Assembly: GCA_017963105.1 (NCBI GenBank)
Contig: JAGCTY010000049.1
Coordinates: 1-35,501, forward strand
Reading direction: 5' to 3'
DNA length: 35,501 nucleotides
Source: Lentisphaeria bacterium
Lineage (GTDB): Bacteria; Verrucomicrobiota; Lentisphaeria; Victivallales; UBA1829
In this document: piece by piece, positions 1 through 35,501 of the stretch
Layout: each line of letters begins with the position of its first letter
How positions within the stretch are numbered: position 1 is the first letter of the stretch
The notes under the pieces: generated by a model
The model's database searches: none
Seen by the model: only the letters and a program-made list of their open reading frames with translations
What the model was told of the DNA's origin: nothing
Program-made: the position numbers and the translations under genes

Positions 1-675
1 GAGGTCCGCGCCGACGTCAGCCGCCTTCGTGTAGATGCCGCCGCCGGCGCGTGCGAAAAGCGCCTGCGTGGACGCGCCCATGCCGAACGTCAGCATGGTG
101 GTCGTGATCTCGACGAACTTGTGCGCGGCGTCGAATCCGGGCGCGACGAGCGGAAGACCGAGGAACGAAAGCCCCTGCGCCATGTGTTCGGGCGTGTAGA
201 CCAGGCGGTCCAGGATGAAATACCATACGGTGATGTCGAAAAGGCCGAACCCGACCACGGCGAGCCCCATGACCGCGCCGGACCGGAACGCCACCTGGAG
301 TCCGCGGTTCAGGCTTTCGCTCGCGCCCTGCGCCGTGCGGCTGGACGCGCTGGTGGCGGTCTTCATGCCCACGAATCCGCAGAGGCCGGAGAAGAAGCCG
401 CCGGTCAGGAATGCGACCGGGACGAAGGGGTTCTGGAGTTTCAGGAGCGCCAGGACAGAGAAGATCACGAAGAGGACGGCGAAGACGATGCCGACGCGCG
501 AATACTGCTGGCGGAGGTACGCCATCGCGCCGTCGCGCACATATCCGGCGATCTCTTCCATGCGCTCGTTGCCCGTGCCGGCGCGTTTCATCAGGATGTA
601 GCACAGAATGGCGGAGAGGAGAGCGACGATGGAGCAGACGGGAGCGATCCACCAGATGGACGTAGATCCGAACAT
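1..675 (-). CDS. hppA: Membrane-bound ion-pumping pyrophosphatase, N-terminal part
   Basis: Partial gene: the first 225 codons are present and the rest lies beyond the left edge. The family hydrolyses pyrophosphate at the cytoplasmic face and pumps H+ or Na+ across the membrane. The translation shows several hydrophobic spans (about residues 7-30, 62-80, 86-105, 134-158) and the conserved stretch GGGIYTKAADVGADL at 211-225, the start of the family's pyrophosphate/Mg-binding motif (DVGADLVGK), which the window edge cuts. The ATG at 675 is chosen because GGAGG lies 8 bases upstream. The residues that decide Na+ or H+ specificity and K+ dependence are not in view. It appears to be transcribed alone from its own promoter (732-760). 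Family assignment is firm; the ion is unknown. Confidence 0.95.
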   Translation of the reverse strand, partial: MFGSTSIWWIAPVCSIVALLSAILCYILMKRAGTGNERMEEIAGYVRDGAMAYLRQQYSRVGIVFAVLFVIFSVLALLKLQNPFVPVAFLTGGFFSGLCGFVGMKTATSASSRTAQGASESLNRGLQVAFRSGAVMGLAVVGFGLFDITVWYFILDRLVYTPEHMAQGLSFLGLPLVAPGFDAAHKFVEITTTMLTFGMGASTQALFARAGGGIYTKAADVGADL

Positions 676-731
676 AAAACAACCTCCGGATATTGAAAAA
701 TAAAAAGGGCAAAAAAGATTTTATGCTATTT

Positions 732-760
732 AAAATACACCGGATAAGGACTTTTTTCAA
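732..760 (-). promoter_or_regulatory. Promoter of the pyrophosphatase gene
   Basis: Read on the minus strand: -35 TTGAAA (755-760), a 17-base spacer and -10 TATTTT (732-737). This leaves a leader of about 50 bases before the ATG at 675. It matches the form seen before other genes in this window. Confidence 0.55.
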
Positions 761-848
761 GTAGAAAACACTCTATCATGGCAGTAAAAACCGGAATACG
801 GCAGGTAAGAAAACGAGAATGAGAGTCGATGCTTCCGAAGTTCGCGGC

Positions 849-904
849 AAAAAAGCGGCGTCCGCCTCGGCCCGGGGGAAACCGGGGGAAGCGGACGCGT
901 TTTT
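849..904. terminator. Terminator between the GH97 gene and the pyrophosphatase gene
   Basis: Inverted repeat with arms GCGTCCGC (859-866) and GCGGACGC (891-898), plus CCCGG/CCGGG pairing inside. On the minus strand it is followed by a run of six T (849-854), placing it 40-90 bases after the GH97 stop. The other side carries five T, so it may work in both directions. Confidence 0.8.
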
Positions 905-940
905 GTATGTTCAGCCGGCCTGTTCAGCCGACCGTACAAA

Positions 941-3001
941 TTACTTTTTGGTGAAGCGGAAGGAGAAGCCGCCGCGGCCGAGCATCTTCACGGTGATGAC
1001 GTCGCCGGCCTTGGCCGTACCTTCGGAGATGTCCCAGGCGCGGGGATCGCCGGGATCGACCTTGCCGTCGTAGAAGAACTGTTCCGTGGCATCCTTTCCG
1101 TCCGCGATCTTGCGGTAGGAGAAGGTGTCGCCGGCCTTGCCGGGGACGGTGAACTTGACTTCGCGGGATTCGGTCTTGCCGTTGATGCCGCCGACATACC
1201 AGGTGTCGCCTTTGCGGCGGCCGAGGATCACGAAGTCGCCCGGTTCGCCGCCGAGGTATTTGGTGTCGTCCCAGGTGGTCGGGAGGCCGGCGATGAAGTC
1301 CTTCACGGCTTCCGGGAGTGCGCGGAAGGCGGAGGGACGGTCGGCCATGTGCTGGCAGGCGGATTCGAAGAGGACGGGGAGCGCGAGCTCATGCGCGTGG
1401 CTGGTCCGGTGCGGGTTCTGGGAGTTGGTGAAGGCGGTGGGGGTGTAGTCCATCGGACCGACGGCGTTTCGCGTGAAGGGGAGCGTGGTGTTGTGCTCGG
1501 CGGCGGGGTCGGTCATGAAGGGATGGTTGTTGTACTGTTCCGCGCCGTAGACGCCTTCCATGGACATGAGGTTGGGGTAGGTGCGGGACCAGCCGCGCGG
1601 GAGCGTGGCGCCGTGGAAGTTGACCATGATCTTGTGGGGCGCAGCGTCCTTCAGGATATCGACGTAGTACTGCATCATGCTCTGCTTGTCGCTCTCGAAG
1701 AAGTCGATCTTGACGCCCTTGACGTTCTTTTCCTTCAGCCAGGCGAATTCCTTTTCGCGGAGCTCATGGGTGTTGAAGCGGTCGCGCGGGCCGCCGCCGA
1801 CGTAGTTGTGCTTTCCGCCGGAGTTGTACCAGAGCCAGACGCCGACGTTCTTTTCCTTGGCGAGGGCGATGGCGTCGTCGATGTTGCCGCCGTTGCCCAT
1901 CACGTCCCATTCCCAGTCGATCAGGACGTTCGGCCACTTCATTTCGGATGCGAGGAGGATGTAGTCCTTGACGATCTGGTAGTCCTTGCTGCCGTGGTTG
2001 TAGGCCCAGTAGACCCAGGAAGCCACGCCGGGGGTGATCCAGGAGACGTCGTTCACGGCGCACTCGGGCGCCAGGTCGTCGACGAGCGTGGATTCCACGA
2101 CGTCGGCGAGCGTGCCGATCACGACGCAGCGCCACGGGGATTTCCACGGGAGCGTGGTCGTCGGATTCACAGCGCCCTGATTCGCGCCTTCGCCCGGATC
2201 GGGATAATGTGTTGTGAAGGTCACGCCCTTGTCGGTGACTTCGGACTGCAGGTAGGTGCCGCAGTAGGTGCCGTCGAACCAGGTCTCGGAGAGGAGACCC
2301 CAGGTGGACTTGTCGGCGGAGTTGAAGAGCAGCGGATAGTTCCAGTTGCGGATGCGGTTGTTGTTGCCGCCGCGGTTGCCGCCGCGGCCGCCGGGACCGC
2401 CCTGCCCGCGGGGACCGCCCTGTCCGGGGCCGCCCTGCTGGGGCTTGAGTTCATCGGCGGTGTAGGCGATATAGCGGTCTTCGTAGCTGGTCACGCGGCG
2501 CTGCATCCGGAAACCGTCGGTCAGCGGGAACACGAACGATGTGGTCTCGCCCTGGAATTCGATATCGCCGGAACCGCCGACGCTGTAGCGGAACGCAAAG
2601 GAATCGCTGCCCGCGCGGACCACGACGCCGATCTGATTGGCGCCTTCGCCGAAGACGAGCGTCTTTTCGTTCATCTGGAAGCTGCGCTCGGAGCGCTTGC
2701 CGTTGACTGCCGTGTACTTCTCGGAAACGAGCACGGCACGGTTGCCGGAGGGGACCTGCCCCTGGAGCTTCAGCTGGGAGAAATCGTAGTTGGCCTTGTC
2801 GGACTTCAGGCCGAGGCGAACCTGAAAAACTTCGGCGGCGTTGCGCTCCACGCGGAGCACGTTGCCTTCGTCGAGGTACACGCGGATCGTCTTGTCGGCG
2901 TCCGGCGAGGTCAAGAAGGGATCGGCGGCGGAGCAGAGTCCGGCGGCGATGAAGACCGCGGCGCAGGAAAGCGCCGTTTTCATGGAGAGAGAGAACTTCA
3001 T
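941..3001 (-). CDS. Secreted glycoside hydrolase family 97 (alpha-glucosidase/alpha-galactosidase type)
   Basis: A 686-residue protein with a signal peptide (residues 1-25, cut near CSAA-DP), so periplasmic or exported. The order fits GH97: N-terminal beta-sandwich (about 28-310), (beta/alpha)8 barrel (about 320-580) and C-terminal beta domain. Barrel motifs include VLIDWEWD (359-366), VKIDFFESD (430-438) and SMEGVYGAE (480-488). In GH97, an Asp at the KxDF position marks the retaining alpha-galactosidase-like branch, unlike SusB, which is inverting and uses glutamates. D433 as nucleophile and E482 as acid/base are therefore my prediction. An unusual Gly/Pro/Arg/Asn-rich insert (189-215) interrupts the N-terminal domain. 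The family is clear, the substrate is not. It is a single gene with its own promoter and terminator and no Sus transport genes nearby. Confidence 0.92.
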   Translation of the reverse strand: MKFSLSMKTALSCAAVFIAAGLCSAADPFLTSPDADKTIRVYLDEGNVLRVERNAAEVFQVRLGLKSDKANYDFSQLKLQGQVPSGNRAVLVSEKYTAVNGKRSERSFQMNEKTLVFGEGANQIGVVVRAGSDSFAFRYSVGGSGDIEFQGETTSFVFPLTDGFRMQRRVTSYEDRYIAYTADELKPQQGGPGQGGPRGQGGPGGRGGNRGGNNNRIRNWNYPLLFNSADKSTWGLLSETWFDGTYCGTYLQSEVTDKGVTFTTHYPDPGEGANQGAVNPTTTLPWKSPWRCVVIGTLADVVESTLVDDLAPECAVNDVSWITPGVASWVYWAYNHGSKDYQIVKDYILLASEMKWPNVLIDWEWDVMGNGGNIDDAIALAKEKNVGVWLWYNSGGKHNYVGGGPRDRFNTHELREKEFAWLKEKNVKGVKIDFFESDKQSMMQYYVDILKDAAPHKIMVNFHGATLPRGWSRTYPNLMSMEGVYGAEQYNNHPFMTDPAAEHNTTLPFTRNAVGPMDYTPTAFTNSQNPHRTSHAHELALPVLFESACQHMADRPSAFRALPEAVKDFIAGLPTTWDDTKYLGGEPGDFVILGRRKGDTWYVGGINGKTESREVKFTVPGKAGDTFSYRKIADGKDATEQFFYDGKVDPGDPRAWDISEGTAKAGDVITVKMLGRGGFSFRFTKK
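2357..2437 (-). repeat. Low-complexity Gly-rich coding repeat inside the GH97 gene
   Basis: Imperfect repeats of GGPxGQGGP and GGxRGG type encode residues 189-215 of the GH97 protein. They stay in frame and probably form a flexible surface loop within the N-terminal domain. Confidence 0.75.
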
Positions 3002-3061
3002 GGTCTGGATTCCTGTATGGATTAAGGTGAAAAGTTAAGACGATGATTCCGAATCACTGTA

Positions 3062-3107
3062 AACATAGCACAAAAAGACGGTTTTTCAACAGAATAAAAC
3101 GCGTTTT
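3062..3107 (-). promoter_or_regulatory. GH97 promoter with upstream palindrome
   Basis: Minus strand: -35 TTGAAA (3084-3089), 16-base spacer, -10 TATGTT (3062-3067). Just upstream of the -35 box is a perfect 12-base palindrome AAAACGCGTTTT (3096-3107). It has the central CG dyad typical of LacI-family operators. Regulator binding is inference; no regulator gene is adjacent. Confidence 0.45.
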
Positions 3108-3218
3108 GAACGTTATTTTTACGTTAAAAACGCGTGATGCGCCGCGGACCGAAACAATCAGCCGTGAGCGCGATCCGGCAAACCGGCCTGCCCGGTTCGG
3201 ACGAAGCATGGTTCCGGT

Positions 3219-3242
3219 CTCCTTGGTGGTGTTTGATTCGGA
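3219..3242 (-). repeat. 24-base repeat, copy A (downstream of the pseudopilin-like gene)
   Basis: Matches 4172-4195 at 23 of 24 bases in the same orientation. On the minus strand it begins directly after the stop codon at 3243 and ends with AAGGAG, like copy B. Copy A is followed 9 bases later by an ATG opening a roughly 51-codon frame with no recognisable product. Confidence 0.8.
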
Positions 3243-3833
3243 TCAGAAACTGTAATCCGTGTAGGTCTTTTCGTAGCAGCAATCCCGGAACATCGGATCG
3301 TAGCTCCATGCCTTAGAATCGCTTCCACTGCCGATGCCGACGGAACCCTCGCCGCGGACGAACCGTCCGGTATAAACACTGTGGTTATCGACGCCGTCGC
3401 AGGCGACGGGGGACAACGCGGAGCTGCTGTCCTTGAGACCGTCGCACCAGTTGTAGGAAACGTGGCCCGAAAGGCTTTGTCCCATTTTCGCGGCTTTGAT
3501 GCGTTTGTTGCCGGGGCAGAGATAGTACTCCGGGAAGCACAGCAGGTCCGCTTCGCGGAGGAGTTCGAGACTTCTGCCGCTTTCGGCATCCAGCCATTTC
3601 GGCGCGCTGATTTTGGACGTGGTCGGATACCAGTCGTCATAGCACAGGGAATACTGAAAAAAAGCTTTGCCGATCTGGGCAAGATGACTGACGCAGTCCG
3701 CCTGTCTGGCTTTTTCCGACAGCCCATTGCCACCACTGTCGCAACCAGTCCCCGTGTTGAGCGCGGCAAACACCGTGAATGCGAGCAAGGCGGCGGTCAC
3801 GATCACGATGATGAGCTCGTTTCGATTGTTCAT
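3243..3833 (-). CDS. Pseudopilin-like membrane-anchored protein
   Basis: A 196-residue protein with one hydrophobic N-terminal segment (residues 7-26). Next comes a stretch resembling the post-helix region of Lentisphaerota type II-secretion-like pseudopilins (EKARQADCVSHLAQIGKAFF, about 40-59), then a variable C-terminal half with several cysteines. A canonical prepilin cleavage site (GFTLxE) is missing; NELI stands in its place. It may be an uncleaved anchor or a decayed pseudopilin. It starts 13 bases after the stop of the TIGR04076 gene, so the two are probably co-transcribed; the Shine-Dalgarno (AGGGAAA) is weak. The exact function is unknown. Confidence 0.65.
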   Translation of the reverse strand: MNNRNELIIVIVTAALLAFTVFAALNTGTGCDSGGNGLSEKARQADCVSHLAQIGKAFFQYSLCYDDWYPTTSKISAPKWLDAESGRSLELLREADLLCFPEYYLCPGNKRIKAAKMGQSLSGHVSYNWCDGLKDSSSALSPVACDGVDNHSVYTGRFVRGEGSVGIGSGSDSKAWSYDPMFRDCCYEKTYTDYSF

Positions 3834-3846
3834 GAGTTTCCCTGTG

Positions 3847-4164
3847 TCAGTATTCCGCGTCTTCGTCCAGGGTTTCCAGCAGGAAGCTGACGGGGCGGAA
3901 CCCGTCGTTGCAGGAGATCATGGCGGACTTCGGATTCTTCATCCAGCCGTCGTAGAAATTCTCGCCGCCGTGCGCGAGCGCGAGGACGAACGGAGAGACG
4001 GTGTCCCAGGCGCTGTCACAGAACCCGTCCGGACGCGCCCAACCGTTGCAGACGAAGACCTGTCCGAGCTTCATGTCGCAGGCGTGCTCGATCGGATTTT
4101 CGTACTGCGCGATCAGGTCGTCGTGCCGAACGATCTTCTTGACCGTGATCCGGACTTTTTTCAT
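3847..4164 (-). CDS. TIGR04076 family protein
   Basis: A small 105-residue protein matching the TIGR04076 family as I recall it. It opens with MKKVRITVKKI and carries YENPIEHACDMKLGQVFV, PDGFCDSAW and a C-terminal block with GGENFYDGWMKNPKSA and SCNDGFRPVSF. The conserved cysteines suggest metal binding or redox chemistry, but the family has no established function. The frame is open upstream to 4236, but I chose the ATG at 4164 because AAGGAG lies 8 bases before it and the family begins there. That Shine-Dalgarno lies inside the 24-base repeat also found at 3219-3242. It is followed closely by the pseudopilin-like gene. Confidence 0.82.
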   Translation of the reverse strand: MKKVRITVKKIVRHDDLIAQYENPIEHACDMKLGQVFVCNGWARPDGFCDSAWDTVSPFVLALAHGGENFYDGWMKNPKSAMISCNDGFRPVSFLLETLDEDAEY

Positions 4165-4171
4165 CGGTCGG

Positions 4172-4195
4172 CTCCTTGGTGGTGCTTGATTCGGA
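4172..4195 (-). repeat. 24-base repeat, copy B (leader of the TIGR04076 gene)
   Basis: Second copy of the repeat at 3219-3242, with one difference. Here it supplies the AAGGAG ribosome-binding site for the TIGR04076 start at 4164. The two copies bracket the TIGR04076 and pseudopilin-like genes as direct repeats. Confidence 0.8.
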
Positions 4196-4249
4196 AAACA
4201 TCGGTCACGAACACCCTCAACGACAACGAGCGGCATTCGTTCTAACTCT

Positions 4250-4277
4250 ACTTTATCACACGTTCCGGAAAAGTCAA
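4250..4277 (-). promoter_or_regulatory. Candidate promoter of the TIGR04076/pseudopilin unit
   Basis: Minus strand: -35 TTGACT (4272-4277), 16-base spacer, -10 TAAAGT (4250-4255, weak). It predicts a leader of about 80 bases ending in the 24-base repeat. Confidence 0.4.
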
Positions 4278-4394
4278 GTCACATTCTTCCCATGTTTGAA
4301 ACTATTTTCAACTTTACAATGCCGAATTAGGACGCCGCCGGAAACCAATGGATAGAGTTGCCCGTATCTTGATGCGAGCGGAAACCGTGGACGG

Positions 4395-5255
4395 TCAGGA
4401 TTCTTTGTCTTCCTGTTCGATGACGTCGCCACCGTCTTCGATCAGGCCGCCGCGGTCCGGGGTGCAGACGGGGATTCCGGTTTGGGCTTCGAGCTGTTTC
4501 CTAGCTTCTCCGGCGATGTCGCCGCCGCGTTTCGCGATCCGTGCGCTTTCCTCGAATCCACGCGGATTTTTCTGTTTGGAAAGCTCGGTGGCCGAAGCTT
4601 CCGCGAGCATGTTCAGGATGAGCTCCAAATTGCTCATGTTGTCGCGCAGGTTTTCCTTGCGGAGACCTTTCAGATTTTTGTATTCCCGCGTTGTCATGCC
4701 GGACCATGCTTTGGAAATGATGTCCGTGAGAGATGCGTATTCAAATCCGCTGTGGACTCCGCTGCGGTCCCACTCGTCGGTAAGTTCTTTCCTGACTTCA
4801 ATCGTTTTCAGGCGCTGGTTGATCCAGCTCTCGGAATAACCTTTCCTTCTGTAGGTGTAAAGCGCACGGGAAATGGCCAGTTCCGGATCTTCGATTTCCT
4901 CCAGGCGTTCTTCTCCGACTTCGGCCAGCCACCGTTTGAACGGTTCGGCCTTGGGAGAGGGGATGGACTGGATGATACGCAGGATGCCTTTCGTGTCGGC
5001 GACGTCGGTAAGACGCAATTTGCCGTCTTCAGAGGCAAGCTTCAACTGCTTACAAGTTGTAATCAGTTCGCAACTCTCTTTGGATAAGCGTTTTTTTAGA
5101 ACGCTCCAGTAAACGGAGGCATGTCTTGTGTCCGGTTGGTCCGTCAGAATCCCGACGACATCCACGACCGAATAAAACCACGTTCCGGCTTCATCGTCCC
5201 AGACGGACCGGATGCGTTTGTGTTCAAACAGCTTGATGGCACTATGCTTCGTCAT
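4395..5255 (-). CDS. Bro-N domain protein (phage antirepressor/DinD-like)
   Basis: A 286-residue soluble protein. Residues about 5-120 fit the Bro-N fold: an opening IKLFEHKRIRSVWDDE, WFYSVVDVVGILTD, a WSVLKKRL block and a LRLTDVADTKGI block. The second half (about 150-270) carries EYKNLKGLRKENLRDNMSNL and an ELSKQ...GF...A...GG...AR...E...GIPV pattern shared with DinD-like and prophage antirepressor proteins. Bro-N domains bind DNA; bacterial homologues are usually phage- or mobile-element-derived. No other phage gene is nearby, so it is probably a stray accessory gene beside the HicAB pair. It begins 25 bases after the aminotransferase stop and has no convincing Shine-Dalgarno, so it may depend on read-through. 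The role in this cell is unknown. Confidence 0.85.
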   Translation of the reverse strand: MTKHSAIKLFEHKRIRSVWDDEAGTWFYSVVDVVGILTDQPDTRHASVYWSVLKKRLSKESCELITTCKQLKLASEDGKLRLTDVADTKGILRIIQSIPSPKAEPFKRWLAEVGEERLEEIEDPELAISRALYTYRRKGYSESWINQRLKTIEVRKELTDEWDRSGVHSGFEYASLTDIISKAWSGMTTREYKNLKGLRKENLRDNMSNLELILNMLAEASATELSKQKNPRGFEESARIAKRGGDIAGEARKQLEAQTGIPVCTPDRGGLIEDGGDVIEQEDKES

Positions 5256-5280
5256 GATGTCAAATGGAAAGCACGGGAGC

Positions 5281-6408
5281 TTACTTCTTCACCGTGTCGG
5301 CGATGACGCCGCAGATGCGGTCGATGTCCTCCGCCTTAAGGTACGGGTGCATCGGCAGGGCGAAGATGTCGGCGGCGCATGCCTCGGCAACGGGCATGTC
5401 GCCCTTCCTGTAGCCGAGGTATTCGGTCGCGCCGAGCAGGTGCATCGGGATCGGATAGTAGCGCGCGGTCGGGACATCGGCGGCCTTCAGGGCGGCCTGG
5501 ATCTCGGCGAACTTCGGCGAACGCGGGCAGAACTGCGCGTAGACGGAGACGCAGCCTTCGGGGATGGTCTGGACAGAAACGAGGTCCTTCAGACCGGCGC
5601 GGTAGCGGTCCGCCACGACCTGGCGCATTTCGACTTCGCCGGGGAAGAGTTTGAGCTTGGCGAGCAGGACCGCCGCCTGGATCGTGTCGCAGCGGGCGTT
5701 CAGGCCCAGGCGCACGTTGTTGTAGCGGTCCTCGGCGCTGCGGCCGTGCACGAGGATGGAGTACAATTTGTCGTACAGGTCGTCGTCGTCCGTGAAGACC
5801 GCGCCGCCGTCGCCGTAGCAGCCGAGCGGCTTGGCGGGGAAGAAGCTCGTGCAGCCGATGGTGCCGAGCGAGGGGGCACGTTTACCGCTCGGGTCGACCG
5901 CGCCGAACGCCTGGCAGGCGTCCTCGATGATGGCGAGTCCGTGCGCGTCGGCGAGGGGCTTGATCGCCTTGTAGTCGGCGGTGAGGCCGAAGAGGTCGAC
6001 GGGGATGATTGCTTTCGGCTTGAGCTTGCCTTCGCGCTCGACCTTCAGGATGGCTTCCTCGAGCTTCGCGGGGTCGATATTGTACGTGCCTTCGTCGATG
6101 TCCGCGAAGACCGGGGTCGCGCCGACGAGCGCGATCGTCTCGACCGTGGCGAAGAACGTGAACGGCGTGGTGAAGACCGCGTCGCCGGGTCCGATGCCGA
6201 GCGCCATCAGCGCCATCAGCAGGGCGTCCGTGCCGCTGGAACATGCCAGGGCGTGCTTCACGCCGGCGTATTCCGCGAGCTGTTTTTCCAGCTCGCCGAT
6301 CTCGGCGCCGAGGATGTAGTGTCCGCTCTCCAGCACGCGGTCGATTCCAGCATGGATTTCATCGCGGATCAGGCTGTATTGGTACTTCAGGTCAATGAAC
6401 GGCAGCAT
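5281..6408 (-). CDS. DegT/DnrJ/EryC1/StrS sugar aminotransferase (WbpE-like)
   Basis: A 375-residue PLP-dependent aminotransferase. The start MLPFIDLKYQYSLIRDEIH, the block SSGTDALLMALMALGIGPGD, IIEDACQAFGA with PLP-pyridine-binding D163, SFFPAKPLGCYGDGGA with Schiff-base K193, and the ending LPMHPYL closely resemble WbpE/WlbC. Those enzymes aminate a UDP-3-keto-GlcNAc-uronic acid in surface-sugar synthesis. An in-frame GTG exists at 6417, but the ATG at 6408 is preferred because GGAGG lies 8 bases upstream. It has its own promoter (6444-6472). No other nucleotide-sugar genes are adjacent, so the exact substrate is inferred from similarity only. Confidence 0.92.
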   Translation of the reverse strand: MLPFIDLKYQYSLIRDEIHAGIDRVLESGHYILGAEIGELEKQLAEYAGVKHALACSSGTDALLMALMALGIGPGDAVFTTPFTFFATVETIALVGATPVFADIDEGTYNIDPAKLEEAILKVEREGKLKPKAIIPVDLFGLTADYKAIKPLADAHGLAIIEDACQAFGAVDPSGKRAPSLGTIGCTSFFPAKPLGCYGDGGAVFTDDDDLYDKLYSILVHGRSAEDRYNNVRLGLNARCDTIQAAVLLAKLKLFPGEVEMRQVVADRYRAGLKDLVSVQTIPEGCVSVYAQFCPRSPKFAEIQAALKAADVPTARYYPIPMHLLGATEYLGYRKGDMPVAEACAADIFALPMHPYLKAEDIDRICGVIADTVKK

Positions 6409-6443
6409 AGTCGGCACCTCCGGGGTTGAATTGTTCTGCTAAT

Positions 6444-6472
6444 AATATACACCCCGGAACCGTGAAAAACAA
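6444..6472 (-). promoter_or_regulatory. Promoter of the sugar aminotransferase gene
   Basis: Minus strand: -35 TTGTTT (6467-6472), 17-base spacer ending in GGGGTG, -10 TATATT (6444-6449). The -35 box overlaps the T-tract of the hicB-side terminator. Confidence 0.55.
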
Positions 6473-6515
6473 GCTACGGCGCGGGGAAATCAACACACAA
6501 GCCGTAGAGTTTTTT
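6465..6515. terminator. Terminator after hicB, possibly bidirectional
   Basis: Arms CTACGGC (6474-6480) and GCCGTAG (6501-6507) form a 7-base-pair stem with a 20-base loop. On the minus strand it is followed by CTTGTTTTT; on the plus strand by six T (6510-6515). The loop is long, so strength is uncertain. Confidence 0.5.
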
Positions 6516-6537
6516 CTCGAAGGAATACGAACCGAAT

Positions 6538-6954
6538 TCAGGCTTTTTCGCGAATCTGGGCGAGCGTGGAGCGGATCATAAGCTCGGACCGCGTCAAATG
6601 ATGTCGTTTCGCATAATCGTCGATCCGGGCGAAGACATCGCTTTTCCCGGTAATGTTGATACGCATGGTTTTCGCCGGAGGATAAACCGTAACAGGAACG
6701 ATGCAAACGGGGGTGCCGTCCGCCGGATCGAGCTTGGCCTGGACTTCCATGATGGAGGAAGGCTTCGGGAGTTTTTTCCGATGTTTGACCATAAGGGAAA
6801 CCGTGTCGTCCAGGAAACGGGTGCTCTGCTCAATACAGTCTTCGAATCCTTTGCCGTAATCGGGAGCCATGTCCGGGAAATCCGGGAACCTGGCCATGAA
6901 ATAATCATCCTCTTCAGGATAGATTGCAATCAAGTACGTGATTTTCGATTTCAT
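6538..6954 (-). CDS. hicB: HicB-type antitoxin
   Basis: A 138-residue antitoxin. The N-terminal half has the HicB partial RNase-H-like fold (opening KSKITYLIAIYPEEDDYFMA, then FPDFPD and a GFEDCIEQ block). The C-terminal 45 residues (INITGKSDVFARIDDYAKRH, then HLTRSELMIRSTL) form a ribbon-helix-helix DNA-binding segment. HicB neutralises HicA and represses the operon through this segment. It lies 39 bases after hicA, with AAAGGA before its ATG, in the common toxin-first order. The palindrome at 7211-7230 is the likely binding site. Confidence 0.9.
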   Translation of the reverse strand: MKSKITYLIAIYPEEDDYFMARFPDFPDMAPDYGKGFEDCIEQSTRFLDDTVSLMVKHRKKLPKPSSIMEVQAKLDPADGTPVCIVPVTVYPPAKTMRINITGKSDVFARIDDYAKRHHLTRSELMIRSTLAQIREKA

Positions 6955-6993
6955 AAATGTAATCCTTTCCTGTTTGCCTGAAGGCTTCCGTTT

Positions 6994-7176
6994 CTATTTG
7001 ATCCCGGCTTGTTTCAAAATGGCCGCGGCAGTTCCTTTCGGCACTTCCGAACCGCCGTGATAATGAATAACAAGCGTTTTTCCGTTCTTGGTAAAAAGAC
7101 GCAAGGAACTCTTGCCTGTCCGTTTCATCGTCCAGCCGTTTTTTTCAAGAACTCGAATCAGTTCATTGAAACTCAT
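6994..7176 (-). CDS. hicA: HicA-like mRNA interferase toxin, lacking the usual catalytic His
   Basis: A 60-residue protein with the HicA/YcfA layout: FNELIRVLEKNGW helix, beta strands, then GGSEVPKGTAAAILKQAGIK. HicA toxins cleave mRNA using a histidine in a G-S-x-H or G-S-H-H motif. Here the matching stretch is GKSSLRLF (21-28) with serine in place of the histidine. H38 and H40 remain further on. The toxin may be weak, inactive or use another residue. The ATG at 7176 is chosen over an upstream in-frame TTG because GGAG lies 7 bases before it. It is the first gene of the hicA-hicB operon. Confidence 0.85.
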   Translation of the reverse strand: MSFNELIRVLEKNGWTMKRTGKSSLRLFTKNGKTLVIHYHGGSEVPKGTAAAILKQAGIK

Positions 7177-7207
7177 TATCAATCTCCAAGGTCAACCTTT
7201 CGAAATC

Positions 7208-7235
7208 AATATACATCAAAAATGATGTATTTCAA
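7208..7235 (-). promoter_or_regulatory. hicAB promoter with overlapping palindromic operator
   Basis: Minus strand: -35 TTGAAA (7230-7235), 16-base spacer, -10 TATATT (7208-7213). A perfect inverted repeat, ATACATCA-AAAA-TGATGTAT (7211-7230), fills the space between the two boxes. A repressor bound there would block RNA polymerase, as expected for HicB autoregulation through its ribbon-helix-helix domain. Confidence 0.75.
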
Positions 7236-7246
7236 GAGAGAATAAT

Positions 7247-7264
7247 GTTTTTTTCGAAAAAACA
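7247..7264. terminator. A/T palindrome after lepB, possible terminator
   Basis: Perfect 18-base palindrome: seven T, CG, seven A, bounded by G and C. It lies 12 bases past the lepB stop. A shorter version (T8-CG-A6) lies at 19262-19277, at the end of another gene. There is no GC-rich stem, so termination is only a guess. Confidence 0.35.
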
Positions 7265-7275
7265 CTCGGATTCGT

Positions 7276-8532
7276 TTATTGCAGGTTCATCGCCGTGGGC
7301 TGGGTGGAATGCGGCGGATACTCGGTCGGAACGAGGATCGGCTCCTGACGGTCGACGGGGCCGATGCGGCGCGAGATCGGCCAGAAAACGAAGCAGGCGC
7401 GGCCGATGATATTTTTGACGGGGAGCGGCCCCCAGTCGCGGCTGTCCAGGCTGTTCGCGGTGTTGTCGCCGAGCGCGAAACAGCAGTCGTCGGGCACGGT
7501 GAACTCCACGTTCTCCTCCAGACGCCCCATGCCCTGGTGCCCCTGGTAGCCGCCCAGCCCGGAATACACCTTGCAGAACGCCGGATTGAACCATTCCGCC
7601 GGGCGGAACGTGTTTTCATTTTTCGGGCGGATGTACAGGTGGCCGTCCTGGATGCGGAGCGTGTCGCCGGGCAGTCCGGCGAGGCGCTTGATGTAGTAGT
7701 AGCCGGTCAGCGGCGTCCCGTGCGACGAATTCAGGCCCTCGGTGTTGAACACGAACACCTCGCCGCGCTTGAGCGGCTTGAAATGAATGGAGACGCGGTC
7801 GACGAAAAGATGGTCTCCGGACGACAGCCAGCCGTCGAACACCGTTTCGCCCTGCCGGTACATCCGCGCCCGCGGATCGTTCGGCAAGTAGCGGAAGATG
7901 TTGTCGCGCGGCTCCTCGCCGGGAACCAGGAAGTTTTCGCCGCCGAACCGCAGGACGGAGCCGGTGCGGTAGAAATCGCCGGGATGCAGCAGCGTCGGGA
8001 GGAGCGAGAGCCACGGCCGGACGACGGGGACCGGGTCGGATTCCACCGTCGCGTAATCACGGGGGGAAATGATCTTCGCGGTGGACGCGCCGAGCGGGGT
8101 GAAAAACTTCACAAGTTTGCTTCGATGCGGATCGGACGCCTCGCGGTCGACGTAATGGATGCCGAACAGGGTCGGCTGCATGCTGCTGGTGGGGATCTGG
8201 AACGGCTGGACGAACAGCGCGCGCAGCCCGAACGCCACGCCGAAGGCCACGGCGAGCACGTCCAGCACGGAGCACATCCACGCCCGGAACGTCGACCGTC
8301 CGGAATAGTCGGCGAACGCCCCGGAAACGGTCTTCAGCGCTTCGGCGCATGCGGCTGGATCGGGATTCGACTTCGCTTCGTCGGCGGCCTTCTCGAACTC
8401 CGCGAGCTGCGCCTTCTCCTCGTCCGAGAGGATGTCGTCGTCCTCCGCCAGCGTATGGCGCACGGACGAGACGATCTCGCGGTGGAGTTTGCGGTTGGAA
8501 CGTTTCAGCCAGAGTGTCTGGAGGAAATTCAC
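7276..8532 (-). CDS. lepB: Signal peptidase I with a long insertion
   Basis: A 418-residue leader peptidase that removes signal peptides of exported proteins at the outer face of the inner membrane. It has an unusually long cytoplasmic-type head (1-85), one clear membrane span (about 88-108), the box IPTSSMQPTL with nucleophile S117, YYYIKRLAGLPGD with general base K282, and FALGDNTANSLDSRDWG (352-368). The Ser and Lys are about 165 residues apart, against about 55 in E. coli, so a roughly 110-residue insert lies within the catalytic domain. The start is GTG at 8532: GAGG overlaps the lepA stop 6 bases upstream, and lepA ends 8 bases before, suggesting translational coupling. Confidence 0.92.
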   Translation of the reverse strand: MNFLQTLWLKRSNRKLHREIVSSVRHTLAEDDDILSDEEKAQLAEFEKAADEAKSNPDPAACAEALKTVSGAFADYSGRSTFRAWMCSVLDVLAVAFGVAFGLRALFVQPFQIPTSSMQPTLFGIHYVDREASDPHRSKLVKFFTPLGASTAKIISPRDYATVESDPVPVVRPWLSLLPTLLHPGDFYRTGSVLRFGGENFLVPGEEPRDNIFRYLPNDPRARMYRQGETVFDGWLSSGDHLFVDRVSIHFKPLKRGEVFVFNTEGLNSSHGTPLTGYYYIKRLAGLPGDTLRIQDGHLYIRPKNENTFRPAEWFNPAFCKVYSGLGGYQGHQGMGRLEENVEFTVPDDCCFALGDNTANSLDSRDWGPLPVKNIIGRACFVFWPISRRIGPVDRQEPILVPTEYPPHSTQPTAMNLQ

Positions 8533-8540
8533 GGGCGGCC

Positions 8541-10349
8541 TCACTGCTCGTTGTTCTTCAGGACGGCGATGAACGCCTCCTGCGGGATGTTCACGCGGCC
8601 AATCTGCTTCATGCGCTTCTTGCCTTCCTTCTGCTTTTCCAGCAGTTTGCGCTTGCGGGTGATGTCGCCGCCGTAGCACTTCGCAAGCACGTTTTTCCGC
8701 AGCTGGCGGACGGTCTCGCGGGCGATGACCTTGCCGCCGACCGCGGCCTGGATGGCGATCTGGAACATCTGGGGCGGGATGACGTCTGCGAGGCGTTCGG
8801 CGATCTCGCGGCCGCGGGCGTAGGCGTGATCGGAGTGGACGATGCTGGCGAAGGCGTCGACCGGCTCGCCGTTCACGAGGATGTCGAGCTTCACGAGCTT
8901 TTCGGTCTGCCAGCCCGCCGGTTCGTAGTCGAGGCTGCCGTAGCCGCGCGTGATGGATTTGAGGCGGTCGTGGAAATCGATCAGGATCTCGTGCATGGGG
9001 ATGCAGGCGGTGATCATCACGTGGTTTGCGTCGATGCTCTCCGTGTTCGTGCAGATGCCGCGCTTGTTCATCACCAGGTTCATGATGTCGCCGATGTACT
9101 CGGTGGGGGACATGATGTGGGCGTTGATGAGCGGCTCCTCGATGTGGTCGATCTCGGACGGGTCGGGCAGGTGAACCGGGTTGTCGATCTTCAGCATGTC
9201 GCCGTTGCGGAGGTATACATGGTAGATCACGCTCGGATAGGTTGCAATGATGTCCATGTTGTATTCGCGGCGGAGGCGTTCCTGCACGATCTCCATGTGG
9301 AGGAGGCCGAGGAACCCGCAGCGGAATCCGAACCCGAGGGCAGCGGAGGTCTCGGACTGGTAGTGGAACGCCGGGTCGTTGAGCTGGAGCTTCGCCATGC
9401 TGAACTTGAGCTGCTCGTAGTCGGCGGTGTCGATGGGGTAGATGCCGCTGAAGACCATCGGCTTCACGTCCTGGAATCCGGGCAGCGGCTCGGCGCACGG
9501 CACGGCGGCGTCGGTAACCGTGTCGCCCATCTTCGCATCGGCGGGCGACTTGAGGTTCGGGATGATGTACCCGACGTCGCCTGCCTCGAGCGCGGGCATG
9601 GGCTTCATCTCGGGCGTGAAGACGCCGACTTCCTTGATCTCGCTTTCGAGGCCGGTACTGAACATCTTCAGGCGGCTTCCGCGCGACAGGCTGCCGTTGA
9701 ACATGCGGACATACGTCACCACGCCGCGGTAGGCGTCGTAGATGGAGTCGAAGATCAGCGCGGCGGTCCCGGTCTCCGCGGGCGCTTTCGGCGGCGGCAC
9801 GCGCTGCACGATGGCCTCGAGCAGTTCCGGCACGCCGGTTCCTTCCTTCGCGGACACCAGCAGCACTTCCTCGCGCGGGATCGCCAGGATCTCCTCAAGC
9901 TGGTTGTAGCACAGCGGCAGGTCGGCGGCGGCGAGGTCGATCTTGTTGATGATCGGGATGATGAAGAGGTTGTGGCGCATGGCCAGGTTCACGTTCGCCA
10001 CGGTCTGCGCCTGGACGCCCTGCGTGGCGTCGAGCACCAGGATCGCGCCCTCGCAGGCGGCGAGCGAACGGCTGACTTCGTAGGAGAAGTCCACGTGGCC
10101 GGGGGTATCGATGAGGTTCAGCTCGTATTCGAGGCCGTCGGAGGCGGTGAAGAGCATGCGCACGGGGTGGGACTTGATGGTGATCCCGCGCTCCTGCTCC
10201 AGGTCCATGGCATCCAGGAGCTGGGCGTGGACGAGGTCGCGCTTTTCGACCGTGTGGGTGATCTCAAGCATTCTGTCGGCGAGCGTCGACTTCCCGTGGT
10301 CGATATGTGCGATGATGGAGAAATTACGGATGCGGGTCAGGTCGTTCAT
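8541..10349 (-). CDS. lepA: Elongation factor 4 (LepA)
   Basis: A 602-residue translational GTPase, close to the 599 residues of E. coli LepA, which back-translocates or remodels stalled ribosomes. G motifs are AHIDHGKST (14-22), DTPGH (81-85) and NKID (135-138). The C-terminal domain with GGDITRKRKLLEKQKEGKKR is LepA-specific. The ATG at 10349 is 4 bases after the upstream stop and fits the family N-terminus (MNDLTRIRNFSIIAHID). The lepA-lepB order is common in bacteria and is kept here. Confidence 0.97.
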   Translation of the reverse strand: MNDLTRIRNFSIIAHIDHGKSTLADRMLEITHTVEKRDLVHAQLLDAMDLEQERGITIKSHPVRMLFTASDGLEYELNLIDTPGHVDFSYEVSRSLAACEGAILVLDATQGVQAQTVANVNLAMRHNLFIIPIINKIDLAAADLPLCYNQLEEILAIPREEVLLVSAKEGTGVPELLEAIVQRVPPPKAPAETGTAALIFDSIYDAYRGVVTYVRMFNGSLSRGSRLKMFSTGLESEIKEVGVFTPEMKPMPALEAGDVGYIIPNLKSPADAKMGDTVTDAAVPCAEPLPGFQDVKPMVFSGIYPIDTADYEQLKFSMAKLQLNDPAFHYQSETSAALGFGFRCGFLGLLHMEIVQERLRREYNMDIIATYPSVIYHVYLRNGDMLKIDNPVHLPDPSEIDHIEEPLINAHIMSPTEYIGDIMNLVMNKRGICTNTESIDANHVMITACIPMHEILIDFHDRLKSITRGYGSLDYEPAGWQTEKLVKLDILVNGEPVDAFASIVHSDHAYARGREIAERLADVIPPQMFQIAIQAAVGGKVIARETVRQLRKNVLAKCYGGDITRKRKLLEKQKEGKKRMKQIGRVNIPQEAFIAVLKNNEQ

Positions 10350-10353
10350 GGGA

Positions 10354-13300
10354 TCATTTTCCGATGGATTTTGAAGCGGGGTGAAGGAGTTTCCAGACGC
10401 GGTAATATTCGGAGAGGCCCCATGCCTGGGCGTCGCAGCCGCGCGGCTTGTGCGGCCAGTCGCCGTCGAGGATCTCCGGCATGTGCATGATGCAGCCGTT
10501 GTCAAGCTGGACCGACATGGAGGCCAGCAGGCTGGCCGCGGTGGCACGTCCGAACGCACCGTGCGTGATGTAGTACGCTTCCGGGAAAAGCGGCATCTGC
10601 CAGGTCCAGGCGGTGCCGTTGTGGTACGCCACTTTGCGGCGGGTATCCTCGTCGCCGCAGTAATGCCCCTGGTACGGGTGCAGCGGGTCGTTCAGAAGCA
10701 CACCGTCTTTGCCGTAGACCGGGAGCGGATATTTGACGGGGCGGTCCGCCAGGCTGCGGATGCCGCCGGGGACGAGGAGTTCGGAGGTATTGAGGAGGAT
10801 TCCGCGCCGCAGTCTCTGATCCTCGACCAGCCCCAGCGTGATCGCCAGCAGCTGGTTCGGGCGGAGATGGTCGTCCGGTTCGGCCTTCGAGGCCGGCGTC
10901 CCGGGCGCGCAGTGGAGGCAGTCGGAGAGGTACCCCTCTTCCGGCAGCGGGAAGTATTTCAGGAACGATTCCCGGACCTGGCCGGCGAGTTTTGCCCAGC
11001 GGGCGGCCTTCTTCGCGGGGAGCGAATCCGCCAGGAACCGCAGGGAAGCGTACCAAAGCGCCTGGATTTCGACCGGATAGCCCTCGCGGGGCGTCCCGGC
11101 CGGGAAGTTCGTATCCATCCACGTGAAATGCGCCGGGCTGAAGATGAGGCCGCTTTCCGGATCGCAGGCGATTCCGTTCGGCGCCCCCCTGACCAGCCCT
11201 TCGGCCAGCTCCACGAGTACGTCCAGCAGGGCGCCGCGATCCTTGACCGGGGTCTTCAGGAAGTCGCGGTTCCCGAGGGCGGCGCACAGATCGCGCACGC
11301 CGATGAAAAGCCAAAGAGGCGCGTCGGAGGTGTCGCGGTTGCCGGTGTCGGTCCCGGAGATCATGTTGCAGATGGTCCCGTCCTTCACGAGCGAGGCGAA
11401 CTGAACCAGGATCTGCCTGACGTCCTCATGGAACACCGGTTCCGTCATCAGGCCGCGGACGAAGATGAGCGTGTCGCGGCCCCAGTCGAGGAACCACGGA
11501 TAACCGGCGATCACGGTCTTCAGGCTGCCGCGTCTGACGATAAACGCCTTCAGGCTGTTCAGCATGACTGTCTGCAGGTCGTCGTTCATCGGGTCGTAGC
11601 ACGGCTTTTCTTCCGGAACGGGCGAGATTTTCGGTTCGTCCTCACCCGTCATGATCTGGCCGATCAGGTGCAGGGTGTCGTTGCCGGTCAGGCCGCACTT
11701 GAAATATCCCGGGCTGTACAGGTCGCAGTTCGGGTCAAGGCCGCGTTCCGCCTCGTTTTCCTGGTAGTTCATATACGACCACTCGTCGGAACGCCGGAAC
11801 GTTCCGCCGGAGGCGATCATGCGGAAGATGCGGTCGGGGGCGGGCCTGAACACGAAGCCGAGCGAAGATTCGGTCACGGCGGCGGGGAACGTGTTCTGCG
11901 GTCCCTCGGACGCCTTGGTCAGGCAGTGGAAATTGCGGTCTTCCAGGTCGGGACTGATAAGCAGCTGTACGGGCTCCGCGTCGGAAATCGTTTCCCCGGC
12001 GCCCGTGAAAGCATACCGGTGGAACGATGCCCGGACGGCGTTGCGGTCCGGGACTATGGAAAGCTTGAGCACAAGCCCGACTACGCGGGCATTCCCCACG
12101 GGGACCTTGAAATACCACACTGCGCCGCCGTCGGACGCGATATGGAAACTGTCGATCATTTCGGTGGTGATCGCCTGGCGTCTGGCGCGGCAGATCATCC
12201 AGAGGCGGATCCGTCTCCACATGATGTGGCGGTCGACGGGAATCTCCGGGTGCAGGTTCGCCAGCAGGATTGCGTCATAGCGGCTGAGGAGGCGCCCGCT
12301 TTCCATGCAGACATGCACCGCGGCGCCGCGTCCGTTGGTCTGGAGGAACGTCCGCCCCTTCAGGAAGAATTCGTCGCGGGAGAGGGAGACGACCGCCTTG
12401 TCGACGTCGGCCGACAGAAGCATCAGCACCGCGTTGTCGCGGCGGAGCTCGTCGCCCTCGGATACGAAAACGGCAACTTTCAGTTCAGTCGGCTTGTCCG
12501 GCACAGGCAGCGGGGGCACGATGGAGACGAACCGCCCGTCCGCGCAGGAGATCGAGCGCGCCGAGACGATCACGCGTCCGTCGTCGCGGACGATGTGGAA
12601 CCGGAACCGCACGGGCGAGGACACCAGGATCGAGCGGCCCGGCGCGACGATGACCTCGCGGTGAAGGTCGGTCGGCCATTTCCAGACGATGTACGGGATG
12701 TCCGACTGCCCCTCGAAGAGCTCCTGCAGGAAACCTTCGGGAGATTCGCGGAGACGGCGCGTGAGCGCGGGGACATCGACGCCGGAGAGGACCGGCGTGC
12801 CATTTTTCGCGGTCAGCGCGCGGAGCACGAGCGCCGCCGCCTGCTGATCCTCCAGATGGTCGTATTTCAGACGGCCGCCGTCGACCGCTTCGTCGATTCT
12901 CGGCAGCCAGTCCTGTTCCGGGCTCAGGCATACGACCCGGCCGGGGGAAAGCGGCAGGCTCCATTTGTGGCCGCGCACGGACAGGATGTCCAGACGGCGG
13001 CCGGAGACGAGGTCATACATCCTTTCCCGTGTGAACGTGGCATAACTGGAATCCCACTCGGCGGTCACGGTGCGTTCGCAGTTCAGGTTCATGGCGATGA
13101 GGACGAAGTGCCCCGCATCGCGGTTGGTGCGGATGATCACCACGACGTCCGGCGAACCGGAGTCGATGCAGCGGACGAAAGCGCCGTTGAAAAACGCCGG
13201 ATGCAGGGCGAGGATCGTGTTGAGGCGGGCGATGAAATCGATCTGGTTCGGGGATGCGCCCCAGTTCAGTGCGCTGTCCTGGTGCACATCGACCTTTTCC

Positions 13301-14667
13301 TTCGCGAACCACTCCACGCCGTTGGTGAATCCGAACGCGCCGCAGGAGGACGCCAGCGCGCTCAGCGCGGTGCGGAGCATCGCATAGCGTTCGCCGGAGG
13401 CGGCCAGGCGGTTGTTGTCGTGCGTCTCGGCATAGTGGATCATGAGGCCGTTCGAGGAGGATTCGTTCCATGCGTAGTTCAGGTAGCCTTCGATCTGCTG
13501 GCGGGAATAGTTCTGGAACAGCTCGGAATATGCCCAGTCCATGTTCGCGCGGTCGAGCAGCGCCTGCGTGACTTCGGGCGCGCCGCCGAGCCCTTCCAGC
13601 AGGAAGACCGTGTCCGGGAATTCGCGGCGCACCGTGGCGATGATGTATTCCCAGGCGGCCTCGGGGATCATGTAGCCGGCGTCGCAGCGGAAGCCGTCGA
13701 CGCCGCGGCGGCACCAGGTCAGGAAGACGTCCGCCAGATAGCTCCACAGGGGCGGGTTCTTGTGGTCGAGCTCGATCAGGTCGCCCCAGGTGACGCCCCA
13801 GGCGCCGGGCGAGACGAACGTGCCGTCGTCCTTGCGGACGAACCAGTCGGGATGCTCCTCCTGAAGCTTCGAGGCCCAGCCGGTGTGGTTGATGGCGATG
13901 TCGAGGAAGATGCAGGCGTTCCTGCGATGGACCGCGTCGACCAGCTCGAAGAACTGTTCCAGAGGCGACGCAGCGGTGTCGAACTCCGCCAGAGCGGGAT
14001 CGACCGCGGTGAAGTCCTGCGAGGCGTACGGGCTGCCGAAACGCCCCATGCGCGCATAGGTCGTGGGAACGGGGTTGACGGGGAGCAGATGGATGATGCG
14101 GCATTTGAGGCGGTCGACGATGTGGTCGAGCTCGCGGATGAGGGCGCGGAACGTCCCGCCGGCGGGAATCACGGAGTATCCGGCGCCGTCGAGCGTTTCG
14201 ATGCTTTCGCTCGTCACGCCGGGGGGAAGCACGGAGGCCGCGCGGGCTTTGTTCGCGCCGAACTGGCGGACGAACGCGCAGTAGACGGTGTTCGAGGCGC
14301 AGTAGGCGGCGGAGATCACGTTCAGGTGCAGGTTGTCGCCCTTGACCCAGGTCGTGTTGCCGTCGTCGCCCATGATGCCGCATTTGCACTCGAAATGGCC
14401 GACTTCCGGGAGCGCCAGGCGGACGCGGAACGAAAACTCGTCGGTCCGCTGCATCGGGATGTTGTTCCAATCCTGTCCGATCGGGTTCAGCCTGTGCTCG
14501 GCATGGAGGATGATCTCGTCGCGGTGGATGGCGGCGTTTCCGACATTGGTGCAGAGAAACGCCCGGCCGTTCAGCGGTTCGGAACCGGTGAGCACGAATT
14601 CGATGGTGTCCCCGCAGAACCGCTGGAGATGTTTTCCGGCTTCGGGGTATTGCGTCAGTTCAGGCAT
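10354..14667 (-). CDS. Bifunctional glycogen debranching enzyme (GH13 glucanotransferase-like + GH133 amylo-1,6-glucosidase)
   Basis: A 1437-residue cytoplasmic protein without signal peptide. After an N-terminal beta domain (1-125) comes a GH13 barrel (about 150-520) with all four signature regions: DIAINH (256-261), GFRCDA with predicted nucleophile D329, FLLEG with acid/base E358, and ETHDN with D417. A middle beta-rich linker runs to about 1020. The C-terminal (alpha/alpha) barrel (about 1026-1430) has GYPWFLDWGRDTLI (D1065), GYPVEIQALWY and DAQAWGLSEYYR, typical of amylo-alpha-1,6-glucosidase (GDE_C). This recalls the eukaryotic two-activity debranching enzyme: transfer of the maltooligosaccharide stub, then hydrolysis of the branch glucose. 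AAGGA precedes the ATG. It ends 4 bases before lepA. The division of activities is inferred. Confidence 0.9.
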   Translation of the reverse strand: MPELTQYPEAGKHLQRFCGDTIEFVLTGSEPLNGRAFLCTNVGNAAIHRDEIILHAEHRLNPIGQDWNNIPMQRTDEFSFRVRLALPEVGHFECKCGIMGDDGNTTWVKGDNLHLNVISAAYCASNTVYCAFVRQFGANKARAASVLPPGVTSESIETLDGAGYSVIPAGGTFRALIRELDHIVDRLKCRIIHLLPVNPVPTTYARMGRFGSPYASQDFTAVDPALAEFDTAASPLEQFFELVDAVHRRNACIFLDIAINHTGWASKLQEEHPDWFVRKDDGTFVSPGAWGVTWGDLIELDHKNPPLWSYLADVFLTWCRRGVDGFRCDAGYMIPEAAWEYIIATVRREFPDTVFLLEGLGGAPEVTQALLDRANMDWAYSELFQNYSRQQIEGYLNYAWNESSSNGLMIHYAETHDNNRLAASGERYAMLRTALSALASSCGAFGFTNGVEWFAKEKVDVHQDSALNWGASPNQIDFIARLNTILALHPAFFNGAFVRCIDSGSPDVVVIIRTNRDAGHFVLIAMNLNCERTVTAEWDSSYATFTRERMYDLVSGRRLDILSVRGHKWSLPLSPGRVVCLSPEQDWLPRIDEAVDGGRLKYDHLEDQQAAALVLRALTAKNGTPVLSGVDVPALTRRLRESPEGFLQELFEGQSDIPYIVWKWPTDLHREVIVAPGRSILVSSPVRFRFHIVRDDGRVIVSARSISCADGRFVSIVPPLPVPDKPTELKVAVFVSEGDELRRDNAVLMLLSADVDKAVVSLSRDEFFLKGRTFLQTNGRGAAVHVCMESGRLLSRYDAILLANLHPEIPVDRHIMWRRIRLWMICRARRQAITTEMIDSFHIASDGGAVWYFKVPVGNARVVGLVLKLSIVPDRNAVRASFHRYAFTGAGETISDAEPVQLLISPDLEDRNFHCLTKASEGPQNTFPAAVTESSLGFVFRPAPDRIFRMIASGGTFRRSDEWSYMNYQENEAERGLDPNCDLYSPGYFKCGLTGNDTLHLIGQIMTGEDEPKISPVPEEKPCYDPMNDDLQTVMLNSLKAFIVRRGSLKTVIAGYPWFLDWGRDTLIFVRGLMTEPVFHEDVRQILVQFASLVKDGTICNMISGTDTGNRDTSDAPLWLFIGVRDLCAALGNRDFLKTPVKDRGALLDVLVELAEGLVRGAPNGIACDPESGLIFSPAHFTWMDTNFPAGTPREGYPVEIQALWYASLRFLADSLPAKKAARWAKLAGQVRESFLKYFPLPEEGYLSDCLHCAPGTPASKAEPDDHLRPNQLLAITLGLVEDQRLRRGILLNTSELLVPGGIRSLADRPVKYPLPVYGKDGVLLNDPLHPYQGHYCGDEDTRRKVAYHNGTAWTWQMPLFPEAYYITHGAFGRATAASLLASMSVQLDNGCIMHMPEILDGDWPHKPRGCDAQAWGLSEYYRVWKLLHPASKSIGK

Positions 14668-14701
14668 TCTCGCGTCCTTCGTTTGCCGCGGGGCGGCGTT
14701 G

Positions 14702-15289
14702 TCATTCGATCTCGACGTCTTTCGTCTTCGGGAAGACGCTGATCTCGAACACTTCGGATTTCGTCTGAAGCGTGTTCAGCGCGATCTGGGCGCAGAGCGC
14801 GATGGTGTAGCGGGCCTTGCGCCTGGGCGGTTCGATGTGTTCCAGGAACGTCAGCGGCACGTCGATCAGGGTGCTGTTGCCCGGCTGGAGCAGGAGCGCG
14901 GAACGGCGCGGACGGGATTTCCGCCGTTCGGTTTCGCCGGGCTTCACGTCGGGCCACGCGAGCTTCCAGTCCTCCTCCCTGATCTCGCCGGACTTGCCCG
15001 GCTCGCAGAACGCGTAGTACAGGCGGATGTTGTCGGTCTCATCCATGTACCATTCGTTCACGGAGACGACCGAAACGTCCTGGTTTCTGAGCAGGAAGGT
15101 CATCACCTGGTTCGGCACGCCGAGCGTGTAGTCGAGACGCAGGAGACCGTGCTCGAGCGACATTTTCGCGGTGATCTTCTGGAAATACCTGGTCTCGTCG
15201 AAATCCTGCTGCGCGGCCGGTTCGGCGGAACAGGCCCCGAGGACCAGCAGCGCCGCCAGGGCGAACAGGATCCGTGTCGTTTTCTTCAT
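14702..15289 (-). CDS. Lipoprotein of unknown function
   Basis: A 195-residue protein with a lipoprotein signal: MKKTTRIL, a hydrophobic stretch and the lipobox LGAC, with lipidated C20. The mature part (about 175 residues) looks like a beta-rich periplasmic domain and resembles DUF1425/YcfL-like lipoproteins only loosely (conserved-looking VPNQVMTFLLRNQ and an immunoglobulin-like pattern); I do not make that call. An in-frame ATG at 15322 would put 11 residues before the signal, so the ATG at 15289 is preferred. It sits between lpxA and the debranching enzyme, with gaps of 75 and 34 bases, probably in one operon. Confidence 0.8.
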   Translation of the reverse strand: MKKTTRILFALAALLVLGACSAEPAAQQDFDETRYFQKITAKMSLEHGLLRLDYTLGVPNQVMTFLLRNQDVSVVSVNEWYMDETDNIRLYYAFCEPGKSGEIREEDWKLAWPDVKPGETERRKSRPRRSALLLQPGNSTLIDVPLTFLEHIEPPRRKARYTIALCAQIALNTLQTKSEVFEISVFPKTKDVEIE

Positions 15290-15364
15290 ATTCCGGTCGC
15301 TTTCTCCGGTTTCCGGGCGCATGGTTGCAACTTTGGGGCAATCGTCTGGACGGCCCCGGCGGAA

Positions 15365-16207
15365 TCAGCCTCGGGGCGCGGTGGCGCCGGACTCGAGGGC
15401 GTCGCGCACGTCGTCGTTCACGCCGGTGTATTTCGGGTTGCCGGGCATGATGCCGCGGTTCGACTGCTTGATGAAATTCACGAACAGCTCGACTTCCGGG
15501 CAGTTCGGGATCGTCTTCTCGATCTGCTCCAGCGCGTGCGGGCTGTTCAGGCCCTCGAAGAAGAACGTCTTGATCGCGCGGCGGATCGCCAGGCGGGCGT
15601 CCGGGGTGATGTTCGCGCGGCGCAGGCCGATCGTGTTCGGGCCGCAGATGAAGTTCGTTTCGCGGAGCATGCAGAACGGGGGGATGTCCTGTCCGATCAG
15701 GGACGTCGGCGCGACCATCGCCAGCGCGCCGATGCGGCAGAACTGGTGGACGAGGACGAATCCGCTCATGACGGCGCCGTCGCCGACCTGCACATGGCCG
15801 GAAAGCTGCGTGTGGTTCGCGATGGTCGCATGGTCGCCGATCACCACGTCGTGCGCCACATGCACGAACGCCATCAGCAGCACATGGTTGCCGACGACGG
15901 TTTTCAGCTGCTCGAACGGCGGCCGGTGGATCGTGACGAACTCCCGGATGACCGTGTGGTGCCCGATTTCGCAGTAGGAGACGAGCCCGCGGTAGAAGCG
16001 GTGGTCCTGCGGCTCGGCGCCGACCAGGGCGTTCATGTAGATGCAGCAGTCCGAACCGATGGTGGTATAGCGGCAGATCTTGACGTGGGCGTCGATATAG
16101 CAGTTGTCGCCGATCTTCACGTTGTCTTCGATGACGGCGTAGGGCCCGATCTCGACGTTTTTGCCGATCTGGGCGTCGGGAGATACGATCGCGGTTGGGT
16201 GAATCAT
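15365..16207 (-). CDS. lpxA: UDP-N-acetylglucosamine acyltransferase (LpxA)
   Basis: A 280-residue enzyme for the first step of lipid A synthesis: transfer of a 3-hydroxyacyl chain from ACP to UDP-GlcNAc in the cytoplasm. The first 190 residues form a left-handed beta helix of hexapeptide repeats (IGKNVEIGPYAVIEDNVKIG). The catalytic histidine is in VHVAHDVVIGD (H119), and HQFCRIGALAMV and IGLRRANI match LpxA. The C-terminal helices include FVNFIKQSNRGI. The residue after FVTIHR differs from the E. coli GTVQGGG loop. No lpxD, lpxB or fabZ is adjacent. It is served by a strong promoter (16246-16274) and has AAAGGA before its ATG. It is probably the first gene of a run down to lepB. Confidence 0.94.
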   Translation of the reverse strand: MIHPTAIVSPDAQIGKNVEIGPYAVIEDNVKIGDNCYIDAHVKICRYTTIGSDCCIYMNALVGAEPQDHRFYRGLVSYCEIGHHTVIREFVTIHRPPFEQLKTVVGNHVLLMAFVHVAHDVVIGDHATIANHTQLSGHVQVGDGAVMSGFVLVHQFCRIGALAMVAPTSLIGQDIPPFCMLRETNFICGPNTIGLRRANITPDARLAIRRAIKTFFFEGLNSPHALEQIEKTIPNCPEVELFVNFIKQSNRGIMPGNPKYTGVNDDVRDALESGATAPRG

Positions 16208-16245
16208 GACAAATCCTTTCGGGTTCCTGAAAAAGATGCTCCCAT

Positions 16246-16274
16246 AATATACCCCGCCGCGCCCCGCTTATCAA
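16246..16274 (-). promoter_or_regulatory. lpxA promoter
   Basis: Minus strand: -35 TTGATA (16269-16274), 17-base spacer ending in GGGG, -10 TATATT (16246-16251). The leader before the ATG at 16207 would be about 32 bases. Confidence 0.75.
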
Positions 16275-16308
16275 GCGCGTTTCTTATATTTAAAGCAAAT
16301 TTCTTTGT

Positions 16309-16335
16309 TTCCGCGGCACGGACGCGGCCGCGGAA
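16309..16335. terminator. Hairpin after argS
   Basis: Nine-base perfect arms TTCCGCGGC (16309-16317) and GCCGCGGAA (16327-16335) with a 9-base loop, 17 bases after the argS stop. There is no T-tract on either side, so it may be a Rho-dependent or mRNA-stabilising hairpin and not an intrinsic terminator. Confidence 0.45.
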
Positions 16336-16352
16336 CGGCAGGGGACGCCCGG

Positions 16353-18146
16353 TCACATGGCGTCGGGGATGCCGATCGTCAGGGCTGCGAGGCCGTCCGC
16401 GAGGATGTCGCGCACGGCGAAGCAGAGCGCCAGACGCATCGTGCGGACCGCGGGTTCGCCGGCGTTCAGCACCTGCTTTTCGCGATAGAAGCGGTTGAAG
16501 AGCTTCGCGAGGTCGAGCAGATAGTTCACGAGGATGGAGCAGTCCATCTTGTCGGCGGAGGAGCGGATGGCGTCGGCGTACCGCAGGGCGGCCACGGCGA
16601 GCGCCTTTTCCTCCGGCGAATCCGCGAGCGACCAGTCGACGGAAGCGGGATCGAACTCGATGCCGGCGTCGCGGCATTTGCGGACGATGGAATTGATGCG
16701 GGCGCAGACGTACTGCACGTACGGGCCGGTGTCGCCCTCGAATTTCAGCGACGCCTTCGGATCGAACATGATCGTGGTCTTCGGGTTGAACTTCAGCAGC
16801 ATGAACTTCAGCGCGCCCATGCCGATGATCTCGCTGCGCTCCTCCAGGTCGGCGGGCGGCTCCTCGCCTTCCTTCAGGCGCTCCGTCGCGGCCGCCTTCG
16901 CCAGGGAGTGCATCTCGTCGAAGAGGTCGTCGGCGTCGACCACGGTGCCCTCGCGGCTCTTCATGCGGCCGGACGGCAGGTTGACCATGCCGTAGGAGAG
17001 GTGGAACAGGCTGTCGGCCCAGGGGTAGCCGAGGCGGCCGAGGATGGTGAAGAGCATGCGGAAATGCAGGTTCTGCTCGTCGCCGACAACCCAGATCATG
17101 GTGTCCGGGTGGTGTTCGTCGTGCTTGAGGATCGTGGTGCCGATGTCCTGCGTGATGTAGACGCTGGTGCCGTCTTTGCGGAGGAGCACCTTTTCGCCGA
17201 GCTTGCCCAGGTCGACCGTGACTGCGCCGTCCGCGCGTTTGCCGAAGATGCCCTTCGCGAGGGCGTCGGCGATAACGTCCTTGCCGAGCAGATAGGTCTG
17301 GCTTTCGAGGTAGGTCTTGTCGAAATGGATGCCCATGCGGCGGTATGTCTCGTTGAAGCCGTCGATCACCCACTTGTTCATGGTGGTCCACAGGGCGCGG
17401 ACCTCGGGGTCGCCGGCCTCCCACTTGCGGAGCATCTCCTGCGCCTGCCTGCCGAGCTCGGTTTCGAGGAAGAGGTCGTCGGACGACTTGTCGGCAAGTT
17501 CGGGATGCGCTTCCTTCAGCGCTTTGACCTCCCTGGAGAGCATCTGGTTGAACCTGACGTAGAAATTGCCGACAAAGTGGTCGCCCTTGATCCCGGCCTG
17601 TTCCGGCGTAACGCCGTTCCCGGCCAGCTTGTACGCGAGCATGGATTTGCAGATGTGTATGCCGCGGTCGTTGATGAGGTTGACCGGGACCACGTCGTGT
17701 CCGGCGCGCGCCATCACGCTGGCGAGCGTCATGCCGATGCAGTTGTTGCGGACATGGCCGAGGTGCTGCGGCTTGTTCGTGTTCGGGGCGGAGAACTCGA
17801 TGAGGATCTTGCGGCGGGAGTCCTCCGGGAACGGCACGTTGGCGAGGAGCGACTTCACGTCCGAGACGGAATCGCGGAACAGCGCGGCTGGCTTGAGCGT
17901 GATGTTCACGAACGACTTGATCTTCTCGGCCGACACCACGTCCGGGTCGTTCGTCAGGAGTTCGGCGGTCTCGGCGGCCAGCGCGTCCGGCGCGCTTTTC
18001 AGGGCCTTGGCCAGGCGGAAGCAGTTCACGGTCAGGTCGCCGTTCATGCCGGCGGGACACGGCTCCCACGGGATATCGAAGGAGGAATCAAGGGAACGCG
18101 AGGCGCGGAAGGAATCCGCCAGACGGGAAAGGCATTGGATTTTCAT
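16353..18146 (-). CDS. argS: Arginyl-tRNA synthetase
   Basis: A 597-residue class I synthetase that charges tRNA-Arg. The N-terminal additional domain (1-110) is followed by EFSAPNTNKPQHLGHVRNN, which holds the HIGH-type box HLGH (128-131), then LINDRGIHICKS and GMVNLPSGRMKSREGT, where the KMSKS signature is replaced as usual in ArgS. A C-terminal anticodon-binding helical domain ends in LTIGIPDAM, a typical ArgS ending. The start ATG at 18146 has only a weak Shine-Dalgarno and lies 34 bases after the manA-like stop, so the two are probably co-transcribed. Confidence 0.97.
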   Translation of the reverse strand: MKIQCLSRLADSFRASRSLDSSFDIPWEPCPAGMNGDLTVNCFRLAKALKSAPDALAAETAELLTNDPDVVSAEKIKSFVNITLKPAALFRDSVSDVKSLLANVPFPEDSRRKILIEFSAPNTNKPQHLGHVRNNCIGMTLASVMARAGHDVVPVNLINDRGIHICKSMLAYKLAGNGVTPEQAGIKGDHFVGNFYVRFNQMLSREVKALKEAHPELADKSSDDLFLETELGRQAQEMLRKWEAGDPEVRALWTTMNKWVIDGFNETYRRMGIHFDKTYLESQTYLLGKDVIADALAKGIFGKRADGAVTVDLGKLGEKVLLRKDGTSVYITQDIGTTILKHDEHHPDTMIWVVGDEQNLHFRMLFTILGRLGYPWADSLFHLSYGMVNLPSGRMKSREGTVVDADDLFDEMHSLAKAAATERLKEGEEPPADLEERSEIIGMGALKFMLLKFNPKTTIMFDPKASLKFEGDTGPYVQYVCARINSIVRKCRDAGIEFDPASVDWSLADSPEEKALAVAALRYADAIRSSADKMDCSILVNYLLDLAKLFNRFYREKQVLNAGEPAVRTMRLALCFAVRDILADGLAALTIGIPDAM

Positions 18147-18180
18147 GAAAAATGAGGGAAAGTTGAAGTGGCGATATGAA

Positions 18181-19182
18181 TTAAAGCGTTGTGCGGATCA
18201 GCGTGACCGGAGCAGACGGCTTCACGCGGATGATGTAGGAACCGAGCGCGGCGGGAAGCAGCGCGGTCTTGCCCCGCGGGACGGTCGTCACCGCGCCGCG
18301 GGCCTCCACGTCCACCGGACCGCTGATCGCGGTCAGCAGATGGAAACTGCGCGTGGAGCGGGTCGTGTCGGGCCAGTCTCCGGCGAGACGGAGCTCATCG
18401 CAGCGGAACTGGGGGCAGCGGTTGATGATCGCGTATTTGCGGTTGCGCGCGGCCTTGTCGCTGACGCCGGCGATGCGGGCCGGGGTGCGGTCCACGAAAT
18501 CGGCGCAGCGGAGCCCCTCCTCGACGTGGAGCCCCTGGTCGGGATCGGGAATGCCCCAGTCGTTCAGCAGATAGTCGGTATTGCTGTTCTGCTGGATTTC
18601 GAGGACCAGGTTTCCGGCGTCGATGCAGTGGATGCGCCCGGCATTGACGAAATACGCGTCCCCGCTCACGGCATCGAAGGACTGGAGCACGCTTTCCACA
18701 TCGGGCGTGGGCAGCAGTTCGAGGAAACGGTGCCGCGTGGCGGTCGGACGGAGCGCGACCATGACCTTCGAGCCCGGTTCGGCGTCCAGGATATACCACA
18801 TTTTCGTCTTCGGCTCGGCGCCGTTTCCGATCTGCCGGGCGGCGTTCATGTCGGGATTCACCTGGAGCGGGAGACGTTCGCCGGTGTCCAGGATCTTCAC
18901 CATCAGCGGGAACCGCGTGGCGGTCGTCATGTCGCCGATCAGGTAGGACGGGCCGGCCATCGTGCAAATCTCGTGCAACGTCTTTCCCGCCAGGGGGCCG
19001 TTCGAGACCGTACTCTCGACGCCCTCGCGGTCGCAGATGTCCCATGCTTCGCCGTAAGGGCCTTCCTCCGCGGGAAGTTCACGGTTCAGGACGCGGGCGA
19101 GTTTGACGCCGCCCCAGGGTGTCCGGCGGTACATCGGCTCGAACAGAAGCGGGTATAAATCGTCTTTGGAAAGAGTCGTCAT
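18181..19182 (-). CDS. manA: Type I mannose-6-phosphate isomerase-like protein with altered zinc site
   Basis: A 333-residue cupin-type protein aligned over its whole length with B. subtilis-type ManA, which interconverts mannose-6-P and fructose-6-P using zinc. It keeps FEPMYRRTPWGG, LEIQQNSNTDY and NAGRIHCID (H185). The usual QVHP is QVNP (N109) and the usual GKTE is PKTK (K127). In ManA the His and Glu at these places, with the later His, hold the zinc, so two of three ligands are missing. Each change is one base from the expected codon. It may be catalytically dead, use another metal or serve as a sugar-phosphate sensor. It is the first gene of a manA-argS unit with its own promoter. Confidence 0.85.
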   Translation of the reverse strand: MTTLSKDDLYPLLFEPMYRRTPWGGVKLARVLNRELPAEEGPYGEAWDICDREGVESTVSNGPLAGKTLHEICTMAGPSYLIGDMTTATRFPLMVKILDTGERLPLQVNPDMNAARQIGNGAEPKTKMWYILDAEPGSKVMVALRPTATRHRFLELLPTPDVESVLQSFDAVSGDAYFVNAGRIHCIDAGNLVLEIQQNSNTDYLLNDWGIPDPDQGLHVEEGLRCADFVDRTPARIAGVSDKAARNRKYAIINRCPQFRCDELRLAGDWPDTTRSTRSFHLLTAISGPVDVEARGAVTTVPRGKTALLPAALGSYIIRVKPSAPVTLIRTTL

Positions 19183-19222
19183 CTGCAGAAAATCCGTTCA
19201 ATTTTTTAAATTTCGACAATAC

Positions 19223-19250
19223 AATATACTACAGGAAGCGGAAAAAACAA
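19223..19250 (-). promoter_or_regulatory. Promoter of the manA-like/argS unit
   Basis: Minus strand: -35 TTGTTT (19245-19250), 16-base spacer, -10 TATATT (19223-19228). The leader is about 35 bases. Confidence 0.55.
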
Positions 19251-19271
19251 ACCGAACGACGTTTTTTTTCG

Positions 19272-19299
19272 AAAAAAGCGTGCGGCGCGCCGGACACGC
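19272..19299 (-). terminator. Terminator of the activase/dehydratase gene
   Basis: Stem GCGTG (19278-19282) with CACGC (19295-19299), extended inside by CGGC/GCCG pairing, followed on the minus strand by six T (19272-19277). It lies about 65 bases after the stop at 19362. Confidence 0.7.
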
Positions 19300-19320
19300 G
19301 TCATCCGCGCCGAATCCGGG

Positions 19321-19356
19321 CGGAGGAAACGGGCCGTCCCCGGAGGAAACGGGCCG
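19321..19356. repeat. Two tandem copies of a 16-base repeat
   Basis: CGGAGGAAACGGGCCG occurs at 19321-19336 and 19341-19356, a 20-base period. It lies between the activase/dehydratase stop and its terminator. The role is unknown; it may be a simple slippage duplication. Confidence 0.8.
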
Positions 19357-19361
19357 GCGGC

Positions 19362-21509
19362 TCAGGCGTGCTTCATACGGCCGAAAAGGTTGCCGTATTT
19401 CTTCAGGTTCAGCGATTCGACGAACGACGCGATCTTGGTCGTGGTGGAGCACGGGTCGATGGAGGCGTCCATGCAGTCGCCCTCCAGCGCCAGCATCGGC
19501 ATTCCGATTTCCTCGAGCTCTTCGCGCAGGAGCTTCGTGAACGGGCGGTCGGCGAGGCTGCACCGCCCGAACCCGTGCGTGTAAAGGATGCAGCCGGTGA
19601 ACTTGGCCCTGGCGGACAGGTCCTTCACGTATTTCACACGGAGCTTCGGGTCCAGGAATCCGGTGGTGAGGAGTTTCCGCGCGAGCGATTCGTAGGGATG
19701 CTTCGGGTCGAGCGGGGCCCAGCCGACGTAGTTGGTCTCCTCGAACACGATCGGGGCGTTGCAGACGGTCTCGATATAGTCGAGATGCTTGGAATCGTAG
19801 AAGGGCGGCAGATGGAGCCAGAGCAGGCGGTGGGTGTCGTCGATGGAATAACGTTGTTCCGCCCATTCCTTCTTCCGGAGCAGTTCCTCGTAGTAGGTCT
19901 TCTGGATGTCGACGAGCTCCTGCGTGCCCCACAGCTGGCTGAAGATGACGGCGTTGTAGACCGCCTCCGAACCGCGGATCAGCGGCGGCGAGGTCCAGCG
20001 CAGTTCGTTGCATTTGCGGGAATAGTCCGCCGCGAGGTTGGACAGCATGCAGGCTTCTTCCAGGCGCGCCGGGTCAAGCTTGCGGCCGAGCGCCTCCTCC
20101 ATCTGCTCCACGGACTGGCGCAGGCCGTCGGCGATCTGGCCGACCGCGTTGGTGTTCGCCAGGTTGATCGGGGTGTGCAGCGAGAAGAAGCGGTCCTCGA
20201 AGCCGTATGTACGCGCGAGGTCGGCGAAGATGCGTTCGCCCTGCTGGCACGGCTGGCTGGTGGAGACGGCGAAATCGGGAGCCTTCAGCGGCAGGCCCTC
20301 CAACATGCGCAGGAAGGAGCAGGTCTGCTGGTCGAACCCCTTGCGGGCGGCGGTATCGAGCGCCGCCTTCACGCGTTTCGTGCTGCGGCCGAAGAGCGCC
20401 GCATACGTTTCCAGCGTCAGGATGCGCGCGTCGAAGGCGTTCAGGATCTCGGTCGGGAAGAAGAGGTTGCGCCAGATGGTCGGCTTGTCCTTGTCGCCGA
20501 AGAGGAACGAGCGTTTGTTGCTTGCCACGCGCATGGCGACGGATTTCTGGCGGGTGGGCTCATACTGGACGGGGTCCGGGTCGAGCTTGCCGCGGAGCTT
20601 GCTGTATTCGAGCGCGAGGACGGCGGCGCCGAGCGCGCCCATGACGTTGTGGAATTCCGGGATGATGATCTCGCAGCCGGTGATCTCCTTCATGAAATAC
20701 GCCACGGCGTGGTTCGAGGCCACGCCGCCCTGGAAGAGGATCGGATGCGAGGGATCGTGGTGCATGAGCATCTGCCCGACGCCGTTCAGGATCGTGCGGG
20801 CCTGCGCCCGGCAGGCGCCGGCGAGCAGATCGCCCATCGGGATGCGGTTCTTGAACTTGTTGATGGAGGTGGCGGAGAGTACGGCGCAGACGGAGCTGAA
20901 TTCGGTCTTCGCGTCGTAGTTCACCTTGTCGGCCATTTCCTCGACCGGGATGCCGAGCTTGGCGGCCACACTGTCGAGGTAGCTGCCGGTGCCCGCAGCG
21001 CACACGCCGGACATCATGGACACCCACATGCCCATCTTGTGGTTGAAGACCATGCACTTGCTGTCCTGTCCGCCGCAGTCGATGATCGCGTCAACGTTCG
21101 GGTAGTAGCGTTTCGCCCCGGCGACGTGCGCGGAGACTTCGCTGACCTGGAAATCGTACGGGATGAAGCGTTTCGTGTCCTCGACGATCTGGCTGCCCGT
21201 CACGACCGTGCAGGCGATGTCCCCGGCATGGATGCCGCTGTCAATCACGCCCTTCGCGGCATCTGCGGTCGTTTCGCACAGGATGTTTCCGGCATTCAGG
21301 CCGGCCTCGGAGAAGAACGTGGCGAGGGTCTTTTTCAGCGCGCCCATGTTGCAGCGGCCGCAGGAAGTGCAGCGGCCCGTGCAGGAGAGCTGACCGGAAT
21401 CCACCGGCTTCGTGCGCTGGTAGGTCGTATGGACCACGCGCCCCTTGTCCGTGATGACGACGGCTTTGAATGTCGTGGACCCGATATCAATCCCGAGGTA
21501 GTATTTCAT
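19362..21509 (-). CDS. Fused 2-hydroxyacyl-CoA dehydratase activase (ASKHA ATPase) and HgdB-like component
   Basis: A 715-residue cytoplasmic protein with two modules. Residues 1-305 are a BadF/HgdC-type ATPase: LGIDIGSTT, DCGGQDSK (144-151), GVCAAGTGS (C170), SVCAVLSAT (C208), FQGGVASN and MGALGAA. C170 and C208 match the cysteines that bridge a [4Fe-4S] cluster at the dimer interface of HgdC. An extra C-x3-C-x2-C-x2-C group (C43, C47, C50, C53), not part of classical HgdC, sits in the first lobe. Residues about 350-715 resemble HgdB/FldB or double-cubane cluster subunits, with likely cluster cysteines C421, C583 and C650. In known systems the ATPase drives a low-potential electron into the partner. 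The substrate is unknown and no CoA-pathway genes are adjacent. The ATG at 21509 is preferred to the in-frame GTG at 21518. Confidence 0.88.
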   Translation of the reverse strand: MKYYLGIDIGSTTFKAVVITDKGRVVHTTYQRTKPVDSGQLSCTGRCTSCGRCNMGALKKTLATFFSEAGLNAGNILCETTADAAKGVIDSGIHAGDIACTVVTGSQIVEDTKRFIPYDFQVSEVSAHVAGAKRYYPNVDAIIDCGGQDSKCMVFNHKMGMWVSMMSGVCAAGTGSYLDSVAAKLGIPVEEMADKVNYDAKTEFSSVCAVLSATSINKFKNRIPMGDLLAGACRAQARTILNGVGQMLMHHDPSHPILFQGGVASNHAVAYFMKEITGCEIIIPEFHNVMGALGAAVLALEYSKLRGKLDPDPVQYEPTRQKSVAMRVASNKRSFLFGDKDKPTIWRNLFFPTEILNAFDARILTLETYAALFGRSTKRVKAALDTAARKGFDQQTCSFLRMLEGLPLKAPDFAVSTSQPCQQGERIFADLARTYGFEDRFFSLHTPINLANTNAVGQIADGLRQSVEQMEEALGRKLDPARLEEACMLSNLAADYSRKCNELRWTSPPLIRGSEAVYNAVIFSQLWGTQELVDIQKTYYEELLRKKEWAEQRYSIDDTHRLLWLHLPPFYDSKHLDYIETVCNAPIVFEETNYVGWAPLDPKHPYESLARKLLTTGFLDPKLRVKYVKDLSARAKFTGCILYTHGFGRCSLADRPFTKLLREELEEIGMPMLALEGDCMDASIDPCSTTTKIASFVESLNLKKYGNLFGRMKHA

Positions 21510-21557
21510 CGATGGCACCCAAAACAGTTTATGCGTTAGATAAAAAAATATCTATAT

Positions 21558-21585
21558 AATATACCCCTTTTTCAATCATTTTCAA
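21558..21585 (-). promoter_or_regulatory. Promoter of the activase/dehydratase gene
   Basis: Minus strand: -35 TTGAAA (21580-21585), 16-base spacer ending in GGGG, -10 TATATT (21558-21563). A second TTGAAA at 21570-21575 is too close to serve. Confidence 0.6.
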
Positions 21586-21653
21586 TCAAAAACAAAAATA
21601 AAAGACAATTCCTACCGGACCATGCGGAAAAAAAAGTGGTCCCCGGCACAAAG

Positions 21654-21683
21654 AAAAAACCCTCCGGACGTAAATCCGAAGGG
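21654..21683 (-). terminator. Terminator of the tig-clpP-clpX-eda-prfB run
   Basis: Stem CCCTTCGGA with TCCGGAGGG (arms 21675-21683 and 21660-21668; one G-U pair) and a 6-base loop, followed by six T (21654-21659) on the minus strand, 28 bases after the prfB stop. Confidence 0.88.
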
Positions 21684-21710
21684 ATCGAAAAGAAAACCGA
21701 AAAAGCGGGA

Positions 21711-22802
21711 TTAATGGCGTTCGCGGAGCCAGGCTTCGACGAACATATCCAGGTCGCCGTCGAGCACGGCGGCGGTGTTGCTCGTCTCCACGCCCGTGCG
21801 GAGGTCCTTCACCATCTGGTACGGCTGGAGCACATAGGAACGGATCTGGTTGCCCCAGGAATTGTCCGTCTTCTCGCCGGAAATCTGCGCCGCCTGCTGA
21901 CGGCGTTTTTCCTCTTCGAGTTCGTACAGACGCGCCTTCAGCATCTGCATCGCCATCGCGCGGTTCTTGTGCTGGGAGCGTTCCACCTGGCAGGAGACGA
22001 CCACGCCGGTCGGCAGGTGGGTGATGCGGACGGCGCTGTCCGTCCGGTTCACGTACTGGCCGCCCGCGCCGGACGCGCGGTAAGTATCGACGCGGAGGTC
22101 CTTTTCATCGATTTCGATGTCGATCTCGTCCTCGATCTCCGGGAAGGCGTCGACGGAAGCGAACGAGGTGTGCCGGCGCGCGTTGGCGTCGAACGGGGAA
22201 ATGCGCACGAGGCGGTGCACGCCGCGTTCGGCGCGCATGTAGCCGTAGACGAATTCGCCGGTCACCTTCAGGACGGCGCTCTTGATGCCGGCTTCTTCGC
22301 CGGGCTGCATGTCGATGATCTCGTCCTGGAAACCGCGGCGCTCGAACCAGCGGCGGTACATACGGAGCAGGATGCTGGCCCAGTCGCAGGACTCGGTGCC
22401 GCCGGCGCCCGCGTGGATATAGACGAAACTGTTGCAGCGGTCGAACTTGCCGGAAAGGAAGCTCACGATTTCGAGCTTGGAAAGCGTGGCTTCGAGCTTG
22501 GCCCAGGCATCGTCGGATTCCTCCAGGAACGACGGGTCCTCCTCGGCCAGTTCGGCGATCGCGAGGAAGTCGTCGGCTTCGCGTTTGAGCTTGTTGTAGG
22601 GCTCCACGATGTTCTTGCAGGAAGAGAGTTTCTGGACGGTGGCCTGCGCCTTCTCCTTGTCGTCCCAGAAATCGTTCTGCGCCATGATCTTTTCGATCTC
22701 GGCGATCTGCGCCAGCGTCTCGTCCACATGCAGATAGTTCGACAGCTTCGACAGGCGCTCCGTCAGGTCCGCGCCGTGAGCTTTGATCTCGTCAATGGTC
22801 AT
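21711..22802 (-). CDS. prfB: Peptide chain release factor 2, without programmed frameshift
   Basis: A 363-residue class I release factor that reads UAA and UGA and triggers peptide release. It has the RF2 tripeptide SPF (202-204, in VRISPFDANARRHTSF) and the catalytic GGQ (247-249, in SGAGGQYVNRTDSAVRITH). In many bacteria prfB is interrupted near codon 26 by an in-frame UGA with a +1 frameshift for autoregulation. Here the equivalent stretch (SNYLHVDETL, 21-30) reads through with no stop, so that control is absent. GGAG lies 7 bases before the ATG. It begins 18 bases after eda and is the last gene before the terminator at 21654-21683. Confidence 0.97.
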   Translation of the reverse strand: MTIDEIKAHGADLTERLSKLSNYLHVDETLAQIAEIEKIMAQNDFWDDKEKAQATVQKLSSCKNIVEPYNKLKREADDFLAIAELAEEDPSFLEESDDAWAKLEATLSKLEIVSFLSGKFDRCNSFVYIHAGAGGTESCDWASILLRMYRRWFERRGFQDEIIDMQPGEEAGIKSAVLKVTGEFVYGYMRAERGVHRLVRISPFDANARRHTSFASVDAFPEIEDEIDIEIDEKDLRVDTYRASGAGGQYVNRTDSAVRITHLPTGVVVSCQVERSQHKNRAMAMQMLKARLYELEEEKRRQQAAQISGEKTDNSWGNQIRSYVLQPYQMVKDLRTGVETSNTAAVLDGDLDMFVEAWLRERH

Positions 22803-22820
22803 TCGTCGTCTCCGGATGAA

Positions 22821-23483
22821 TTATGCAAGGCTGCGCACGAGCGCCACGGCGTCGGCGACGGCCTGCCCGATGGCATCCCAGTTCCCGGCGCGCATGTCGG
22901 CGGTCTTGCCCAGCCATGTGCCGCCGACGGCCGCGATCTCGGGGACCGCCAGATACTCGGCGGCGTTCGAGCTCGTCACGCCGCCGGTGGGCATGAAGCG
23001 GACACCGAGGTGCTTGTAGGGGGCGATCAGGGATTTCAGGAACTTCACGCCGCCTGCGGCCTCCGCCGGGAAATACTTCAGGAAGCGGCAGCCCAGCTCC
23101 ATGGCCTGTTCCGCCTCGGACGGGGTGCACACGCCCGGCGCAAACGGGAATCCGCATTTCACGGCTTCCTTCACGACGGTCGGGTTGAAGCCCGGCGCCA
23201 CGGCGAACTTCGCGCCCGCCTCGAACGCCCGGTGCAGGTCGCGCACGTTCAGCACGGTACCCGCGCCCAGGTAGAGGCCGGGGAACTCTTTCGCGGCCGC
23301 GCGGATGACGCTCTCCGCGGCTTCGGTGCGGAACGTGATTTCGGCGGCCGGGAGCTGTTTTTCCTGGAGGACCGAGCACATTCTGAGGCCGTCTTCGAGG
23401 TTGTCGAGGACCAGGACCGGGACGATCCGGATCGCGCTCAGACGGTCAAGAGCGGCTTTGACGTTCTGCTGAAAAAGTTCCAT
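22821..23483 (-). CDS. eda: KDPG/KHG aldolase
   Basis: A 220-residue class I aldolase that splits 2-keto-3-deoxy-6-phosphogluconate into pyruvate and glyceraldehyde-3-phosphate (Entner-Doudoroff and uronate breakdown), and may also act on 4-hydroxy-2-oxoglutarate. The family residues are E48 and R52 (AAEITFRT), GAGTVL (73-78), APGFNP and the Schiff-base lysine K136 in RFLKYFPAE. AGGAAAGG precedes its ATG. It sits between clpX and prfB with gaps of 66 and 18 bases, an unexpected place for a sugar-acid enzyme. No edd, kdgK or uronate genes are in view. Confidence 0.94.
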   Translation of the reverse strand: MELFQQNVKAALDRLSAIRIVPVLVLDNLEDGLRMCSVLQEKQLPAAEITFRTEAAESVIRAAAKEFPGLYLGAGTVLNVRDLHRAFEAGAKFAVAPGFNPTVVKEAVKCGFPFAPGVCTPSEAEQAMELGCRFLKYFPAEAAGGVKFLKSLIAPYKHLGVRFMPTGGVTSSNAAEYLAVPEIAAVGGTWLGKTADMRAGNWDAIGQAVADAVALVRSLA

Positions 23484-23549
23484 GGTGGTTTGCCTTTCCT
23501 GTATATGGGTTGTTTGTCGTTGCGTTTTTCTTCGTGAGGCGGGGCGCGT

Positions 23550-24887
23550 TCATTTCTTCTTCAGGACGAGCTTCGCCGCCGCGCCGTTCACGGTCGCGTC
23601 CGTGATGATGCATTCCTTCACGTCCTTGCGGGACGGCACGTCGAACATCACGTCCAGCATGATGCTCTCCATGATGGACCGCAGACCGCGCGCGCCCGTA
23701 CCCTTCTCGCTCGCCTTCTTCGCGAGCGCGGCGATGGCGTCGTCCGTGAAGGACAGCTTCACGCCTTCCATTTCCATGAGGGCGGTGTACTGGCGCACGA
23801 TCGAGTTCTTCGGCTCGGTCAGGATCCGTTTCAGGGCCTCTTCGTCGAGCGGGTTGAGCACGGCGGTGACGGGGATACGGCCTATGAACTCGGGAATGAT
23901 GCCGAACTGCACGAAGTCCTCCGGTTCGACTGCGGAGAGCGGGGATTCGAGCAGGAGGCGGTTCTCCTCCTCGGTGCGCTTGTCCTCCTCGCTGGCGTTT
24001 TCCGTGCCCTGCGTGAAGCCGAGCACGTGGCGGCCCACGCGGCGCTGGACGATCTTGTCAAGCCCGACGAACGCGCCGCCGCAGATGAAGAGGATGTTCG
24101 AGGTGTCGACGTGCAGATATTCCTGCTGCGGGTGCTTGCGGCCGCCCGTCGGCGGGACGTTGCAGATGGTCCCCTCGAGGATTTTCAGAAGGGCCTGCTG
24201 GACGCCCTCGCCGGAGACGTCGCGCGTGATGGAGACGTTCTGGCTCTTCTTCGCGATCTTGTCGATCTCGTCGACGTAGATGATGCCGACCTGGGCGCGT
24301 TCGATGTTGTAGTTCGCCGCCTGCACGAGACGCAGGATGATGTTTTCCACATCCTCGCCCACGTACCCGGCTTCCGTCAGGGTGGTGGCGTCCGTAATGC
24401 AGAACGGCACGTCGAGCATTTTCGCGAGGGTGCGTGCGAACAGCGTCTTGCCGCTGCCGGTAGGGCCGATCAGCAGGACGTTGCTCTTGTCCAGGTCGAC
24501 GTCGGAGGAATCATAAAGGTTTTTGGATTTCAGGCGGTTGTAGTGGTTGTGGACGGCCACGGACAGAATCTTCTTCGCCTGGTCCTGGCCGATCACATAG
24601 CGGTCGAGCTCTGCCTTGATCTCCGCGGGCGTCGGCACATTCAGCCTGTTCACGAACGACGGCAGACGGTCCGGCGTCGAACCGGCGTCGTCTTCCGCAT
24701 ACACTCCATCCGGGGACGAAACGGGTTTCCGGGCCACCCCGGGGTATCCGTTGCGGGTGAACAGCGTATCGCAGATGTTCACGCAGTTGCGGCAGATGGA
24801 GGCGCCGCCGGGCCCGGTGAGCAGCCCGCCCTTCAGTTCACTTTCCTGGCGTCCGCAGAACGAACAGCGTTCGTTTTTCTTGTCCAT
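23550..24887 (-). CDS. clpX: ATP-dependent Clp protease ATPase subunit ClpX
   Basis: A 445-residue AAA+ unfoldase that feeds substrates to ClpP. The N-terminal zinc-binding domain has C8, C11, C32 and C35. The AAA+ core has Walker A GPTGSGKT (141-148), Walker B IIYVDE (202-207), the pore loop GYVGED (174-179) and the ClpP-docking loop LGF (289-291). The C-terminal small domain ([27 protein letters not shown]) is complete. Length is close to E. coli ClpX (424). It starts 3 bases after the clpP stop with AAGGGG before the ATG, so the pair is tightly coupled. Confidence 0.98.
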
Positions 24888-24890
24888 GGT

Positions 24891-25526
24891 TCAGTTCCCC
24901 TTGACTTTGAGTGCGGCGACGTCGGCACGGGGCGGAAGGACATGGTCGACGAGGCCGTAGGCCATGGCTTCCTCCGCGGACATGAAATAGTCGCGTTCGG
25001 TGTCGTGCTCGATTTTCTTCAGAGTCTGGCCGGAGTGCTTCGCCAGGATCGTGTTCAGCGCGGCTTTCGTGCGCAGGATTTCCTTCGTGTGGATTTCGAT
25101 GTCCGTCGCCTGGCCTTCGGCGCCGCCGAGGACCTGATGGATCATGATGCGGGCGGACGGCAGGGCGTAGCGTTTGCCCCGGGTGCCGGCGGAGAGGAGC
25201 ACGGCGGCCATCGACGCGGCCTGGCCCATGCAGAAGGTGCAGACGTCGCAGGGGAGCGACTGGATCGTGTCGTAGATGGCGAGACCGGCGGTCACCACGC
25301 CGCCGGGCGAGTTGATGTACAGGGAGATGTCCTTCTTCGGATCCTCGCTCTTCAGGAAAAGCAGCTCGGCCACGACCAGGTTCGCGATGGCGTCGTCGAT
25401 GGGGTCGCCCAGCAGGATGATGCGGTCGCGGAGCAACCGGGAATAAATGTCGTAGGAACGTTCGCCGTTTCCGGTCTGCTCGACGACGATCGGCACGAGG
25501 GTGTTGCGGGTTCTTGTCGTTTTCAT
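24891..25526 (-). CDS. clpP: ATP-dependent Clp protease proteolytic subunit ClpP
   Basis: A 211-residue serine protease that forms the double heptameric chamber. The catalytic triad is S105 (CMGQAASM), H130 (MIHQ) and D179 (EHDTERDYF), at the same spacing as in E. coli Clp[21 protein letters not shown] is the typical start. The frame is open upstream to 25610, but the ATG at 25526 is chosen because AAGGAG lies 8 bases before it and the family begins there. It is placed between tig and clpX in the order common to many bacteria. Confidence 0.98.
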
Positions 25527-25637
25527 GGTCTCATCTCCTTGTCTTCTGTTTGTTTCTCTGTCAAAAACGCACGGCCTTCGTGCTTCTTTCGACGCGCAAA
25601 GGCCGGTCATTCTGCTGGCGGAATGGCCAGACTTTGA

Positions 25638-25698
25638 GGCGCCTCCGGGAAGAAGCGCCGTTATAAACGCGCCGGGAGGGCGCTGCGCCCCTCCGGCG
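25638..25698 (-). other. Paired GC-rich hairpins between tig and clpP
   Basis: The 185-base tig-clpP gap holds two inverted repeats. The strong one has arms 25670-25683 and 25685-25698 (14 bases each, two internal mismatches). The second has GGCGC/GCGCC arms (about 25638-25660). Neither is followed by a T-tract, so they look like mRNA processing or stabilising elements, or partial attenuators, and not terminators. Confidence 0.5.
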
Positions 25699-25711
25699 AC
25701 CTGTACGTTTT

Positions 25712-27040
25712 TTACTTCGCAGCGGCTTTCATGCGGCGTTCCGCGAGCACGCCGAGGGTCTTCTCGACGAGGAGCTCGATCTCGAGCTCGTTGAGACGGC
25801 CGGTGCGCTGAAGGATTTCAGCGAGGCGGGCGGGCTCCATGCGGGTCTGCTGGGCCATGTTCTGGATGGCCTGGGCGACTTCCTGTTCGGAGAGCTTGAC
25901 GTCCTCGGCCTTCGCGATCTTGCGCATGATGAAGTTCTTGCGGAGCTGTTCGGAGGCTTTCTTCTTCGCCTCGTCCATGTGCTGGTCCTTCTCGGCTTCG
26001 AACTTCTCAAGGGCTTCCTTGTCCTGTCCGACGGCATACTGGAGCAGCTTGTATTCGTTGTCCGTGGCGGTCTCGAGCGACTTCTTCGGCAGATCGAACT
26101 GCGGGGCCTTTTCGAGGATGGCGGCCTGGATGGACTCCATCGTCTTGGACCGGGTCATGATCTCGGCCTGGCGGACGGCGAGGTCATGATAGAACTTGGT
26201 CAGCTCTTCGGCAGACTTGAACTCCATCTTCTCGGCGAGCTTCGACATGTCTTCGATCGGCTCGCGGCGCTGGCCGTCGTGAACTTTCATCTTGAAGGTG
26301 ACCTTCTGGCCGCGGAGACCTTCTTCGCGCCAGTCGGCAGGGAATTCGGCGGTGAAGGAGCGCTCTTCGCCGACGGTCGCGCCGATCATGGCGGCGTTGA
26401 CGCCGGGGATCATTTCCTGGCCGATCAGGTAGATCCAGGCGGAATCGTTCTTGACAGCGCGCTTCAGAGACTCGGAGGCGTCTTCCGGGAGGACGAAATC
26501 GCTCTCGTAGGAGACATGGAGCATGTCGCCTTCCTTCGCGGCGTCGGTGATGGGCTCGAAACTGCTGTACTGGGCTTTGGCGCGTTCGATGAGGTCCTCC
26601 TCGATCTTGGCGGTGTCTTCCGAAGCCGCGACCTCGCCGAGCTCCTTGTAGTCCGGGAGTTCGAATTCGGGCGCGATCTCGAAATCGCATTTCATCGTGA
26701 ATTCCTTGCCCTCTTCGAGCGTCCCCGCGGGTTCGAGCTTGCTGTAGGAAATGATGTCGAGCTCGTCGGCCTTCTTGGAAAGCAGATCGTATGCGGCGAC
26801 CTGGAGCAGCCGTCCGGCTTCTTCGTCGACGTAGCCTTTATAGCGGGCCTTCACCATGGCGAGCGGAGCCTTGCCGGGACGGAATCCGGGGAGCTGCGCC
26901 TTGCGGGCGACGGCTTTCGTCGCGTTCAGGAAGAGATCGGCGGAAGCCTCGGCGGGGAGCACGAATTTCGCGTCGCGTCCGCAGACGTCGGTGTCGGTGA
27001 TGGTGAGCGTGAATTGTTCTTTCCAGCTGGGAGTGGACAT
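25712..27040 (-). CDS. tig: Trigger factor
   Basis: A 442-residue ribosome-bound chaperone that meets nascent chains at the exit tunnel. The N-terminal ribosome-binding domain has the signature GFRPGKAP (52-59). A PPIase-like middle domain follows (about 155-245; [28 protein letters not shown]), then a long helical C-terminal domain rich in Lys and Glu. Length is near E. coli Tig (432). The frame stays open to 27109, but the ATG at 27040 fits the family start. It is first in the tig-clpP-clpX-eda-prfB run and has a strong promoter at 27145-27173. Confidence 0.96.
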
Positions 27041-27144
27041 GTTTGTCTTGCCTTCGTGATTGGTTATCTGAATGTTTTGTCGGTAGCGGATCCGGACTGC
27101 CCGGCGCAAAACGCACGGACGTTCACAGAAAGATGCGAGTATGT

Positions 27145-27173
27145 AATATACACCCTTTCTTCCTGATTTTCAA
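27145..27173 (-). promoter_or_regulatory. Promoter of the tig-clpP-clpX operon
   Basis: Minus strand: -35 TTGAAA (27168-27173), 17-base spacer ending in GGGTG, -10 TATATT (27145-27150), leader of about 98 bases. It is the best match to the recurrent promoter form of this window. No sigma-32-like or CtsR-like site was seen. Confidence 0.8.
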
Positions 27174-27286
27174 TCCGCTTTCCGGCTTTTTTCCTTATTA
27201 TTTCGATCGGATGATGAACGTGACGATCGTAAAAGCAAACGAAACGGTCAGAAATGGGCGTGCCGCGTTCAGTCGCGAAATCGACG

Positions 27287-28150
27287 TCATTTCGAACGGA
27301 GCCGCGCGAAGACGAACGACACCGCGAACATCGCGCAAGCCAGAAGCACGATCGCCGCGCCGGCGGGCACGTTCGCCCACGGCTGCGCCGAGATCAGCAG
27401 GCCGCCCGCGCAGCTGACGTAGCTGAAGGCCAGCGACAGGAAGAACAGCTGGCGCGAGTTGCGCGCGAAATTCCGCGCGGTCGCCGCCGGGACGATCAGG
27501 ACCGCCGTCACCAGCAGGACGCCCACGGCACGGACGCACAGGATCACGACCAGCGAAAGCAGCGCCGCGAAAAGGTACTGGTATACGGATACCCTGATCC
27601 GGTGCACACCGGCGATCTGTTCGTTCACGGAGATGTGGAGCATGCGGTTCCACGCGAAGAACTGGAACGCCAGGAACGCGACGAGCAATCCCGCCAGAAG
27701 CGCGATCTCGTTGTCGCCGATCGTCAGGATGTCGCCGTACAGGAACATGTTGATGCCGCGCGACGCCTCGCGGTTCCGGCTCACGATCGCGAGCCCGAAC
27801 GCCACCACGGCGGAGAAGATGATGCCGATCACCGTGTCCGTGGAAAGGCGGCTCCCGCGCCGCAGATACATGATGAGCAGCCCGATCGCGAGCGCCAGGC
27901 CGGGCATCGTGAATTCGGGCGGGAGCGACAGGATCAGGCCGAGCGCGACGCCGGCGAACGCCGAGTGTCCGATGGCGTCGGAGAAGAACGACATGCGCGA
28001 GTTCACCACCTGCACGCCGGAGAGCGCGGCGAGCGGGGCAATCAGGAGCAGCCCCAGCATGGCGCGACGCATGAATTCGGGCTCCATGCAGTCCAGCGGG
28101 AACAGCCGCGCGGCAAGGTCGGCGATCCGCAGTACGATCTCATTCAGCAT
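27287..28150 (-). CDS. znuB: Zinc-type ABC transporter permease
   Basis: A 287-residue inner-membrane protein of the ABC-3 family with about eight hydrophobic spans. Typical blocks are MSFFSDAIGHSAFAGVALG (about 67-85), DTVIGIIFS and a late VRAVGVLLVTAVLIVPAATA. It forms the membrane channel of the importer. The ATG at 28150 is chosen because GGAG lies 7 bases upstream; the start overlaps the end of the ATPase gene by 11 bases. The upstream extension of the frame is a shadow of the His-rich ATPase tail. Zinc is inferred from the His-rich partners; Mn or Fe are possible for this family. Confidence 0.9.
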   Translation of the reverse strand: MLNEIVLRIADLAARLFPLDCMEPEFMRRAMLGLLLIAPLAALSGVQVVNSRMSFFSDAIGHSAFAGVALGLILSLPPEFTMPGLALAIGLLIMYLRRGSRLSTDTVIGIIFSAVVAFGLAIVSRNREASRGINMFLYGDILTIGDNEIALLAGLLVAFLAFQFFAWNRMLHISVNEQIAGVHRIRVSVYQYLFAALLSLVVILCVRAVGVLLVTAVLIVPAATARNFARNSRQLFFLSLAFSYVSCAGGLLISAQPWANVPAGAAIVLLACAMFAVSFVFARLRSK

Positions 28151-29075
28151 GGCCGGTCTCCGTTTCATGGTCGTGGCCGTGGTCATGGCCGTGCGAATGG
28201 CCGTGGTCATGGTCGCAGGAACAGCCGCGGTCCGTGCCGTCGACATGGCAATGGTCGTGCAGATGCAGGTGTTCGTTGCGGAGCGGGCAGTTTTCGGGGC
28301 ATTCGCGCACATCCCTCGGGATGCCGTGCAGATCGGGGAGACCGAGGTGCAGTCCGAACGTCTCGGACAGCACCTGATGGGTCAGCGCCACGCGCGGTTC
28401 GCCTTCGCCGAACACCTTGTGGTTCAGGCAGATCACGTGGTCGGCGTGGGCGGTCACGGTCGCCAGGTCGTGGCTGATCATGATCTGCGTGAATCCGCGT
28501 TTTTCGCGGACGCGCCGCAGGAGTTCGCAGCAGATTTGCCCGCCCTTGAAGTCGACCCCGGAGGTCGGTTCGTCCAGGATCAGGATATCGGGCTCCTGAA
28601 GCAGCGCCTGCGCGAGCAGCACGCGCTGGATTTCGCCGCCGGAAAGCGCGCCGAACGCATGGTCGGCAAGGGCGGTGCATTCCACCTCGTCCAGGTACCG
28701 CATGATGCGTTCCACGTGGCGTTTGGAGTGCCCCAGGAAGAGCGGCATGCGCTGAAGACCGGAGAGCAGATAGTCCATGACGGTCATCGGGATGTCGCGG
28801 TCGAACACCAGCCGCTGCGGCACGAATCCGAACCGCGGCTTCCGTCCGGCTTCGTCAAGTCCGGGAAACAGCACTTTGCCGGTATGCTTGATCTGGCCGA
28901 GGACTGCAAGCGTGAGCGTGGTCTTGCCCGCGCCGTTCGGGCCGACGATGGCAGTGAACTTGCCGCGCGGGACATGCGCGCAGACGTCGTCCAGGATGCG
29001 GTTTTCGCCGAGAGTCAGGCCGACATGCTCGAACCGGACCGCATCGGCAGGTGCTGTTTCCGCGGGCGAGTTCAT
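28140..29075 (-). CDS. znuC: Zinc-type ABC transporter ATPase with a His/Cys-rich C-terminal tail
   Basis: A 311-residue ABC ATPase. It has Walker A GPNGAGKT (45-52), signature LSGGE (144-148), Walker B ILILDE (164-169) and the switch histidine H202 (SHD). The ATPase core ends near residue 250. Beyond it a tail (258-311) holds about 14 His with several Cys and Asp in HxH and DHDH patterns. Such stretches are usual in the periplasmic binding protein, much less so in the cytoplasmic ATPase, and could sense or buffer zinc inside the cell. Its ATG shares four bases (ATGA) with the stop of the binding-protein gene. Confidence 0.92.
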   Translation of the reverse strand: MNSPAETAPADAVRFEHVGLTLGENRILDDVCAHVPRGKFTAIVGPNGAGKTTLTLAVLGQIKHTGKVLFPGLDEAGRKPRFGFVPQRLVFDRDIPMTVMDYLLSGLQRMPLFLGHSKRHVERIMRYLDEVECTALADHAFGALSGGEIQRVLLAQALLQEPDILILDEPTSGVDFKGGQICCELLRRVREKRGFTQIMISHDLATVTAHADHVICLNHKVFGEGEPRVALTHQVLSETFGLHLGLPDLHGIPRDVRECPENCPLRNEHLHLHDHCHVDGTDRGCSCDHDHGHSHGHDHGHDHETETGHAE

Positions 29076-30139
29076 TCCGCAAGTGCTTTCTTCATGATTT
29101 CGAGGTTGTTTTTCATCACGTCGAAATAATATCCGGCGGGCGGATCGGCGGGACCGGACGCCATGGGGTCGATCTTCACGACGGCGGCTCCGGTCTCCTT
29201 GCCGATGAGCTTGGCAAGTTCGTCCGGGTACTGCGGCTCCGTGAAGATGACCTTCACGCCGTGCTCCTTGAATTCCTTCGTCATGGCAGTGATCTCGGCG
29301 GGCGACGGCGGCGTCTCGGGATCGGCGAAGATCGCCAGCGGCGTTTCGAATCCGCAGTCGCGCAGGAGATAGTCGAAGATGTTGTGCTGGGCGGCGACAT
29401 GCTTGTCCGCGTACGGTTCGAGCTGCGCCTTGAATTCATCGCCGAGGATCTGGAGACGTTTGTCGAGCTTTGCGGCGTTTTCGCGGAACTTGACCGCGTG
29501 GAGAGGATCGCTTTTCGCGAGCTCACCGGCGATTGTCGCGACAATCTTCCGAGCCTCGTACGGACTGGCGAAGAAATGGCCGTTCTCGCCGCCGTGATGG
29601 TGGTGGTGATGACCTTCCGCCTCGTGGTCATGGTCGTGGTCCGCGTCGTGGTCGTGGTCCGCGTCGTGGTCGTGATCCGCGTCATGCTCCTCATGTTCAT
29701 CATGATCGCCGTCCGCGTCGTGGTCCGCGTCATGGTCATGGTCGTCGCCGCCGATCACTTCGATCCCGGCGCCGGTGTCGACCACCACGATGCCCTTGTT
29801 CGCGGACAGCGCCGCCTTGCAGATATGATCGTCAAGGCCCGCGCCGTTCTTGAACAGCAGAAGCGGCTTGCGGGCGGAGGAGACCTTCATGAGGTCGTTC
29901 GCGGTCAGGACATAGTCGTGGGGGCATCCGGCGTCCGGCGGGGTCAGCAGCTGCGCTTCGATCCCGGTCCCGTCCAGGACTTCCCGGGTCAGAATCCAGA
30001 TCGGATACGTGGTCGCGGCGACGCCGTAGCCTTCCTGGGACGTGGTTTGCACCGTCGTACGGATTTTATCGGGCAGGACAAACAGCACGGCGCACAGCGC
30101 GATGAGCGCGAGCAGGAAACTGATGGTGAAGATTTTCAT
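29072..30139 (-). CDS. znuA: Zinc-binding ABC transporter solute-binding protein with long His/Asp-rich loop
   Basis: A 355-residue cluster-A-I binding protein. The N-terminus (1-23) is a signal or membrane-anchor segment without a clear lipobox. Likely metal ligands are H74 (AGCPHDY), H188 (GHFFASPYEA), H252 (AQHNIFDYL) and E301 (FTEPQYP), matching the three His plus acidic residue of ZnuA-type proteins. Between the first two ligands is a long loop (132-188) of repeated DHD, ADHDHDADHD and six consecutive His, longer than in most ZnuA proteins. The loop is thought to scavenge zinc. It is first in the znuA-znuC-znuB operon, with promoter and inverted-repeat leader upstream. Confidence 0.93.
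   Translation of the reverse strand: MKIFTISFLLALIALCAVLFVLPDKIRTTVQTTSQEGYGVAATTYPIWILTREVLDGTGIEAQLLTPPDAGCPHDYVLTANDLMKVSSARKPLLLFKNGAGLDDHICKAALSANKGIVVVDTGAGIEVIGGDDHDHDADHDADGDHDEHEEHDADHDHDADHDHDADHDHDHEAEGHHHHHHGGENGHFFASPYEARKIVATIAGELAKSDPLHAVKFRENAAKLDKRLQILGDEFKAQLEPYADKHVAAQHNIFDYLLRDCGFETPLAIFADPETPPSPAEITAMTKEFKEHGVKVIFTEPQYPDELAKLIGKETGAAVVKIDPMASGPADPPAGYYFDVMKNNLEIMKKALAE
29594..29746 (-). repeat. Coding repeat for the His/Asp loop of the zinc-binding protein
   Basis: Imperfect tandem units of 6, 12 and 18 bases, mostly alternating His (CAC/CAT) and Asp (GAC) codons with GCG (Ala), encode residues 132-182. The array stays in frame and may vary in length between strains. Confidence 0.85.
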
Positions 30140-30172
30140 TTTTCAGAAATTCCTTTTTTCGGTCTTGCATGT

Positions 30173-30240
30173 ATTTGTTTGTCTATGGATCAATCAAACA
30201 AATGAACCAATTACTATACACGAAAAAACGAAAAAAGCAA
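30173..30240 (-). promoter_or_regulatory. znuACB promoter and inverted-repeat leader
   Basis: Minus strand: -35 TTGCTT (30235-30240), 16-base spacer, -10 TATAGT (30213-30218). Directly after the predicted start site is a perfect 9-base inverted repeat ATTTGTTTG-N13-CAAACAAAT (30173-30181 with 30195-30203). It could be a metal-responsive repressor site or an RNA hairpin. It does not match the E. coli Zur box as I know it. Confidence 0.5.
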
Positions 30241-30316
30241 ATCCCGAGGAGAAGGAGGAAAAGCCATCCGCTGAAACAGGACGCAACTGTCGTTCATGCC
30301 CCGAATAAGGTTGAAT

Positions 30317-32647
30317 TCAGGCGGCGGGAACGCCTGAAGCGGCGGCTCCGGGTTCTCCGTTCTGCGCGTCGTCCTTTTTCGGGTTGAGGATTTCCCGGAT
30401 TCTTTCCATGGTTTCCAGCCCGAACTCGTCATCGGGCGCGATCATCAGCAGATGCCTGCACTGTGCCTCAGCCAGAAGGAATCTCCGGTCCGAGATGCTT
30501 TTTTCGATGACATGCCGCATGCATTCGATCCAGAGCGCGACGACGTCCTCGCGGTAGTTCACGGCGTGGCGCGGGAACTTGAGGACGTCCACGGCCTCCT
30601 GCCAGCGCTCCGCCTCGGACAGCCGTTTCGCGTAGACGAACGCCGGAAGCATGGACGTCTTTTCCATGCCGAACGCCTCCTTCGCGGCCTCCAGCGCCTT
30701 CTGTTCCTCGCCCTTCGCATGGTAGATGTTGGAAAGATTCACGTAAACAAGCGAAGGGATGCGGCAGTTCTTCCTGATCGCCAGGTATTTCTCCTCCGCT
30801 TCATCGAGCCGACCATGCTCGCACAGACGGTTCGCAGCGTAGAACGTGAACTCGGGGGCGTCGGCCGGGGTCGACGCCAGCAGGTCCAGCGCCTCCTTTT
30901 CCTGTTCCGCAGCCCCGTCTTCGGCCGCAAGCATGGCGGCGGCACGGAAGAACTTCCCGAAATGTTCCAGTTTCCCATCGTCCAGGGCATCCAGTTTGTC
31001 GGCCATGGCCGTCAGATCGTCTTCCCGATCGTTTTCCACGCAGAACTCGAAGTATTCGAACAGAAGCTCCAGATTGAATCCGGACTGCTCCACAAGTTCC
31101 CGGAATGCGGCCGCGGCCTCATCGCGCCGGCCAAGCCGGTCGAGTGCCAGCATGTGCAGGAAAAGGACTTTGGAAACGGTTTCCTGATTCATCTCTTCCG
31201 CGGCCGCCAGGATCGGTTCGAGAATGGTCATGGCCTGTTTCGCTTTTCCGTTGAGGATCAGGTATTCGGCGGCGATCAGCTGGAACAGGACGTCGTCCGG
31301 GAATTGTTCCAGCGCCGCCATCAGGTCGGCTTCATTCACCAGGCCCTTCCGGCACTGGTCCGTGAGGATGATATCCGTGAGCATCCGGTTCCCATGCAGA
31401 TACATGGAAAGGATTTTCGCCAGATCGACTATCTGCGACGGGTCCTTCCGGTTTTCCGGCTTCCGCATTTCCCTGGAAATACAATCCAGACAGACCAGCA
31501 AAGCCCGGATGTGCAGGTCGTAAAACGGCTCCGAGGAAAAGATCTCCTTCGCCACGGTCCGGATCTCGCTGAACGATTCGCTTGCAACGGCCACGCGCAG
31601 CCGGATGAAACTGGAGAGGGGAGAATCTATGATCCTGCCGGCTTTTCGGGCGGCGATGACGAGTTTCACATCGTCGTTCTCCAGATATGCGATCAGGATC
31701 TGACAGTAATCCGCCAGGATCCGCAGGGAATCCATTTTCCCCCGCAGTTTCTTTTCCAACGCCCTGAGCTCGTCCAGTCTGCCCGTAAGAACACAGCTTT
31801 CCGCGTACAGGAGATACAGGTCGGTGTCGTCGACGGTCTCCAGATACGGACCTGCAACGTCGACCACATCCCCGAACCGGAACTTCGAATAATAAAAATC
31901 CGCCAGAATCGGTGTTCCCGCGAAATAGTTCGTCTCGACGAGCTGTTTCAGCAGATTTTCGAATTCCGCATCTTCCGCACCGCGCTGTTCCAGACGGCGG
32001 AAGGCAAAGTAAAGCGCTTCGAACCGGATCACGGGATCCTTCGACTGCATGGCCCGGTTCAAATAGGAATCGCGTTCGCTTTCGCGCAATGATTCGTAGA
32101 GGGTCATGAATTCCGCCATCTGTCCCAGTTCATTCCCGCCGAATGCTCCGGGATCGGCTTTTACCACTTTCCGGTAGGCATCGACCCCGTCCTTCGGATA
32201 GCCGGAACGGAAAGATGAGATCACATACAGGTACAGCTCCTGATCCGTGAACGTTTCGTTGCCTTTTTCCATTCGGGCCAGGATGCCGTGCAGAAGCGGA
32301 TAGCTCGCGGACTTCACCGCGCTGGTCAGCAGATTCTCAAGGTATTCCCGGTTCCGCGGGTTCAGGGAAATGGCCGTCTGCCACATCTGCGCCTCCATTC
32401 CGGCGTTGCCGAGCTCGCGGTAAAGATTCGCCAGCACCACGATTTCTTCTTCCGCGTCCGGGTCTTCCTGAACGTACTGCCGGAGAAGACGCTCCGCCAG
32501 CGCGTATTCCCTGTTTTCATAAGCGGTCATGGCTTTGCGGCGCAAACGGGTGTGCCGGAGCGCCTTCACGCCGAAAAAGCCACATGCCAGAAGACTTGTG
32601 AGAAGTGCAAGCCCCAGCACGATCAGAACGATGTTTTTCCGTTTCAT
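30317..32647 (-). CDS. Membrane-anchored TPR-repeat protein
   Basis: A 776-residue protein with one N-terminal membrane span (MKRKNIVLIVLGLALLTSLL onward, about 5-27) and the rest an alpha-helical solenoid. TPR-like units include YALAERLLRQYVQEDPDAEE, NPRNREYLENLL, ADPGAFGGNELGQMAEFM, DALDDGKLEHFGKFF and GRLDEAEEKYLAIRKN. Such proteins usually scaffold complexes; no enzymatic motif was seen. An in-frame ATG at 32683 exists, but AAGGCGG stands 8 bases before the ATG at 32647 and nothing suitable before the other. It follows the small membrane protein and the MEMO-AMMECR1 gene, probably in one transcript. It is a hypothetical protein whose partners are unknown. Confidence 0.8.
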   Translation of the reverse strand: MKRKNIVLIVLGLALLTSLLACGFFGVKALRHTRLRRKAMTAYENREYALAERLLRQYVQEDPDAEEEIVVLANLYRELGNAGMEAQMWQTAISLNPRNREYLENLLTSAVKSASYPLLHGILARMEKGNETFTDQELYLYVISSFRSGYPKDGVDAYRKVVKADPGAFGGNELGQMAEFMTLYESLRESERDSYLNRAMQSKDPVIRFEALYFAFRRLEQRGAEDAEFENLLKQLVETNYFAGTPILADFYYSKFRFGDVVDVAGPYLETVDDTDLYLLYAESCVLTGRLDELRALEKKLRGKMDSLRILADYCQILIAYLENDDVKLVIAARKAGRIIDSPLSSFIRLRVAVASESFSEIRTVAKEIFSSEPFYDLHIRALLVCLDCISREMRKPENRKDPSQIVDLAKILSMYLHGNRMLTDIILTDQCRKGLVNEADLMAALEQFPDDVLFQLIAAEYLILNGKAKQAMTILEPILAAAEEMNQETVSKVLFLHMLALDRLGRRDEAAAAFRELVEQSGFNLELLFEYFEFCVENDREDDLTAMADKLDALDDGKLEHFGKFFRAAAMLAAEDGAAEQEKEALDLLASTPADAPEFTFYAANRLCEHGRLDEAEEKYLAIRKNCRIPSLVYVNLSNIYHAKGEEQKALEAAKEAFGMEKTSMLPAFVYAKRLSEAERWQEAVDVLKFPRHAVNYREDVVALWIECMRHVIEKSISDRRFLLAEAQCRHLLMIAPDDEFGLETMERIREILNPKKDDAQNGEPGAAASGVPAA

Positions 32648-32691
32648 GGCCATTTCCGCCTTCTTTGCGCTGCCTTGTTTCATCGGGAGGA

Positions 32692-33339
32692 TCAGTCTTT
32701 CAATTTAATTCCGGTAGAGGTGAAAAGTACCAGGAAAAAACAGATCGCGATCGTGACAACGAGGATGGTAAGCGGAGCCGAATATGGAGACCTGGAAAGA
32801 TCCTCCTTTTTGCTGACGCCGGTGGAATAAGAGCTGTCCGCTATGATTCGCGGTCTGTTTCTGCTGTCTTTGGATGCTTTGTTTTCGAAGACAAGAAACA
32901 AATAGGAGCCATTTTCCGGGACTATGGATTTTGCCGACGACTCCGCATCCTCCCCGGGAGTATCCGGTGCGTTTTCAGTGTCATTGCCTCCGAGAAAGCC
33001 GATCCCATCCAGATCGATCCTGTCAAAAGAGACGGCATGATCATAGACGGAAAGACGCTCTTCCGCCTGAAATACGGATAAAGCCGCGGGTTCCGCCTCC
33101 GGAAAATCCCTTCCCGATAACGAGATCCATCCTTTTTCCGGTCCGGCTGTTCCGTTACGATCCGAAAGATGATCGAAATACCGCTCGATGGAATTGCCGC
33201 CCGGTGCGGCAGCACGTCCGCTTTCGGGATCGATCATTTCCCTGTAATCATTTTCGTCGACCGCATCCTCCGCAACGACAAAACCGATGCCGACCGCGAA
33301 AATAAGTGCGGCGGTAAAAATGACGCTGCGGAGTTTCAT
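32692..33339 (-). CDS. Hypothetical type I membrane protein
   Basis: A 215-residue protein I do not recognise. It has an N-terminal signal peptide (MKLRSVIFTAALIFAVGIGF, cut near VVA-ED), an acidic extracytoplasmic middle (about 25-185) with little repeat structure, one C-terminal membrane span (about 187-206, APLTILVVTIAICFFLVLF) and a short basic tail ending KLKD. The predicted topology is outside body, inside tail. The frame is open further upstream, but there it mirrors the AMMECR1 coding region; the ATG at 33339 with AAAGG about 10 bases before is the natural start. It lies between the MEMO-AMMECR1 gene (116-base gap) and the TPR gene (44-base gap). Confidence 0.7.
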   Translation of the reverse strand: MKLRSVIFTAALIFAVGIGFVVAEDAVDENDYREMIDPESGRAAAPGGNSIERYFDHLSDRNGTAGPEKGWISLSGRDFPEAEPAALSVFQAEERLSVYDHAVSFDRIDLDGIGFLGGNDTENAPDTPGEDAESSAKSIVPENGSYLFLVFENKASKDSRNRPRIIADSSYSTGVSKKEDLSRSPYSAPLTILVVTIAICFFLVLFTSTGIKLKD

Positions 33340-33455
33340 GGCAAAATACCTTTCTTGTTTTTTTCCTGTAAGGGTTTTGCGGCTTCTTTCGAATTCGGGA
33401 GCCGGTCCGGGGGTGTTCTGTGGTCCGTGACCGCCGGATCGTGCGGAACGGAATC

Positions 33456-34916
33456 CTACTCGTGGAAGACGATGGCCTCGAACACCGTGAAGGAAGCGCC
33501 TTCGCGCCAGGCGTCCGGCGGGAGTCCGGCCTTCATCGAGAGGTGGGTGAGCGTTTCCTTGATGCCCCAGCCCTGTTCCGGTGCGACCTGCGGGAGGAAA
33601 ACCGCGGAGCGTCCGTTTTTGGACAGGGTCATGCCGTGGCGTCCGATCACGATGTCGCGCCAGCCGCCGACGGGGACGGCGGGCGTAAGGGCGGAGATCT
33701 CGATCTCGACATCGGTGAATTCCTGCGCGGTGAGCGGGAGGAACCTCGGATCGCGGAAGGCGGCATCGACGGCGCGGCCGAGGACGGCCTTCCAAAGGGG
33801 ACGGAACGGCTGGATTTCGCCGATGCAGCCTCGCAGACGGTGGTTCTGCCTGAGGCTGAGCGTCACGAACGCGCCCATGTTTTTGCGGAGCGCGGGGGAG
33901 AGCTCGTCCGGATTCACGCCGAGGGCCTCCGCCGTGGGGATCATGCGCGTGTCAATGGCGTACTGAATGGCGCGGCGGGCGAGATCCAGCAGAAAACTCT
34001 TATCGCCGGAGGAAAGTCCTTCGGGATCGGCTTCCGCATCGTCCCCGTTCCGGACCGGCGCGGGCGGGTATTCCGCATGGAACCCGATGGAGCAATAACA
34101 GACGAACCGGGAAAAGTCGCGGGATTCGTCCGAACTTGTGGCGTAATGGAGCACGCGGCCGGAGCAGCGGTCCGGAAGCATCCGCAGCGCCGCGCGGATC
34201 GGCTCGCGTCCGCAGATGGTCGCGCCGGATTCGTCCACGATCCGCTCGAACCGCGCCGTGTCGCCAAGGCGGATGGCATCGGCGGCGTCGAGGTTGAGCG
34301 CGCGCGTTTTCTCCTCGGTGTCCTGCGGGAAGGGTTCGTAGTCGAAGTCGCGTCCGTAGTGGATGAAGTCGGAGCTGACGACCAAAAGCACGTCATCCGC
34401 GAGGTGCGGTTTCAGCGCGGCGGCCAGGGCGTCGGCGGCACGTGAACTCAGGGTGCCGACGATAACCGGCAGGAGCCTGAAGTCGCCGAGGCGGTGCTGA
34501 AGGAACGGATACTGTATCTGCGTGCTGTGTTCGAGCCTGTGCACGCCGTCGTCCCCGCGGAACATCGCGTTCCCGAGCAGGGCGTCGCGCATGGCCGTGT
34601 CCAGCGGGATCGTCCCGAGCGGAGTGGAGACGGCGTCGGACATCGGCACGACTGCGAGGTCGCGGATGCCGTACCGGTGGCTCGGCGCCAGCAGGATCAC
34701 GCGGCGGATATTCTCCCGGTCGATCGCGGCGTACGCATAACCGGCGGTCGGCCCGGAATACGGATAGCCGGCGTGCGGCACGACGATCACGTTGTACGGC
34801 TTTTCCGGCACGGGACACGGCGCCAGGAACGAGTCGATCATGGCTTTGAGGCGAACAGGGTCGCCGGGATACCACGAGCCGGCGATGGTCGATGCGAGAA
34901 TCTGCGAGGCGGACAT
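33456..34916 (-). CDS. MEMO-AMMECR1 fusion (AmmeMemoRadiSam proteins B and A)
   Basis: A 486-residue soluble fusion. Residues 1-285 are a MEMO-family domain related to extradiol dioxygenases. H48 (VVPHAGYPYSG), H80 (LAPSHRYG) and C235 (TICGREP) sit at almost the same positions as H49, H81 and C244 of human MEMO1, which bind metal. EHSTQIQYPFL and SSDFIHYG are also family blocks. Residues about 300-486 are an AMMECR1 domain with the hallmark LRGCIGEI (361-368) and a PEQGW motif. In many bacteria and archaea these two occur with a radical SAM enzyme, but none is in this window. The molecular role is unknown. The ATG has AAGGAA upstream and a candidate promoter at 34961-34988. Confidence 0.93.
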   Translation of the reverse strand: MSASQILASTIAGSWYPGDPVRLKAMIDSFLAPCPVPEKPYNVIVVPHAGYPYSGPTAGYAYAAIDRENIRRVILLAPSHRYGIRDLAVVPMSDAVSTPLGTIPLDTAMRDALLGNAMFRGDDGVHRLEHSTQIQYPFLQHRLGDFRLLPVIVGTLSSRAADALAAALKPHLADDVLLVVSSDFIHYGRDFDYEPFPQDTEEKTRALNLDAADAIRLGDTARFERIVDESGATICGREPIRAALRMLPDRCSGRVLHYATSSDESRDFSRFVCYCSIGFHAEYPPAPVRNGDDAEADPEGLSSGDKSFLLDLARRAIQYAIDTRMIPTAEALGVNPDELSPALRKNMGAFVTLSLRQNHRLRGCIGEIQPFRPLWKAVLGRAVDAAFRDPRFLPLTAQEFTDVEIEISALTPAVPVGGWRDIVIGRHGMTLSKNGRSAVFLPQVAPEQGWGIKETLTHLSMKAGLPPDAWREGASFTVFEAIVFHE

Positions 34917-34960
34917 GTAATGAGTTCCTTCCGTGAAGCGGGTGAAATCTGTTCACCAAA

Positions 34961-34988
34961 AACATATCACAGGTTTCGGGAAATGCAA
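34961..34988 (-). promoter_or_regulatory. Candidate promoter of the MEMO-AMMECR1/membrane/TPR cluster
   Basis: Minus strand: -35 TTGCAT (34983-34988), 16-base spacer, -10 TATGTT (34961-34966). The leader is about 40 bases. Confidence 0.5.
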
Positions 34989-35169
34989 GCGGAAAAACGC
35001 AAATGCGGGAGGACAGGACCTCAACGGATACCGTGCATCGCTTCGCAACTGCACACAGCGCATCGCATGAAAAAGAGTCTTTTCCCCGTACGCGTTACGC
35101 TGTCGACACATCGTCTCCGGAGCCCGGAACCTCCGTGCAAAGGAAAGCGGAGGAGCAGGCGGAAAAATC

Positions 35170-35204
35170 AAAAAAGCCAACCGGACCGTGCGGCGATCCG
35201 GTTG
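35170..35204 (-). terminator. Terminator of the Gly/Met-rich protein gene
   Basis: Perfect 8-base stem CAACCGGA (35178-35185) with TCCGGTTG (35197-35204), extended by a G-C pair at the base, 11-base loop, followed on the minus strand by six T and further T-rich sequence. It lies 40 bases after the stop at 35244. Confidence 0.92.
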
Positions 35205-35243
35205 ACTTCATTTTCATGTCAGGTCGGGAGGACCCGACTCGGA

Positions 35244-35501
35244 TTACTTGGACTCGCTGTCGGTGAGCTTCTTCTGCAGATCGCGCATTTTCTCGCGATA
35301 AGCAGCGGGATCCTTCTGACGGAGTTCCTGAGCAGCCTTGTATTCATCCGGGAACTTTTCCTGGATCTGGCTGACCGTGCTGACAGTGGCGCCGCCGCCC
35401 TGCTGTCCGCCCATGCCGCCGCCGAAGCCGCCCATGCCGCCGGGCATACCGCCGCCCATGCCGCCGGGCATACCGCCGCCGAAGCCGCCCATGCCGCCGC
35501 C
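35244..35501 (-). CDS. C-terminal part of a Gly/Met-rich protein
   Basis: Only the last 85 residues are in view; the start lies beyond the right edge. The visible part begins with Gly/Met repeats (units GGMGG, GGMPGGMGG, GGFGGGMGG) followed by a charged helical tail (VSQIQEKFPDEYKAAQELRQ, then KDPAAYREKMRDLQKKL). The tail has a coiled-coil-like spacing and ends in DSESK. No family was recognised. Internal ATG codons in the repeat could be mistaken for starts, but no Shine-Dalgarno stands before them and the frame is open to the edge. It ends at a strong terminator. Confidence 0.75.
   Translation of the reverse strand, partial: GGGMGGFGGGMPGGMGGGMPGGMGGFGGGMGGQQGGGATVSTVSQIQEKFPDEYKAAQELRQKDPAAYREKMRDLQKKLTDSESK

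Follow-up and report, generated by a model that had tools for sequence, protein, structure and literature searches.

The window (the whole 35,501-nucleotide stretch of DNA analysed) carries, between prfB and manA, a gene for a 715-residue protein in which an HgdC-type activase is joined to an HGD-D module. Frame, length and order of the two modules are as an earlier note, made from the sequence by itself, had read them. An in-frame GTG at 21518 is a possible alternative start. Coordinates of the gene, its modules, the cysteines discussed below and the flanking signals are collected in Table 1.

Table 1. Features of the fused gene and its upstream region, in window coordinates.
Feature	Position	Strand	Remarks
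Intrinsic-terminator-like site	21660..21683	minus	closes upstream gene prfB
Sigma-70-like promoter match (TTGAAA-16/18-TATATT/TATTAT)	21556..21585	minus	upstream of gene; consensus match only
CDS, 715 aa	19362..21509	minus	N-terminal activase (HgdC-type, ASKHA fold) fused to HGD-D module
Activase module, residues 1-305	20595..21509	minus	PF01869; structure match 4ehu Z 29.1, 1hux Z 28.6
C43-x3-C47-x2-C50-x2-C53 insert in lobe I	21351..21383	minus	invariant in 58/58 rows; low-confidence model
C170, first bridging-cluster cysteine (GVCAAGTG)	21000..21002	minus	aligned with HgdC/HadI
C208, second bridging-cluster cysteine (SSVCAV)	20886..20888	minus	aligned with HgdC/HadI
HGD-D module, residues 312-707	19389..20576	minus	Pfam and structure matches
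C397, cluster ligand	20319..20321	minus	aligned with BzdO Cys95 and equivalent HadB cysteine
C421, cluster ligand	20247..20249	minus	aligned with BzdO Cys128 and equivalent HadB cysteine
C650, cluster ligand	19560..19562	minus	aligned with BzdO Cys380 and equivalent HadB cysteine
C679 and C687 (CMDASIDPC)	19449..19475	minus	invariant in 58/58 rows; loop after last strand

The two modules and their predicted cluster ligands

Both halves of the protein are recognised by Pfam. PF01869 (BadF/BadG/BcrA/BcrD ATPase) covers residues 5–299 (E 9e-26; 91 bits against a cut-off of 31.5), and PF06050 (HGD-D) covers residues 349–700 (E 1.6e-42; 146.8 bits). The NCBIfam activase model TIGR00241 scores 114.3 bits, below its curated cut-off of 125.4, with the match split in two stretches. 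The predicted structure has a mean pLDDT of 83, and its N-terminal half adopts the ASKHA ATPase fold of the activators. For conservation we used an alignment of the query with 57 orthologues from Lentisphaerota and Kiritimatiellota (58 rows), which are 59–95% identical to the query. C170 and C208, named in the earlier note as the two cluster cysteines, are invariant (58/58) and line up with those of solved activators: on HgdC and HadI, GVC170AAGTG falls on DKCAAGTG and SSVC208AV on ISSTCTVF. Each chain thus has two cysteines at a predicted site for a bridging [4Fe-4S] cluster.

The second module, earlier described as HgdB-like, is indeed of the HGD-D family, and profile and structure comparisons sharpen its placement. 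A profile built on the C-terminal half has HadB as its best match, along the full length, with BzdO next; the structure matches are BzdO (8s02_C, Z 37.1), HadB (3o3m_C, Z 36.8) and the double-cubane protein DCCP (6eno, Z 29.6). The cluster of BzdO is held by Cys95, Cys128 and Cys380 (PMC11971306); C397, C421 and C650 occupy these positions and are predicted to bind a [4Fe-4S] cluster with an open site. Glu367 aligns with BzdO Glu65, which sits next to the water bound to iron. Judged by alignment and structural model, the module is of the catalytic kind represented by HadB and BzdO, with three cluster cysteines and a Glu, and not of the kind found in double-cubane relay subunits. C679 and C687 have no counterparts in the aligned HadB or BzdO.

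At one position the likeness to BzdO breaks down: Tyr97, which binds the thioester oxygen, is replaced by Phe399, and this Phe is invariant in the family. CoA-ester chemistry is therefore not assured, and CoA-thioester chemistry of the BzdO type appears doubtful.

Several specific assignments were considered. For class I benzoyl-CoA reductase, all of the BCR equivalogs listed score far below their cut-offs. A double-cubane protein was rejected, the distal ligands being missing: in alignment with a double-cubane-type profile the residues at Cys263 and Cys293 are non-cysteine, no cysteine lies near the first distal position (Cys36), the double-cubane model NF040772 gives 31 bits against a cut-off of 350, and structure and profile scores favour HadB/BzdO. 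Stickland-type CoA chemistry is disfavoured, as CoA-transferases of the PF01144 and PF02515 families were not found in the window's genome, a MAG that is 87% complete.

The four-cysteine motif of lobe I

The C-x3-C-x2-C-x2-C motif that the earlier note had placed at residues 43–53, inside the first ATPase lobe, lies where it was reported. In the predicted structure it occupies the loop between strand 25–32 and helix 54–69 of lobe I, and residues 36–52 of this loop have pLDDT values below 50. The idea of a second metal site had been made to depend on conservation of the four cysteines in homologues, and it survived the comparison: C43, C47, C50 and C53 are each present in 58 of 58 rows. Positions between them vary freely, except G51 (58/58) and G45 (56/58). 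Cysteines that stay invariant while the loop around them drifts argue that the motif is not due to chance. It is absent from the activase frames of nine comparison loci.

Four conserved cysteines in one loop are what a [4Fe-4S] site calls for, and a metal site is the natural reading of the motif, supported by the total conservation of its ligands. Since this is presumptively an anaerobic electron-transfer protein, a [4Fe-4S] cluster would be likelier there than zinc.

A further pair of cysteines, C145 and C152 (window 21054–21077), lies on either side of the GGQDSK phosphate loop. All 28 rows of a clade mostly from herbivore guts have this pair, and no others do; the remaining 30 rows have Val and Ala at these positions.

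Gene neighbourhood, cupin partner and distribution

The gene had been described as transcribed alone, with its own promoter and terminator. A promoter-like site does stand upstream, but the clear terminator belongs to prfB. No terminator-like site was found between the fused gene and manA, where the spacer folds no better than shuffled sequences, so lone transcription is not established in the window; in many relatives, moreover, a cupin gene follows close behind. The statement that no neighbours hint at a substrate holds for the window but not for the family, in which this cupin gene is a recurrent partner. The fused gene is carried by 44 of 61 genomes (that of the window included), and in 19 of the 44 carriers, from nine genera and three families, the cupin gene lies downstream on the same strand within about 11–110 bp. 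At three loci (L056, L070 and L086) the enzyme's stop and the cupin's start codon overlap (ATGA), and at L022/L081 enzyme and cupin share one unbroken frame of 830 residues, which represents either a natural fusion or very tight coupling.

The partner is a Cupin_2 protein similar to TM1287 (E 1.2e-21 to 1o4t). It shares the fold of the TM1287-like cupins and differs in its context: pairing of these cupins with such an enzyme is unreported in the literature searched, and here the partner is in frame with the enzyme in one genome. The link between cupin and enzyme is strong but not exclusive, because the cupin gene also occurs in genomes that lack the fused enzyme. Within the genus of the window, the closest homologue of the cupin is on a different contig; in the window's own genome it is on contig C103 (L153:3833-4252, minus), beside a frame that by eye resembles prephenate dehydrogenase. 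A few genes away from the fused gene, at 27287–30139 on the minus strand of the window, are genes that by eye encode an ABC-type metal transporter (a permease, an ATPase and a binding protein that has an extended His/Asp-rich segment).

Most of the sampled Victivallales genomes carry the family, as do some Kiritimatiellae. In the tree, the window's protein falls in the 28-row clade, drawn largely from herbivore guts, and most Kiritimatiellota rows (L050–L078) nest there among Lentisphaerota, closer than many copies from the same order; this nesting is consistent with lateral transfer or with binning errors. A sample of 247 genomes from a second phylum gave one full-length match, in genome G182, on a short MAG contig and possibly itself a binning error. 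No relatives were found on viral contigs, and matches in the plasmid collection, at 25–31% identity, cover essentially the activase half only.

The order of the two modules also occurs elsewhere: a 681–711-residue frame of the sampled second phylum has it, in a three-gene operon (L142–L144) that appears to encode an uncharacterised enzyme akin to benzoyl-CoA reductase, one subunit of which is fused. The activase–HGD-D fusion itself is therefore not unique. The operon (L143:1412-5563; also L142 and L144) has one gene for an activase, one in which an activase is joined to an HGD-D module of double-cubane-like type, and another for HGD-D. The fused protein (P0002) has the same two modules in about 700 residues, but it lacks the four-cysteine insert, its second half scores as double-cubane-like (NF040772, 205 bits), and it is encoded next to a free-standing activase and another HGD-D gene. 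BLASTP similarity between P0002 and the fusion studied here is confined to the activase half, which makes them distant kin.

Neither the two-module protein nor the lobe-I motif is reported in the literature searched, and in the paper that describes Lentisphaerota strain zth2 the gene was not found under the keywords searched. The fused protein represents a real, conserved and uncharacterised subfamily with a second putative metal site.

Assembly, mechanism and competing interpretations

The known dehydratases combine an alpha-beta heterodimer with a separate activator, and the beta cluster serves in electron transfer and storage (PMC11574389). Only one HGD-D protein is available here. The 715-residue protein is the sole PF01869 and the sole PF06050 match in the window's genome, and all 13 genomes tested have it as their only HGD-D protein, namely that of the window and twelve more, among them the complete chromosome of strain zth2 (CP071032). 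Neither a relay subunit nor a split HGD-D subunit was found elsewhere in any of the 13, so that the heterodimer of two HGD-D subunits typical of dehydratases has no counterpart. In five tested genomes of the window's genus it is also the sole PF01869 protein, and some of the other genomes hold further PF01869 proteins. With both modules complete, these counts lend good support to the earlier proposal of a self-contained, ATP-driven electron injector. As no relay subunit turned up in the tested genomes, a homo-oligomer of the fusion protein is likely; we found no example of a solved homodimer of catalytic-type HGD-D modules.

Comparison with the known systems shows what is shared and what is not. 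HadBC and its activator HadI (3o3m, 4ehu), the (R)-2-hydroxyisocaproyl-CoA dehydratase, have the same activase fold and bridging cysteines, and HadB aligns over its full length with the HGD-D module, including the three cluster cysteines and the Glu. That system uses three chains, however, where the fusion uses one and lacks a HadC-type partner, and the four-cysteine insert and C679/C687 are present only in the fusion. Among the class I BCRs BzdONPQ and MbdONPQ (8s02, 9gai), BzdO is the closest structure and shares the ligand pattern and the equivalent of Glu65 (PMC11971306), but the fusion has no double-cubane subunit, carries Phe399 for Tyr97, does not keep His131, and has an activase that is of one kind and joined in-chain. 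The DCCP:DCCP-R complex (6eno, 7yyl), with a homodimeric target and an activase dimer, is the closest model for the likely assembly, although its chains are separate, its structural score is lower, and the fusion lacks the distal-cubane ligands. Because the defining features of dehydratases and of double-cubane proteins were both looked for and not found, we place the family as a variant within the BCR I/HAD superfamily and in neither of these groups.

The explanation that best accounts for the architecture, the invariant cysteines, the type of the HGD-D module, the lack of any other HGD-D protein and the cupin linkage in relatives is that of a single-gene, homo-oligomeric member of the BCR/2-hydroxyacyl-CoA dehydratase superfamily, with activator and catalytic-type HGD-D module in one chain, performing radical chemistry that in many relatives is cupin-assisted. 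We consider this explanation probable, with some reserve. Two chains would pair through both halves: the activase halves would dimerise around one shared bridging [4Fe-4S] cluster, to which each contributes C170 and C208, and beneath this dimer the two HGD-D halves would form a homodimer, giving the expected 2:2 stoichiometry of activator to target. The activase would be reduced by a low-potential donor, probably through a metal, most likely a [4Fe-4S] cluster, bound by C43/C47/C50/C53. One electron would then be driven by ATP hydrolysis onto the HGD-D cluster (C397, C421 and C650, with the open iron site beside Glu367), where a substrate radical could be generated, to serve in dehydration or in some demanding reduction. 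With the relay subunit missing, C679 and C687 probably take its place by tuning or extending the active site, and the cupin protein may work alongside the enzyme in many relatives.

The strongest competitor is an ordinary 2-hydroxyacyl-CoA dehydratase or aryl-CoA reductase whose parts merely happen to be fused, the four cysteines forming a structural [4Fe-4S] or zinc site with no role in electron transfer. Module folds and cluster ligands matching HadB and BzdO are what it predicts, activase–HGD-D fusions recur in an unrelated operon type, and in some long activases the ATPase is accompanied by other groups of cysteines. Such an enzyme should nevertheless possess a second HGD-D subunit, which was not found; it leaves the two extra invariant cysteines (C679 and C687) unaccounted for, and the substitution of Phe for the thioester-binding Tyr97, together with the failure to find either CoA-transferase family in the 87%-complete MAG, speaks against it. 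We regard it as rather unlikely.

A bolder form of the single-gene explanation would dispense with the relay subunit altogether: a radical enzyme with a homodimer of catalytic modules and its own ATP motor, electron entry through a dedicated second cluster in the ATPase lobe, an active-site cluster of novel composition with five cysteines, and reduction of a non-CoA substrate handled with the cupin. All of these together we hold to be unlikely.

DCCPs are homodimers to which an activator supplies electrons. A DCCP-like double-cubane reductase, with C679 and C687 helping to hold an alternative distal sub-cluster, would thus suit a homodimeric, activator-fed assembly, five invariant cysteines in the HGD-D module, and the weak NF040772 match. 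With non-cysteines at two distal ligand positions, no cysteine near the first (Cys36), and scores that point to HadB/BzdO, it is improbable. That the protein activates some other enzyme, its HGD-D half being a docking or relay part, would fit the lack of an adjoining substrate pathway in the window and the recurrent cupin partner, but is very hard to reconcile with a retained catalytic Glu and all three cluster ligands, or with the poorer structural fit to relay subunits of the BzdN/HadC type.

Reductases of this superfamily use ATP to attain very low potentials, but studying them is difficult, because the activator, the relay and the catalyst come as separate proteins that are sensitive to oxygen. 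With its stoichiometry fixed, a natural version in one chain would offer a compact means of following ATP-gated electron transfer, and it could reveal whether such enzymes need a relay subunit. As the family occurs in zth2, whose genome is complete, and in the majority of the Victivallales genomes examined, an uncharacterised anaerobic reaction of gut and sediment bacteria comes within reach of testing.

Activase domains were also seen in another setting: at L145 (4328-6166, minus) a 613-residue open frame encodes an unusual fusion, in which a complete activase domain is linked to one that resembles ketopantoate reductase (ApbA and ApbA_C).
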